A DNA stretch of 64,000 bases from Bacteroidales bacterium (GTDB lineage Bacteria > Bacteroidota > Bacteroidia > Bacteroidales > P3). Made by a program: the position numbers and the translations under genes. Location: contig JAIKVZ010000031.1 in the NCBI GenBank assembly GCA_024685285.1, forward strand, positions 123,998-187,997, written 5' to 3'. This document shows positions 1 through 64,000 of the stretch, one piece after another; position 1 is the first letter of the stretch, and each line of letters starts with the position of its first letter. The notes under the pieces were generated by a model that saw nothing but the letters and a program-made list of their open reading frames with translations, searched no databases and was not told the DNA's origin.

Positions 1-414
1 GCCAACGCAATGCTTGAGCGTTTGAGCACGCCCCCCATTCAGCAACGCGTACGCCTCGAGAGCCTGTTGCTGCGTCCCGAGGTGGCTTTGGCCGACCTCG
101 AAACAGTTTCGCCCGAGCTCGCAGACAGTCTTGCAGCCATACCGTCAGAGATAAGAGCTGAGGTTGCCGAAGGTGCCGAAATTGAAATGAAATATAGCCG
201 CTATATTGAGAAAGAGCAAGAGGTGGCCGCCCGTTTGCTCAAGTTCGAGGACATCCTGCTGCCTCCGTCAATCGACTACCACGCTCTGCACGCCTTGAGC
301 TACGAGGCTCGCGAGAAACTTTCGCGTATGAAGCCGCACACTCTTGGGCAAGCCTCGCGCATCAGCGGTGTCTCGCCGGCCGACGTGGCCGTGCTCATGG
401 TAATGCTTAAGTAG
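1..414 (+). CDS. mnmG: tRNA uridine-5-carboxymethylaminomethyl(34) synthesis protein MnmG (GidA), C-terminal part; 5' end outside window
   Basis: Frame is open to base 1; C-terminus (YSRYIEKEQEVAARL...LSYEAREKLSRMKPHTLGQASRISGVSPADVAVLMVML) is typical of the MnmG C-terminal domain. Confidence 0.93.
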   Translation, partial: ANAMLERLSTPPIQQRVRLESLLLRPEVALADLETVSPELADSLAAIPSEIRAEVAEGAEIEMKYSRYIEKEQEVAARLLKFEDILLPPSIDYHALHALSYEAREKLSRMKPHTLGQASRISGVSPADVAVLMVMLK

Positions 415-461
415 GGGTTAAGGTCGGGTTAAGGTCGGGTTGAGGTCGGGTTGAGGTCGGG
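415..461 (+). repeat. Tandem 11-nt G-rich repeat, 4 units plus GGG (GGGTTAAGGTC x2, GGGTTGAGGTC x2)
   Basis: Read directly; begins immediately after the mnmG TAG stop, in a convergent intergenic space. Confidence 0.95.
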
Positions 462-550
462 AATTACCCTTGTTAAGCTGGTTTCTACATCCACTTTTTC
501 CGAACATTTTGCCTCTGTAGTATCTCTCTACATTGGGCGTTTCTTGACAG

Positions 551-566
551 TGTTCCACGTGGAACA
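551..566. promoter_or_regulatory. Candidate chromosomal parS (ParB-binding) site TGTTCCACGTGGAACA
   Basis: Perfect 16-bp palindrome matching the bacterial parS form TGTTnCACGTGnAACA; intergenic, near mnmG. Confidence 0.8.
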
Positions 567-572
567 GTATGT

Positions 573-1208
573 CTAAGTGTCTTGGACTATGAGTTTTACG
601 CTTTGCAAATAGTCTTTGCTGTCAGGTCCGAGGTTGCACAGCAAATCTATCGCACTCAGGTTGGGTTCGAACCGATGGCGGTCGGCAAAAACCTGTGTGT
701 AGGGCAGGCATTCTATCGCCACTTGAGAGTGCTTTGGGCCAAAGGCTTGCCGCAAGTCTTCAGATTTGCCGCAGGGTGGCTCAAAATCGGTGCTCTGGGC
801 TATTTGACACTCAATTTTGAAGAGCCTCAATAGTAGTTTTGTCAGTGCAGTGTTGAGTTCTATCAGGGTGGGGTAGGGAGTTAGCAGGGTTCGCTCGATG
901 TCGTCGCGGTAGTAGAAATAGTAAGGGCTTGCTGAGTAGGCGGCATCGAGGGTGCGCAGATGGGTGCGTGCCCAGGGGCGACTGTTGTCCACCGTCATGC
1001 GTGATGTAATGGTATGGTTGCCATCGGGGCGCGAAACGGGCACTGTCAAGTCCTGTAAACCGTTGGCTGTCATTATTATAGCACGGTTGCGCAAGGTCTG
1101 CTTCGGGTAGGTTTCGTATACCTCAACGGTGACGTCTGTATTCTGCGCAAGGCAGGCCATATAGGCCACTGGTGGCAGATAGGCCGTGGGCAGCAACGGT
1201 GCGCTCAT
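573..1208 (-). CDS. WbqC-like family protein
   Basis: LLPTAYLPPVAYMACL..., NRAIIMTANGLQDLTVPV, RTLDAAYSASPYYFYYRDDIERTL resemble the WbqC-like family. Confidence 0.8.
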   Translation of the reverse strand: MSAPLLPTAYLPPVAYMACLAQNTDVTVEVYETYPKQTLRNRAIIMTANGLQDLTVPVSRPDGNHTITSRMTVDNSRPWARTHLRTLDAAYSASPYYFYYRDDIERTLLTPYPTLIELNTALTKLLLRLFKIECQIAQSTDFEPPCGKSEDLRQAFGPKHSQVAIECLPYTQVFADRHRFEPNLSAIDLLCNLGPDSKDYLQSVKLIVQDT

Positions 1209-1642
1209 TTGCCAATGCTCACCGAGAGCAGCGTGTCGTCCTCGAAAAAGAAGTCAACATTGGCTTCGCCGAATGATATGCGGCGTTCGCCCCAAAGCTC
1301 GTCCTCGATGTCCTGTTCGCAGAAATGGTGGCTCACCATGAGTTTCACAATTTCTTGTTCGTTTAAATCGAAAATGTTTTCACCAAGCATTGTGGCCTCT
1401 TCGTCACACACGTCAATGCACTGTAAACGAGGATTTTCACCCTCGAAAAAGAGAGTCAGGCCCTCGTCTTCGTAACACAGTACGGTGGTGCTCTCGTCGT
1501 CGGCGTTGTCGATGTTTTCAACGCTGTCGGCTTGGCCGAGCAGAGCCACAGCCTCTTCAACGGGCATATCGAAATGGAGGTCGCCAATGCCCTGTTTTAT
1601 GATGATATTGTGTTCCATTTTAGTCGTCATTTCTGGCCACAA
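1205..1642 (-). CDS. Hypothetical acidic protein, 4-nt overlap with WbqC-like gene
   Basis: Intact ORF, translationally coupled overlap with downstream gene. Confidence 0.7.
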   Translation of the reverse strand: MWPEMTTKMEHNIIIKQGIGDLHFDMPVEEAVALLGQADSVENIDNADDESTTVLCYEDEGLTLFFEGENPRLQCIDVCDEEATMLGENIFDLNEQEIVKLMVSHHFCEQDIEDELWGERRISFGEANVDFFFEDDTLLSVSIGK

Positions 1643-1851
1643 ATATACACATTTTTTTTAATATAGCAAAAAAAATATTTCAAAACCGGTTATTTTGCAG
1701 ATTTGTCGAAGCCCTAAAATGAGTGTCGATAGGCATTTCAATAGCCGTTTTACACCAGAGTGCAATGCCGCGAAACCCTTCGAAAACATTGGTGTAAATA
1801 TCTGAAAACTAACAATAAAGCCTAAACAGACAAATAAATTATCAAATAATT

Positions 1852-1882
1852 TTTGCGTATTGTAAAAAAAGTAGTACTTTTG
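1852..1882 (+). promoter_or_regulatory. Bacteroidota-type sigma promoter upstream of tRNA-Lys genes
   Basis: TTTG (1852-1855) - 19 nt - TACTTTTG (1875-1882), matching the TTTG/TAnnTTTG consensus. Confidence 0.7.
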
Positions 1883-1923
1883 CAAACTCATTTAGGGGCG
1901 CAAAAGAGGCGTCACAGTGGTCC

Positions 1924-1996
1924 GACTCAGTAGCTCAGCAGGTAGAGCACATCCCTTTTAAGGATGGGGTCCTGGGTTCGAGCCCCAGCTGGGTCA
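1924..1996 (+). tRNA. tRNA-Lys (anticodon TTT)
   Basis: 73-nt cloverleaf: GACTCAG/CTGGGTC acceptor stem, CTTTTAA anticodon loop, GGTTCGAGCC T arm. Confidence 0.95.
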
Positions 1997-2023
1997 CTGT
2001 TGTTTAAATGATAATTGTACGGA

Positions 2024-2096
2024 GACTCAGTAGCTCAGCAGGTAGAGCACATCCCTTTTAAGGATGGGGTCCTGGGTTCGAGCCCCAGCTGGGTCA
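2024..2096 (+). tRNA. tRNA-Lys (anticodon TTT), identical second copy
   Basis: Identical 73-nt sequence exactly 100 bp downstream of the first copy. Confidence 0.95.
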
Positions 2097-2103
2097 CTAA
2101 AAA

Positions 2104-2129
2104 GCCGGAACCAAATGTCCGGTTTTTTT
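2104..2129 (+). terminator. Rho-independent terminator after tRNA-Lys
   Basis: CCGGA-loop-TCCGG stem followed by TTTTTTT. Confidence 0.75.
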
Positions 2130-2134
2130 GTACT

Positions 2135-3958
2135 ATGCGCAAAGTCATTGCCCTCATTGTCTGTGGTTTGGCTCTCGTGTTGCAGAGCCAGGTTCTTTGT
2201 GCGCAGCAAAGTGACGACGAGCAGTTGGCAGCTCAGTATTATGCTGCCGGCGAGTTGCAGCAGGCCGCCGAAATCTACGAGGGTCTCTATCAGCGCACAA
2301 ACAACAAATACCACTACCAGATGTTGCTCCGCACCTATATGGCTTTAGAGCAATATCGTGATGCTGAGCACCTTACAGAGCGCCGTATTGCCAAGTTCCC
2401 CAAAGAGTTGTATCTATATGTAGACCTTGGCAATACGCAGCTTGCGCGCGGCGACAAGAAAAAGGCAGAGCGCACTTATCAAAAGCCCATCTCGCTCCTC
2501 AAAACCGACCTCCGTCCGGTTCCAGATTTGGCTATGGCTTTCGAACAGGCAGGACGTCTCGACCTGGCATTGCAGACCTATCTTACAGCACGGTCTAATA
2601 CTCGTAGCAAAACGCTGTATTTCAATGAAATTGCCGCGCTGCATGGCCGTTTGGGCGACTATGACAAGATGATGTTGGAGTATTTCAATCTGCTTGACAA
2701 CTCTCCTGGTTCGCTTTCATCTGTGCAGCTCTCACTACAGCGTACCCTTAGTGAAACTTCCGATTCTCGTTTGGCAGAAGGGCTGCGCCGTGCTTTGATT
2801 TCGCGGGTGCAGGCAGAACCTAACAATCGAACCTACCTCGAAATGATGATATGGTTCTCGCTGCAGCAGAAGGATTTCCGCTTTGCCCTCACGCAGGCTC
2901 AGGCTGTCGATGCTCGTTTTCCTGACCTTGGTGGCGAACAGGTCTTGCGTGTGGCACGTATCGCTCAGGCCAACGCCGACTACGATGTCGCCCTCGACGC
3001 CTACAACTCACTCATTGCCAAGGGGCAAGAGTCTACACAATATTTCGAGGCCCGTGTTGGTGCTCTTGAGGTTCAATTTTTGCGGATCAACAATAACTAT
3101 GCCATCGCCAAAACCGACCTTGACAACCTCAATACTTTATATATCAATGCGTTTGACGAGTTGGGAAAGAATATTCGTACGGTGCCGCTCATGCGCAACT
3201 ACTCCAAATTGATGGCATACTACGCCAATCAGCCACAGCCTGCAGCCGACATACTTTACGATGCTCTCGAGGTGCCTCGTCTACCAGATCGCACACGCGA
3301 CGAAATAAAACTTGAACTGGCTGACCTTCTGCTCTTTGCAGGCGAGGTTTGGGATGCTTCACTGCTGTATATGCAGGTTGAGAAAGCCAATAAAAACGAC
3401 CTTCTCGGTGCTCAGGCAAAATTCAAGAATGCCAAACTCTCTTATTACAATCACGACTTTGGCTGGGCCAAGTCTCAGCTTGATGTATTGCGTGCCTCAA
3501 CAAGCAAACTAATTGCCAACGATGCCATGGAACTTTCGCTTCAAATATCTGATAACATGGAAGATGACAGCACCTATGGTATGCTCGAAATATTTGCAGA
3601 TGCAGATCTTCTGCTCTATCGCAATTTGCTCGATTCGGCATGGACAACTTTCGACCTCATCCCTAAACGTTCGCTTTCCCATCCGTTACTTGACGATGTA
3701 CTCATGAAAAAGGCTGTAATACGCATGAAACAAGCACGTTATGTTGAGGCCGACTCCCTTCTTTCTCAGTTGGTTGACTTTTATCCTGACGGGCTTCTGG
3801 CTGATGATGCTGTTATGCGTCTTGCAGAAATTAATGAGCTTCACCTAAATAACATAGAACAAGCACTTTACTACTATGAGAAACTTCTCATAGATTATCC
3901 CTCGAGTCTATATACAGACCAAGCCCGCAAACGCTATAATAAACTGAAAGCAAGATAG
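2135..3958 (+). CDS. Secreted tetratricopeptide-repeat protein
   Basis: Start placed at ATG 2135 (MRKVIALIVCGLALVLQSQVLCAQ signal peptide); multiple TPR-like helices. The listed ORF start at 2015 lies inside/next to the tRNA. Confidence 0.85.
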   Translation: MRKVIALIVCGLALVLQSQVLCAQQSDDEQLAAQYYAAGELQQAAEIYEGLYQRTNNKYHYQMLLRTYMALEQYRDAEHLTERRIAKFPKELYLYVDLGNTQLARGDKKKAERTYQKPISLLKTDLRPVPDLAMAFEQAGRLDLALQTYLTARSNTRSKTLYFNEIAALHGRLGDYDKMMLEYFNLLDNSPGSLSSVQLSLQRTLSETSDSRLAEGLRRALISRVQAEPNNRTYLEMMIWFSLQQKDFRFALTQAQAVDARFPDLGGEQVLRVARIAQANADYDVALDAYNSLIAKGQESTQYFEARVGALEVQFLRINNNYAIAKTDLDNLNTLYINAFDELGKNIRTVPLMRNYSKLMAYYANQPQPAADILYDALEVPRLPDRTRDEIKLELADLLLFAGEVWDASLLYMQVEKANKNDLLGAQAKFKNAKLSYYNHDFGWAKSQLDVLRASTSKLIANDAMELSLQISDNMEDDSTYGMLEIFADADLLLYRNLLDSAWTTFDLIPKRSLSHPLLDDVLMKKAVIRMKQARYVEADSLLSQLVDFYPDGLLADDAVMRLAEINELHLNNIEQALYYYEKLLIDYPSSLYTDQARKRYNKLKAR

Positions 3959-4723
3959 ATGGAAGTCAAAGCAAAAAAGTATCTCGGTCAGCATTTTCTC
4001 ACCGATGAGTCGATAGCTTCGCGCATTGCCGACGCTTTATCGCCCACCTGCCATCGTGCACTTGAGGTTGGTCCAGGCATGGGGGTGCTGACCAAATACC
4101 TGATTGCCAGGCAGCAACTTGATTTCCGCGCCATAGAGATTGACTCTGAATCCGTAGACTATCTTCATAGCCATTATCCAGATTTGAAAGTGATTGAAGG
4201 CGACTTTTTGAAGATGGACCTAACTACCTTGTTCCATGATACTTTTGCCGTTATTGGTAACTTTCCTTATAATATTTCGTCGCAGATCCTGTTCCGCGTA
4301 TTCGATTACCGCAATTTAGTGCCAGAGGTGGTGGGTATGTTTCAGAAAGAGGTGGCAGAACGAGTCGCCGCCAAGCCCGGTAGCAAGACATATGGTATAT
4401 TAAGTGTCTTGTTATCAGCCTTCTATAATATTGAATACCTTTTTACTGTTTCGGAACACGTCTTCAATCCGCCACCAAAGGTCAAGTCGGCTGTTATTCG
4501 TCTTGTGCGAAATGGTGTAACTGCTTTGGAATGTGATGAAAAGCTCTTTGTCAAGGTGGTAAAAACCGCGTTCAACCAGCGCCGCAAAACGCTACGCAAT
4601 GCCCTAAAACCACTGAGCATCCCTCTTGATGGCATTGACGAAGGTCAACTTGCAAAACGGGCCGAACAACTTTCGGTGGATGAATATATTTACATAACGA
4701 AAATATTGTCTGCAAATCTATGA
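3959..4723 (+). CDS. rsmA: 16S rRNA (adenine1518/1519-N6)-dimethyltransferase
   Basis: KKYLGQHFLTDE, EVGPGMGVLT, GNFPYNISSQILF, FNQRRKTLRNAL motifs. Confidence 0.96.
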   Translation: MEVKAKKYLGQHFLTDESIASRIADALSPTCHRALEVGPGMGVLTKYLIARQQLDFRAIEIDSESVDYLHSHYPDLKVIEGDFLKMDLTTLFHDTFAVIGNFPYNISSQILFRVFDYRNLVPEVVGMFQKEVAERVAAKPGSKTYGILSVLLSAFYNIEYLFTVSEHVFNPPPKVKSAVIRLVRNGVTALECDEKLFVKVVKTAFNQRRKTLRNALKPLSIPLDGIDEGQLAKRAEQLSVDEYIYITKILSANL

Positions 4724-5271
4724 TTATCGCTGCAATAGTTATAGCTATTTCTCTGTCTGTAAGGGCGTTGCTTGTTATACGCGGATGTGCGTGGGGCAAT
4801 CAGATGAAACTGTTGTCGGGACTTGCCATCTCGGTCGTTTTAGCTATAGTTCATACTGTGCTGTTTTATACAGGACTGCTTACGGGCGATATTCTTCGGT
4901 TCGATGAAAGCCTGTATGATACTGCTAATGCACTGGTTTTCATGGGAATATCGGCTGTGGTGGCTCTCCGTTGGTTATTTCAGGTGAGACGCAAAAGCGT
5001 TGCCTTGCCGTCCTATAACTTAAGTAGGGTCAACGCTGTGTTGGCATTTGCTTTTGCATCCGGAATAAGCGTGTTCATGGTTGGGCTGGGTTTCGGCTTT
5101 GTATGCAAGGAGCCTCGTTGGTTTCTTGCCATCCCACTGTTTGTGCAGACCTTGGTCGGTGCCTATTTTGGCGTTATGTTCGGGCGCCGTCACGTCGAGA
5201 TGAATGTACGCCGGTGGCAACTCCTTTCGGCGCTACTGCTGTTGAGTGTAGCGGTGTCATTCTTGATTTAA
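4720..5271 (+). CDS. Hypothetical integral membrane protein
   Basis: ATGA overlap with rsmA; several hydrophobic segments. Confidence 0.7.
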   Translation: MIIAAIVIAISLSVRALLVIRGCAWGNQMKLLSGLAISVVLAIVHTVLFYTGLLTGDILRFDESLYDTANALVFMGISAVVALRWLFQVRRKSVALPSYNLSRVNAVLAFAFASGISVFMVGLGFGFVCKEPRWFLAIPLFVQTLVGAYFGVMFGRRHVEMNVRRWQLLSALLLLSVAVSFLI

Positions 5272-7080
5272 TTTGACGAGCATTTGGCAGTTTTTGCAGT
5301 CGAATGTCAGTCGGAGCAAGCGTCCGTTGTTGCGTAGCAGAAGTGACGTATCTGTAGGCAAGTTGTTTGGTTTCAGCTCTTTAAGGCACTTGCCAAGTTC
5401 GTGGCGTAGACAGTATTTGGTTGTCATTAAAGCTTTGTCTGCGTAGTCGTGGCTGAGGTCAAGGCCAGGCTCTGTCACTTTGGCATGATGACGTTCATAG
5501 AAAGCTTTGGCACGGTTGTTGATGACATTGGCGTGATAGTCTACTTCTGGCTCGGAGTACGGCTCGTCGTTTGGAGTTGTTTGACACGGTTGAGGTTTGT
5601 AAAGAGCTGTACGTATGTTGTTTAGCTCAGCTACTGCGGTTCGGCGCAGTTCGTTGATTACAGCTGTTGGCAGAAACGGAGTGGGGTTGCAAAGCACCTT
5701 TATACTGCGAGCTTCATAGATTGTGTCGCCGAGTTTAGAAAGCTGGTTTTCAATTTGTTTTAGAGCCAAATCTGGCTTGTTGGCGACTGCTGCTTCTATT
5801 GTTGCTATGGAGGTTGCTGTATTTCCGTCAGAGTCGGTTATTTGCAGCGAAACGCCACTGCAACTATCTGATAGTATGATGTCTATGCCTATTTTACGAC
5901 TTGCTGTACTTCCTTTCAGTTGCTTCTCGAAAGCAAAATCGTTATTGCGCCACAATTGAGTGCCTGGCTTGATATCGGGATTACGGTTTGGGGTAATAGT
6001 TTTACCGTCTACATGGTTTATCAAAAAGCCCTGAAGCTGTCCGCTCGAGTCGAAAAAGCAGAGGCCATCGCCTGCCACAAGCGATTCTATACTATTGATA
6101 ACAAGATTGTTGCGGTTGATGCTGACCAACTTGCCAATAGGTTTGCCAAGCGATTTTTGCGTTGTGTGCGATGCCATAGGGTGGCGGTATCGCAGAAAAT
6201 AATCGGTGTAACCCCTGTTGAAAGTACGTTCTGGGTCGGGTTTGAAACTGAAAGTGGTATGTCCGCTCGAAGCTGGTGTGTGCTCAGGGTGTGTAGATAG
6301 ATAGGAATCAAGTAGTTGACGGTAGTATGCGGTGATGTTTTTCAGATAGGCCATATCTTTGAGGCGGCCCTCGATTTTGAACGAGCGAATGCCGGCAGAT
6401 ATCATGGAATCAATATGTTGTGCTGCCGAGAAGTCGCGAAGCGAGAGTAAGTGTTGGTTGCGTATAAGCACCTCGCCCGATGGCGAGAGCAGATCGTAGG
6501 CCGAGCGGCAGGGTTGGGTGCAGATGCCGCGGTTGCCGCTGCGTCCGGTGATAGCAAGGCTGAGATAGCACTGACCGCTGTAGCATACGCAAAGCGCGCC
6601 ATGAATGAAGGCCTCGAGGTCGATGTTGGTAGCCTCCCTGATGGCTTTCATTTGCTCCAGCGAGGTTTCGCGGGCCAGTATAACACGTTTGAAACCTACT
6701 GATTCCATGAATTTTATGCGCTCAACTGATGCGTTGTGGCATTGTGTGCTGGCGTGGAGTTCTATGGGCGGAAGGTCGCATTCCAACAAGCCCATATCTT
6801 GTATGATTAGAGCATCGACACCGGCGTTCCACAGTTGGCGTATCATCTTCACGGCAGGCTCTAACTCATTGTCGTAGAGTAGGGTATTTACCGTCGCGAA
6901 AACCTTGGAACGATACAGATGGGCGTAGTTTGCCAATTGCTCTATGTCGGCCACTGTGTTTGTGGCGGCAGCACGGGCACCAAAAGCCGGAGCACCTATG
7001 TATACTGCGTCGGCGCCGTGGTTAATGGCCTCAATGCCATGTGTGAGGTCTTTGGCAGGCGAGAGTAACTCAAGTTCCAT
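5257..7080 (-). CDS. Peptidase U32 family protein
   Basis: MELLSPAKD-type start, GADAVYIGAPAFGARA, HGALCVCYSGQCYLSLAITGRSGNRGICTQPCR, KIEGRLKDMAYL. Confidence 0.93.
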   Translation of the reverse strand: MELELLSPAKDLTHGIEAINHGADAVYIGAPAFGARAAATNTVADIEQLANYAHLYRSKVFATVNTLLYDNELEPAVKMIRQLWNAGVDALIIQDMGLLECDLPPIELHASTQCHNASVERIKFMESVGFKRVILARETSLEQMKAIREATNIDLEAFIHGALCVCYSGQCYLSLAITGRSGNRGICTQPCRSAYDLLSPSGEVLIRNQHLLSLRDFSAAQHIDSMISAGIRSFKIEGRLKDMAYLKNITAYYRQLLDSYLSTHPEHTPASSGHTTFSFKPDPERTFNRGYTDYFLRYRHPMASHTTQKSLGKPIGKLVSINRNNLVINSIESLVAGDGLCFFDSSGQLQGFLINHVDGKTITPNRNPDIKPGTQLWRNNDFAFEKQLKGSTASRKIGIDIILSDSCSGVSLQITDSDGNTATSIATIEAAVANKPDLALKQIENQLSKLGDTIYEARSIKVLCNPTPFLPTAVINELRRTAVAELNNIRTALYKPQPCQTTPNDEPYSEPEVDYHANVINNRAKAFYERHHAKVTEPGLDLSHDYADKALMTTKYCLRHELGKCLKELKPNNLPTDTSLLLRNNGRLLRLTFDCKNCQMLVKLNQE

Positions 7081-7146
7081 GCTGCAAAATTACAACTTTT
7101 TTTTATTTTATAGGCAATATTTGCCCGTCGATTGCGTTTTTGGTGT

Positions 7147-8205
7147 ATGACAACTACACGATTGATAACCCCAACGGTTCATTCCACGGCTTTGGCAAGA
7201 TTGTCCAGAGTGCTGAAAACCAGTGCTTTTGGCGATGCAAAGTTTTTTATGATCGTTGATTCTAACACGTTTGACCACTGCCTGCCCGAGGTTGTGGCGG
7301 CAGTGCAACCCTTGGAGCAAGCCGAGTTTGTGGAAGTGCCTGTAGGCGAGGATTGTAAGAGTGTAGAGATTGCCTCGCAGGTTTGGCAGGCTATGATTGA
7401 GAGCGGAGCCGACCGCAACAGTGTGGTTGTGGCTGTGGGCGGTGGCGCCGTGTGCGATTTGGCTGGCTTTGTAGCGGCAGGCTACGAGCGTGGTGTGCGT
7501 TTGGTGAATATCCCCACAAGCCTCATCGCAATGGCCGATGCTGCAATTGGTGGCAAGACTGCTGTGAACCTTGGCGGCGTGAAAAATCCTGTGGGCTTCT
7601 TCAAAATGGCTGATATTGTGTGTGTTGAGCCGTCGCTTCTTGCCTCCCTGCCAAAAGCCGAGTTGAAGTCGGGTGCTTTTGAGGTGGTGAAAACCGCTGC
7701 CGTGGCCGACCCAGAGCTCTTCTCGGAGCTTATCGGCGGCGCGCTCGAACCCTTCTCGGCTCAGGCCATAACGTGCGTTGCTGAAATAAAGCAGGCTATT
7801 GTTAAGGCAGACCCTAAAGACCATGATATCAGGCATATACTTAACTTTGGACATACGTTTGGCCATGCCATTGAGGCCTATTCAGTGCATGGCGGCATGC
7901 GTATGAGTCACGGCGTGGCTGTGGGTATAGGTATGGCTATGGCCATGAGGCTGTCGGTACTCAAGTTGGGACTGGCCCGCGAAGTGTACGACAGCTATTG
8001 CCAATATCTGACGCAACGTATTGAATTTCCGCAGTATACATTGCGCGATGCAGAGCAAATGCTACCGTTGATACATCACGATAAGAAGTGTGCCGGTGGA
8101 CAGGTGCTGGCTGTGTTGTTGAGAAAACCGGGTGAGGCTGTGATTGACGTGGCTTTGAGCGATAATGAATTGCTCGACACCCTGTTGAGTGGCATGGCTC
8201 TGTAA
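7147..8205 (+). CDS. aroB: 3-dehydroquinate synthase
   Basis: VVVAVGGGAVCDLAGFVAAGYERGV, PTSLIAMADAAIGGKTAVN, HILNFGHTFGHAIE; start placed at ATG 7147. Confidence 0.95.
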   Translation: MTTTRLITPTVHSTALARLSRVLKTSAFGDAKFFMIVDSNTFDHCLPEVVAAVQPLEQAEFVEVPVGEDCKSVEIASQVWQAMIESGADRNSVVVAVGGGAVCDLAGFVAAGYERGVRLVNIPTSLIAMADAAIGGKTAVNLGGVKNPVGFFKMADIVCVEPSLLASLPKAELKSGAFEVVKTAAVADPELFSELIGGALEPFSAQAITCVAEIKQAIVKADPKDHDIRHILNFGHTFGHAIEAYSVHGGMRMSHGVAVGIGMAMAMRLSVLKLGLAREVYDSYCQYLTQRIEFPQYTLRDAEQMLPLIHHDKKCAGGQVLAVLLRKPGEAVIDVALSDNELLDTLLSGMAL

Positions 8206-8276
8206 CGCCTTTTGTTCGGGTGCAAGGCTGGTATAAGTGTCTTATTCTATGGTGTTTAGCGAGCTTTGTCCGAGCC

Positions 8277-8314
8277 AAACCCGACCTTAACCCGAACCAA
8301 GTCGGTTTTAACCC
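8277..8314 (-). repeat. G-rich repeat copy (minus strand GGGTTAAAACCGACTTGGTTCGGGTTAAGGTCGGGTTT)
   Basis: Same 11-nt family as 415-461; overlaps the lysC stop codon; aroB/lysC convergent junction. Confidence 0.9.
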
Positions 8315-9579
8315 TCAGTCACAAGCACTTGCACGGTCGAGCGGCTGCGTTGCTCAAGCAGTATGGGGCGGTGGTTGACAATGCTGTCAATGACCTCTTG
8401 CGTATAGTTGCGGATGGTGATGAGCTGCAGGCCTCGGTTATATCGCACCCGGAACTGATGGCCAAGCTTTGTTGTCATGCTATCAAGTAGTTGCGTGTTG
8501 TCGTCGACTACCACCGAGAAACTCAGGGCCGAGTTTTGCATCATGTTCACCCTTACCCCAATGTCGGCCAAAGTCCCGAAGATTATCTGCAAGTTGTCTT
8601 CGGCTATGAACGAGAAATCTTTGGGCATTATCGAGAGTAGAACTTGCTGATTGCGAAATATATACAGCGGTGTGACGGGCTCAATGCGGTCGTATGGCCC
8701 CACCGTCGACCCTTCGGCCTCGGGCTCCACAAACGAGCGTATGTGCAGCTTGATGTTGCTGTTTTGTAGTGGCTTGGCTGTCTTTGGATGTATGACGCTG
8801 GCTCCGTAGTAAGCCAATTCAATGGCCTCATTATATGGTATTTGCGATATTTTTACGGTATTGTTGAAGTATTTCGGGTCGGCGTTGAGGAAGCCGGGCA
8901 CATCTTTCCATATCGTCATGCTTTCGGCGCCGAGGCAGTGCGAGAGTATGGCGGCCGAGTAGTCGGAGCCTTCGCGACCCAAAGTGGTAGTGCTGCCGTC
9001 GGTTGCTCCGGCAATGAAGCCCTGTGTGACTATCATTATGCCGCTATCTATCATGCTACCAATGACTTTAGTGCGTTGGCGTGTAGCTTCCCAGTTCACA
9101 CGACCCTCTCGGTGGTGGGTGTCGGTGATGATGATTTGGCGCACATCGACCCACTGGTTGTGAAGACCTATGTAGTTGAGATAGTGACTGATAATAGTGG
9201 TTGATATAAGCTCTCCGAATGAAACCACGCGGTCGTAGTCGGCGTTGTAGCCTTGCGGGGTGGGGGAGGGGGCACTGTCGACGGCGTGACGCAACTGTTC
9301 AAACAGTTCGTTCACAGCGTTATACACTTCGTTGTTACCGTCGTCAAAGAGCTCTTTCACAATTGCCATGTGATACTCTTGCAGTTCGGCCAATAGTTCC
9401 GGCACTTCATCCGGATTGGCGACCCCTGGCACCATGCGTTCCAGGCGGTTGGTGGTTTTGCCCATGGCCGAAACCACCACGGCCAGCCGCTGTTCTTTGT
9501 AGCGGCTCACTATATCGGCCATGTTGCGCACGGCTGCGGCACTGTTGACGGAAGCTCCTCCAAATTTGAAAACTATCAT
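8308..9579 (-). CDS. lysC: Aspartate kinase
   Basis: KFGGASV, VVSAMGKTTN, TTTLGREGSDYSAA, tandem ACT-like C-terminus. Confidence 0.92.
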   Translation of the reverse strand: MIVFKFGGASVNSAAAVRNMADIVSRYKEQRLAVVVSAMGKTTNRLERMVPGVANPDEVPELLAELQEYHMAIVKELFDDGNNEVYNAVNELFEQLRHAVDSAPSPTPQGYNADYDRVVSFGELISTTIISHYLNYIGLHNQWVDVRQIIITDTHHREGRVNWEATRQRTKVIGSMIDSGIMIVTQGFIAGATDGSTTTLGREGSDYSAAILSHCLGAESMTIWKDVPGFLNADPKYFNNTVKISQIPYNEAIELAYYGASVIHPKTAKPLQNSNIKLHIRSFVEPEAEGSTVGPYDRIEPVTPLYIFRNQQVLLSIMPKDFSFIAEDNLQIIFGTLADIGVRVNMMQNSALSFSVVVDDNTQLLDSMTTKLGHQFRVRYNRGLQLITIRNYTQEVIDSIVNHRPILLEQRSRSTVQVLVTEG

Positions 9580-9587
9580 AGAATAAG

Positions 9588-10043
9588 CTATTTACGAATT
9601 TCACGTGCCAATTCGCGGCGAGAGTCCTTTTCTTTAAGCGACTCGCGTTTGTCGTAGTGGTGTTTGCCCTTGGCCAAGGCTATCTGCAGCTTTGCAAGTC
9701 CCTGAGGATTAACGAATAACATCACTGGGACGATAGTGTAGCCGCGCTCTTTGATGCGGTTTTGAAGTTTGTGCAGTTCGCGTGCGTTGAGCAGTAGTTT
9801 GCGGTCGCGCTTGGCGGTGTGGTTCAGGTAGGAGCCAAAGCGGTATTCCGAAATATGCATCTCTCTGACAAATAGTTCGTTGCCAACAAAAGAACAATAG
9901 GCATCGTTGAGGTTGGCACGGCCTTCGCGTATCGACTTTATCTCAGTGCCCATGAGTACTAATCCAGCGGTATACTCATCGAGCAGAAAATATTCATAAT
10001 CAGCACGTTTGTTCTTTATCTCTATGATGTTTTTTGGTTCCAT
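9588..10043 (-). CDS. smpB: SsrA-binding protein
   Basis: [54 protein letters not shown]. Confidence 0.96.
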
Positions 10044-10094
10044 ACAGTCTATCTAACGCAAAAAAGGCTTTTTTATTGTCCATAGCAGTTCTTT

Positions 10095-11069
10095 TTAGCC
10101 GAGAGAGTCCTCAATTTGATCAAGTACCGCTAAAGTTCCAGCCAAGTCCGTGGTTTCTACAAGCTTGATTCTATGATGTTTGAAGTTTGGCAAACCGCGG
10201 AAATAGGCAGCGTAGTGTTTGCGCATTTCAAACACCGCGGTTCGCTCGCCTTTGAATTGTGCCGCCGCGAGCAGGTGCCTACGGCATACCGATACCCGTT
10301 CAGCAACCCCTATAGTCCTGATAGCATGACCTTTAAAAGCATCCAAAGTCTGTTCAAAAATCCATGGGTTGCCGATTGCTCCGCGTCCGATGAGTATGCC
10401 GTCGACGCCATAGCGGTTGTATGCCTCGACAGCCTGGGCCGGAGTGGTTATATCGCCGTTGCCGAAGATAGGAATGGTCATACGGGGGTTGTTTTTCACC
10501 TCACCGATGAGAGTCCAATCGGCTGAGCCCGAATACATTTGTGTCTTGGTGCGGCCGTGGATGCTCAGTGCGGCGACCCCTATGTCCTGCAACCTTTCTG
10601 ATATTTCCACAATGGGTTTTGAATGCTCGTCATAGCCAAGACGCGTCTTGACTGTGACAGGCAACGAGGCACGTTTAACAATGGCCTCAGTGATTTTCAG
10701 CATTTTAGGTATATCGCGCAGTATGCCGCTGCCGGCACCTTTGCCTGCCACTTTGCGAACAGGACAGCCCCAGTTGATATCGATGAAATCGGGCTGTGCT
10801 TGTTGCACAATATCCAAACAATCAAGTAGTTCCGTCTCATTGGCTCCGAAAATCTGGATGCCTATGGGGCGCTGCTCGTCGGTGAAGCGCATTTTGCGCA
10901 GGCTTTTCTCGGCATCGCGGTTAAGTGCCTCAGATGCAATAAATTCGGTTATAAGCAGGTCGGCGCCGAACTCCTTGCAGAGGCTGCGGAAGGGGAGGTC
11001 GGTGATGTCGTCCATCGGCGAAAGGCCTATCAACGGGCGGTTTGAGTGTATGGGTAGACTCAATTTCAC
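10095..11069 (-). CDS. dusB: tRNA-dihydrouridine synthase
   Basis: LSPMDDITDLPFR, INWGCPVRKVAGKGAGSGIL, IHGRTKTQMYSGSADW, DGILIGRGAIGNPWIF. Confidence 0.9.
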   Translation of the reverse strand: MKLSLPIHSNRPLIGLSPMDDITDLPFRSLCKEFGADLLITEFIASEALNRDAEKSLRKMRFTDEQRPIGIQIFGANETELLDCLDIVQQAQPDFIDINWGCPVRKVAGKGAGSGILRDIPKMLKITEAIVKRASLPVTVKTRLGYDEHSKPIVEISERLQDIGVAALSIHGRTKTQMYSGSADWTLIGEVKNNPRMTIPIFGNGDITTPAQAVEAYNRYGVDGILIGRGAIGNPWIFEQTLDAFKGHAIRTIGVAERVSVCRRHLLAAAQFKGERTAVFEMRKHYAAYFRGLPNFKHHRIKLVETTDLAGTLAVLDQIEDSLG

Positions 11070-11164
11070 GCTGCAAAATTACAAAAAAAATTACAATTTT
11101 GCTTTGTCTCGGCACAATAATCTGGGTTGTTTTGCGTTAAAATAGAGTCTAACATACTGGTTCT

Positions 11165-11644
11165 ATGGATAAAACATTGACAATTAGCTATTGCGAATAC
11201 GGTAGTGTCGACGAGTTGTCGGCGGCCGACCGCGAGTTGCTGCTCCGGGCAATGGAGTCGACCACCGGTTCTTATTCGCCCTACTCCCACTTTGCTGTCG
11301 GTGCCGCTGTTCGTATGGCCGACGGCAACATAGTGACCGGCAGTAACCAAGAAAATGTGGCTTATCCGTCGGGGCTCTGTGCCGAGCGTGTAGCCCTGTT
11401 TGCCGCTTCGGCACAGCACGGTCCTGATTCAGAGATAATTGCCTTGGCTGTGGTTGGTCGCAACGCCGAAGGGCATTGGGTCGAGGCCTCTCCCTGCGGA
11501 GCTTGCCGCCAGGTGATGGCCGAAATCGAGGGCCGTCAGAAACAAAATATGAGGGTTTTGATGTACCTCGACGGGGGCAAAATTAGGGTCGTGAAGAGTG
11601 CTTCGAGTCTTCTGCCATTGGCATTTACTGCCCAATTAGGTTAA
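11165..11644 (+). CDS. cdd: Cytidine deaminase
   Basis: YSPYSHFAVGAAVRM, CAERVALFAA, ASPCGACRQVMAE zinc-binding motifs. Confidence 0.93.
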   Translation: MDKTLTISYCEYGSVDELSAADRELLLRAMESTTGSYSPYSHFAVGAAVRMADGNIVTGSNQENVAYPSGLCAERVALFAASAQHGPDSEIIALAVVGRNAEGHWVEASPCGACRQVMAEIEGRQKQNMRVLMYLDGGKIRVVKSASSLLPLAFTAQLG

Positions 11645-11715
11645 AAAACACCACATTGCAAAGTGCTTACAATCAGAAGGGTACAAAAAATCGACAAATA
11701 TTTTTCATAAAAAAT

Positions 11716-11746
11716 TTTGGTACACAGATTTTTCTTTGTACTTTTG
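11716..11746 (+). promoter_or_regulatory. Bacteroidota-type promoter upstream of PPIase gene
   Basis: TTTG (11716-11719) - 19 nt - TACTTTTG (11739-11746). Confidence 0.7.
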
Positions 11747-11783
11747 CACGCTTTAAAAAGTAGAAAATCAATAAAAAACTAAT

Positions 11784-13898
11784 ATGGGAATAATAGGAAG
11801 TATCAGAAAACATTCGTGGGTGGCCGTCTTGATAGTCGGCGTGGCCATCGTGGCTTTCATCCTCGGCGATTTGACTAAAAACAACCGCACCCTGCCCGAT
11901 GTGGGCAAAGTAAACGGCAAGACTCTTACCTATCAGCATTTCAACAGCTTGGTAGAGGACATGGAGAACAACTACCGCCAGCAATCGGGCGGAATGCAGG
12001 TGCCTGCCGATGTAGAGTACCAAATTCGCGAACAGGTGTGGCAGAACTACGTTGACGAGCAGCTCCTGGGCGAGCAGTTGGCAAAGCTGGGTCTCACAGT
12101 GAGTCCTGCCGAAGTGAGCGATATGTTCACCGGCCAGTTCATCCATCCCTACCTGCGTCAAACTTTCACCAACCCCCAGACCGGTCAGTATGACTACCAG
12201 CAGGTGAGCTATTTGGCCGATAACTTTGACCAGCTCGACACCAATGTGCGTGAGCAGTGGGTTGAACTTGAGAATTATGTCACTCGCGATCGTCAGCAGC
12301 AGAAGTACAGCGCCCTCGTGGCCGGAGCTTTCTATATGCCAAAGGCCATAGCAGCCAAGGTTGCCGAGATGGGTTCGACTTTGAGCAACGTGCGCGTTGC
12401 CGCCATGCCGTTCCAGTCCGTGGCCGACGAGGAAGTTCAACTCACCGATGCCGATTACCAGAAATACTACGACGAGCACAAAGTTGAGTACCGCATCCGC
12501 GAGGAACTGCGCGAGGTCGACTTCGTGGTCTTCAACGTTAGCCCTACCCCCGAGGACCTGGCCAACATACAGACCGATGTGGAGAGGACATGGGAAGAGT
12601 TTCAGACAACCGCTGAGGACGAGATGGCATTCTTCGTCAATGCAGAGAGCGACCGCAGCTACGATTCCACTTTCGTCAAGGCCTCTTCATTCCGCGCTCC
12701 GTTCGACTCAGTCATAGCCCATAGCCGCAAAGGTGACCTCATCGCCCCACGCATTATAGGCAATGAGTGGATGATGGCCAAGGTGCTTGAGACCGGTATG
12801 CGCCCCGACAGCCTGCGTGCCAGTGCTATATATGTTCTCAACAGCAACGCCGGCGGCAACATCACCCGCAGCGAGGAGCAGGCCGAACTTCTGGCCGACA
12901 GCATTGCCAATATGCTCAAAGCCAATCGCATGACCTTTGAGGAGGCTGTAAAGCAGTATTCCGACGACCCCCAGAAAGAGCAGACCGGCGGCGATATGCA
13001 GTGGCAGCTCGACGGTGGCTATGGCTACCTCAACGAGCAGATAGTCAACACACCAGAGGGTGGAGTCTTCACCTTCAAACACCCCAGCGGCGTCGGCTAC
13101 TTTGTTATCAAAGTCACCGGTAAGACCACTCCCAACCAGAAATACCGTGTTGCCTTGGTCACCCGCGAAATAGTACCCTCCGATGCCACCAACCGCTCCG
13201 TATACAATGCAGCCAACCGCTTTGCCGGCCAGAACCGCACTTTCGAGGCCATGCAGCAGGCCGCTCAGGAGCAGAATATGCAGGTGCGCAACGCCTTGGT
13301 CAACATGATGGGCAACCAGATTGCAGGCATCAGCAACGCTCGCAGCATAGTGCAGTGGCTCTATAACGAAAAGACCAAAGTCGGTGCTGTTGCCGATCAG
13401 GTGTTCCAGTCCGACAATATGTACATTGTGGCCGCCCTTAAGGAGGTCTACAAGAAAGGTCTGCCCACTTTGGATCAGATGCACGACATGATAGAGCAGC
13501 AGGTGCGCCTCGACAAGAAAGGCGAAATCCTTATGGCTCGCGCCACCGAGGCTAAGCAAGCCGCCAAAGACCTGCCTTCGATAGCTACCAAGCTGGGCGT
13601 CAATCTCGATACCATCGACAGTGTTTCGTTCAACGACTACTATTTGAGCCGTTACGGAATGGAGCCCAAGGTGCAGGCCGCCATAGCAGCCGCCAAACAG
13701 GGTGCTGTGGTTGGTCCCGTCAAGGGTGCCGGCGGAGTCTATGTGCTTCAGGTTGATGCTACCGCTCCTGCCCAGGCCGCCAATACCGATGCCATGCGCG
13801 CCAACATGGAGCGTGGCTATTCGCAGAAAGTGCGTGCCATCACCCAGGTGCTCAAAGACAATGCCACCATCAAGGACCAGCGCAACAAGTTCTTCTAA
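11784..13898 (+). CDS. PpiD/SurA-like periplasmic peptidyl-prolyl isomerase
   Basis: Single N-terminal TM (SWVAVLIVGVAIVAFILGD), SurA_N-like region and parvulin domain (SDDPQKEQTGGDMQW). Confidence 0.88.
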   Translation: MGIIGSIRKHSWVAVLIVGVAIVAFILGDLTKNNRTLPDVGKVNGKTLTYQHFNSLVEDMENNYRQQSGGMQVPADVEYQIREQVWQNYVDEQLLGEQLAKLGLTVSPAEVSDMFTGQFIHPYLRQTFTNPQTGQYDYQQVSYLADNFDQLDTNVREQWVELENYVTRDRQQQKYSALVAGAFYMPKAIAAKVAEMGSTLSNVRVAAMPFQSVADEEVQLTDADYQKYYDEHKVEYRIREELREVDFVVFNVSPTPEDLANIQTDVERTWEEFQTTAEDEMAFFVNAESDRSYDSTFVKASSFRAPFDSVIAHSRKGDLIAPRIIGNEWMMAKVLETGMRPDSLRASAIYVLNSNAGGNITRSEEQAELLADSIANMLKANRMTFEEAVKQYSDDPQKEQTGGDMQWQLDGGYGYLNEQIVNTPEGGVFTFKHPSGVGYFVIKVTGKTTPNQKYRVALVTREIVPSDATNRSVYNAANRFAGQNRTFEAMQQAAQEQNMQVRNALVNMMGNQIAGISNARSIVQWLYNEKTKVGAVADQVFQSDNMYIVAALKEVYKKGLPTLDQMHDMIEQQVRLDKKGEILMARATEAKQAAKDLPSIATKLGVNLDTIDSVSFNDYYLSRYGMEPKVQAAIAAAKQGAVVGPVKGAGGVYVLQVDATAPAQAANTDAMRANMERGYSQKVRAITQVLKDNATIKDQRNKFF

Positions 13899-13930
13899 TC
13901 GGCTGGCTGAAACATTGAAACAATGACTCT

Positions 13931-13962
13931 ACGGGCGCAGCCATGCGGCTGCGCCCGTATTT
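13931..13962 (+). terminator. Hairpin terminator
   Basis: Perfect 12-bp stem ACGGGCGCAGCC-ATGC-GGCTGCGCCCGT followed by ATTT. Confidence 0.8.
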
Positions 13963-13976
13963 AAAAATAACGGCAG

Positions 13977-14897
13977 ATGAACATCAAGGAATGGTGGGCG
14001 CAGGTCAACAAGAAGGCCCTCAACGACGTGCTGCGGCGCAAACAGCGCTTAGTGGTGATGGACACCGAGACCCTCAAGGAGAAATTCTCCTTCCAGCTCT
14101 CGGGCATCAACCTCTTTGTAGCCGTCGGCCTCACCATCATCGTTTTTGTGGCTCTCACCACGGTGCTCATCGCTTTCACGCCGTTGCGCGAATACATACC
14201 AGGCTACACCAATACCGACATGGTGGAGCAGACCTACCGCAACGAGCAGCTCATAGACTCGTTGCAAAACCAGATTGAAGACCAGGAGTGGCTCATTGCC
14301 ACCATCCAGCACGTGCTTTCGGGCGAACCCTTTGAGGGCGAAGCCGCCGAGCTGGCCGCCGACTCCACAGCAACCCTGCGTGCCGTGGCCGGTGCCTACC
14401 GCCATTCGCGTGCCGACAGCCTGCTGCGCGAGGAGGTGGAGCGCGAGGATAACCGCTACCAGGTCAAGTCGACGCCACAACAGTCGTCGTTGCCTGCAGC
14501 CGCAACGGCACAGGTCACACCGCTGCCCGAACAGATCTTCTTCTGCCCCCTCAAGGGTACTGTGGTGGCTCCATTCGAACCCGCCCGTCAGCATTTTGGT
14601 GTCGACGTGGCTGCCGCCGCTGGCGAGATTGTCAAGGCCGTGGCCGGCGGCACGGTAGTGATGGCCAATTTCACGGTCGAGAGCGGACACACCCTTGTCA
14701 TACTGCACCCGGGAGGCGCGGTGTCGGTCTACAAACATAACAGTTCGCTCCTCAAGCACGAGGGCGATGTGGTACGTACAGGCGAGCCAGTGGCCTTTGT
14801 AGGCAACTCGGGCTCACTGTCAACGGGCCAACATCTGCATTTCGAGCTATGGGTCAATGGCCGAGCCGTAGACCCGCAGCACTATGTGTCGTTTTAG
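13977..14897 (+). CDS. M23 family metallopeptidase (LytM-like)
   Basis: Single TM then HFGVDVAAAAGEIVKAVAGGTV... NSGSLSTGQHLHFELW. Confidence 0.92.
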   Translation: MNIKEWWAQVNKKALNDVLRRKQRLVVMDTETLKEKFSFQLSGINLFVAVGLTIIVFVALTTVLIAFTPLREYIPGYTNTDMVEQTYRNEQLIDSLQNQIEDQEWLIATIQHVLSGEPFEGEAAELAADSTATLRAVAGAYRHSRADSLLREEVEREDNRYQVKSTPQQSSLPAAATAQVTPLPEQIFFCPLKGTVVAPFEPARQHFGVDVAAAAGEIVKAVAGGTVVMANFTVESGHTLVILHPGGAVSVYKHNSSLLKHEGDVVRTGEPVAFVGNSGSLSTGQHLHFELWVNGRAVDPQHYVSF

Positions 14898-14916
14898 CCC
14901 TTAACCCTTTGATTCT

Positions 14917-16062
14917 ATGAACGAAAACACTACCAAGCGTTTGGCTGTCTTAGGCTCTACGGGCTCCATAGGCACTCAGACTCTCAACGTGGTGCGCCAC
15001 CACCGCGACCGCTTCGGTGTCGAGGTACTCTGTGCCGGCTCCAATGCCGACTTGCTCGTGCAGCAGGCTCTCGAGTTCGACCCCAATGCCGTTGTTATTG
15101 CCGACGAGTCCAAATACCCCTATGTGCGCGACGCCCTTGCCAGCACCGACACCAAGGTCTTCGCAGGCCGCCAGTCAATGGTCGACCTCATGGAGATGAG
15201 CACCGTCGACGTGGTTGTGGCTGCCATCGTGGGCTTTGCAGGCCTCGAGCCAACCCTGCGCGCCATAGAGTGCGGCAAAACCATAGCCCTTGCCAACAAG
15301 GAGACCATGGTCGTGGCCGGCGGCATTGTCACCGCCCTGGCCTCGCGTCATGGTGCCGCCATCCTGCCGGTCGACTCCGAACATTCGGCTATCTTCCAGT
15401 GCCTTATGGGCAACCTTGGCCAGGAGGTCGACCGCATTCTGCTCACCGCTTCAGGCGGCCCGTTCCGCGGCATGACGCGCGAACAACTGGCCAACGTGAC
15501 CCCGTCCGACGCCCTGCGCCACCCCAACTGGAATATGGGCGCCAAGGTGACTATCGACAGCGCCACGCTGATGAACAAAGGTCTTGAGGTTATCGAGGCC
15601 CGCTGGCTTTTCGATGTGCCGGCCGAGCGCATAGTGCCTGTGGTTCATCCGCAGTCGGTGGTGCATTCAATGGTGCAGTATGTCGACGGCAGCGTCATAG
15701 CCCAGCTCGGCGTCCCCACCATGGAGACCCCAATCATGTACGCCCTCTCCTTCCCCCACCGCCTGCCCACCCACATGCCCAAGCTCGATTTCGGCACCTT
15801 GGGCTCCCTCACCTTCGAGATGCCCGACCGTAGCACCTTCCGCTGCCTCGACCTGGCTTTCAACGCCCTGGCCCGCGGCGGCAATATGCCCTGCGCACTC
15901 AACGCCGCCAACGAGGTGGCGGTGCAACGCTTCCTCGATGGCAAGCTCTCCTTCCTCGGTATTGCCGATTGTGTAGAAAAATCTATGGAGCGGTGCAATT
16001 TTATTGCCAATCCTACGTTATCTGATTTGATAGAAACCGATAAAACCATTCGCGCTTTATGA
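14917..16062 (+). CDS. dxr: 1-deoxy-D-xylulose-5-phosphate reductoisomerase
   Basis: LGSTGSIGTQTLNVV, ALANKETMVVAGG, LPVDSEHSAIFQCL, PQSVVHSMVQYVDGS. Confidence 0.96.
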   Translation: MNENTTKRLAVLGSTGSIGTQTLNVVRHHRDRFGVEVLCAGSNADLLVQQALEFDPNAVVIADESKYPYVRDALASTDTKVFAGRQSMVDLMEMSTVDVVVAAIVGFAGLEPTLRAIECGKTIALANKETMVVAGGIVTALASRHGAAILPVDSEHSAIFQCLMGNLGQEVDRILLTASGGPFRGMTREQLANVTPSDALRHPNWNMGAKVTIDSATLMNKGLEVIEARWLFDVPAERIVPVVHPQSVVHSMVQYVDGSVIAQLGVPTMETPIMYALSFPHRLPTHMPKLDFGTLGSLTFEMPDRSTFRCLDLAFNALARGGNMPCALNAANEVAVQRFLDGKLSFLGIADCVEKSMERCNFIANPTLSDLIETDKTIRAL

Positions 16063-17465
16063 AATTATTAGCCCTGCTGCTCAGCCTCTCGCTGCTGGTG
16101 TTCACCCACGAACTCGGCCACTTGGGCTTTGCCAAGCTTTTCCACACCCGTGTACGCCGCTTCTACCTCTTTTTCAACCCCGGTTTTTCGCTCTTCAAGG
16201 CCAAGAAATTCGGCGGCCGCTGGCACTTCCTCTTTTTCAACGCCAACGAGCCCGAGGAGTGGCACGAGGACAACCTCGCCGAGGCCGACCGCGACAACAC
16301 CCTCTGGGGCATTGGCTGGCTCCCTCTGGGCGGCTATTGCGACATTGCCGGCATGATTGACGAGACCAAGGGCGTCGACGACCTCGAGAGCACCCCCCAG
16401 CCGTGGGAGTACCGCACCAAACCCGCCTGGCAGCGCCTCTGCATCATCTCCGGCGGCGTGTTGGTCAATTTCATCTCGGCCCTGCTCATATATACCGCCA
16501 TCTTCGCCCACTGGGGCAAGGACGAGCTGCCTCTGCGCAACGCCACTTTGGGCTACGCCTACAACGAGATGTTGATAGACGAGGGCTTCCAGGACGGCGA
16601 CATTATCTATAGTATCGACGGCTGCGATATGTACGACTTTGTCGAGACCCAGCAGCACCTTACCCTCGACAACCCCTCCGAGGTGGTTGTGCTCCGCAAC
16701 GATTCGCTCGTAACCCTCAACCTCTCCGGCCAGCTGCTTTCGCGTCTGCTCGAGGTCAACTCCAAGGACCTCGTGCTCATGGCGCCGCGTATGCCCTTTG
16801 TTGTCAAGGACTATGTGGCCGGTTCGGCCGCCAAACGCGCCGGCGTGTTGCCTGGCGACCGCGTGGTGGCCGTCGACGGCCAGCCCATGCCTGTGGCCAC
16901 CGACATCATGGCAGCCCTGCAGGCCGCTGCCGGCGACTCGCTCACCCTCGGCCTTGACCGCGACGGCAACCGTGTCGATGTGCGCATGGCCATACCCTCC
17001 GACGGCAAGATTGGCGTCCAGCTCGTCACCGAGCTCGGCAGCCTCTTCTCGGTGCGCCACGTCAGCTACAACATCTTCCAGGCCATACCGGCCGGCATAA
17101 GCTACGGCTGGCACACCTTGGTCAGCTACGTATCGTCGCTCAAATTGCTCTTTGCCCCCCACGGGGTGCAGGCGTTGGGCGGCTTCGGCACCCTCGGCTC
17201 GCTCTTCCCCAACGAGTGGCACTGGCAGAGCTTCTGGTCCATCACCGCCTTCCTGGCTGTCATTCTGGCCTTTATGAACGTCATACCCATCCCGGGACTC
17301 GACGGCGGCCACATAGTGTTCACACTCTGGGAGATTGTCACCGGCCGCAAACCCTCCGACCGCTTCCTCGCCACCGCGCAGAACGTCGGCATGGCTTTGC
17401 TCATAGCGCTCTTAGTGCTGGCCAACGGCAACGACATCTGGCGCTGGATGAGAGGCTTCTTCTAA
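16059..17465 (+). CDS. rseP: Site-2 intramembrane protease RseP family
   Basis: HELGH motif near N-terminus, PDZ domain, NVIPIPGLDGGH; ATGA overlap with dxr. Confidence 0.93.
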   Translation: MKLLALLLSLSLLVFTHELGHLGFAKLFHTRVRRFYLFFNPGFSLFKAKKFGGRWHFLFFNANEPEEWHEDNLAEADRDNTLWGIGWLPLGGYCDIAGMIDETKGVDDLESTPQPWEYRTKPAWQRLCIISGGVLVNFISALLIYTAIFAHWGKDELPLRNATLGYAYNEMLIDEGFQDGDIIYSIDGCDMYDFVETQQHLTLDNPSEVVVLRNDSLVTLNLSGQLLSRLLEVNSKDLVLMAPRMPFVVKDYVAGSAAKRAGVLPGDRVVAVDGQPMPVATDIMAALQAAAGDSLTLGLDRDGNRVDVRMAIPSDGKIGVQLVTELGSLFSVRHVSYNIFQAIPAGISYGWHTLVSYVSSLKLLFAPHGVQALGGFGTLGSLFPNEWHWQSFWSITAFLAVILAFMNVIPIPGLDGGHIVFTLWEIVTGRKPSDRFLATAQNVGMALLIALLVLANGNDIWRWMRGFF

Positions 17466-17496
17466 CCTTGTAATAACCTTAATGAACCTTTGAGCC

Positions 17497-18954
17497 ATGA
17501 AAAAGATTGACCGACTGCTGCTGCGCTCCTTCCTGGGCCCGTTGGCGCTCACCTTCGCGGTGTCGGTCTTCGTGCTGCTCATGCAGTTCATCTGGAAATA
17601 TATCGACGACCTTGTGGGCAAGGGCCTGCCCCTCAACGCCATCGCCGAGCTGCTCTTCTACGCCTCGGCCACCTTTGTGCCTATGGCGCTGCCCATCGCC
17701 GTGCTCTTTGCCTCGATAATGACCATGGGCAACTTTGGCGAGAAATACGAGCTCGTGGCCATGAAGGCCGGCGGCATCAGCGTGCGCCGCGCCATGATGC
17801 CCATGGCCGGTGTGGCTGTGGTGCTCACCGTGGCGGCATTCCTCTTTGCCAACCACGTCATGCCGGTGGCCATGCTTCGCTACCGCTCCATACTCATAAG
17901 CATTGCGCAGAAGAAACCCGCCCTCAACATACCCGTGGGCGAGTACTACCACGACATCGACGGCTACGTCATACGTGTGGGCGAGAAGGACCCCGACGGC
18001 CTCACCATGCACGACATCGTCATCTACGACCACACCGACGTGGGCAACACCCAGACCGTCATCACCGCCGCCAACGGCACCATGCAGACCTCGCCCGACG
18101 AGCGCTACCTCATCTTCACCCTCAACAACGGCCACACCTACACCGAGTCGACACGCGGCGCCGACTACTATACGCGGCCGCTTCTCTCTATGGACTTCAG
18201 CCAGCAGGTGCTGACTTTCGATGTCTCCTCTTTCGCCTTCAACCGTGCCGAGCAGATGACCTCGTCGACCTACCACCTGCTCACTGTCAAGCAGTTGGCA
18301 GCCACCATACGCGGCCTCGAAGGCAACTTCGACGAGCGCTGCGGCGATTTCCGCAACCTCATCTACAGCTATCTGCCGGCCTACAACCAGATTGTGCGCA
18401 TACACAACGACAGCGCGGCGCGTGCCCCGGCGGCCCTCCACCCGGGCTCCATATCGCACCGCCTCGACACCATGCCCCACCGCCAGCGAGTCAACGTCAC
18501 CCTCCGTGCCCGCAACGTGGCCCGGCAGAGCCTTGAGTCGTCGGCCTCATACAACCAGATTTTGCGCGGCGAGCGCCTCTGGATCAACAAGCACCATATC
18601 GAGTGGCAGAAACGCTACACCCTCTCGCTGGCCTGCCTGCTGCTCTTCCTGGTTGGCGCGCCCTTCGGCTCCATAGTGCGCAAAGGCGGCCTCGGCCTGC
18701 CGCTGGTGGCCTCGGTGGCTTTCTTTGTAGCCTACTACGTGGTGGGTATGATTGGCGAGAAGGCTGTGCGCGAGAGCGCCCTCGGCCCCGAGGGTATGTG
18801 GGTCTCGACCCTCTTCATGCTGCCCATAGGCATTGTGCTCACCCTCGAGGTGACCACCGACAGCCGCATCTTCGACTCCGCCACCTGGCACAAACTCTTC
18901 AAACACAAGAAATCTATAGACTCTACAGACTCTATTGACCCTGTAAAATCATAG
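17497..18954 (+). CDS. LptF/LptG family permease
   Basis: DRLLLRSFLGPLALTFAVSVFVLLMQF, multiple TM segments and periplasmic domain typical of YjgP/YjgQ. Confidence 0.9.
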   Translation: MKKIDRLLLRSFLGPLALTFAVSVFVLLMQFIWKYIDDLVGKGLPLNAIAELLFYASATFVPMALPIAVLFASIMTMGNFGEKYELVAMKAGGISVRRAMMPMAGVAVVLTVAAFLFANHVMPVAMLRYRSILISIAQKKPALNIPVGEYYHDIDGYVIRVGEKDPDGLTMHDIVIYDHTDVGNTQTVITAANGTMQTSPDERYLIFTLNNGHTYTESTRGADYYTRPLLSMDFSQQVLTFDVSSFAFNRAEQMTSSTYHLLTVKQLAATIRGLEGNFDERCGDFRNLIYSYLPAYNQIVRIHNDSAARAPAALHPGSISHRLDTMPHRQRVNVTLRARNVARQSLESSASYNQILRGERLWINKHHIEWQKRYTLSLACLLLFLVGAPFGSIVRKGGLGLPLVASVAFFVAYYVVGMIGEKAVRESALGPEGMWVSTLFMLPIGIVLTLEVTTDSRIFDSATWHKLFKHKKSIDSTDSIDPVKS

Positions 18955-18957
18955 GCC

Positions 18958-19578
18958 ATGGACCTCCCCTCCGCCATACTGCAACAGGCTGTCGACCAGC
19001 TGCGTACCCTCCCGGGAGTGGGGGCTCGCACCGCTTTGCGTTACGCTTTGCACTTGGTGCAGGGCACCGAGCAGGAGGCTCGCGACCTTGCCGACTCGCT
19101 GCTGGCTCTCAAGACCGAGCTGCACCACTGCCGCCTCTGCCACAATATTGCCGACAGCGACCTCTGCCCCGTCTGCGCCAGCCCCAAACGCCAGCGCGGC
19201 ATCCTCTGCGTGGTCGAGAACGTGCAGGGCGTCATGGCCGTCGAGGCCACCGGCCAGTACAACGGGCTCTACCATGTGCTCGGAGGCGTCATCTCGCCTA
19301 TCGACGGCGTGGGCATCAACGACCTCGAGCTCGCCTCGCTCACCGACCGCGTGCGCCGCGCCGACCCCGAGCCCGTTACCGAGGTCATCCTGGCCCTGCC
19401 GGCCACCATGGAGGGCGACACAACGGCCTACTACATCTACCGCCAGCTCAGCCCCTTGGGCGTCAAGGTCACGGCTATAGCAAGGGGTGTGTCGGTGGGC
19501 GACAGCCTTGAGTATGCCGACGAGGCCACCCTGGGTCGCTCCATAGTCGGCCGCAGGCCGTTCAATTCCGAGGGCTGA
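18958..19578 (+). CDS. recR: Recombination protein RecR
   Basis: LPGVGARTALRYALHLV, C4 zinc finger CRLCHNIADSDLCPVC, Toprim region. Confidence 0.95.
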   Translation: MDLPSAILQQAVDQLRTLPGVGARTALRYALHLVQGTEQEARDLADSLLALKTELHHCRLCHNIADSDLCPVCASPKRQRGILCVVENVQGVMAVEATGQYNGLYHVLGGVISPIDGVGINDLELASLTDRVRRADPEPVTEVILALPATMEGDTTAYYIYRQLSPLGVKVTAIARGVSVGDSLEYADEATLGRSIVGRRPFNSEG

Positions 19579-19614
19579 CCGACCTCAACCCGACCTCAAC
19601 CCGAACCTAACCCC
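19579..19614 (-). repeat. G-rich repeat copy (minus strand GGGGTTAGGTTCGGGTTGAGGTCGGGTTGAGGTCGG)
   Basis: Same family; fills most of the recR/nagZ convergent junction. Confidence 0.93.
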
Positions 19615-19630
19615 TTCAATGGGTTGTCTC

Positions 19631-20800
19631 TCAGTGTTTTAGTTGCTGCTTTGTTTGGCGCACCCTCGCGGCGGCGCGGCGCACCGTCTGCTCGTCTATA
19701 CGGCCCTGGCGCACAAGTTGTTCCACTATGTCGATGGTCTGCCGGGCCATATCGGGGTTGTATGTCGAGCTGTTGTTGCCGAGGCACAGCAGGTCGGCGC
19801 CGGCGTTGATGGCTAAGGCAATGGCGTCGGCGTAGCCGTAGTGCGAGGTTATGGCGCCCATGCCCATGTCGTCGGTGATGACCAGTCCGCTGTAGCCCAG
19901 CGTGTCGCGCAGGCAGGCGTAGGCTTTGGCCGAGAGCGAGGCGGGGAGGCCCGAGGGGTCTATGCGGCGGTTCACCACGTGGGCCATCATCACCATGGGG
20001 GCCTCGGCGGCCAGCTGGCGGTAGGGCTCCAGCTCGCTGCGCTGCCAGGTGTGGCTCACGTCGACAAGGCCCTTGTGGGTGTCGCCGCCGGCACTGCCGT
20101 GGCCGGGGAAGTGCTTCAGGCAGCTCAGCACGCCGCGGCAGCCCTGCTCCTCGACCCAGATGCGGCAGCACTCGGCCACCTCATGGGCGTCGGCCCCGAA
20201 ACTGCGGCCCATGGCGCCGATGACGGGGCAGGCGGGGTTCACGTCAACGTCGGCGCAGGGGGCGAAGTTGAGGTTTATGCCCAGCGCGGCCAGCTGTTCG
20301 GCGCAGAGTGCGGCATAGCGGCGCACCGTGTCGGCACCCCCCTGGGCGCTGGCCTTGGCGCTGCGGTTGGGCCCAAAGCCGTAGTCGGTGCGCAGGCGGC
20401 TCACGTTGCCGCCCTCCTGGTCAATGCCTATGAGCAGCGTCTCGGGGCTCAGAGCCTGCAGGGCGGCGCAGAGGCCGCGCACCTGCTCGGGGTTGCCTAT
20501 GTTGCGGTGGCGTTTGCCGGTGGGGGCGTCATAGTCAAACAGAATCACGCCGCCCACCTTCAGGTCGCGCACCATGCGGGTCACGGCGCTGTCGGCCGTC
20601 TGGCCGCGGAAACCGATGATAATCATCTGCGCAATGTCGTCGCGCAACGGGCGCAGGGTGTCGGTCTCGGCGGCGGGCTGCGGTGCGGCGGTGTCTATGG
20701 CGGCTGCATTGGCGCGGCTGCCGCAGCCGGCCAGCAGGACGGCTGCCATGCACAGGGCCGTCAGCAGGCCCGTGCGGCGGGGGTGTGTGCTCTCTTTCAT
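19631..20800 (-). CDS. nagZ: Glycoside hydrolase family 3, beta-N-acetylhexosaminidase-like lipoprotein
   Basis: IGIDQEGGNVSRLR, KHFPGHGSAGGDTHKG, VITDDMGMGAI; lipoprotein signal LLAGCGS; start placed at 20800. Confidence 0.88.
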   Translation of the reverse strand: MKESTHPRRTGLLTALCMAAVLLAGCGSRANAAAIDTAAPQPAAETDTLRPLRDDIAQMIIIGFRGQTADSAVTRMVRDLKVGGVILFDYDAPTGKRHRNIGNPEQVRGLCAALQALSPETLLIGIDQEGGNVSRLRTDYGFGPNRSAKASAQGGADTVRRYAALCAEQLAALGINLNFAPCADVDVNPACPVIGAMGRSFGADAHEVAECCRIWVEEQGCRGVLSCLKHFPGHGSAGGDTHKGLVDVSHTWQRSELEPYRQLAAEAPMVMMAHVVNRRIDPSGLPASLSAKAYACLRDTLGYSGLVITDDMGMGAITSHYGYADAIALAINAGADLLCLGNNSSTYNPDMARQTIDIVEQLVRQGRIDEQTVRRAAARVRQTKQQLKH

Positions 20801-20968
20801 ATCACTATAACGCCGATTTGGCCCGTTTATTGTGTGGCAAAAGCACCCTGGAATTGTCAACAAACTGTTGAGAAAAAATGTCAACATACAACATGCTGAA
20901 AGAAAGCTTATTATAAATTTTTACACATTTTTTAACATTTTTTTTATGGGTTTATAAACATTTTTTCT

Positions 20969-20976
20969 TACCTTTG
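20969..20976 (+). promoter_or_regulatory. Bacteroidota-type -7 element (TACCTTTG) upstream of giant surface protein
   Basis: TAnnTTTG match in AT-rich leader about 100 nt upstream of the start. Confidence 0.5.
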
Positions 20977-21075
20977 CATATTGGCAAAATAGTGCGCAAT
21001 AGCGCATTATGCGCTGTAATGTATTGAAAATAAATGACAAACAAACCCAAATTATTAACCAAATCATTAACAACT

Positions 21076-24000
21076 ATGAGACGTTATTTACAAAGATTGT
21101 TGCTCATAGCGGCACTGTGTGTGCCGTGGGCTATGGGCGCACAAGAAACGTTGACCGTTGCTGACGGGACTAACACGAGTACTACGATGCCTGTGTATCA
21201 GACCTGGATGGACAGTCAGCCAAGAACACAGCTCATCTATCCAGAGGGTAGACTGGTAGACATGATTGGTTCAGAGATAACCAAAATCAAGTTCTACTAC
21301 AACACCACATCCACCCCTGGTTGGAGTGCCCAGGATCTGACGATCAGACTCGGCATTGTGGACGACTCTGTTTTTTCGTCGAATACCTATTACGACACAA
21401 CCGGTATGACTGTGGTCTATACTGGCCTGTTCCCAAACAACAACGGTGAATGTGAATTAGTGTTCACCACTCCGTTTGAGTATAATGGAGGTAACCTCCT
21501 GTTCGCCATCAACGACAATGTTTCTGGCGGCAGCTACTCGCCCACCGTGCCATTCAAAGGAAAGACCACTGCTTCAGGTACCAAAAACGGACTCTATTCT
21601 TATTCTACTTCTATCTCTTCTACAAACTTCCTCCCCAAAATCACCTTCACCTATGAGGCCGGTGGTTGCGGCAACCCCCGTAACTTTGTTGTAACCGCCC
21701 AGACCTCCTCGTCTGTCTCGTTTATCTGGAACAAGTCCAAGACCGGTCTCGAAGAAGGCACCGGCTACCAGTATGTGGTAGTGCCGGCCGACTCAACGCC
21801 CAGCTGGACCTCCCCCCTCACCACTACCGACACCTTCTGCACCGTGTCCGGCCTTGCCGCCAACACGGCCTACGACCTCTGGATCCGTTCCAACTGCGGC
21901 ACCGAACAGAGCCGCGGCACCGTTTTCTCGTTCCGCACCGGCTGCGAGGCTATGAACATACTGCCCTACAGCTGCAACTTCGACGACTCGCCCGCGGGCA
22001 GCTCCAATATCACCAACCACCCCAACTTCGCCTTCTGCTGGAGCCGCTACGAAGCTCCTTCGGCCGATGCCGCCTATCGCGCGTATCCTTATATATATAG
22101 TGGTGCCAACGCCTACAGCGGCACCAACGCCATACTGTTCAACGTTGCCACCTCCTACAACGCCAACTATCCCGCCTCGGAGTTCGCTTCGTTCCCGCAG
22201 ATTGCCGGCTCTATAGCCCCCAGCGGTCTGCGCGTTTCGTTCTACGCACGCACTTCCAGCACCACCTCGACCGATATGGTTGTGGTTGGCGTTATGACCG
22301 ACCCCCACGACACCACCACCTTTGCTCCCTGCGACACCGTTATGGTCACAGGCAATACCTACCACCGCTACTTCGCCTCGTTGGCAAGCTATAGCGACAT
22401 CACCGGCGGCGACTATGTCACCCTCCGTGTGCGTCGTGTCCAGACCGGCGGCTCCGACCTCTATGTCGACGACGCTGCCCTCGAAACCATGCCTACTTGC
22501 TTCGAGCCTCTCAATCCTGTCGCCACCGGCACCATCTACAACAGCACCTCTCTGAGCTGGACCCCCCAGGGCACCGAGACCGAGTGGCGCATACAGTGGC
22601 GTCATGTCGACAGCACCGAGTGGAACACCGTCACCGGTGTCACCACCAACCCCTACACCGTTACCGGTTTCGACGGCCTCAACGAATATGAGCTCCGCGT
22701 GGCTGCCGTGTGCGGCAGCAACGTGAGCGGCTACAGCGAGGTGCTGACCATCTCCACCCCCTGCGCCCCCGTCAACGTTACCGAGGACGGCTTCGAATAC
22801 AACTTCGACAATTCGGCCTACAACGGCACCAGCACCACGAGCGACTTCACAATCCAGTGCTGGCACCGCCTCCATAACAGCACATCCACCTATATATATC
22901 CCTACCAGTACAGTTACGCATCCTATGCCCACAGCTCTCCTGGTTTGCTCTACTTCTACCTCTCCACAACGGCGAGCTACGCCAGCAGCCAGTTTGCCGT
23001 GCTGCCCGAAGTGGCCGAGGATGTCAACACCCTGCGCATGGCCTTCTACGCCCGCGTCTCTGTCACCGGCATCAAGTTCGTGGTTGGTGTGATGACCGAC
23101 CCGACCGACTCCACCACCTTCGTGGGTGTCGACACCATACAGTATACCGTCACCGGTAGCTACACCCGCACCGTGGTCGACTTTGCCGACTACGTTGGTA
23201 CCGGCAAGTACATCGCCATCAAACTCAGCCGCGAGTTCAGCGCCACTGGCTATCTGTACCTCGACGATGTCAGCCTGAGCGTCAAGAGCTCCTGCCCCAC
23301 TCCCACCGGTTTGGTTGCCACCGCCGCCAGCCCCGAGACCATCCAGGCCTCGTGGAACGCCGCCGCCGGTGCCACCAGCTACTCGGTGCGTCTGTATGAG
23401 TCGAGCCTCTACAACCCCGAGAACCCCGACCAGAATGCGATGATCACCATCAACGCTGGCACCGATACCTCCATTCTCCTCACCGGCTACGGCCATGATG
23501 AGACCACCGATATGGATATCACCGTCTCCGACCAGAGCATACGCTACAACCACGAGTATGTGGTTGTGGTGCGCGCCAACTGCGGTACCACTCCCGCCGA
23601 CTGGTCTGCCGGCGTTAAGGTCAGCACCCCGTTTGACTGCGATGGCGACGCCTACCGCGACATAACCGTGGGTACCGGCACCACCAACTCGTCAGCCTCT
23701 TCCATGGGCTACACCTACCTGAGCTCTTCGTATCTCAGGAGCTTCGGTGTCCAGCTTCTCACCGGCGCCGAACTCAAGGATATGGATATCTACGAGGGCG
23801 ACATCCGCTCGGTGGCTTGGTTCATGCCCAGCGGCGCAGCCCTTAACAATGTGCCCATGCGCATCTATATGGCCCACACCGACACCACAGGCCTTGCTGT
23901 TGCCGACACCGGCAGATTCAACCCCCGCACCATGCAGCTTGTATGGCAGGGCAATATGAACTGGCGTCAGGATCAGTGGCTCGACTTCGAGTTGACGACC

Positions 24001-27000
24001 CCCTTCCACTATGCCGGAACCGACAGCAACCTCGTCATCCGTGTCGAGATTGACACCTGCCTCTACCGTATGCGCGCCACTGGCGAGACTGGCACCTATT
24101 CTTATATACGTACCACCTCGCGCACCGGCCGCAGCCTTTATAGCTACACCAGCACTTCGCAGTACTGCTACTCAACCGCCAACTTCGCCAACGTGCGCCT
24201 CAAGATGTGCGTTGAAGAGCCCTACTGCTTCCGTCTCCTCAGCCTCAAGGCCGAGGCCATCGAGGACCAGCCCACCGCTGTGCGTCTGACCTGGAAGAAA
24301 GACCCGCGCGACCTCAACAACCAGGGCTTCCTCATTTTCTACGGCCCCGACACCCTCGAGGGCAATCCTGAGACCACCCTCGGTTTCACCGACTACACCG
24401 GCCTCAACCCCATTGCCGCCACCGACACCACCTGCGTGGTCACCGGCCTCAACTCCAACTCACAGTACCGTTTCTTCATCCAGAGCTATTGCGGCGCGGT
24501 TGAAGACGGCGTGAGCGAATTCGTCGAGAGCAACGTGGTGCGCACCACCTGCGCTCCGCAGGAGTGGCCCTACACCATAGGCTTCGAGCGCACCGCCGAT
24601 GAACTGTCCTCCAGCTCCAGTGCCGCCAACTTCGGCGTCTACTGCTGGAACCGCCTCACCAACTACAACCGTCCGTATGCCTACTCCAGCTCCAGCTACG
24701 CCCACGAAGGCACCTACTCACTCTACTGGTCGTTCGACACTATCGACACCAACTACGCCATTGCCGTGCTGCCCGAGATGGAAGAGAGCCTCGACGAGGC
24801 ACAGATGGTCTTCTGGGCACGCACCAATGCCGGCGACACCGCCCGCCTCATCTTCTGCTCCATCATCGACGATAGCCTCGCCAGCCTCGAGCCCTTCGAC
24901 ACTGTGTTGGTTATCGGCAGCACCATGACCGAGTACAACAAGGTTCTTGCCAACATTTCGCTGCCCACCGGCTACGAGCGTCTCGCTCTCACCGTTGCCA
25001 AGGGCGACGTCCTCTGGCTCGACGACATCACCGTGCGTGAAGACCCGGGTACCCTCAAGCCCAAGAGCTTTGCCATAGTCGACGGCTCCCTCAGCCAGTT
25101 CGGTGCCGACTTCGTCTTCGTCGACGTTGACAACAGCCCGCGCGCCCCGCAGTACCAGATTGGTATCGTTAGCGGCGAAGAGTGGGATGCCGAGGACGAA
25201 GAGATGGTCCTCATCAATATCACCCGCACCGACGACAACGACACCGTTTATGCTTCGGCCACCACGCTCGATCCCAATGTCCGCTACGTTGCCGCCGTCC
25301 GCGCCATCAACCCCAACCAGGAAAACGAAGCCAAGCGCACCTCGGAGTGGAGCGACCCCACACCGGTCTTCACCACCCTCTGCGAGCCCATCAGCGCTGC
25401 CGAACTTCCCTATTATGAAGGTTTCGAGAACGTCTACAGCAAGGTCTACACCAGCTATAACGCTACCGCCACCGCCTCTACACCGGGAGTAACCTACGCC
25501 CTTAAGAACAGCGATGTCTCCTGCTGGGATTTCGCCGTCACCGAAGGCACCCCGATGGCCTACATTGGCAAAAACGCCACCTACCGCTACGATGGCGACC
25601 AGTACCTTGTGCTTGCCTCCAACAGCGCCCAGGCCTACGCCTACGCCGTGCTGCCTATATTCGACAACCCCGTCGAATACCTCCGCATGTCGTTCTACTA
25701 TCGCAACCACAGCACCACCAGCAGCAACTACGCTCTTGAGCTGGGTTACGTTACCAACAACCAGTACGACAGCACCTTCGTAAAGATTGCCGACTTCCCC
25801 GTCAACAATACCTACCAGTTTGTTGACTATATCTTCAATATGGACACCGTTGCCGTGCCCAACAACGCCAACGTGCGTCTGGCCTTCCGTGCCCGCTACT
25901 ACAGTGTCTATATCGACTCCATCACCGTGTTCGAGGCTCCTGCCTGCCAGTATCCGCGCTACTTTGCCGCTACCGGCGAGAACACCGCCTACACCATGCC
26001 TCTGCGCTGGGTCAACTCCGACCTCGGTGCCGACGGTATAGTGCGTTGGGATGTTATGTACATCGGCGGTGAGGACACCCTCATCCGCAGCATCGATGCC
26101 GATGTCGACAACGATTCCGTGATACGTCTGCAGGGTCAAATCGTCTCTTGCGACACCGTCTGGACCGACACCACTCACACCGAATACTCCCTCACCAACA
26201 TCGTGCGCGAGGCCGACACCATGGCTTTCGTCCTGCCCAACCTCAACGCCAACACCACCTACACCCTGCGTATCCGCTCGGTGGGTGAGTACAGCGGCGA
26301 GACCTTCGTCAGCGACTGGAGCCAGCCCATCAGCTCTGCCCTCACACGCACCCTCAGCGACGCCACCGACATCATAGTGGCCCGCGCCACCTATCCCGAG
26401 GGCGTCTGGGTTGAGACCAACACCGACACCGCTACCCGCGAAATCACCGTGACCGTCGACTACGGTACCCCGCTCAACGCCATCAAGCTCACCCTGCTTG
26501 GCAGCCCGAGCAACACCGGTATCTACATCGACAACATGGCTACCCCGTTCAGCGACACCATCAGCTACAACTTCGTCATTGAACGCACCATCATAGTCCG
26601 CGCCGAGGATACCAACATCACCGGCGAGTGGACCCTCATCGTCGAGCCCGAGCTCTGCACCTATCCGCGCAACATTGCCTTCAGCAATATTGCCCGCCGC
26701 ACCTTCACCGCCAGCTGGCAGATCCTCGATTCGCGCATCTACCAGTATGACATCTGGGCCGATACCCTCACCCTCACCGACGAGGCTCTCGACACCCTTC
26801 CCTTCGTCACCGTTAACGACACCACCTACAACTTCGAGGGCCTGCGCCGCGCCCACACCTACAACGTCTATGTGCGCGCCCACTGCTCCAACGGCGAACT
26901 CAGCCGCTGGGCCGTGGCCGAAGTAACCACCGAAGATATGCCTTGCTCTGCCGAGTCGCAGCCCATCATCATTGGCACTGCCACCACCACCAGCAAGTAT

Positions 27001-30000
27001 CTCCCCATGACCACCAACTACAATTACGGTTACGGCCAGATGCTCTTCAAGGCCAGCGAACTTGGCCAGACCGGCAAGATCAACAAGATATCCTTCAACG
27101 TCTCTGCTTTGGCCACCTCGACGAGCTATGAGCCTCACTATATCTTCTATGTGGCCCTTACCGACCTCACCGAGCTCACAGCTTCCAGCTATGTGCCCGC
27201 TTCTGAGCTCACCCAGGTGGGCGTCGTGACCGAGATCACCCAGACCGGTTGGTACGACATCGACCTGCCCGAGGATATCGTGATTGACGGCACCAAGAAC
27301 CTCGTCATCGCCGTAGCCAACCAGTCCGGCGTATGGAGCGGTGGTCCCAACTTCTACTATTCTTCATCCTCTGGCACCGTCGTTGAACGTCACAATGACA
27401 GCTATTCAGAGTATGGCGACCCGTTCAACACCTCTTACGCTCTTTCGGCCACCACATACCGTCCCAACATCAAGTTCGGTTTCTGCATACCTGGCGATCC
27501 CTGCCCCGCCGTCGACACCCTCTATGTTGAGAAGAACCTCGACGACCCGACTGAGGTCACTCTGCACTGGACTGCCGAAGGCGACTATGCCTCGCTCTAC
27601 CACCTCTATGTTATTACCGATACCAACAACTTCAACCCCGACAGCTCTACCGGTTACATCATCGTGAACAACGCCGACTCGGTGGTTGTTGAAGAACTCG
27701 ATGCCAACACCCAGCACTTTGCCTACCTCAAGGTGTTCTGCCAGGCCGACGGCATCGACGACGGCTCCAGCAACTGGGTGCCCCTCACCTTCAAGACCAA
27801 CAGCTACTGCCGCGTGCCCGAGAACGTGGTCATGACCAAGACCGGCAAGAAGACGGTCAACCTCACCTATGACTTCGACGCCACCCAGGCCGCCAATTAC
27901 CGCTACATAGTCTCCACCTCGGTCCTCACCGACAACGCTCTTGAGACTGCCACTCCCACCATGGCCCATATCGATACCAACGACATCAATATCGAGTTGC
28001 CCGAGTACAGCACCTTCTACCATATCTATATTGGCAACGACTGCGGCGGCACCGACGGCGTGAGCCCCTACTACTACGCCGGCACCGTGCGCACCTCCGA
28101 CGCCTGCCCCGCTCCCGAGAACCTCAAAGTAACTGAGATCGACGTCACCGGTGCTTTGGTCACCTGGAAACCCGCCCAGTTCACCGACGAGACCACTTGG
28201 CAGGTCAACGTCACCGGCACCGGTGTCAACCAGACCTTCACCGTCACCGACACCTTTGCCGTTGTCACCGGCCTCATGCCCGAGCAGAACTACACCGTGA
28301 GCGTGAGCACTATGTGCAACGAGACTCCCGGCACTGCTGCCACCCGCCAGTTCACCACTATAGCCTATGTGCCCTGCACACAGATTGGCGAGGGTACCTC
28401 TGCTTACTACTATGTGCCTTCATCTGGCTACTACCACTACAGCTACACCCAGACTGTCTTCACACCCGGAGAGCTGAACAACGTGGGTGAAATAGCCTCC
28501 ATAGCCTACAACTACATCATCGACAGCGGCACCGTGCACCACCTCGACATCTACATGGGCACTACCGCCGGCGATGTGAGCAGCGCTTTTGCCACCGTGA
28601 CAAACTTCCGTCACGTCTTCAGCGGCCTGCACCACTTCACCAACGCCAACGGCGGCTGGAGCTCCATAGCCCTCGACAGCACCTTCACCTACGACGGCTC
28701 TGCCAACCTCGTCATAGCTGTCTACCGCAACAACGTCGGCGAGACCAACTACGGCAGCACCGCCCGCTTCGGCTACCACAGTGCCACCGGCATGACACGT
28801 TACCGCCAGAGCGACTCTGAGTTCCAGATTGCCGCCGACGGTAACAACAGCGGCACTACCGCCGGCACAGCCACTGCCAACCGCCCGAACATGAAGATAT
28901 GCTTCAACAACGAGTTTGGCGGCTGCCTGCCTGTCACTCACCTCGTAACCAGAGACATCACCACCAACTCTGTCACCGCCAGCTGGTACAAGGGCGGCAC
29001 AGAGACCTCTTGGGAATATGTTAACGTCGGGTTAGGTTCGGATGGCGATGCTTCGGCAACGACCGACAGCGCCCTCAACGCCAACGCCCAGACCACTACA
29101 AACTACACCCTCACTATCAACAACTTGGAGCCCGACCATGCCTACACCCTCTATGTGCGTCCGGTTTGCACCGACACCGCTGCCGACCAGCCCGCATGGC
29201 GCGCTGTGAGCTACATGACCAAGATATCCTGCTACGCTCCCAACGCCGTTGACACTTGGCGCAACACCGATGTGCCTGAGGATTCGATTGACTACCGTCA
29301 CATCGCCCTCATCGCCCGTCACACCGACAGCGTCAACAACAACCTCGACCTCGAGAACTTCGAGTACCAGGTATGGCCGTATGCCAACCCGCAGGCTGGC
29401 GACACCGTCACCTTCCTTGCCGGCGACAGCGTGACCATCGGTGCCGAGCGTATGCGTCCCGGCTACTTCATGGCTTGGCGTGTGCGTGGCATCTGCCAGC
29501 CCGGCGATTCTTCGCGCTGGGTCCAGTCCTACGCCTCCATCTTCGACAGCTTGACCCTGCCCTACTACGAGAACTTCAACCAGAACAACACCGTTACCCG
29601 TATGCTCTGGCGCGGTCACAGCGACATCGACGATTCAACTGCCACCTATCCCAATATTGCTGCTACCAGCTACTACTACATCCGTTTCCACAGCGGTGAA
29701 TCTACCACTAATATCTCGCACGAGCAGTATGCCGTCGGCCCCATCATGAGAGATCCTGTCAACACCATGATGCTCACCTTCCACGCTTGGCAGAGCAGCA
29801 CCGCTTCGGCCGCCACCAAGACCCTGATACTGGGCTACCCGGCCAACGACACCACCTTCGTGCCCATCGACACCCTTGAGGTTACCGCCACCGCTGCTGC
29901 TTCGGCCAACCTCTTCGAGTACTACCTCGACGAGCTGCCCGACAGCATCCACCGCATTGCCTTCAAGTGGCTCAACACCGGTACCGCTACCTATCAGTAT

Positions 30001-33000
30001 ACCTATGTTGACGACGTCACCCTCGACACACTGCCCGCCTGCCGCAAGCCGGTCGACTTTGCAGTGGCCGAGAACAACAAGGCCTATGCTGCCACCCTCA
30101 AGTGGCGCGCCATCAACGGCGAACAGAACTGGCTGCTGCGCTACAGAGCCTCTGCCGACACCGTCGACACCGACCTCAACATAGCCGCCGCCGACGCCAC
30201 CCTTGACGAGGGCGTATACTACTACGAGCTCACCGGCCTCAACACCCGCACCGCCTATGTGGCCAATATCTACAGCCTCTGCGGTGAGGACACCTCGCTT
30301 GTGGCCAACAACACCGTGCGTTTCACCACCCTGAGCGACACCGCCTACATACAGCGCATGAGCATTGCCTCGCCCGCCGGTGCACAGATTGGCAACGCCG
30401 TCTTCGACCACGCCAGCAAGCGTATCGACATGGTTCTCCGCGCCGGTGAAGACATCACCGATGTGGCCCTTGCCTTCGTCCTCAACCCCGCCAGCGGTAC
30501 CTACATGATGTGGGGCAACGACACCGTGGTGAGCGGCGACAACAGCTTCGACTTCACCTACGGTCAGCTCTTCACCGTCTATCCTCCCGCCGCCGACGCC
30601 CAGCCCTTCAACTGGAATGTCTACGTCACCGAGGAGGCCTGCCCCAGCATCTACGACCTGCGTGTCACCGATCTGGGCCGCTCCTATGCCGAGCTCGAGT
30701 GGAAGGTTGGCCAGGCCGCCAGCATGGCTGCCCCGCAGACCCAGTTTGTGCTGCAGCTCAAGCATAACGCCGAGGTCCTCAGCACCGACACCATCACCGT
30801 CGAGGCCGACAGCATCGTCCGTGCCTACCGCCTCGAGGGCATACACCGTGCCACCAACTACACCGTAAGCATCAAGTCTGTCTGCAAAGACACCTGGAGC
30901 CAGAGTGTCGACTTCACCACTCCCGACCTGCCGTGCGATCCCACACAGGGTGGCGAACCCATCACCATCGGCACCGGTACCGGCACCAGCCGCTACTTTG
31001 CAGGTAGCTGCTACTACAATTATGGTGCTACTCAGTTCCTCTTCACAGCCAGCGAACTTGGCAGCGCACTGCCCATCAACAAGTTCTACGTCCATGTGTC
31101 TACTCCCGACGAGGATTACCTACCCGACTACCAGATCTATATGGCCAACACCACCCGCACTTCTCTCGCTGCCAGCACATACCTGACCGCGAGCGAGCTC
31201 ACCTATGTTGGCTCCTTCGCCTCGGCCATCGTAGACACTGGCTGGCTTGAGATACCTCTCGAGAACACCTTCAACTACGACGGCACCTCCAACCTCGTCA
31301 TTGCCATGTTCAACCAGACTGGCGAATACTCCAGCTCACTCTACATCAACTACACTTCCGCCAGCGGCAAGGGTCTCTACCGTTATGATGACGATGAGGA
31401 AAGCCGTGGCGATGTGAACACCGGTGGCAACTACACCGCTACCTCCTATCGTCCCAACATACGTTTCGAGGGTTGCGTGCCCGTGGCTCCGTGTGTGGCT
31501 CCCGAAGGCTTGACTGTCCAGCTCACCGGCGAGGGTACCACCTCTGCCGCCTTCACCTGGCAGCGTCCCGACAATGACGGCGACTCTATCTACCGCGCCG
31601 TTGTGCTCCGCGCCGACGACACCGTTGAGATCGACTCCCTCACCGTCTTCAACTACGAGGGCAACGGTTTAGGCTTCAGCGTCGACACCCTGGTGCCCTA
31701 CACCGACTATGTGGTCTATGTGATGAGCGTCTGCGGTAACGGCGACGGCAACTCGCCCACTTGGAGCGAGCAGACCTTCCGTACCAACAGCACCTGCCGC
31801 ACTCCCAGCAACTTGGTTGCTACCCTCACCGGTAAGAACCAGGTCACCCTCACTTGGGACGGCGACAACACTGAGGACACCACCGTCACTCTCCAGGCCA
31901 ACAACTTCTCGGTAATCGTCTCCTACAGCCCGGTCGAGAACTTCGACAGTGCCGTATTCGACACCACCGGCCTTGATGCTACCACCTATGTCATAGATGG
32001 TCTGGCCTACACCGACACCGTCTATATCTACATTGCCAATGTGTGCGAAGATGGCTCCTACTCGCCCTTCGTCGGCACCAGCATCGTCACTGCCGAGCAG
32101 TGCGCTGCCCCGGTCAACTTCGCAGCCTCCGAGATCGGTCTCACCGGTGCTCGCCTGAGCTGGGAGCGTGGCTACATGAGCGACGAGACCCAGTGGATGG
32201 TCCACCTCACCGACTTCGGCCTGATAGACACCACCTATGTGGTCGACACCAACAGCTTCGTCGTCACCTCGCTCTACACCGATATGGACTACGAGGCCAC
32301 CCTAAGCTATGTCTGCGGTGAAGACACCATCATTGGCGACACCATCGAGTTCCACACTCTCGCCCGCCAGGCCTGCATGGTTGTCGGCACCGGTACCAGT
32401 GGCGCAGCCTACCTCTTTGGTGCCAACACCAACTACAAATACGGCTATGGTCAGTCGCTCTACACTGCTGAGGAGATTGGCAACACTGGCACCGTCAGTT
32501 CAATTGCCTTCAAGGTCACCTCGGCAGCCACAGCGGCCTACAACGCCAATACCAACTACACCGTCTATATGGCCCTCACCAACCTCACCACCCTGTCGGC
32601 TTCCGACTTCGTGCCCTACAGCAGCCTGACCCAGGTTGCCACCATCACCGACATGGGCGACACCGGTTGGTATGAGATTACCCTTCCCGATCCCATCGAG
32701 CTCGACGGCACCCAGAACGTGGTTATAGCCGTGGCCAACAACACCACCGAGTACTCCGGTCACCCCAACTTCAGCTACACCAGCGTCACGGGTATGACTG
32801 TCTACCGCCAGAGCGACGGCACTCCTGCCTACGGCGATCCTACCAACGTCAGCTACGCCATGAGCACCACCAGCACCAGAACCAATGTCCGCTTCTGCTT
32901 CGACCTGCCAGAAGAGTCTGACTGCGGCGCTGCTGTGTCCAACCTGGCCTTCAGCGGTTCCACCGACACCACTGCCACCTTCAGCTGGTACTCCGGTGCA

Positions 33001-36000
33001 CGCGAGACCGAGTGGGTCTACTACGTGGTCAACGCCGAGACCGACGAGGTTGCCATAGACACTGCCATTGCCTACACCTCCAACCTGACCGTTACCGGCC
33101 TCGAAGCCAACAACGACTATGTGTTCTATGTGGCTCCGAACTGCGCCGATAGCGTCGACGCTTGGTCGCACGTGGCATTCTCCACTGTCTACAACTGCTT
33201 CCAGCCCATCGCTGCTGTTGCAACCGTCGACACCACTGCCAATACCGTCACCTTCACTGTCACCAACGACAGCCTGTGCGACGCCACCACCTTCATCTAC
33301 ACCTACTGGCCCGTTGGCGCCGACAGCCTGGCCGTCACCGTCACCGCCGGCAACAACTACCAGCCGCAGAACCTGCTGGGCTTCACCCGCTACCAGTGGA
33401 ATGTGCGTGCCGTCTGCAGCGAGAACGCCAGAAGTAAAGCCACCGCTGGCAACAACTTCAACACCTTCGGCACCCTCGCCCTGCCGTATGTTGAGGACTT
33501 CGAGGATGCCAACGGCATTTGGAACTACTGGGTCAACAACGTGCTTGAAGGTCCTGGTACCTACGGCTTCGGTCGCTACACCACAGCTGGTACCCTTATC
33601 CATGCCGGCGCAGCCAGCTACTGCTTGAGAGACCAGGGTAGTTCCACCGACATCACCCGTAGCAGCTGGGTCTCGCCCGAGTTCTATGCCGAGCCCGGCA
33701 CCAACTACATCTTCTCGGTCTGGATCTACCGCGGCAATTACTCCACATTGAAACCCAACGAAGGTATCCACATCTGGACCAGCGCCGACAACACCCTTGA
33801 CGCCAACGACAACGAGCTGATGTACATCCATCGTGAGTACACCCTCGATCCCGCCGTTGAGGAAACCGGTTGGTACCAGTACAGCGCCTTGCTGCCCACC
33901 AGCGGCGCCCAGCGCATCATCTTCGAGGGTATCAGCGAGTACGGTGCAGCCACCTACTTCGACGACTTGGTCATCCGTCCGCTCACTGCTGCAGACTATG
34001 CCACCGTCACCCTCCTCACCGACAGCCTTGGCACCGTCTATGGCGACACCACCGTCTTCCTCGGCACCGAGGTTACCATTGGCGCCACCGCTGCTGAGCA
34101 CTACCAGTTCAACAAGTGGAGCGACGGCAACACCGACAACCCGCGCGTGATACGCCTCACCAAGGACACCGTCCTCACCGCCGAGTTTGTGCCCTATCAG
34201 CACCTTGTTAGCGCCGAACCCGACGACGTGAGCCACGGTATCATCACCGGTACCGGCCGCTACGCCTACATGACCACCGCCACCCTGTTGGCTCGCGCCG
34301 CCCGCGGCTACGAGTTCTACATGTGGAGCGACAGCATCACCGACAACCCGCGCGAACTGCTCGTTGAAAGCGATACCAGCCTGGTGGCCATCTTCGGTCT
34401 GAAACGTGCCGCCGTCGACGTGATAACCCTCGTTGGCACCGACACCGCCCAGATTGCCGGCATCACCGGCACCGGCCGTTACCTCTTTGGTGACAGCGTG
34501 ACCCTCACCGCCACCGACGTCCACGGCTTCAACTTCATTGGCTGGGCCGATGACGACCAAGACACCCTCGAGGCTACCCGCACGTTCATCATGGGTGCTT
34601 CCGACACCTCCTTCACCGCCATCTACGACACCGCCGAGTTCACCCTCACCCTGCTCACCAACAATGACTCGCTCGGTACGGTCACCGGCGCAGGTACCTA
34701 TAAGTATATGCGTCAGGTAACCATCTCGGCTGTGGCCACCGGCAACAACTACTTCAGCCAGTGGAGCGACGGCAATGCCAACGCTACCCGCACCATAAGC
34801 ATTGACTCCAACATCACCCTCACCGCTATCTTCAGCGAAGTGCGGACCCACATGGTTACCCTCAACGCCAACAGCGCTCAGGGTACCGTCGAGGGCGCCG
34901 GCACTTACAACGAGGGTACCACCGTTACCGTGACTGCCACGCCCAACTACGGCTACATCTTCGCCGGTTGGAGCGACAGCAGCATGAACAACCCGTATAG
35001 CTTCGTGCTCACTCAGGACACCATACTCACCGCCAACTTCGTGTTCGACACCTTCACCGTGACTGTACAGAGCAACAACGGCACCATGGGTACCGTGAGC
35101 GAGAGCCAGCGTGTGAACTACACCGGCAGCGTGACCATCGCCGCCTACCCGGCAGCCGGCCACCGCTTCGTGATGTGGGACGACAGTGTGCAGACCAACC
35201 CGCGCACCATCACCAACGTCACCGAGAACATGACCTTCACCGCCATCTTCGCCACCAAGCAGTTCACCATCAACGCTCTGGCAATCAACGGTACTGTTGA
35301 GGGCACCGGCACCTACGACTTCGGCACCACCGCCACCCTCGTGGCCACCGCCAACACCGGTTACCACTTCGCTGGCTGGGCCGACGACACCGCCAACGCC
35401 TTCACTGCTACCCGTAACGTTGAGGTCGACACCAACCACATCTTCACCGCTCTCTTCGAGCCCAACGTGCACACTATCGCTCTCTCGTCGGCCGATACCA
35501 ACATGGGTACCGTCAACTTCAGCGACAGCACCACGTTCTTCAGCGCTCAGGTGGTTCTCCATGCCAAAGCCAAACACGGCTATGAGTTCAACGCTTGGAA
35601 CGACGGTAACACCGATTCTATCCGTGTCATCAATGTGGCCGACAGCAACTACACCTTCGTAGCCAGCTTCAAGGCTCGCAAGTTCCATGTCACCACCACC
35701 GTCAACAACACTGCTATGGGTAGTGTGACCGGCGCAGGCGACTACGACTACAACACCGACGCTGAGATTACCGCTATACCTAACGAGCACTTCGACTTCC
35801 TCTACTGGTCCGATGACAATACTCTGACCGATGCCACCCGCACCATCAGAGTGGTCAAAGACACCACCATCCGTGCCATCTTCGCTCCGCAGCGTCACCG
35901 TCTGCAACTCACCGTAAACGATACCACTCTCGGTTCGGTTGCTGTTACCGGTACCAACGTCACCGACACCACTGTTGCCTACAACTCCAGTGTCAGCGTG

Positions 36001-37272
36001 ACCGCCACTCCTGTTACCGGCTACCACCTCGCCTACTGGAGCGACGATACCACCAACACAAGAGCTACTCGTAACATCATAGTCACCGAAGACATGACCG
36101 TCACCGCTGTCTTCGCCATCGACTACTACACTCTGGCTCTTGAACCTAACCGTGCCGAGCGTGTCGACACCCTCATAGGTGGCGGTCGTTACGCCTACAA
36201 CACCACTGCCACTATCGAGGCCGAGGCTGCTGAAGGCTACTACTTCCGCTTCTGGGTCAAGTACGGCACCACCGACACCATCTACGACAACCCCGCTACT
36301 GTCACCATCACCGCCAACACCCGTTACATAGCTCACTTCGACGCTCGTCCCGCTACCATTAACGTCAGCGTCAACGACGCCGCCATGGGTGTGGCCCTCA
36401 TCAACGACAGTCTCACCACCTACACCACCATCTACGGCCAGCAGGTCAACCTCAAGGCTGTGGCATTCGACGGATACCGCTTCGTCAACTGGAGCGATGC
36501 CGACACCAATGCAGTGCGTGTGTATGTGCTGAACAGCGACAGCGTGAACCTCACTGCCAACTTCGAGCTCATACCTCCCACCACTGGTGTTGTGACACTC
36601 AACGTCAGCGGCAATGGCAACGGCGAGGTGTTTGGCGCCGGTGAGTATAACCTTGGCGACACCATCACCATCATCGCACGTCCTGCCGCCCACAGCCACT
36701 TCGTGACCTGGAGCGACGGCGTGACCGACACCCTCCGCACTCTCGTTGTGGTCAGCGACACCACCATCACCGCCGAGTTCGTCCTCGACCAGCACACCGT
36801 TACACTGCTCGCCGTCTGCGACAGCGCTAACATGACTGTTCCTGCCGAACTCTACGATGGCGCCGGTATCTTCGACTTCAACACCATGCACACCATCACA
36901 GCCCGCAGCAACGAGCACTTCCACTTCGTGAAGTGGGTCTGCGGTACTGTTGAGCGCACCGACAGCGTAGTGACCTTCATGGTCACCAGCGACACCACCT
37001 TCACCGCCGTCTACGAATACGTGAGCGGTGGTAGCCACGAAGGCATTGACGACGTCGAGGAAGGCCTCAATGTCGACATCTATGCCGCCGAAGGCCAGAT
37101 CTTCGTACGTGGTGCCGAGCAGCACATGGTCTATGTGTACGACGCTGTGGGTCGCCTGGTGATGAGCCAGAAGGCCAACGCCGAGCTCGTGGCAATGCCC
37201 ATGAGAGCCACCGGAGTCTACGTGGTCAAGGTTGACGGCGCTGCCGCCCGCCGCGTGGCCGTGGTGCGCTAA
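21076..37272 (+). CDS. Giant T9SS-targeted multidomain surface protein (about 5,400 aa): Fn3-like and cleaved-adhesin/jelly-roll modules, 14 InlB-like B-repeats, T9SS type A sorting domain
   Basis: Signal peptide MRRYLQRLLLIAALCVPWAMGAQ; repeated modules; C-terminal VYDAVGRLVMSQ...GVYVVKVDGAAARRVAVVR. Confidence 0.9.
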   Translation: MRRYLQRLLLIAALCVPWAMGAQETLTVADGTNTSTTMPVYQTWMDSQPRTQLIYPEGRLVDMIGSEITKIKFYYNTTSTPGWSAQDLTIRLGIVDDSVFSSNTYYDTTGMTVVYTGLFPNNNGECELVFTTPFEYNGGNLLFAINDNVSGGSYSPTVPFKGKTTASGTKNGLYSYSTSISSTNFLPKITFTYEAGGCGNPRNFVVTAQTSSSVSFIWNKSKTGLEEGTGYQYVVVPADSTPSWTSPLTTTDTFCTVSGLAANTAYDLWIRSNCGTEQSRGTVFSFRTGCEAMNILPYSCNFDDSPAGSSNITNHPNFAFCWSRYEAPSADAAYRAYPYIYSGANAYSGTNAILFNVATSYNANYPASEFASFPQIAGSIAPSGLRVSFYARTSSTTSTDMVVVGVMTDPHDTTTFAPCDTVMVTGNTYHRYFASLASYSDITGGDYVTLRVRRVQTGGSDLYVDDAALETMPTCFEPLNPVATGTIYNSTSLSWTPQGTETEWRIQWRHVDSTEWNTVTGVTTNPYTVTGFDGLNEYELRVAAVCGSNVSGYSEVLTISTPCAPVNVTEDGFEYNFDNSAYNGTSTTSDFTIQCWHRLHNSTSTYIYPYQYSYASYAHSSPGLLYFYLSTTASYASSQFAVLPEVAEDVNTLRMAFYARVSVTGIKFVVGVMTDPTDSTTFVGVDTIQYTVTGSYTRTVVDFADYVGTGKYIAIKLSREFSATGYLYLDDVSLSVKSSCPTPTGLVATAASPETIQASWNAAAGATSYSVRLYESSLYNPENPDQNAMITINAGTDTSILLTGYGHDETTDMDITVSDQSIRYNHEYVVVVRANCGTTPADWSAGVKVSTPFDCDGDAYRDITVGTGTTNSSASSMGYTYLSSSYLRSFGVQLLTGAELKDMDIYEGDIRSVAWFMPSGAALNNVPMRIYMAHTDTTGLAVADTGRFNPRTMQLVWQGNMNWRQDQWLDFELTTPFHYAGTDSNLVIRVEIDTCLYRMRATGETGTYSYIRTTSRTGRSLYSYTSTSQYCYSTANFANVRLKMCVEEPYCFRLLSLKAEAIEDQPTAVRLTWKKDPRDLNNQGFLIFYGPDTLEGNPETTLGFTDYTGLNPIAATDTTCVVTGLNSNSQYRFFIQSYCGAVEDGVSEFVESNVVRTTCAPQEWPYTIGFERTADELSSSSSAANFGVYCWNRLTNYNRPYAYSSSSYAHEGTYSLYWSFDTIDTNYAIAVLPEMEESLDEAQMVFWARTNAGDTARLIFCSIIDDSLASLEPFDTVLVIGSTMTEYNKVLANISLPTGYERLALTVAKGDVLWLDDITVREDPGTLKPKSFAIVDGSLSQFGADFVFVDVDNSPRAPQYQIGIVSGEEWDAEDEEMVLINITRTDDNDTVYASATTLDPNVRYVAAVRAINPNQENEAKRTSEWSDPTPVFTTLCEPISAAELPYYEGFENVYSKVYTSYNATATASTPGVTYALKNSDVSCWDFAVTEGTPMAYIGKNATYRYDGDQYLVLASNSAQAYAYAVLPIFDNPVEYLRMSFYYRNHSTTSSNYALELGYVTNNQYDSTFVKIADFPVNNTYQFVDYIFNMDTVAVPNNANVRLAFRARYYSVYIDSITVFEAPACQYPRYFAATGENTAYTMPLRWVNSDLGADGIVRWDVMYIGGEDTLIRSIDADVDNDSVIRLQGQIVSCDTVWTDTTHTEYSLTNIVREADTMAFVLPNLNANTTYTLRIRSVGEYSGETFVSDWSQPISSALTRTLSDATDIIVARATYPEGVWVETNTDTATREITVTVDYGTPLNAIKLTLLGSPSNTGIYIDNMATPFSDTISYNFVIERTIIVRAEDTNITGEWTLIVEPELCTYPRNIAFSNIARRTFTASWQILDSRIYQYDIWADTLTLTDEALDTLPFVTVNDTTYNFEGLRRAHTYNVYVRAHCSNGELSRWAVAEVTTEDMPCSAESQPIIIGTATTTSKYLPMTTNYNYGYGQMLFKASELGQTGKINKISFNVSALATSTSYEPHYIFYVALTDLTELTASSYVPASELTQVGVVTEITQTGWYDIDLPEDIVIDGTKNLVIAVANQSGVWSGGPNFYYSSSSGTVVERHNDSYSEYGDPFNTSYALSATTYRPNIKFGFCIPGDPCPAVDTLYVEKNLDDPTEVTLHWTAEGDYASLYHLYVITDTNNFNPDSSTGYIIVNNADSVVVEELDANTQHFAYLKVFCQADGIDDGSSNWVPLTFKTNSYCRVPENVVMTKTGKKTVNLTYDFDATQAANYRYIVSTSVLTDNALETATPTMAHIDTNDINIELPEYSTFYHIYIGNDCGGTDGVSPYYYAGTVRTSDACPAPENLKVTEIDVTGALVTWKPAQFTDETTWQVNVTGTGVNQTFTVTDTFAVVTGLMPEQNYTVSVSTMCNETPGTAATRQFTTIAYVPCTQIGEGTSAYYYVPSSGYYHYSYTQTVFTPGELNNVGEIASIAYNYIIDSGTVHHLDIYMGTTAGDVSSAFATVTNFRHVFSGLHHFTNANGGWSSIALDSTFTYDGSANLVIAVYRNNVGETNYGSTARFGYHSATGMTRYRQSDSEFQIAADGNNSGTTAGTATANRPNMKICFNNEFGGCLPVTHLVTRDITTNSVTASWYKGGTETSWEYVNVGLGSDGDASATTDSALNANAQTTTNYTLTINNLEPDHAYTLYVRPVCTDTAADQPAWRAVSYMTKISCYAPNAVDTWRNTDVPEDSIDYRHIALIARHTDSVNNNLDLENFEYQVWPYANPQAGDTVTFLAGDSVTIGAERMRPGYFMAWRVRGICQPGDSSRWVQSYASIFDSLTLPYYENFNQNNTVTRMLWRGHSDIDDSTATYPNIAATSYYYIRFHSGESTTNISHEQYAVGPIMRDPVNTMMLTFHAWQSSTASAATKTLILGYPANDTTFVPIDTLEVTATAAASANLFEYYLDELPDSIHRIAFKWLNTGTATYQYTYVDDVTLDTLPACRKPVDFAVAENNKAYAATLKWRAINGEQNWLLRYRASADTVDTDLNIAAADATLDEGVYYYELTGLNTRTAYVANIYSLCGEDTSLVANNTVRFTTLSDTAYIQRMSIASPAGAQIGNAVFDHASKRIDMVLRAGEDITDVALAFVLNPASGTYMMWGNDTVVSGDNSFDFTYGQLFTVYPPAADAQPFNWNVYVTEEACPSIYDLRVTDLGRSYAELEWKVGQAASMAAPQTQFVLQLKHNAEVLSTDTITVEADSIVRAYRLEGIHRATNYTVSIKSVCKDTWSQSVDFTTPDLPCDPTQGGEPITIGTGTGTSRYFAGSCYYNYGATQFLFTASELGSALPINKFYVHVSTPDEDYLPDYQIYMANTTRTSLAASTYLTASELTYVGSFASAIVDTGWLEIPLENTFNYDGTSNLVIAMFNQTGEYSSSLYINYTSASGKGLYRYDDDEESRGDVNTGGNYTATSYRPNIRFEGCVPVAPCVAPEGLTVQLTGEGTTSAAFTWQRPDNDGDSIYRAVVLRADDTVEIDSLTVFNYEGNGLGFSVDTLVPYTDYVVYVMSVCGNGDGNSPTWSEQTFRTNSTCRTPSNLVATLTGKNQVTLTWDGDNTEDTTVTLQANNFSVIVSYSPVENFDSAVFDTTGLDATTYVIDGLAYTDTVYIYIANVCEDGSYSPFVGTSIVTAEQCAAPVNFAASEIGLTGARLSWERGYMSDETQWMVHLTDFGLIDTTYVVDTNSFVVTSLYTDMDYEATLSYVCGEDTIIGDTIEFHTLARQACMVVGTGTSGAAYLFGANTNYKYGYGQSLYTAEEIGNTGTVSSIAFKVTSAATAAYNANTNYTVYMALTNLTTLSASDFVPYSSLTQVATITDMGDTGWYEITLPDPIELDGTQNVVIAVANNTTEYSGHPNFSYTSVTGMTVYRQSDGTPAYGDPTNVSYAMSTTSTRTNVRFCFDLPEESDCGAAVSNLAFSGSTDTTATFSWYSGARETEWVYYVVNAETDEVAIDTAIAYTSNLTVTGLEANNDYVFYVAPNCADSVDAWSHVAFSTVYNCFQPIAAVATVDTTANTVTFTVTNDSLCDATTFIYTYWPVGADSLAVTVTAGNNYQPQNLLGFTRYQWNVRAVCSENARSKATAGNNFNTFGTLALPYVEDFEDANGIWNYWVNNVLEGPGTYGFGRYTTAGTLIHAGAASYCLRDQGSSTDITRSSWVSPEFYAEPGTNYIFSVWIYRGNYSTLKPNEGIHIWTSADNTLDANDNELMYIHREYTLDPAVEETGWYQYSALLPTSGAQRIIFEGISEYGAATYFDDLVIRPLTAADYATVTLLTDSLGTVYGDTTVFLGTEVTIGATAAEHYQFNKWSDGNTDNPRVIRLTKDTVLTAEFVPYQHLVSAEPDDVSHGIITGTGRYAYMTTATLLARAARGYEFYMWSDSITDNPRELLVESDTSLVAIFGLKRAAVDVITLVGTDTAQIAGITGTGRYLFGDSVTLTATDVHGFNFIGWADDDQDTLEATRTFIMGASDTSFTAIYDTAEFTLTLLTNNDSLGTVTGAGTYKYMRQVTISAVATGNNYFSQWSDGNANATRTISIDSNITLTAIFSEVRTHMVTLNANSAQGTVEGAGTYNEGTTVTVTATPNYGYIFAGWSDSSMNNPYSFVLTQDTILTANFVFDTFTVTVQSNNGTMGTVSESQRVNYTGSVTIAAYPAAGHRFVMWDDSVQTNPRTITNVTENMTFTAIFATKQFTINALAINGTVEGTGTYDFGTTATLVATANTGYHFAGWADDTANAFTATRNVEVDTNHIFTALFEPNVHTIALSSADTNMGTVNFSDSTTFFSAQVVLHAKAKHGYEFNAWNDGNTDSIRVINVADSNYTFVASFKARKFHVTTTVNNTAMGSVTGAGDYDYNTDAEITAIPNEHFDFLYWSDDNTLTDATRTIRVVKDTTIRAIFAPQRHRLQLTVNDTTLGSVAVTGTNVTDTTVAYNSSVSVTATPVTGYHLAYWSDDTTNTRATRNIIVTEDMTVTAVFAIDYYTLALEPNRAERVDTLIGGGRYAYNTTATIEAEAAEGYYFRFWVKYGTTDTIYDNPATVTITANTRYIAHFDARPATINVSVNDAAMGVALINDSLTTYTTIYGQQVNLKAVAFDGYRFVNWSDADTNAVRVYVLNSDSVNLTANFELIPPTTGVVTLNVSGNGNGEVFGAGEYNLGDTITIIARPAAHSHFVTWSDGVTDTLRTLVVVSDTTITAEFVLDQHTVTLLAVCDSANMTVPAELYDGAGIFDFNTMHTITARSNEHFHFVKWVCGTVERTDSVVTFMVTSDTTFTAVYEYVSGGSHEGIDDVEEGLNVDIYAAEGQIFVRGAEQHMVYVYDAVGRLVMSQKANAELVAMPMRATGVYVVKVDGAAARRVAVVR
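29024..29045 (+). repeat. Intragenic copy of the dispersed G-rich repeat (ACGTCGGGTTAGGTTCGGATGG)
   Basis: Shares GTCGGGTTAGGTTCGG with intergenic copies; introduces rare GGG-TTA codons in a GC-rich reading frame. Confidence 0.6.
34000..37020 (+). repeat. Fourteen tandem ~70-aa InlB-like B-repeat (Listeria-Bacteroides type) units within the giant protein
   Basis: Recurring pattern G.V.G.G.Y..G..VT..A....Y.F..WSD...N.R...V..DTT.TA.F counted 14 times. Confidence 0.88.
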
Positions 37273-37333
37273 GCACTCGGAGTAACAACTGCAACCTCTT
37301 GGGAGACAGATAATCCCAACCGTAATACACCCC

Positions 37334-37370
37334 GCGGGGGCCGTGCCGGAAAGCACGGCCCCCGCTTTTT
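37334..37370 (+). terminator. Rho-independent terminator of giant gene
   Basis: 13-bp perfect stem GCGGGGGCCGTGC/GCACGGCCCCCGC then TTTTT. Confidence 0.9.
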
Positions 37371-37428
37371 ACTGCCAACTTTTCAGAAAATTCTGCAACA
37401 ATTGGGGTTTCCCCTGAAAAAAAGTTCG

Positions 37429-37436
37429 TACTTTTG
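37429..37436 (+). promoter_or_regulatory. -7 element TACTTTTG upstream of Ser-rich protein
   Basis: TAnnTTTG match 33 nt upstream of ATG 37470. Confidence 0.55.
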
Positions 37437-37469
37437 CAGCAGAAAACCAAAACAAAGAAAGGAGATATT

Positions 37470-38582
37470 ATGAAAACCACCAAGCTCTTGTCAATCATGC
37501 TTCTCGGCGTAGCCCTGAGCGTAACCCCCGCCATGGCACAACGCGGCGGCGGCCACGCCAGCTCATCGAGCCGCAGCAGCAGTAGCAGCTCCATGTCGTC
37601 GAGTCGCAGCAGCGGCAGCTCTATGTCGTCGAGTCGCAGTAGCAGCTCCATGTCCTCGTCGCGCAGCAGTTCGTCTTACAGCTCGCCGCGCAGCAGCAGT
37701 TCGTCGAGCCGCAGCAGCTCCTCCTACTCGCCCTCACACAGCAGCAGCTTCTCTGGCAGCCGCTCGGCCACCAGCAGCCGCTCTGTCTACAGCGGTAGCA
37801 GTTCGCGCAGCAGCGCCTCCTCGTCAACCCCCTCGCACCGCACTGAGGTCGGGTCAAGGTCGGGTCAAGGTCGGGTTAAGGTCGGATCAAGCACCTCTTC
37901 GGCCGACCGTAGCGTGTCTCACGACGCAGCCACCCGCACCACCCCCGGCACCCGCACCTATACCCCTCCCTCGCGTCGCCCCGGAGGTTCGCACTATAGC
38001 CCCGGCTCTGCCTCGGCCGCAGGCCCCGCCGTCAAAGGCGCACGCCCCTCGGCAGGCAGCACAGGCGTTGTGGGCCGTCCCACCGACAGCTATGCCCGTC
38101 CCGGCCGTCCCGGCGGCGTAATGCCCCGCTCGGACCGCCCCATGCGCCCGGCACCCTACTTCCACCACCCGGTGCATCACCACAGAATACACTGCCACCC
38201 CATCTACTGGCACCCCGTGCCTCCGCGCCCGTGGTATTGGCCCGGCTTCTGGGGCTACTGCAACAGCTACTGGTATGACTACCATGTGACCGATGTGGTT
38301 GTGGTGCGCGAGTATGTAAACCGCACTTACGGGGTCGATATGATAGACTACGCCATGTCGGGCGACATAATGTACGCCCTTGTCAGAGACGGCAGCAAGG
38401 TCTACCTGCAAATCTACGACCGTGAGGACCACCTGCTGGCCGAGCAGCCCATACACCGCAAATACTGCAAGCTGGCCATCGACAGCGAGAACGGCGGCTG
38501 CTGGGTGCTGAAGAACAAAGACAAAGACCCCCTGCTCTTCATCTACTCCGAAGGCGAACTCCTGATATACGAAGCCGACTAA
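37470..38582 (+). CDS. Secreted Ser-rich low-complexity protein with His/Trp/Pro-rich central region
   Basis: Signal peptide MKTTKLLSIMLLGVALSVTPAMAQ; SSSSRSSSSS tract; HHPVHHHRIHCHPIYWHPVPPRPWYWPGFWGY segment. Confidence 0.8.
   Translation: MKTTKLLSIMLLGVALSVTPAMAQRGGGHASSSSRSSSSSSMSSSRSSGSSMSSSRSSSSMSSSRSSSSYSSPRSSSSSSRSSSSYSPSHSSSFSGSRSATSSRSVYSGSSSRSSASSSTPSHRTEVGSRSGQGRVKVGSSTSSADRSVSHDAATRTTPGTRTYTPPSRRPGGSHYSPGSASAAGPAVKGARPSAGSTGVVGRPTDSYARPGRPGGVMPRSDRPMRPAPYFHHPVHHHRIHCHPIYWHPVPPRPWYWPGFWGYCNSYWYDYHVTDVVVVREYVNRTYGVDMIDYAMSGDIMYALVRDGSKVYLQIYDREDHLLAEQPIHRKYCKLAIDSENGGCWVLKNKDKDPLLFIYSEGELLIYEAD
37587..37670 (+). repeat. 27-30-nt tandem repeat (AGCTCCATGTCGTCGAGTCGCAGCAG...) about 3 units
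   Basis: Units start at 37587, 37617 and 37644, encoding SSMSSSRSS. Confidence 0.75.
37845..37888 (+). repeat. Four tandem copies of the 11-nt G-rich repeat inside the Ser-rich CDS
   Basis: GAGGTCGGGTC AAGGTCGGGTC AAGGTCGGGTT AAGGTCGGATC, in frame as EVGSRSGQGRVKVGS. Confidence 0.93.
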
Positions 38583-38607
38583 AAGAAAGCATACATTTCG
38601 ATACTGC

Positions 38608-38637
38608 GAGGCGCCCGCACTGATGTGCGGGCGCCTC
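38608..38637. terminator. Bidirectional hairpin between convergent genes
   Basis: 13-bp perfect stem GAGGCGCCCGCAC-TGAT-GTGCGGGCGCCTC. Confidence 0.75.
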
Positions 38638-38667
38638 CGTTGTTATTTATATGTTTTCTGCTCTGAC

Positions 38668-39870
38668 TTATTGCAGCTTGGCCAGGGCCTCTTTGATGCG
38701 GCGGAGGGCTTCGCGCAGCAGGTCCTCGCTGGTGGCATAGCTGAGGCGTATGCAGCTGTCGTCGCCGAAGGCGCTACCCATAACGGTGGCCACGTTGGCC
38801 TCGTTGATCAGGTAGAAGGCCATGTCGGTGCTGTTCTCAATCTTCTTGCCGTTGAAACTCTTGCCGTAGTAGGAGCTGCAATCGGGGAAGAAGTAGAAGG
38901 CGCCCTGCGGCATACGCACCTTGAGTCCGGGTATGTCGCACAGCAGTTTGTAGACCATGTCGCGACGGCGACGGAAAGTCTCGCGCATATCGATAATGTC
39001 TTTCGATGTTGTGGGGTCCATCAGCATGGCCTCGACAGTGGCTTTCTGGGCAATGGAGCAGGTGGCGCTGGTTACCTGGCCCTGCAGCTTGTTGCAGGCT
39101 TTGGCGATGACGAGGGGGGCTCCGATGAAGCCGATACGCCAGCCGGTCATGGCGAAGCCCTTGGCTACGCCGTTGACGGTGACAACGCGCTCCTTGACCT
39201 CGGGGAACTGGGCTATGCTCTGGTGCTTGCCCACGAAATTGATATGCTCGTATATCTCGTCGGATACAACAAAGAGGTTCTCATGCTTGGCGACCACCTC
39301 GGCGATGCCTTTCAGCTCCTCTTTGGAGTAGAGCATACCGGTGGGGTTGCTGGGCGAGGAGAACATGATGAGTTTTGTCTTCGGGGTGATGGCGGCCTCG
39401 AGTTGCTCAGGGGTCACCTTGAAGTCGTTCTCCAAAGATGTCTTCACGTAGATGGGGATGCCGCCGGCCAGACGGACGAACTCCTTATAGGAGACCCAGT
39501 AGGGGGTGGGGATGATGACCTCGTCGCCCGGGTTGACGAGCACCTGCACCACCTGGTAGAGAGCCTGTTTGCCACCGGTGCTGACAACAATCTGCTCAGG
39601 CTTGTATTCCAGCCCGTTATCGCGGAGGAATTTGGCACTGATAGCCTCGCGCAGGTCGGCATAGCCCGGCACGGGAGGATAGTGGGTGAAGTTGTCGTCG
39701 ATAGCCTTTTTGGCGGCCTCTTTCACCTGCTCGGGCGTGTTGAAGTCGGGCTCGCCTATCGAGAGGCTGATAACGTCCTTGCCTTGGGCCTTGAGTTCGC
39801 GGGCCTTGGCGGTCATGGCCAGAGTCTCGCTCTCAGCCATATTGATGATTCTATTAGAAAGAATTTCCAT
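38668..39870 (-). CDS. Pyridoxal-phosphate aminotransferase, aspartate aminotransferase family
   Basis: SLSIGEPDFNTP, FSSPSNPTGMLYSKEEL, NGVAKGFAMTGWRIGF; start placed at 39870. Confidence 0.92.
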   Translation of the reverse strand: MEILSNRIINMAESETLAMTAKARELKAQGKDVISLSIGEPDFNTPEQVKEAAKKAIDDNFTHYPPVPGYADLREAISAKFLRDNGLEYKPEQIVVSTGGKQALYQVVQVLVNPGDEVIIPTPYWVSYKEFVRLAGGIPIYVKTSLENDFKVTPEQLEAAITPKTKLIMFSSPSNPTGMLYSKEELKGIAEVVAKHENLFVVSDEIYEHINFVGKHQSIAQFPEVKERVVTVNGVAKGFAMTGWRIGFIGAPLVIAKACNKLQGQVTSATCSIAQKATVEAMLMDPTTSKDIIDMRETFRRRRDMVYKLLCDIPGLKVRMPQGAFYFFPDCSSYYGKSFNGKKIENSTDMAFYLINEANVATVMGSAFGDDSCIRLSYATSEDLLREALRRIKEALAKLQ

Positions 39871-40054
39871 GAGTTGATATTTTTGGTTTGGAAGTGCAAA
39901 GGTACGCATTTTTTTTGAACCAGCCGAAAAATTCTTTCCGAGGACGAGAGGCAACACCTTAAATGTGGCGTACCTAACGCAGTTTGACATACCCATTTAG
40001 GTTTTGGCAGACGGTTTAGACGCGAAAAAAAATCCACAATTCAGAATTTATTTG

Positions 40055-40062
40055 TATCTTTG
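40055..40062 (+). promoter_or_regulatory. -7 element TATCTTTG upstream of recA
   Basis: TAnnTTTG match 35 nt upstream of recA ATG. Confidence 0.6.
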
Positions 40063-40096
40063 CAGAAATTATTCCGAATATAAAAACAGCACAACA

Positions 40097-41137
40097 ATGG
40101 CAAAAGATGTGAAAGAGACGCCCGATGCGCGCACCGAAAAGCTCAAGATACTGCAAACCACCCTCGAGAAAATTGAGAAAAACTACGGCAAAGGCTCCAT
40201 CATGAAGCTTGGCGACCGTCCCGAGGAGGAGGTAGAGGTCATACCCACCGGTTCCATCAACCTCGATGCCGCCCTTGGAGTGGGCGGTTTCCCGCGCGGC
40301 CGTGTCATAGAGATTTACGGCCCGGAGTCGAGCGGCAAAACAACCCTTGCCATACATGCTATTGCCGAGTGCCAGAAACAGGGCGGTGTGGCCGCTTTCA
40401 TCGATGCCGAGCACGCCTTCGACAGCACCTATGCCCGCAAACTTGGCGTCGACATACGCGAGCTCCTGGTCTCGCAGCCCGACAACGGCGAGCAGGCCCT
40501 CGAGATTGCAGACAACCTGATACGTTCCGGCGCCATCGATATTATTGTTATCGACTCGGTGGCTGCTCTCACCCCCAAGGCCGAAATCGATGGCGAGATG
40601 GGCGACTCGAAGGTGGGTCTGCAGGCCCGCCTCATGAGCCAGGCCATGCGCAAGCTCACGGCCACAATAAGCAAAACCAACTGCTGCTGCATATTCATCA
40701 ACCAGTTGCGCGAGAAGATAGGCCTCATGTTTGGCAATCCCGAGACCACCACCGGCGGCAACGCCCTCAAGTTCTACGCCTCGGTGCGTATTGACATACG
40801 CCGCATCCAGGCCATCAAGGACGGCGACCAGAATATCGGCAACCGTGTCAAGGTCAAGATTGTCAAGAACAAAGTGGCCCCTCCGTTCCGCGTGTGCGAG
40901 TTCGACCTCATGTTTGGCGAGGGTATTTCCAAACTTGGCGAGATTATAGACCTGGGTGTCGATTTCGACATCATACACAAGTCGGGCTCGTGGTTCAGCT
41001 ACGGCGAGAGCAAACTGGCCCAGGGCCGCGAGGGTCTCAAGCAGATGTTGCGCGACAACCCCGAACTTTGCGACGAGATTGAGCAGAAGATACGTGCTGC
41101 CCTTAAACAAAAAACAATGACCAACGACGAACTCTGA
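40097..41137 (+). CDS. recA: Recombinase RecA
   Basis: [57 protein letters not shown]; start placed at ATG 40097. Confidence 0.98.
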
Positions 41138-41169
41138 GAGTGTCGCACCTCAACCAACACTACCGCTAT

Positions 41170-41796
41170 ATGAAACGTTTTATGCTCACCCTTCTGGCCG
41201 CTGTGGCTTTGCTGGCGGCTTCGGCCCAGGCCCCGGTGGAAGCGGCTGCCGACAGCGCCACCCCCGCCGTTGGAGTGGCCATAGACAGTGTAGCCCCGGT
41301 TGCTCCGGCCGCCGCCGCTGTGCAGCAGCCCGACACCGACGTGCTCTACGAGCCTTTTGAATACCAGCGGCCGCGCCATAGCGTCATGCGCTACTTCGGC
41401 CACGATTTCTGCACCGTTTTCGGCGAGTTCGAGTTCCTCATGGGCAACGACTTGGCAGCAGGCTTCAACATTGCCTATGTGCCCAACGAATGGGGCGTTT
41501 ACGGCAGCTATATGTACGGCATAGCCTACGACTGGTTCAGTATCGGAGCCGTGAGGCGCCTCTCGCATTCGTGGAACAACACCGACTGCCAACTCTTTTT
41601 CGGCCTCAACATTGGCGACGGCCTTGGCTACGAGGTCGGTCTGCGCTTTGCCGGCGACCGCCGCTACAACATAGGCTCCTTCTGCTGGAACTCTGTCTCG
41701 TTGGGCCTGACCCGCAACTACGGCCACACATACCTCATGCTTGGCCTCAGCCTTGATGTCACAGGCTTCATGTTCTTCCCGTTATTATTCTGGTAA
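41170..41796 (+). CDS. Hypothetical secreted protein
   Basis: Signal peptide MKRFMLTLLAAVALLAASAQA; intact ORF between recA and relA. Confidence 0.65.
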   Translation: MKRFMLTLLAAVALLAASAQAPVEAAADSATPAVGVAIDSVAPVAPAAAAVQQPDTDVLYEPFEYQRPRHSVMRYFGHDFCTVFGEFEFLMGNDLAAGFNIAYVPNEWGVYGSYMYGIAYDWFSIGAVRRLSHSWNNTDCQLFFGLNIGDGLGYEVGLRFAGDRRYNIGSFCWNSVSLGLTRNYGHTYLMLGLSLDVTGFMFFPLLFW

Positions 41797-41828
41797 ACAC
41801 AATCCGTCAAACCGCAACGCCTGCCGCC

Positions 41829-44057
41829 ATGACCGCCGCCGCCGACCCCAATGAGCAACAAGAGATACAGCGCCGCTACGAGGAGCTGGTCGAAGCCTGC
41901 CGCGAAGTGAAACCCCTCACGAGGCAGGAGGAGGAGTCTATTTATCGAGCCTTCTCCATAGCCAACAAGGCCCATGCCGGCACCCGTCGCAAGAGCGGCG
42001 AGCCCTATATCTACCACCCCCTTGCGGTGGCCTTGATTGCCGTCAAAGAGGTGGGTTTGGGACCCATAGCGGTGGTGTGCGCCCTGCTGCACGATGTGGT
42101 TGAGGATACCGACATAACTCTCGACGAGCTGCGCTCGGTTTTTGGCGACCGCGTGGCGCGAATTGTCGACGGAGTGACCAAAATCGAGGATGTCATCGAG
42201 TTGCAGACCGGCCGCTCCAAGCAAGCCGAGAACTATCGCAAGATATTGCTCTCAATGTGCGACGACGCCTACGTCATCTTCCTCAAGATATGCGACCGTT
42301 TGCACAATATGCGCACCCTCGACTCGATGAAGGACACCAAGAAGCTGGCCATCTCGAGCGAGACGCAATACCTCTACATACCTCTGGCGCACCGCCTCGG
42401 CCTCTACAGCATAAAGACCGAACTTGAAGAGTTGGTGATGAAATACACCAACCCCGTGCCCTACGCCGAAATATCGGCCAAGATTGCAGGCAACGCCGGC
42501 ACCGAGCTGAAACTCAAGCAATGCCTCACCGAGCCTATTAAACAGTTGCTCGACGCCGAGGGCTACCATTACGAAATCAAGACCCGTGTCAAGTCGGTTT
42601 ACAGTTGTTGGAAGAAGATGGAGAACAAGGGAGTGGACTTTGACGAAATCTACGACCTCTACGCCATGCGTATCATCCTCGACGTGCCGCCCGAGCACGA
42701 GAAAGAGGAGTGCTTCCGCGTCTACGCACTTATTTCCAAGACCTTCCCGCCCAACCCCACACGTTTCCGCGACTGGATTACCAACCCCAAGAGCAACGGC
42801 TACGAGAGCTTGCAGACCACCGTCATGACCCCCATAGGCCGCTGGGTTGAGATACAGATACGCACACGGCGCATGGACCAGATTGCCGAGAAAGGCATGG
42901 CCGCCCATTTCCTCTATAAGGAGGCGCACCCCGAAGAGGCCGTGGCCGACAGCCCCGTCGAGGAGTGGCTGCAGCAAATCCGCACCTCGCTCGAAAGCAC
43001 CGACAAGAACGCCCTCGACTTGGTCGAGGAGTTCAAGGAGACCCTATACACCAAAGAGATATACCTCTTCACACCGCAGGGCGAGACCATCAAGCTGCCC
43101 TCGCGCAGCACCGTGCTCGACTTCGCCTTCGCCATCCACACCGACCTCGGCCTGCACTGCATCGGCGCCAAGGTCAACGCCAAGGTGGTGCCCATAGGCT
43201 ACCGCCTGCACTCGGGCGAGCAGGTGCAGGTGCTCACCTCGCGCAGCACCGTACCGGCCGAGGAATGGCTGGACGATGTGCAGACGCCCCGTGCACGCGA
43301 ATCGATCAAGACCTACCTTCGCGAAAGGAAGAAAGCCTACCACGACCGCGGTTTGGAGATGCTCACGCAGTACGCCAAGCACCTCGGCGTGCGAGCCAAC
43401 CAGGAGAACATGGTGCGCTTCAAACGCTTCCTGGGCATCAACAGCAGCATCGATATTTACTACAAGGTGGCCACCGGCCAGATAACCGAGGAGCAGGTGG
43501 CGCAGTGCTTCGGCAAAGCCCGTCCCAAACCCAACCTCATATTCCTTGAACCCTATAAGGAGCTTTTTGACGACCAGTCAGACTCCAACGGCGAGCCCGC
43601 ACCCTTGCCTGAAAGCGGTGCCTTCCTGCTCGACGCCGAATATGCCGACCTGCCCACCGAGGTGGCTCCCTGCTGCAAACCCCTGCCAGGCGACCAGGTG
43701 ATTGGCATTGTCGACGGCGGCCATATACAGGTGCACCGCACCAACTGCAAACGCGCCATGGACCTCATGGCCAACCAGGAGAACCGCATTGTGCGTGCCA
43801 AGTGGCGCACCGGCGAGAAACTCTCGTTCCTCACCGGCATAGCCCTCACCGCCATCGACCGCAAAGGCCTCTTGCAGGATGTCACGCGTCTGGTCTCGGC
43901 CGAGATGGACCTCAACATCCGCGCCATCACCATCGAGGCCTCCGAGGGCATAGGCCGCGGTATAATCATGGTTTACGTGCACGACACCGACAACCTCACC
44001 CACCTCATCGACAAACTGAAGACTATTGATGGAATCGAAAGCGTCCGCCGAATTTGA
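41829..44057 (+). CDS. RelA/SpoT family (p)ppGpp synthetase/hydrolase
   Basis: HPLAVALIAVKEVGLGPIAVVCALLHDVVEDTD (HD), synthetase, TGS (YLFTPQGETIKLPSRSTVLDFAFAIHTDLG) and ACT domains. Confidence 0.95.
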   Translation: MTAAADPNEQQEIQRRYEELVEACREVKPLTRQEEESIYRAFSIANKAHAGTRRKSGEPYIYHPLAVALIAVKEVGLGPIAVVCALLHDVVEDTDITLDELRSVFGDRVARIVDGVTKIEDVIELQTGRSKQAENYRKILLSMCDDAYVIFLKICDRLHNMRTLDSMKDTKKLAISSETQYLYIPLAHRLGLYSIKTELEELVMKYTNPVPYAEISAKIAGNAGTELKLKQCLTEPIKQLLDAEGYHYEIKTRVKSVYSCWKKMENKGVDFDEIYDLYAMRIILDVPPEHEKEECFRVYALISKTFPPNPTRFRDWITNPKSNGYESLQTTVMTPIGRWVEIQIRTRRMDQIAEKGMAAHFLYKEAHPEEAVADSPVEEWLQQIRTSLESTDKNALDLVEEFKETLYTKEIYLFTPQGETIKLPSRSTVLDFAFAIHTDLGLHCIGAKVNAKVVPIGYRLHSGEQVQVLTSRSTVPAEEWLDDVQTPRARESIKTYLRERKKAYHDRGLEMLTQYAKHLGVRANQENMVRFKRFLGINSSIDIYYKVATGQITEEQVAQCFGKARPKPNLIFLEPYKELFDDQSDSNGEPAPLPESGAFLLDAEYADLPTEVAPCCKPLPGDQVIGIVDGGHIQVHRTNCKRAMDLMANQENRIVRAKWRTGEKLSFLTGIALTAIDRKGLLQDVTRLVSAEMDLNIRAITIEASEGIGRGIIMVYVHDTDNLTHLIDKLKTIDGIESVRRI

Positions 44058-44661
44058 GCGCCTGAGCACTATTCTCGACACCTTGCGCCAGCGCTGCCCG
44101 TGGGATCGTGCACAGACCCTGCGCTCGCTGCGCTACCTCACCGTCGAAGAGGTCTACGAGCTGAGCGAGGCCATACTGGCCGAAAACCCCGCCGATATGT
44201 GCAAAGAGCTGGGCGACATAGCCATGCACATATACTTCTACGCCAAGATAGCCGAGGACGAAGGGCTCTTCAGCATGGCCGACGTGCTGCGCTCGGTGTG
44301 CGACAAACTCGTGGCACGCCACCCCTTCATCTACGGCCACGAGCAGGCCGGCGCCCAGACCTGGGAGCAGCTCAAAATGCGCGAAGGCCGCCGCTCGGTG
44401 CTGCAGGGGGTACCTGCCTCGCTGCCGCCGCTGGTCAAAGCCGTGCGTATGCAGGAAAAGGCCGCCGGCGTAGGCTATCCGCTGCCCGAAGAGCTGCCGC
44501 AGCTGCCCGCCGATGCCGACGAGGAACAGCTGGGAGACTATATGCTGGCCCTTGTCAGTTGGGCCCGCCGACGCGGCCTCAACGCCGACGATGCCCTGAG
44601 CCGTGCCAACCAGCGCCTGGCCGAGAGCGTGCACCAGTGGGAAGAGCAACAAAATCAGTAA
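44029..44661 (+). CDS. mazG: Nucleoside triphosphate pyrophosphohydrolase MazG
   Basis: LRQRCPWDRAQTLRSLRYLTVEEVYELSEAI, ELGDIAMHIYFYAKIAED. Confidence 0.93.
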   Translation: MESKASAEFERLSTILDTLRQRCPWDRAQTLRSLRYLTVEEVYELSEAILAENPADMCKELGDIAMHIYFYAKIAEDEGLFSMADVLRSVCDKLVARHPFIYGHEQAGAQTWEQLKMREGRRSVLQGVPASLPPLVKAVRMQEKAAGVGYPLPEELPQLPADADEEQLGDYMLALVSWARRRGLNADDALSRANQRLAESVHQWEEQQNQ

Positions 44662-44706
44662 CTTAAGTAATTAACAGATAACAACCTGAAACCCAGCCGT
44701 TAGCAT

Positions 44707-44741
44707 GGGTTAGGTTCGGGTTAAGGTCGGGTATGGTTCGG
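44707..44741 (+). repeat. G-rich repeat copy GGGTTAGGTTCGGGTTAAGGTCGGGTATGGTTCGG
   Basis: First 30 nt identical to the copy at 56476; mazG / surface protein convergent junction. Confidence 0.95.
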
Positions 44742-44747
44742 ATATAA

Positions 44748-44796
44748 TATAGGGATTATAGATTCTATATAGTCTATAGTATCTATAATCCCTATA
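44748..44796. terminator. AT-rich hairpin, 22-nt arms with one mismatch, 5-nt loop; probable bidirectional terminator
   Basis: TATAGGGATTATAGATTCTATA-TAGTC-TATAGTATCTATAATCCCTATA. Confidence 0.75.
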
Positions 44797-44800
44797 GATT

Positions 44801-47800
44801 CTATCTAACTATCAGCTTGCGAACACTGTTCACGTCGCTGCCGTAGATGTGCACAAAGTAGGCTCCGTGGGCCAGACTGCCGATGTTGAGTCGTTTGTTG
44901 CCTTCGTCGGCAAGCATGGAGGTCCTGAGCACGCAGCGGCCGTTGAGGTCGGAGACCTCTATCTGCAGACGGCCTGTGGCACCGCTTACACTCACCGTGG
45001 CTTCGCCGCTGGCGGGGTTGGGGTAGAGGCTCACAAGGGCGTGCGAGGCCACATCGTCGATGCCCAGAGTGGTGAAGCTGACTGGGCCCTGCCAGTAGCT
45101 TGTGGCACCGTCGGCGCAGAGCACGCGGCAGTAGACTTCGTAGGAGGTGTAGATGGTGAGGCCCTCGACAATTACCGAGGTGTCGCTCACAATGCTGTCG
45201 ATGTAGGGGCCGGCCTCGCGGTCGAAGCCTGTGGCGCCCACACGCACCTCAAAACGGGCTCCCTGCACGCTGTCGGGGTAGGACCACTCGACCATGGCTG
45301 CCAGCGAGGCCACCGAGCCCATTTGCAGGCCGAGCACGGGGTTGCAGCCGTTGGCGGCTTCGGTGGTGCCGAATGTGGAGCTCATGCTCCAGTCGCTCTC
45401 TTCGTTTCCGCACAGGCCGCTCACCCGCACCTCGTAGGTGCTCACGGGCATGAGGCCGCCCACGAACAGCTGCGGGATGTTCACGGTGCCGGCATCGACC
45501 CAGTTGGGCGAGTCGGTGGGGCGGTACTGCACGTGGTAGCGCTCAGACATACCGCTCCAGCTCAGCATGGCCGAGGTGTCGGCTATGTCGCTGGACACAA
45601 TGTTGGTGGGCACCGGGCAGCCGTGGGCTATGTCGACCACCAAGCTGTCGACGTAGGCGCTGATGTTGGGTCCGTGCAGCACTATGCGGCCGGCGGGGCC
45701 GTTGTAGGCGTTGAAATAGACGTTGGTGGCGCGCCACACGGTGTCGCTGCGCACAGAGGTTACAAGTTGGAAGGTGGAGGTGTCGTTGGGGTCTGACATT
45801 ATTCCGACCTGGAGCATAACGCCCACATCGCTCAGCGAGCGGGTGTAGAACGAGAGTTGCAGGCGGTGCAGCTCAACATCGATGTCGGGCAGCACCAAGT
45901 GGCAGTTCTGGGTTACGGGGAATTGCAGGCTCTTGCCGCCGCTGTGGTGGTAGAAGGTGTTTACAAACGGGTATGAGCGGCCGCTGTTGACGGTGCGCAG
46001 CCAGCAGGGGTCGATGGTAGAGGTGGCCGAGGCGTTATAGTCTTCAAAGTCGTCGACAAGCGGCAGGTCATCCTCGCTGAGCACGGGGCAGGGGGTGGTG
46101 AATATGGTAGTGGCCACCGCACTGGTGTCGGCCGGGCCGCAGATGGCGCGCAGGTTGAAGGTGTATTGTGTCTGTGGCGAGAGTCCGGTGATGGTGTAAG
46201 AACTGTCGACAGTGGAGTAGTTGTGAGAGCCGTAGCCCACAATCCACTCCTGTCCCAAACCTCCCTGCCATCTGAGGTTGGCCTCGGAGCCTTGGGCAGA
46301 CTGTACTATTATGCCTTCGGGTGCGGGGCAGTTGCTGCGTTTAACAGACACATTGTCTATGCAGGCACCCGGGGGCGTGGGCGAGGTGTATGAGCTGGAG
46401 CTGTTGCGCCAGAAGAACACGAGGTAGTAGCGGCCCTCGCGCTGTATGTTCACGCGGGCATAGTGGGTTTGCCAGCCGTGGGTGGAGTAGGTGCTCCAGC
46501 CGCTATCGGCCACTATGGCTGACGAGGGCAGGCTCCATGCGCTGTATGACGTGTTGGGGGTGAGGGTGGTTCCCACGGGCACCACGGCCACGCGCAGGTA
46601 GTCGCTTGAGTTGCCGCCCACGTTATAGTCGTAGTTCACTATGTAGTTGTCGGCGGTGAAGAGGAATTCGCGGTAGGCGAAAATGTTGGCATATTCGTCT
46701 TTGCTGTATGTTGCCGAGTCGGTGGTGGTGGGCGAAACATACAGGGCGTGGGTGCCTCCGTTGTTGATGGCCGAGCCTATGCGCCAGCGGCTGTAGTTGA
46801 CGATAGTCGACGTGCGGCCGTCGTTCTCGTTGTTAGCCAGCACCCATCCGGCGTATGAAACGCTGTCCTCAAAGCCATCGGTGAAGGGTGGCACGGTGGG
46901 CATATAGGGCAGTGTGGCGAACTGGGTGTAGGCATATTCCGACGAGCCATCGAGACCGCAATCGGCCTTGACGCGCACATAGTATACTGAGTTGCTGTCG
47001 AGGCCCGTGATCGAAGCGCTGCCGTTGGTGGAGACCACCGAGCGGTAGCGGTCCTCATCGTTGACGATGGGATATTTGGAGTATTCCACAATCCAGGCCG
47101 AGGCTTGATCGGAGAGGGTCCATTGCACGGTGGCTTCGTGGGTGGTTATGGAACTCACACCCAGGCCGCTCACACGCGGGCATGGCGGTATGAGACCCAC
47201 ACGGATGTCATCGATATAGGCCGTGGCCGACGAACCCTGCTGCACTGCAATGGCAATGCGGCCGTATAGGGCTCCAAGGTTGTTGAAATCGAATATATGC
47301 TCCTCATAGTCGGTGGAGGTGAGGGTGACGGTGAAGAGCTGCATGTATGAGGCTGTGCGGCTCACATCGCCTATGATGCCTATGCTCAGCGTCACCGGGG
47401 TGGTGCTACTGTAGGAGGCGGCGTAAAACGAGAGCTCGAGCGAGTCGATGGGGGTGACAATCTCGGGCAACACCAAGTAGTTGTAGTTGGTACTGGAGGA
47501 GTTGAGGCGCATGGCATAGTTTCCGCTGTGGGCGTTGGAGGTGGGGTAGGGGGAGCTGCTGTTGCCAAGCAGGTCGTAGCAGGGGTTGATGGTGCCCGAC
47601 GATGAGGCGGCGGTGGCATCTTCGAAGCCGTAGGTGTAGGGCAGGTTCTCAATGGCTTGGCAAAGGGTGGTTGCCTTGGCACTGACGGGGTAGGAGAAGT
47701 CGTCGACATCGCAGGCTGCGGTGACGGTGAATTGGTAGGTGGTGGAAGGCTCGAGCGAGTCGAAGTTGAAGTGCGACACCCATGCAGTGTCGACAATCGA

Positions 47801-50800
47801 GCCGCAGGTTACAATCCATTTGCTCTCGCTGCCAACGGGGACCCAGTTGAGTTCGGCCGTGGTGGCTGTGATGTTATTCACCGTGACGTTGATGGGCGAG
47901 GGGCAGGTGTTGAGGCGCATACGGATGTTGTCGATGGCGCCGGCAGGGTCGGAGCCCGCACTATAGTCGTTGCGCCAGAAGAACGCCAAGCGGTAGAGAC
48001 CTTGGTCGGTGATGTCGAAGCTGACATTCTGTGTTTGCCACTCCGAGCTGAGGTTGAGTTTGCTGCCGCCGTCGAGGGAAATGGCGCCGGTGGGCAGGGC
48101 GGTTGTGGTCCAGTCAGAGTAGCTGAACGATGTTGAACTTGGTATCAAGGCCACGCGCAGATAGTCGTAGGTGCTTTCGCCGTAGGCAATCCAGTCGAAA
48201 CTCATCAGGTAGTTGCCTGGGTCGAGCGAGAAGTCGCGGTAGGCCCAGCTATAACTCGAGTTACTGTTATTGTAGGAGTGGGTGAGTCCGTTGTTGGACG
48301 AGATGTACATTCCGTGTGTACCGCCGTTGTTGGCGGCAGTGCCCATGCACCACTTGTTGTTGCCGCTGTAGGTGTAGACCTCCCAGGCTCCGTAGGTGGC
48401 GGTGTTCTCAAAATCTTCGTTGAACGGCAGCGACGCCGGAGAGTGTGCCAGGGTGGTGAAGGTTGTGGGCGTAGAGGGCTCTGCGGTGTCGCCTACAGAG
48501 CAGATGGCGCTAACGGTCACATTGTAGGTATGGTTGGAGTCAAGTCCGGTAATGCGGCACGGGTTGAAGTCGGCAATATAGGTGCTGTCGCCCACCTTCA
48601 CGGCCCAGGCTATGGGCGAGGCGTTGACGGTGTCGGTCCAACTCACCGAGGCATAGCTGGCGCCGAGGCCACGTACCTGCACGTTGCTCACCTTGAAACA
48701 GGTGGGAGGGTTGATGAGGCGCACATTGTCTATGTATACGTATGAGTTGTGAGAAACCACTCTGATGGCCAAACGCACCTCGGCGGTGTCTGTATAGTCG
48801 ATAGGCACTTCGAAGGTGTTGTATTCGTTTGTGGTGGCAAGCTGCAGCGAGCCGCTCAACGGCACAAAGGTGCTGTCGGGGTTATTGGCGTCGGTAACGG
48901 TACCAACAACAGCATAGGGCGTTGTGGAACTTGAGCGCATATCGAAATTGAGCTGCACGCCGTAGTAGTCGGAGTTGATTTCGGGCAGCACTATGTAGCC
49001 GTCGCCGCTGAAATAGCTGCTAATCGAGCGGTTGTAAGAGGTGGTGTAGGTGCTGCGTCCTATGTTCCAGCACTCAAGGTTCTCGGGAGAGTCGAAATAC
49101 TCGCTGAACGGGAAGTTGTATACGCCGCACAGAGTGCGTACAGGTATTGTTGAGCTTACGGGCTCGTCGTTGCCCGGGCAGAGGGTGCTCACGCGCACCT
49201 CGTAGGCTGTGTTGGGTTGGAGGTCGGCAATCTCGGCCTCGTCGGTGTTGGCGGAGTCCAGAACCATGTGCCATGCAGTGCTGCCTATGGCGTGATACTC
49301 AACGCGGTAGAGGGTGCTGTCGCCCATGTTGCCCCAGCGCACGCTCACGGTATTGGCGTCCACACTGTCGCAAAACACCAATGGTGCATAGCACGACGAG
49401 GTGTCATCGCACGACATGGGGAACTTGATATTTGGGCGGTTGCTTACGCGAGATGGAGTTGAATAGCCGCCAGTGGGTATGCCGTTGAGAGGCGAGGCAA
49501 ATTCAGGATAGTCGTCGTTGTGAAACCGGAAACCGGAATTGGAGGCCGCGGTGTATCTGAAATAAGGCGCTGTAGACCAGTCGGTGGACCATCCGGGTAT
49601 GCTCTGGGTGAAAACTATCACAATGCTGCTAACGCCGTCATAGTAGAACGGGGTTGTGAAGTTGATGACATTCTCGCCCAAAACATAGTGTGTGGTGCGG
49701 GTGGCCACCAAGGTAAGTATTGAGCCGTCAATAATGTCTTCGTTGCTGGTGAAGTTGAGTTTGGACGTGTTGCCCATATAGAAATTGTAGGTGACGTTGA
49801 GTCCGGAGTAGGGTGAGACGGGTGCTTTGGCACAGTCGAGGACAAGGCTGTTGATGTAGCCGGCCGGCATATTGAGTTCGGCAGCGGTGTAGATATACTC
49901 GTATGTGGAGTATACGTAGTTGTCGCTGGGGCCTATGGTGTAGCTGCTGTCGCGGCCGTCGCCTATCGCCACTAAACATCCTGCTGTGGTGAACGACAGG
50001 TGCACAGCGGTGGCCGTGTCGATACCGCACACGGTTCGCAGTTCGACGTTGTATAGGGTTGTGGCACTAAGGCCGTTCAGCACGGCATAGTTTTCTGTGG
50101 TGCTTATAGTTTGAACTTGCGCACTGTCATGCGAGTAACTCATTATCACCTCGGTGGGGTCGTTGAGGGCACCGGTGCCGAAGTCCCAGCGTATCAGTGC
50201 CGAGTTGCGGTTCACCATTTCGGTCCGGGCGTTGATGACCTTGGCACAAGATATTTGGGTGGTGAAAGATACGAAAGGAACCCACGTCTGGTTGCAAATG
50301 GAACGAACCCAGGCGTAGTAGGTGGTGCCGTGTCGCAACCCGTTGAGTGTCACGGAGGTGGCGGTAGAGTCGGTCATGGCGTAGTCTTGTGCGGTGGTGG
50401 AGTCGTTTACGGTGGAGTAGCGCAACGCGTATTTGGCACCAACCATACCAGCCCACGACAGGGTGACTTCATGGTCTAAAACGTCGGTAACCTGTAGGCC
50501 GGCAGGACTCATGCAGGCGTTTTGCGTAATACTGATATTGTCTACTGCTGCGGGTGGCTGGTTGCCTCCTGTGGGGTTGTTGACCCATACAAACACTAAC
50601 CAATAGCGTCCCGAATCGGCAATGCCGAAAGTCGATGTACGCGAGGTCCAGTTTGTAGTTGATCCGTCGCTCAAGCGGTTGCCGCCGTCGAGGGCCATCC
50701 AACCAGTAGGCAGGGCGCGATTGGTTATGCCTGATATTGAACTGGCGGCCTCAACGCCGTTCATATCGTCGTCGGACACCAAGGCCACACGCATATAGTC

Positions 50801-51139
50801 ACTGTTTTTCTGGGCTTTGCAGAGCCAGTCGAAAGTTAGTGTGTATTCTGCCAGCGGCAGGTCCAAGCTGCGCATAGCTATTACCATCTGTGCCGAAGTG
50901 GCCACAGTGTAGTGGTGGCTGGTGCCGCTGTCGTCGCTAACATACAGGGCGCTGGCTCCGCCGTTGTTGGTGGCCGAGCCTATGACCCACTGGTTGGTGA
51001 AGGTTCCATTGGAGAATGTCCACTGCAAGTTCTCGGTTGCGTCTTCAAAGTCGCAACTGTAGCTAAAACTTTGAGCCATACTTGCCATGGGCAGGCACAT
51101 AAGTGCCATGAGTATCAAGGGTAAGTGTCTGTGTGTCAT
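44801..51139 (-). CDS. Large T9SS-targeted adhesin-like protein (2,112 aa) with Fn3-like and jelly-roll modules
   Basis: Signal peptide; alternating FxxDFED...NNGG...LYVS and YxFED...YxVLPEI modules; C-terminal VSLYPNPASGEATVSV...GAYFVHIYGSDVNSVRKLIVR. Confidence 0.92.
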   Translation of the reverse strand: MTHRHLPLILMALMCLPMASMAQSFSYSCDFEDATENLQWTFSNGTFTNQWVIGSATNNGGASALYVSDDSGTSHHYTVATSAQMVIAMRSLDLPLAEYTLTFDWLCKAQKNSDYMRVALVSDDDMNGVEAASSISGITNRALPTGWMALDGGNRLSDGSTTNWTSRTSTFGIADSGRYWLVFVWVNNPTGGNQPPAAVDNISITQNACMSPAGLQVTDVLDHEVTLSWAGMVGAKYALRYSTVNDSTTAQDYAMTDSTATSVTLNGLRHGTTYYAWVRSICNQTWVPFVSFTTQISCAKVINARTEMVNRNSALIRWDFGTGALNDPTEVIMSYSHDSAQVQTISTTENYAVLNGLSATTLYNVELRTVCGIDTATAVHLSFTTAGCLVAIGDGRDSSYTIGPSDNYVYSTYEYIYTAAELNMPAGYINSLVLDCAKAPVSPYSGLNVTYNFYMGNTSKLNFTSNEDIIDGSILTLVATRTTHYVLGENVINFTTPFYYDGVSSIVIVFTQSIPGWSTDWSTAPYFRYTAASNSGFRFHNDDYPEFASPLNGIPTGGYSTPSRVSNRPNIKFPMSCDDTSSCYAPLVFCDSVDANTVSVRWGNMGDSTLYRVEYHAIGSTAWHMVLDSANTDEAEIADLQPNTAYEVRVSTLCPGNDEPVSSTIPVRTLCGVYNFPFSEYFDSPENLECWNIGRSTYTTSYNRSISSYFSGDGYIVLPEINSDYYGVQLNFDMRSSSTTPYAVVGTVTDANNPDSTFVPLSGSLQLATTNEYNTFEVPIDYTDTAEVRLAIRVVSHNSYVYIDNVRLINPPTCFKVSNVQVRGLGASYASVSWTDTVNASPIAWAVKVGDSTYIADFNPCRITGLDSNHTYNVTVSAICSVGDTAEPSTPTTFTTLAHSPASLPFNEDFENTATYGAWEVYTYSGNNKWCMGTAANNGGTHGMYISSNNGLTHSYNNSNSSYSWAYRDFSLDPGNYLMSFDWIAYGESTYDYLRVALIPSSTSFSYSDWTTTALPTGAISLDGGSKLNLSSEWQTQNVSFDITDQGLYRLAFFWRNDYSAGSDPAGAIDNIRMRLNTCPSPINVTVNNITATTAELNWVPVGSESKWIVTCGSIVDTAWVSHFNFDSLEPSTTYQFTVTAACDVDDFSYPVSAKATTLCQAIENLPYTYGFEDATAASSSGTINPCYDLLGNSSSPYPTSNAHSGNYAMRLNSSSTNYNYLVLPEIVTPIDSLELSFYAASYSSTTPVTLSIGIIGDVSRTASYMQLFTVTLTSTDYEEHIFDFNNLGALYGRIAIAVQQGSSATAYIDDIRVGLIPPCPRVSGLGVSSITTHEATVQWTLSDQASAWIVEYSKYPIVNDEDRYRSVVSTNGSASITGLDSNSVYYVRVKADCGLDGSSEYAYTQFATLPYMPTVPPFTDGFEDSVSYAGWVLANNENDGRTSTIVNYSRWRIGSAINNGGTHALYVSPTTTDSATYSKDEYANIFAYREFLFTADNYIVNYDYNVGGNSSDYLRVAVVPVGTTLTPNTSYSAWSLPSSAIVADSGWSTYSTHGWQTHYARVNIQREGRYYLVFFWRNSSSSYTSPTPPGACIDNVSVKRSNCPAPEGIIVQSAQGSEANLRWQGGLGQEWIVGYGSHNYSTVDSSYTITGLSPQTQYTFNLRAICGPADTSAVATTIFTTPCPVLSEDDLPLVDDFEDYNASATSTIDPCWLRTVNSGRSYPFVNTFYHHSGGKSLQFPVTQNCHLVLPDIDVELHRLQLSFYTRSLSDVGVMLQVGIMSDPNDTSTFQLVTSVRSDTVWRATNVYFNAYNGPAGRIVLHGPNISAYVDSLVVDIAHGCPVPTNIVSSDIADTSAMLSWSGMSERYHVQYRPTDSPNWVDAGTVNIPQLFVGGLMPVSTYEVRVSGLCGNEESDWSMSSTFGTTEAANGCNPVLGLQMGSVASLAAMVEWSYPDSVQGARFEVRVGATGFDREAGPYIDSIVSDTSVIVEGLTIYTSYEVYCRVLCADGATSYWQGPVSFTTLGIDDVASHALVSLYPNPASGEATVSVSGATGRLQIEVSDLNGRCVLRTSMLADEGNKRLNIGSLAHGAYFVHIYGSDVNSVRKLIVR

Positions 51140-51246
51140 ACCTATAGTTGTATTATTTATAAAAAAGCTGATTGCAAAAATACGTTTTTTTCGCGAAGTG
51201 GCAAAAAGTTTTCATTATTTTTAACAATGGTTTAATTATTTTTATG

Positions 51247-51254
51247 TAATTTTG
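51247..51254 (+). promoter_or_regulatory. -7 element TAATTTTG upstream of pyrK-like gene
   Basis: TAnnTTTG match 7 nt upstream of ATG 51261, implying a very short leader. Confidence 0.5.
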
Positions 51255-51260
51255 CACCGT

Positions 51261-52037
51261 ATGAAAGAGATAACCGATTTTATCATTGAGGCACGCGAAC
51301 AGCGTGGCGACCAATACTTTACACTAACCCTGAAACACCCGTCGGCAATGCAGGAAATATTGCCGGGGCAGTTTGTAGAGGTGCTTGTCGAAGGTTGCCG
51401 CGAGGTTATGTTGCGCCGACCCATATCTGTTCACGATGTAGACCCCGAGCGTGGCACCCTCAAGTTGCTCATCCAGGTGGTTGGCCGCGGCACCCGTCGC
51501 CTGTCGTCCCTCAAGGTGGGCGAGAGACTCAATGTGGTGTACCCGTTGGGTCATGGTTTCAGTCTTGATGTTGCACAAGGCTCGAGGGTGCTGCTTGTGG
51601 GCGGCGGAGCTGGCGTGGCACCGCTGTTGCACCTGTCCAAGGCATTGTCTGCCAAGGGTGTAAGTCCCACAGTCCTCATAGGCGGCCGCACCTCTTCACT
51701 GATACCGGTGAGTGCCGAGTTTGAGCCTTACGCCAACTTGCAGATCGCCACCGACGATGGTTCGTTGGGTCATCACGGTTTGGTCACCGAACATCCATGC
51801 TTTGCAGAGCCTTTTGACCGCATTTACACCTGTGGCCCCACCCCAATGATGAAGGCTGTGGCACAGGCTGCAACGCAGCGCGGCGTGTGGTGCGAGGTCT
51901 CTTTGGAGAATATGATGGCCTGCGGTGTGGGAGCCTGCCTTTGCTGCGTGGTCGACACCGACCAGGGTCACCTCTGCGTGTGCAAAGAGGGCCCAGTGTT
52001 CAACGCTACCCGTCTCAAAAAATTGTGGAACTTCTAA
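51261..52037 (+). CDS. pyrK: Dihydroorotate dehydrogenase electron transfer subunit
   Basis: FAD-binding LRRPISVHDVD, GGGAGVAPLLHLSKAL, C-terminal Cys cluster ACGVGACLCCVVDT...CVCKEGPVF. Confidence 0.92.
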   Translation: MKEITDFIIEAREQRGDQYFTLTLKHPSAMQEILPGQFVEVLVEGCREVMLRRPISVHDVDPERGTLKLLIQVVGRGTRRLSSLKVGERLNVVYPLGHGFSLDVAQGSRVLLVGGGAGVAPLLHLSKALSAKGVSPTVLIGGRTSSLIPVSAEFEPYANLQIATDDGSLGHHGLVTEHPCFAEPFDRIYTCGPTPMMKAVAQAATQRGVWCEVSLENMMACGVGACLCCVVDTDQGHLCVCKEGPVFNATRLKKLWNF

Positions 52038-52051
52038 TCGCCCAAATTGCT

Positions 52052-52951
52052 ATGCTCGAAGTTAAGATACATAACCTCACCCTGCAAAACCCCGTCATGA
52101 CAGCCTCGGGCACCTTTGGCTACGGCCCTGAGTTTGCCGATTTCATAGACCTCAACCGGCTGGGAGCCATAGTGGTCAAAGGCACCACCGGCGAGCGCCG
52201 CCAGGGCAACCCCTATCCCCGTATGGCCGAAACGCCGTCGGGTATGCTCAATGCTGTAGGGCTGCAAAATGTCGGTGTCGCCAACTTTTGCCACGAGGTG
52301 TATCCAAAAATCAAAGACCTCAAAACCAATATAATAGTCAATGTCAGCGGCTCGTCTATCGAGGAGTACTGCTCCGTGGCAAGCCAGATTGACGAACTCG
52401 GCACCGTGCCTGCCATCGAGCTCAACATCAGTTGCCCCAACGTGAAGAAAGGCGGCATGGGGTTCGGCACCAATCCCGAAATGGCCGCACAGGTGGTCTC
52501 GGAGGTAAGAAAAGTATATCACAAGACGCTGATAGTCAAACTTACGCCCAATGTTACCAGCATTGTCGACATTGCCAAGGCTGTGCAGGATGCCGGGGCC
52601 AACAGTGTCTCGCTCATCAACACCATGCTTGGCATGGCCATCGACGTTGAGAAAAGGCGTCCGTACCTTAGCACCATAACCGGAGGTCTGAGCGGTCCGG
52701 CTGTGAAGCCGGTTGCGGTGCGTATGGTGTGGCAGGTGGCCCATGCCGTGCAGATTCCCGTCATAGGTCTGGGTGGCATAAGCTCGGCAGCCGATGCTCT
52801 CGAGTTTCTCATGGCCGGTGCCCGTGCTGTGCAGGTGGGGACCGCCAACTTTGTAGACCCTGCCGTGACCATGAAGATTATTGACGGCCTGACCGACTAC
52901 TGTTTGCGCCACGGCGTGGCCGATATCAACGACATTGTAGGAATAATATGA
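52052..52951 (+). CDS. pyrD: Dihydroorotate dehydrogenase catalytic subunit (class 1B)
   Basis: LQNPVMTASGTFGYGPEF, ELNISCPNVKKGGMGFG, IGLGGISSAADALEFLMAGA; start placed at ATG 52052. Confidence 0.95.
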   Translation: MLEVKIHNLTLQNPVMTASGTFGYGPEFADFIDLNRLGAIVVKGTTGERRQGNPYPRMAETPSGMLNAVGLQNVGVANFCHEVYPKIKDLKTNIIVNVSGSSIEEYCSVASQIDELGTVPAIELNISCPNVKKGGMGFGTNPEMAAQVVSEVRKVYHKTLIVKLTPNVTSIVDIAKAVQDAGANSVSLINTMLGMAIDVEKRRPYLSTITGGLSGPAVKPVAVRMVWQVAHAVQIPVIGLGGISSAADALEFLMAGARAVQVGTANFVDPAVTMKIIDGLTDYCLRHGVADINDIVGII

Positions 52952-53793
52952 TACTTATAGCCGATTGCGGAGGCAGCAAGTCCGACTGGGTTGCTGCGCG
53001 TGAAGACTGCGAGGCGGTGGGCCGTTTCGCCGGCCGGGGCTACAACCCGCGCTGGATGGGGCAGGAAGAGCTCGAAAATCTTCTTGCTGTGGTGTGCGGC
53101 GCACTCAACGTGGCCACAGACAATGTAAGGCGTGTGCACTTCTACGGTGCCGGCTGCGGTTCGGCCGAGGCTGCCGCCAAGGTGGCAGCAACACTGCAAG
53201 GCGTTTTCAACGTTGCAAGCTGCGAGGTGGCAGGCGACCTGCTCGGTGCCTGCCGCGCTGTGTGGGGAGCCAACGCCGGTTTGACAGGCATATTGGGCAC
53301 TGGAAGCAATTTCTGCCACTACGACGGCTCGGCAATCGACTGCCAAACCCTCTCGACCGGTTGGATTTTGGGCGACGAAGGGTCGGGAAGCCACATAGGT
53401 CGCAAACTGATAAAGGCTTTTGCCGAAGGCCGTATGCCTGAGACTTTGCGCAGCGGTTTCGCCAGCCTCTACGGGCGCACTGCCGAGCAGTGGATTGCCG
53501 AGGTCTACGCCTCGCCAACCCCCAACCGCACCCTTGCCTCGGTGGTGCCTTTTGCCGCCGAGAATATAGAGCACCCATACGTCAAGGGGTTGGTCGACAG
53601 CTGTTTCAACGAATACTTCGAGACACACAAGGCCGTTGCCGGCCGCTATGGCTGTGCTGTGGGCTTTGTGGGCGGTGTTGCCGCTGCTTTTGCGGCCTCG
53701 CTGCGCTCGGCTGCCCTGCGCCACGGCCTCACCGTGGCCGACGTGCTCTCAAAGCCCATCGACCGCCTGGTGCGCTTCCATGCAAAAAATTAG
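52948..53793 (+). CDS. BadF/BadG/BcrA/BcrD-type ATPase / N-acetylglucosamine kinase-like
   Basis: LIADCGGSKSDWV, GILGTGSNFCHYDG, GWILGDEGSGSHIGRKL; ATGA overlap with pyrD. Confidence 0.88.
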   Translation: MILIADCGGSKSDWVAAREDCEAVGRFAGRGYNPRWMGQEELENLLAVVCGALNVATDNVRRVHFYGAGCGSAEAAAKVAATLQGVFNVASCEVAGDLLGACRAVWGANAGLTGILGTGSNFCHYDGSAIDCQTLSTGWILGDEGSGSHIGRKLIKAFAEGRMPETLRSGFASLYGRTAEQWIAEVYASPTPNRTLASVVPFAAENIEHPYVKGLVDSCFNEYFETHKAVAGRYGCAVGFVGGVAAAFAASLRSAALRHGLTVADVLSKPIDRLVRFHAKN

Positions 53794-53874
53794 TTTGCAC
53801 CGGCACAATAATTGTGCCAAATCGGCGTTATAGTTACGCTAATATTGTTTTTATAAATATTTCAAGAGACAAAA

Positions 53875-54306
53875 ATGGACTTTTCGAACATCTTAGTAGT
53901 GGCCGGCAAGCCTGAGCTGAACGAGTTGGTGTCGCAAACCAAAGGCGGCGCCATTGTCAAGAACCTTGTCAGCGGCCAGAAGTTCCCCGTATTCAGAAAC
54001 GACCGTATCAGTGCCTTGGGCGAGATACGCCTCTTCACCACCGAGGGCGACAAGCCCCTCGAGGAGGTGATGGTTGCCCTGCGCGACAGCCTTGAGGGCA
54101 AACCCACCCCCTTCGACCCCAAGAAAACCTCGACAGACGACCTTTTCGGCCTGCTGGCCAGGGCTCTGCCCACCTACGACCGCGAGCGCGTGCACGCCTC
54201 CGACGTCAAGAAACTATTCGCCTGGTACAACGTGCTCCTCGCCTCCGGCAAATTGGAGGAGACCGAGCCCGACAAACCAGCCGAAGCCGAGACACCAGCC
54301 AACTAA
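53875..54306 (+). CDS. DUF5606-like domain protein
   Basis: MDFSNILVVAGKPELNELVSQTKGGAIVKNL...FPVFRNDRISALGEIRLFT resembles this Bacteroidota family. Confidence 0.7.
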   Translation: MDFSNILVVAGKPELNELVSQTKGGAIVKNLVSGQKFPVFRNDRISALGEIRLFTTEGDKPLEEVMVALRDSLEGKPTPFDPKKTSTDDLFGLLARALPTYDRERVHASDVKKLFAWYNVLLASGKLEETEPDKPAEAETPAN

Positions 54307-54333
54307 TCACCATTCACTATTCGCTAATCACCA

Positions 54334-56388
54334 ATGCTTTATACCGATAAACAATACAAGCGCTTCACCGTCACCTCGGCGCTGCCCTATGCCAACGGTC
54401 CGGTCCATATAGGCCACCTGGCCGGCGTCTACGTGCCTGCCGATGTCTATGTGCGCTACCTCCGCGCCCAGGGCGCCGATGTCATGTTCATCGGCGGCAG
54501 CGACGAGCACGGTGTGCCCATCACCATCAAGGCCCGCAAAGAGGGCTGTACGCCGCAGGACATAGTGGACCGCTACCACAAGATTATCAAGGACAGTTTT
54601 GCCGAGTTCGGCATCTCGTTCGACATATACAGCCGCACCAGCAGCCCCGAGCACCACGCCACCGCCTCGGCCTACTTCAAAAAACTCTACGACGAGGGCA
54701 AGTTTGTCGAGAAGGTGTCTATGCAGTATTACGACGAGGAGGCCCACCAGTTTCTGGCCGACCGCTACATCACAGGCACCTGCCCCCACTGCGGCAACGA
54801 CCGCGCCTATGGCGACCAGTGCGAAGCCTGCGGCACCAGCCTCAACGCCACCGACCTCATCAACCCCAAGAGCGCCCTCAGCGGCAGCAAGCCCGTGCTC
54901 AAGGAAACCAAGCACTGGTTTCTGCCCCTCGACCAGGACGAGCCGTGGCTGCGTCAGTGGATCCTCGAGAGCCACAAGGCCGACTGGAAGGTGAACGTCT
55001 ACGGCCAGTGCAAGTCGTGGATCGATGCCGGCCTACAGCCCCGCGCCGTCACCCGCGACCTCGACTGGGGTGTCAAGGTGCCCATTGCCGATGCCGACGG
55101 CAAGGTGCTCTATGTATGGTTCGACGCCCCCATTGGCTACATCTCCTTCACCAAGCAGCTCAAAGGCGACGACTGGGAGAAATGGTGGAAAGACCAGGAT
55201 ACCAAACTGGTACACTTTATCGGGAAGGACAACATTGTCTTCCATTGCATCATCTTCCCCTCGATGCTCCACGCCGACGGTTCCTACATACTGCCCGCCA
55301 ACGTGCCCGCCAATGAGTTCCTAAACCTCGAGGGCGACAAAATAAGCACCTCGCGCAACTGGGCCGTGTGGCTGCACGAATACCTCAAGGACTTCCCCGG
55401 CAAGCAGGATGTGCTGCGCTACACCCTTTGCAGCAACGCACCCGAAACCAAGGACAATGACTTTACCTGGAAGGACTTCCAGCTCAAGAACAACTCGGAA
55501 TTGGTGGCCATACTCGGCAACTTCGTCAACCGCACCCTTGTGCTCACCCACAAGTTCTACGGTGGCAAAGTGCCGGGACGCACAAGCGGCACGCCCATGG
55601 ACGACGAGGTCGTCAAAGAGCTTGCCACCTTCCCCGAGCGCATTGGGCGCAGCATCGAGGCCTACCGTTTCCGCGAGGCCCTCGCCGAGATGATGAACCT
55701 GGCTCGTCTGGGCAACAAATATCTCACCGACACCGAGCCCTGGAAGCTCGCAAAGAGCGACCCCGAGCGCACCGCCACGGTCTTGAACATCTCGTTGCAG
55801 ATTTGCGCCAACCTGGCCATAGTGTGCGCGCCCTTCCTGCCCTTCACGGCCGACAAGATGCACCGCATCATGAACCTGCCCGCCATGGGCTGGCGCGATG
55901 CCGGCCGAGCCGACCTCCTTATGGAGGGTCACCAGATTGACCAGCCCGAGCTACTCTTCGAACAGATAGCCGACGAGACCATCCAGGCCCAGGTGGACCG
56001 CCTGCTCCGCACCAAGGAGCAGAACGCCCTCAACGCCTGGCAACCCGCCGAGGTCAAGGACAATGTCACCATCGACGACTTTGGCCGCATGGACATACGC
56101 GTAGCCACCGTGCTCGAGTGCACCAAGGTGCCCAAGGCCGACAAGCTGCTGCAGTTCAAGCTCGACGACGGCATGGGCGGACGCACCATAGTTAGTGGCA
56201 TAGCCAAGTACTACCCCGACCCGCAGGCTCTGGTGGGCCGCCAGGTATGCTTCATCGCCAACTTCCCCCCGCGTAAGCTCAAAGGGGTCGAGAGCCAGGG
56301 CATGATACTGAGTGCCGAGGACAAGGACGGCCGCTTGGTGCTCCTCAGTCCCAGCGACCTCGTAACCCCCGGCTGCAACGTGGGCTGA
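54334..56388 (+). CDS. metG: Methionyl-tRNA synthetase with C-terminal tRNA-binding domain
   Basis: [16 protein letters not shown] (HIGH), [12 protein letters not shown] (KMSKS-like), C-terminal EMAP/Trbp111-like domain. Confidence 0.97.
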
Positions 56389-56418
56389 AACTCCAAAACA
56401 CATTGAAAACCAGTAAGT

Positions 56419-56447
56419 AAGGGCGCGAGCTGGAGGCTCGCGCCCTT
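56419..56447. terminator. Hairpin downstream of metG
   Basis: 12-bp stem AAGGGCGCGAGC-TGGAG-GCTCGCGCCCTT. Confidence 0.75.
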
Positions 56448-56474
56448 AAAATGCCTAAAACACAGCGTCTTAAA

Positions 56475-56511
56475 GGGGTTAGGTTCGGGTTAAGGTCGGG
56501 TATGGGTCGGG
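56475..56511 (+). repeat. G-rich repeat copy GGGGTTAGGTTCGGGTTAAGGTCGGGTATGGGTCGGG
   Basis: 30-nt identity with the 44707 copy; metG/mtgA convergent junction. Confidence 0.95.
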
Positions 56512-56616
56512 CATAAGACGGAGTACCTTCGCAAATTGCCGTTGGTTGCACGTTTGAAGCACGTTTGATGTACGTTCAATGGCCGAAGGAAGTACCTACA
56601 AAGGCTGACGGTCAAC

Positions 56617-57456
56617 CTATTGCGCCACGTACCATTTGATGAAATCCCAGAGCGTCTCGCGGTTCTTGTACTTCGATTTCCGTTCCGCGGCCGGCATGTC
56701 AAGGTCAACGGCTCCCCAGTTCATGCGCTGCCTGATGATTTGGCTCTGCTGTTTGAAATAGGGTGTCTGCGAAGCCGGGTTGCGTTTGAGCGGCGAGGGC
56801 AGCGTGGCCGCCAGCTGGGCGGCCTCGGTGGCCGAGAGGGTGGCGGCCGGGTGGCCGAAATAGTGTTGTGAGGCCGCCTCGGCGCCGTATATGCCGTCGC
56901 CGAACTCTATGACGTTGAGGTACACCTCCATAATGCGGCGTTTGCCCCATATCTTCTCAATCAGCACTGTGTAGTAAGCTTCGAGAGCCTTGCGGAGCAT
57001 GGTGCGCGAGTGGGGCAGGAAGACGTTCTTGGCGGTTTGCTGGCTGATGGTGCTGCCGCCGCGTATGCGCCGCCCACGCCGGTTTTCGTGGCAGGCCTTC
57101 TTCATCTGCTTGACATCGAACCCGTGGTGGTACATGAAAAGGCCGTCCTCTGAGTAGACCACTGCGGTGACGAGCCGGGGCGATATGTCGCCGAGGCGCA
57201 CATAGTCGCGCTCGAAGTGCGCGGAACGTCCTTCGGTCGAGAGCTGTTGGCCCAACCGTTGTACCATCAAGGGTGTGAACGGGGGCAGCACCAAGGCGCC
57301 CAGCACCACCTGCAGCAGCGTGAAGAGCCACAGCCCTGCCGCCGCCATCCACACCACGCGCGCCACGCGCCTCCCGTGGCCTATGGCTTTCCACGGCTTC
57401 AGCCCACACGTCTTCGGTTTGTTGCCATCCTGTTCCATGCGCCTCTCATTTTTCAT
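56617..57456 (-). CDS. mtgA: Monofunctional peptidoglycan transglycosylase (GT51)
   Basis: VVYSEDGLFMYHHGFD, RGGSTISQQTAKNVFL, EVYLNVIEFGDGIYGAEAASQHYF; start placed at 57456. Confidence 0.92.
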   Translation of the reverse strand: MKNERRMEQDGNKPKTCGLKPWKAIGHGRRVARVVWMAAAGLWLFTLLQVVLGALVLPPFTPLMVQRLGQQLSTEGRSAHFERDYVRLGDISPRLVTAVVYSEDGLFMYHHGFDVKQMKKACHENRRGRRIRGGSTISQQTAKNVFLPHSRTMLRKALEAYYTVLIEKIWGKRRIMEVYLNVIEFGDGIYGAEAASQHYFGHPAATLSATEAAQLAATLPSPLKRNPASQTPYFKQQSQIIRQRMNWGAVDLDMPAAERKSKYKNRETLWDFIKWYVAQ

Positions 57457-57499
57457 ATAAATAACGTTGCAATCCGGAAAATATTGCTGTGCAACGAAA

Positions 57500-57530
57500 A
57501 ATGCCGGAGGCGCTGTGCGGCTCCGGCATT
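57500..57530 (-). terminator. Terminator downstream of raiA
   Basis: Minus-strand AATGCCGGAG...CTCCGGCATT followed by TTT. Confidence 0.7.
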
Positions 57531-57549
57531 GGGGCAAGCGGGCGGCTCG

Positions 57550-57846
57550 TTATTTGTTGTAGCGCTCCTTGTACTTCTCTATCTGCACCTTCATGGCGTC
57601 GACGCACTCGGCCACGGCCTGCTCAAAGGTGTCGGCCTGCTTGGCTATGAAAAGGGTCTGGCCCGGCAGGGCGAGCGATATTTCGCCTATCTTGTTGTTG
57701 GCACTCTCGGGCTTGTCTACTTTGAGGGTTACCTCGCAGGTGGTCGCGGCGTCGATAATGCGGTCAAGTTTTGACACTTTGTCGGCGACGAACTTCTCAA
57801 GCTTCTCGTCGGCTCTGAATTTCACTGCATTGATGGTTGTTTTCAT
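57550..57846 (-). CDS. raiA: Ribosome hibernation promoting factor / RaiA family
   Basis: About 98 aa, KFRADEKLEKFVADKVSKLDRI..., typical short HPF. Confidence 0.88.
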   Translation of the reverse strand: MKTTINAVKFRADEKLEKFVADKVSKLDRIIDAATTCEVTLKVDKPESANNKIGEISLALPGQTLFIAKQADTFEQAVAECVDAMKVQIEKYKERYNK

Positions 57847-58781
57847 AATATGTCCTCCTTGTTGTTATGAGTGGATGAATTGTTGCTTTGTTTTGTTGCG
57901 CGCGGATGGGCGTGGCGGTACACCTCGCCTATGCGTGAGCGCGAGAGGTGTGTGTAGACCTGAGTGGCGCCGAGGCTTGAGTGGCCCAGCAACTCCTTGA
58001 TGGCCAGCAGCTCGCCCCCTTCGGCCAGCAGGTGGGTGGCAAAGCTGTGGCGGAACACGTGGGGGCTGATGCGGTCGGCGTTGCTCAGGGCGGCCATGTG
58101 CTTGTGAACCACATAGTAGACCGTGTTGCCGTTGATGGGCTCGCCCTTGGGTGTCACGAACAGGGCGGGGCTCTGCCTCGGCAGGGCGTGCTTGAGCTCG
58201 AGGTACGAGCCTATGGCTGCGGCCAGCTCGGGCTCGATGGGCACCAAGCGGTGTTTGTTGCCCTTGCCCAGCACCTTGATGTATAGCGAGCGCAGGTCGG
58301 CGTCGGTCTCGCGCAGGCTTGCCAGCTCGGCACGCCGCAGCCCCGTCTCGTAGAGCATCCGCAGCATCAGGCAGTCGCGTTGCCCGGCAAAATCGTCGGC
58401 AAAGTTGGCGGGGTCGTATATGCGGCCGGCCTCGCTCTCTTTGTAGCATACCGGCAGCCTTTTGGGCAGCTTTGGCGGTGCCATGCGGGCGGCCAGGTCG
58501 GTATTGGTGATGTGGTTTTGCCTCAGCCAGCGGCAGAAATGGCGCACCGCCGAGACCCTTTGGCGTATGGTCGACGGTGCCAGTCCGGCCTCGGCGAGGC
58601 TCATCTGCCACAGGCGCAGGTCCTGGCGCGTAATCTGCCCAATGTCGGCAATGCCAGAGAGTTGCAGGTGCTCGTTGAGTCCCTCGAGGGCGCGCCGGTA
58701 GTCGGCCACGGTGCCCTCGGCGCGGCGCAACTCGGTGCCCACGTGCTCCAAAAAACGTGCTATGGCGTCGGTGGTTTTCAC
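57843..58781 (-). CDS. Tyrosine recombinase, XerC/XerD-like
   Basis: LYETGLRRAELASL, HVFRHSFATHLLAEGGELLAIKELLGHSSLGATQVYTHLS catalytic residues. Confidence 0.92.
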   Translation of the reverse strand: MKTTDAIARFLEHVGTELRRAEGTVADYRRALEGLNEHLQLSGIADIGQITRQDLRLWQMSLAEAGLAPSTIRQRVSAVRHFCRWLRQNHITNTDLAARMAPPKLPKRLPVCYKESEAGRIYDPANFADDFAGQRDCLMLRMLYETGLRRAELASLRETDADLRSLYIKVLGKGNKHRLVPIEPELAAAIGSYLELKHALPRQSPALFVTPKGEPINGNTVYYVVHKHMAALSNADRISPHVFRHSFATHLLAEGGELLAIKELLGHSSLGATQVYTHLSRSRIGEVYRHAHPRATKQSNNSSTHNNKEDIL

Positions 58782-58886
58782 GTATGCAAAGTTACGCCTT
58801 TTTTTTCAAACGGCAAAATATTTTTTGTCTTATTTTTTTCGGAACCCCCAAGAGCCTATGGCTGACAAGGATTTCGGCCGTGTATG

Positions 58887-60005
58887 TCAGCGCACTGTCA
58901 GCTTTTTGGTGGTGGTGCCGGCGGTGGTGACCAAGCGCACCAAGTAGCTGCCCCGCGGTAGGGCCGTGCAGTCCACCGTGGCGGCGGTGCCCCGTGCCGG
59001 ACGGCTCTGCACCAAACGGCCTGCGGCGTCGTAGAGCTCGACGGCCTGCAGGTGGAACGACGAGAGTACCGTGGCTGTGCCGCCAGCCTCTACCACGCTG
59101 GGTATCAGCTGTGTGTACCTCTCGAGCAGCTGCGGCGAGTAGATGTTGGCGCCCGTGGTGTCAACACCCGTGGTGTCACCTCCTTGCCCCGTGGTGTCTG
59201 CGTTAGGGTCGGGGGTGAGTATCGGAAACATCAGGGTGATGTAGGCCGATATTTGGTGTGGAAGTTCTTGTGGAATTGTTAAATATGTTACAGTATCGTC
59301 CACAATAAGACCTGAGCTTGGGTAGTAGTCCCCCAGACCGGTATCATCGGAATAGTTGGTGTATATATTTCTTGAGTGGTATGACTCTGAGAATCCCGTA
59401 TCAAGGGAAGTATAAAATACTAAGTTGCAACGGCACGAATCCGAAAAAAGGGTGCTTATAAAAATACTGTCTGCTGTGGCAGTATATGGTTGGCTGAAAT
59501 AGGACTCATATATTGGAATGTCTAATGTGGAGACACCGAGCACGTAACTAAAAGGTATTTGCATAAGCATATATGTGGGCTGCAAGGCGTTGAAACTGCT
59601 CTCGGAAACCTTTTTCATGGCAATGTGCGTTATGTGGGCTGGTGAGATGTATGTAGATTTGATGCACATAAGTGTCTTAAAGCTCTCGCAGGAGACTTGG
59701 GACGGAACATAAGACCAGGTGTTTGTATCGTATATAAGTGTTAGTACTGATGTTGCGATACCGTATACATCTACAGGAGGCTCTATGGGTATGGGATGAA
59801 ATAAATTCGGCCAGTCATATATTGGATACTCTAAAACTGTTGCTTTTAAAGAGTCGTGCCCATGCCCGCTCCAAATGGAATGCCACCCCTCTGGCAGCAG
59901 GTAACAGCTGTCGGCATGGTTTAGGAATATCCGGGTGTTAGCGGGCTGTGCCGACAATGCAAATGTTCCGGCAAACAGGATTAATATCAAGACAAAACGT
60001 TTCAT
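58887..60005 (-). CDS. T9SS C-terminal sorting domain protein (B1)
   Basis: Signal peptide MKRFVLILILFAGTFALSA; C-terminal LYDAAGRLVQSRPARGTAATVDCTALPRGSYLVRLVTTAGTTTKKLTVR. Confidence 0.85.
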   Translation of the reverse strand: MKRFVLILILFAGTFALSAQPANTRIFLNHADSCYLLPEGWHSIWSGHGHDSLKATVLEYPIYDWPNLFHPIPIEPPVDVYGIATSVLTLIYDTNTWSYVPSQVSCESFKTLMCIKSTYISPAHITHIAMKKVSESSFNALQPTYMLMQIPFSYVLGVSTLDIPIYESYFSQPYTATADSIFISTLFSDSCRCNLVFYTSLDTGFSESYHSRNIYTNYSDDTGLGDYYPSSGLIVDDTVTYLTIPQELPHQISAYITLMFPILTPDPNADTTGQGGDTTGVDTTGANIYSPQLLERYTQLIPSVVEAGGTATVLSSFHLQAVELYDAAGRLVQSRPARGTAATVDCTALPRGSYLVRLVTTAGTTTKKLTVR

Positions 60006-60022
60006 AGCGGTTGTAGTTGAAT

Positions 60023-61372
60023 TTAACGGCATATTGACAAATATGTTTTAGAAACCACTGGTTTTTGGAATGAGGACACTGTGGGGACAGCCATTACCGT
60101 AGGCATTTGTTCTTCGTAGTTATTGTCGAGGTCCAATGTCGTATTGGTAAATGGCATAAGGTTGTAGCAACTGGATGGGGTTGTATGATATCTACTATAA
60201 AAAAGGGCAAGATTGCCTGAAGTAGAAATTCCCGAAGCAAGTGTCATATTAGGGATAGTAAAATATGAACTGACTGAATTCAGGGAATTGAGATTTGTCC
60301 CAGAGAGATTGTATTTGGTTGTCATAGGAGCAAAAGAAGAAAGATTAACAATCAGTTCCGACCAGTTCGGATTTGACGAAACGGTTAAATCCTGAACTAT
60401 GAACAGTGTGTTTCCCAACATATCAACAGTAATATCTTTCACCGGGCCTGAAAAATTTGCCGAGGAAAGCGTCAGGGCTTTTCTCATTGTATTTGAATAG
60501 GAAGAAGCGTCATATAGCGAGAGAATCAACTCGGAGTTCCCCGAACTTCCAATGAAATGCGTTGCGCAGACGAACTTATCGGCCTCTGTATTCTTTATCA
60601 AAGACGGTGTTGTCGATGCATACGGACTTTCGCAATAATGTATATAGGGGGTAGTGGAGAATATACTGGTAGACCCGTTGGTTGGGCGGTTGAAAAAATA
60701 AACTCTTTGGCGCATATCGTAGTCCCTTCGACGGGAACTAACACCTATGAATCTGGATGATTTATCAACATCATCGAACTGTAAATAGTATTTGTAATAG
60801 TTGGTGGCTGTGAGTTGCCAGTTGTTGCTTGCTATATCTGCTGTGTAACAGTCAATAATGCAATAGTAGGTGGTGGGGTCTCCATAGGCGTTATATTTGC
60901 CTTCACCCACCATAATTACGTGGTATCCTGTGTCCGCTGCGGTATTATAAGCCGTTAGTTTTGTCAGGTTTGTAATATGGAAATCATTTAGAGGGTTCGG
61001 TATGTGGATAATATTGTAAGTGACATTCGAACCCACAAAATCATTTATGTTGAACCATACAAATACAGGAGCCCCCCAATTTTTGCCGCAGAAAAAAGCG
61101 ATTTCACCCTCAACAATCTCTATGTCATTAACAATGCCACACCCCATAGGTACTGAAGCTGAGCGGAAAGTTGACGTACCATAGTCAATGCCAAAATTGC
61201 CAGAACCTGACAGTTCATGATATACCAGGAACCGGTTGGCTGTTATGTTTCTTACCATCGTTTTATCTGTAGGATATGCCGGGACTTCTCTAATTGAGTC
61301 TTGTGCATTTACAGATGCAGTGGTCAGTACGGTTGCAACAAAGGCAAAAACAATATTTATTCCGTACCTCAT
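60023..61372 (-). CDS. Hypothetical secreted protein (A1), paralogous to the degraded gene at 62634-63882
   Basis: Signal peptide MRYGINIVFAFVATVLTTASVNA; no sorting domain at C-terminus. Confidence 0.75.
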   Translation of the reverse strand: MRYGINIVFAFVATVLTTASVNAQDSIREVPAYPTDKTMVRNITANRFLVYHELSGSGNFGIDYGTSTFRSASVPMGCGIVNDIEIVEGEIAFFCGKNWGAPVFVWFNINDFVGSNVTYNIIHIPNPLNDFHITNLTKLTAYNTAADTGYHVIMVGEGKYNAYGDPTTYYCIIDCYTADIASNNWQLTATNYYKYYLQFDDVDKSSRFIGVSSRRRDYDMRQRVYFFNRPTNGSTSIFSTTPYIHYCESPYASTTPSLIKNTEADKFVCATHFIGSSGNSELILSLYDASSYSNTMRKALTLSSANFSGPVKDITVDMLGNTLFIVQDLTVSSNPNWSELIVNLSSFAPMTTKYNLSGTNLNSLNSVSSYFTIPNMTLASGISTSGNLALFYSRYHTTPSSCYNLMPFTNTTLDLDNNYEEQMPTVMAVPTVSSFQKPVVSKTYLSICR

Positions 61373-61388
61373 GTGTATATTTTTTTTG

Positions 61389-61420
61389 CAAATATACAAA
61401 CGTTTTTTCTACTGTGCAAA
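61389..61420 (-). promoter_or_regulatory. Bacteroidota-type promoter for A1-B1 gene pair
   Basis: Minus strand TTTG - 20 nt - TATATTTG. Confidence 0.5.
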
Positions 61421-61457
61421 TATTAATGTTTTTTACATTTTGTGCAGTTTTGCGGTG

Positions 61458-62603
61458 TCAGCGCACTGTCAGCTTTTTGGTGGTGGTGCCGGCGGTGGTG
61501 ACCAAGCGCACCAAGTAGCTGCCCCGCGGCAGGGCTGTGCAGTCCACCGTGGCGGCGGTGCCTCGGGCCGGACGGCTCTGCACCAAACGGCCTGCGGCGT
61601 CGTAGAGCTCGACGGCCTGCAGGTGGAACGACGAGAGCACCGTGGCTGTGCCGCCTACCTCGACCACGCTGGGTATCAGCTGTGTGTACCTCTCGAGCAG
61701 CTGCGGCGAGTAGATGGCGGCGCCCGTGGTGTCAACACCCGTGGTGTCGCCTCCTTGCCCCGTGGTGTCTATTATCGTGGTGTCGATTGCTGTGGTGTCG
61801 AAATAGCTCAGCACCGTGTCCACTGGCGTGGGGGTACTCCTGTTCGGGTCCGGCGTAAGGATGGGGAACGCCAATAATATTCCTGGACGGTATGGGAACC
61901 TGCGCCACCTTACGTAATCTCCTGAATTGTATACTTTTATAGTTGTAGCTATATTTGTGTTCACGGGATATTCTATAGAAAATCCATTCAGGCATAGTCC
62001 TCTGGCGTGAATGCCATCAGCCAATGCTCCATTGTGGTTTGTCGTTCCAAAATAGAATGAGTCGGTAACATAATATGCCGTATCAAAATATGTTTCGAAT
62101 AATGGTGGTGTTATTAGTGTGTTGTCGTTGGGGTCAACGTACATACTATCCATATATGGGGCAATGCGCGAGTGGTGTGGAGGCATAATGTATGTAGGCT
62201 GGTCAAACTGGCTATAGGCAGAACTACCTAATAGCAACATACTGTCTCCGATAGGTTTATATAGGCAAGTGTATTCCCTCCAGTTTGAGCGAGACGTATC
62301 AAGAGAGAAATCGTCCCACCCAGGGAAATTCAGATGAGCAAAACAAGAAGCGACTCCATAAACAGTTAGACCCGCATCCGAACTATCAAGGATTACACAC
62401 ACGTCACTGTTAAAATGGGCTTCTGAATAGGGCCAACCCCAGGTGTATTCTAAAGATGTGTCGGATAGTAATTCATCTATGTTGGGATTGCTTACATAAT
62501 AATTGTCCAACCCTTCAATAGGAACAAGGTCATAGTTTTGAGCAATGGATAAAAGTGCAGTCTGCAAGAGAAAAACAAAAAAGAATAGAGTCTTATTTTT
62601 CAT
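61458..62603 (-). CDS. T9SS C-terminal sorting domain protein (B2), paralog of B1
   Basis: Signal peptide MKNKTLFFFVFLLQTALLSIAQ; C-terminal ~110 aa nearly identical to B1. Confidence 0.85.
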   Translation of the reverse strand: MKNKTLFFFVFLLQTALLSIAQNYDLVPIEGLDNYYVSNPNIDELLSDTSLEYTWGWPYSEAHFNSDVCVILDSSDAGLTVYGVASCFAHLNFPGWDDFSLDTSRSNWREYTCLYKPIGDSMLLLGSSAYSQFDQPTYIMPPHHSRIAPYMDSMYVDPNDNTLITPPLFETYFDTAYYVTDSFYFGTTNHNGALADGIHARGLCLNGFSIEYPVNTNIATTIKVYNSGDYVRWRRFPYRPGILLAFPILTPDPNRSTPTPVDTVLSYFDTTAIDTTIIDTTGQGGDTTGVDTTGAAIYSPQLLERYTQLIPSVVEVGGTATVLSSFHLQAVELYDAAGRLVQSRPARGTAATVDCTALPRGSYLVRLVTTAGTTTKKLTVR

Positions 62604-62633
62604 AATGTGAGTGTATAAAACTGATAATTCTAA

Positions 62634-63882
62634 TCAATAACATATAATTTGTGTCGTATTAGTGGTATTTCTTTCTTTATATGGGATTAGATGTACTGCA
62701 GAAATGAATGGAACCATTCTCGTTTCTTCTATAAAATCCCTCGGAACAGATACTTCAATTATTGGTAGTGTTTTTGAGCACGTTGTGTCACTGAGAGAAA
62801 AGTCGAACCTGTGAAGAGACAGATCCCCATTGTCTAAAACACCTGATGCTATGACTCTACAAGTGTCTCTATAGTCATGATCAAGAGAGGTCAGGTATCT
62901 TTCAACAATATTGTAACGGCATTTTGAACCAATTGATAGACCTATTTGATACACTGCATTTATTTTATTGGCCGAAGAGTCAGTCATGTCTTGAAGAACA
63001 AACAATTTATTTTTGTGCCAAGCAAAATCTTTGATACCATTGATAAAATTGTATCCCTGTATTGTGGGATTTATTACTTTTTGTAATATGGTATTTGGGA
63101 AGCGGTACACAGAAACCATTAAGCCATCAAACGAACCTTGGTCTACTACATGGCATACGGTGGCAAATGTATCCTCATTGCAATGAACTATAGCTACGCT
63201 GTCTAATGCTGTGTAATTGTTGCTTATATACCACACTGTAGGGTCGTTGAGAACATACTTGTAGTACTAACGGTGGTTTATTGAAAAAATATATGCGGTG
63301 TGGTCTGTTGCCTTCCAATGTTTGCCCTGCAACAGCTATATAATTATCTGATACTGCAACGTCGTGGAATTGCCAGTCGGGTTTACCTAAAGTATACATT
63401 TCAATCGCCCATGATGGAGATGTTGGATTTGTGGCGTATGCGTCAACAATACATGAGAATAGTACATTGGGGGTATCCCTGTGGTAACAAGCACCAGTCA
63501 TTATTATATGCACACCACCGTCCGTGGTCTTATAGGCAGTCAATCTGTCCAAGGACGATACTATATATGGAACAAAAGCAGGCAATGCTGTTGACATAGC
63601 AATAGAACTGGGGTAAGATAATGTTTTATAGCCGAAGTATGCATTATATGCCGAGGGTGCTCCACAGAAATATGCCAAGTTAGAAGATGACAATGGTAAT
63701 ATGTCATTAACATATTGAGGACAGGGTAATGAGGACTCCTGGACGAGAGAACCATTTAATAAATGAGAGAATATAAGACTTGCCGCCGCCCCCGTTTCGT
63801 TGTATATTATACAGGAATCACCTGAGATATATCGAACTATTGAATTTTGAGAATTATATCCATTAGTGTTTCCTAAAAAAAA
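62634..63882 (-). pseudogene. Frameshifted and 5'-truncated paralog (A2) of the 60023-61372 gene, or assembly errors
   Basis: Homology to A1 continues across two frames: IYFFNKP / TVSTTSMFSTT / PTVWYISNNYT, with shifts near 63272-63276 and 63241-63243; no signal peptide before the in-frame stop at 63883. Confidence 0.65.
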
Positions 63883-64000
63883 TTAACAAATAGATATGCT
63901 ATCCAAAATTCAAGGACAACTGGTTGAATGGAGCACACTCGCTGATGGGCTGGGGTGCTGTGGACAACAATTCCATCATGTTGTCTTTGACGAGCAACGA

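Follow-up and report, generated by a model that had tools for sequence, protein, structure and literature searches.

In ParABS systems, ParB loads at parS, spreads as a CTP clamp and, together with ParA, segregates the origin region. The closest described representatives, Spo0J-Soj of Bacillus subtilis and ParAB of Caulobacter, use few copies of the same 16-bp consensus as found here (TGTTNCACGTGNAACA), clustered in proximity to the origin. Within the Bacteroidota, clustered parS sites were taken as ori in Bacteroides caecimuris and Muribaculum intestinale, not always together with dnaA (PMC10197239). OriC is commonly located far from dnaA in Bacteroidetes (PMC4755523), and was predicted at mnmG in two flavobacteria, Mariniflexile and Algorimicrobium (PMC11278836, PMC12843772). 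The Noc-binding site (NBS) of Bacillus is likewise a 16-bp palindrome, bound by a relative of ParB.

The palindrome described here lies near the left end of a 64,000-nucleotide stretch of DNA (the window; G000:C29:123998-187997) from a Bacteroidales draft genome (2.0 Mb, 61 contigs, 90.46 % complete, 5.97 % contaminated). It can be regarded, with near certainty, as a parS ("centromere") site to which ParB attaches in order to separate freshly copied chromosomes. It very probably represents one of three parS sites forming a chromosomal centromere-like cluster near an origin at mnmG, not dnaA, and is best read as a chromosomal parS of the ordinary ParABS kind, at an origin unlinked to dnaA. The locus shares with Spo0J-Soj and Caulobacter ParAB the consensus, the low copy number, the origin-proximal clustering and, in congeners, a canonical ParB, but differs in that the sites bracket mnmG instead of residing beside dnaA, and in that congener parAB is found on a contig other than that of parS where both were mapped (e.g., G001 and G015). 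With B. caecimuris and M. intestinale it has in common the affiliation to the Bacteroidota and a parS cluster at an ori that is not necessarily at dnaA; a link to mnmG is not described in the accessible part of that report (PMC10197239), whereas the present analysis adds the gene-level position and its recurrence across the phylum.

Window positions 551-566 form a perfect 16-base palindrome that matches the parS consensus exactly, as the preliminary description had proposed. Its placement of the site in the junction of mnmG and a WbqC-like gene was likewise correct: the two genes are convergent and the site sits between them. The repeat array said to adjoin the site is a short tandem repeat, which gave no sign of a part in parS function. 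The features of this region are:

1..414, plus strand: 3' end of mnmG (gidA); the whole gene spans C29:122516-124411 and starts 1481 bases before the window
415..461, plus strand: tandem repeat of the 11-bp unit GGGTTAAGGTC (4.3 copies), between mnmG and parS
551..566, no strand assigned: predicted parS site 3' of mnmG, TGTTCCACGTGGAACA; exact consensus match, kept at the same place in relatives
573..1208, minus strand: WbqC-like gene (ORF, L010:4570-5205); name from the preliminary description and sequence resemblance

The gene names at the other parS loci also rest on sequence resemblance. Elsewhere in the window, two tandem tRNA-Lys(TTT) genes (1924-1997 and 2024-2097) are apparently the result of a recent duplication that included some upstream bases. 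At positions 60000-64000 the GC content falls to about 42 %, compared to 55-60 % over most of the contig, and the skew at fourfold sites is altered; this segment at the contig end is possibly a mobile element or foreign DNA.

Allowing 0-2 mismatches to the consensus, the site at 551-566 was the only match in the 64-kb window, in agreement with the preliminary description, which had noticed no second copy and had suggested a search of the genome. This search yielded two exact matches in the draft (C29:109327 and C29:124548, the latter being the window site) and one copy with a single mismatch (TGTTCCACGTGGAACG, C29:122469-122484), i.e., 15.2 and 2.1 kb to the left of the window site and outside the window. 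No further copies with 0-1 mismatches and no matches to the reversed pattern were obtained from the draft, and about 0.0075 exact matches would be expected by chance (14 fixed bases, 2.0 Mb / 4^14). All three sites span 15.2 kb of one 188-kb contig (C29). The 16-bp palindrome and the few clustered copies (two exact, one with one mismatch) are characteristic of chromosomal parS. The sites at 122469 and 124548 bracket mnmG, the former between ybeY and mnmG, the latter between mnmG and the WbqC-like gene, while the site at 109327 is flanked by rluD-like and ybaK-like genes.

Based on the origin-proximal clustering of parS, the window had been supposed to be near the replication origin, with GC skew and dnaA named as checks. 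Since gene strand dominates raw GC skew, a gene-strand-corrected skew at fourfold-degenerate sites was used. On C29, the T/A skew switches at 113,059, inside the parS cluster (0/1000 permutations; bootstrap 5-95 % interval 104-139 kb), whereas plain GC skew displays no significant switch. Similarly, the T/A skew of contig C11 of congener G015 switches at 112,143, inside its parS cluster (sites at 107.7-129.3 kb), and on a 1.09-Mb contig from a second Bacteroidales family (G051) it is the GC component that switches, at 417.9 kb, with mnmG and parS at 421-425 kb. Only rough agreement was observed for G009 (T/A switch and nearest parS 35 kb apart) and for the closed chromosome G061 (CP075895.1), where the switch at 209 kb, with a very wide interval, is 55 kb apart from mnmG at 154 kb. 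The supposed proximity to the origin is thus supported computationally by the multiple clustered sites and by the switch within the cluster, with the skew check on C29 borne out for T/A and not for GC. The dnaA gene is located on another contig (C3), which fits the published Bacteroidetes origins; in G061, 590 kb separate dnaA from mnmG. The parS cluster (C29:109-125 kb) would be situated at the replication origin or within some 10-30 kb of it.

A candidate for oriC itself may be the gap between nadA and rpiB, where AT content, taken over 100 bp, reaches its maximum for the entire contig (at 110,911), 1.6 kb from the parS site at 109327. The two features relevant here are:

C29:110836-111193 (L009:10836-11193): nadA-rpiB gap, candidate oriC; AT-richest spot, near the skew switch
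C29:109327-109366 (L001:1501-1540): TTATCAACA word at the rluD parS; congener loci L034-L038, L042-L044, L046, L050, L051, L054, L056, L057 and L063

The E. coli DnaA box (TTATCCACA) forms no cluster near parS. A word one base away from it, TTNTCAACA, clusters in the nadA-rpiB gap of congeners (three copies each in G015 and G016, four in G009, two in G011), also in stretches unseen at the time of motif choice (three in G014, two in G001; shuffle mean <0.1), and occurs once in the gap of the present genome. The same DnaA-box-like word (TTATCAACA type) was found 20-80 bp from the rluD parS at 16 of 18 congener loci (this genome included) and in constant relative orientation; it was detected near none of the three other parS sites within these loci, and a scrambled control gave 0. 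Since the DnaA-box-like motif was chosen through visual inspection of part of these sequences, it remains a lead. In the literature searched, no earlier report of the TTATCAACA word at the rluD parS or of the candidate oriC between nadA and rpiB was found. One may tentatively speculate, though with considerable doubt, that in Bacteroidota parS and mnmG form a unit under selection beyond origin proximity, and that in this genus a module of rluD parS and TTATCAACA word, within about 2 kb of a true oriC located between nadA and rpiB, couples ParB to DnaA.

Exact parS matches are present in 29 of 36 congeners, and the reversed-pattern control returned none across 61 relatives. Where neighbours were readable, the congener sites are mostly at two places, flanking mnmG or between rluD and the ybaK-like gene, with few elsewhere (e.g., G015 at 107703 and G009 at 176705). 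Genomes devoid of an exact match are G005, G012, G013, G022, G029, G032 and G034. Loci fetched from other Bacteroidales families have their sites at mnmG. A scan of 80 mnmG loci from the GTDB genome collection (1.56 Mb; Bacteroidales, Flavobacteriales, Cytophagales, Chitinophagales, Saprospirales and others) revealed 72 perfect and 43 one-mismatch parS sites, compared to 0 and 0 for the reversed control. Of these 115 sites, 84 fall into the 300-bp flanks of mnmG, where an even spread would place about 4. At least one site (≤1 mismatch) occurs within 300 bp of mnmG at 55 of the 80 loci; both flanks were available for 77 loci, with a site on the 5' side in 35, on the 3' side in 31 and on both in 16, the median gaps being 33 bp from the 5' site to the mnmG start and 15 bp from the mnmG end to the 3' site. 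Many Saprospiraceae mnmG loci carry no parS with 0-1 mismatches nearby (L102, L111, L119, L123, L133, L153). Beyond the mnmG loci, at least one exact match was found in 227 of 297 genomes sampled across the phylum, as opposed to 3 for the reversed pattern. A chance origin of the palindrome was rejected on the basis of the match counts in window and genome together with the controls for the 80 loci and the 297 genomes. The mnmG-adjacent sites appear to mark the replication origin in most of the Bacteroidota loci examined.

The tightness of this pairing, within tens of bp on both sides of mnmG and phylum-wide, while the genes past mnmG differ between relatives, would also be compatible with a second job of a true ParB site, namely regulation of mnmG (or ybeY-mnmG) transcription by bound ParB. 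However, an inherited position beside an origin-proximal gene would look no different, the genus has sites at rluD as well, and 25 of the 80 mnmG loci lack a site within 300 bp, rendering such a role rather unlikely.

In case of the cognate proteins, the preliminary description had named absence of ParB from the genome as a finding that would speak against a parS site. Taken literally, this is the situation in the present draft: neither a match to the ParB_N domain nor an orthologous ParA was found. However, ParB is present in 34 of 36 congeners, and an hsp15-like gene, which all 12 congeners tested possess and which in congeners is separated from parB by about 3.4 kb, is absent from this draft as well. 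Since the whole linked block (parA, parB and the hsp15-like gene) is missing from a 90 %-complete assembly while relatives possess it, an assembly gap is the better explanation, and parAB is likely to be present in the organism. A true loss of parAB, leaving the sites as relics or to be bound by another protein, could draw on these missing matches and on congener G033, which also has a parS site without ParB. It is very unlikely, considering the completeness of 90.46 %, the concomitant lack of the hsp15-like gene as with a missing contig, and the state of the sites, two of which are perfect and the third off at one outer base; sites without a reader would be expected to decay fast.

The ParB of congener G015 is canonical, aligning to solved ParB/Spo0J structures with an E value of 5e-50 and containing the GERR motif. 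Aligned to Caulobacter ParB, it keeps R173 and has Y179, N184 and A201. Among parS-specific variants, R173 is invariant, positions 179 and 184 are broadly tolerant, and position 201 is small with a preference for G (PMC7383237). A201 is small too, though A is not among the substitutes named there, G being the commonest. The ParB of this clade, as represented by G015, thus carries specificity residues of the parS type. In contrast to an NBS, the palindrome has parS-type bases, and the congener ParB has R at 173 but lacks K/R at both 179 and 184 as well as R at 201 (PMC7383237); an NBS was rejected on grounds of this sequence and of the lack of the Noc-type residues Q173/K179/K184/R201 in G015 ParB. 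For the ordinary chromosomal parS, a ParB dimer would bind the palindrome as predicted site, load as a CTP-dependent clamp and slide over the neighbouring DNA, and, together with ParA, would carry the origin region polewards after its replication.

An RNA terminator or attenuator hairpin around mnmG that is merely parS-like could account for the closeness of the 3' sites to the mnmG stop (a few bases, median gap 15) and of the 5' sites to the start, and for perfect palindromes able to fold. This reading is hardly credible and fails since RNA covariation is lacking at the free positions, where non-pairing C...A on the mnmG strand (13 on the 5' side, 7 on the 3' side) occurs no less often than wobble-pairing T...G (3 and 6), and since no U run follows the 3' sites (mean T fraction 0.31); moreover, all perfect sites share the central CACGTG, which a hairpin would not need, and the same palindrome is also seen at loci distant from mnmG such as rluD. 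Specifically, an intrinsic terminator was rejected for the lack of covarying stem pairs and of a following U run, and because the terminator scan picked another stem (571-587) at chance level.

For some Bacteroidetes, earlier publications already place parS near ori, and oriC at a large distance from dnaA or next to mnmG. What may be novel is how tightly and how widely parS is tied to mnmG; no report of such a phylum-wide tight pairing was found in the literature searched, with the survey of Livny 2007 lying outside that search. Reliance on dnaA misplaces the origin in Bacteroidota and thereby spoils metagenomic estimates of growth rate and replication, and the mnmG-parS pair provides a simple landmark by which the origin region can be located from sequence on draft contigs. 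Recognisable SMC condensins are also reported to be lacking from the phylum, in the two species examined (PMC10197239), so that exact positions of the centromere sites make chromosome segregation there testable.
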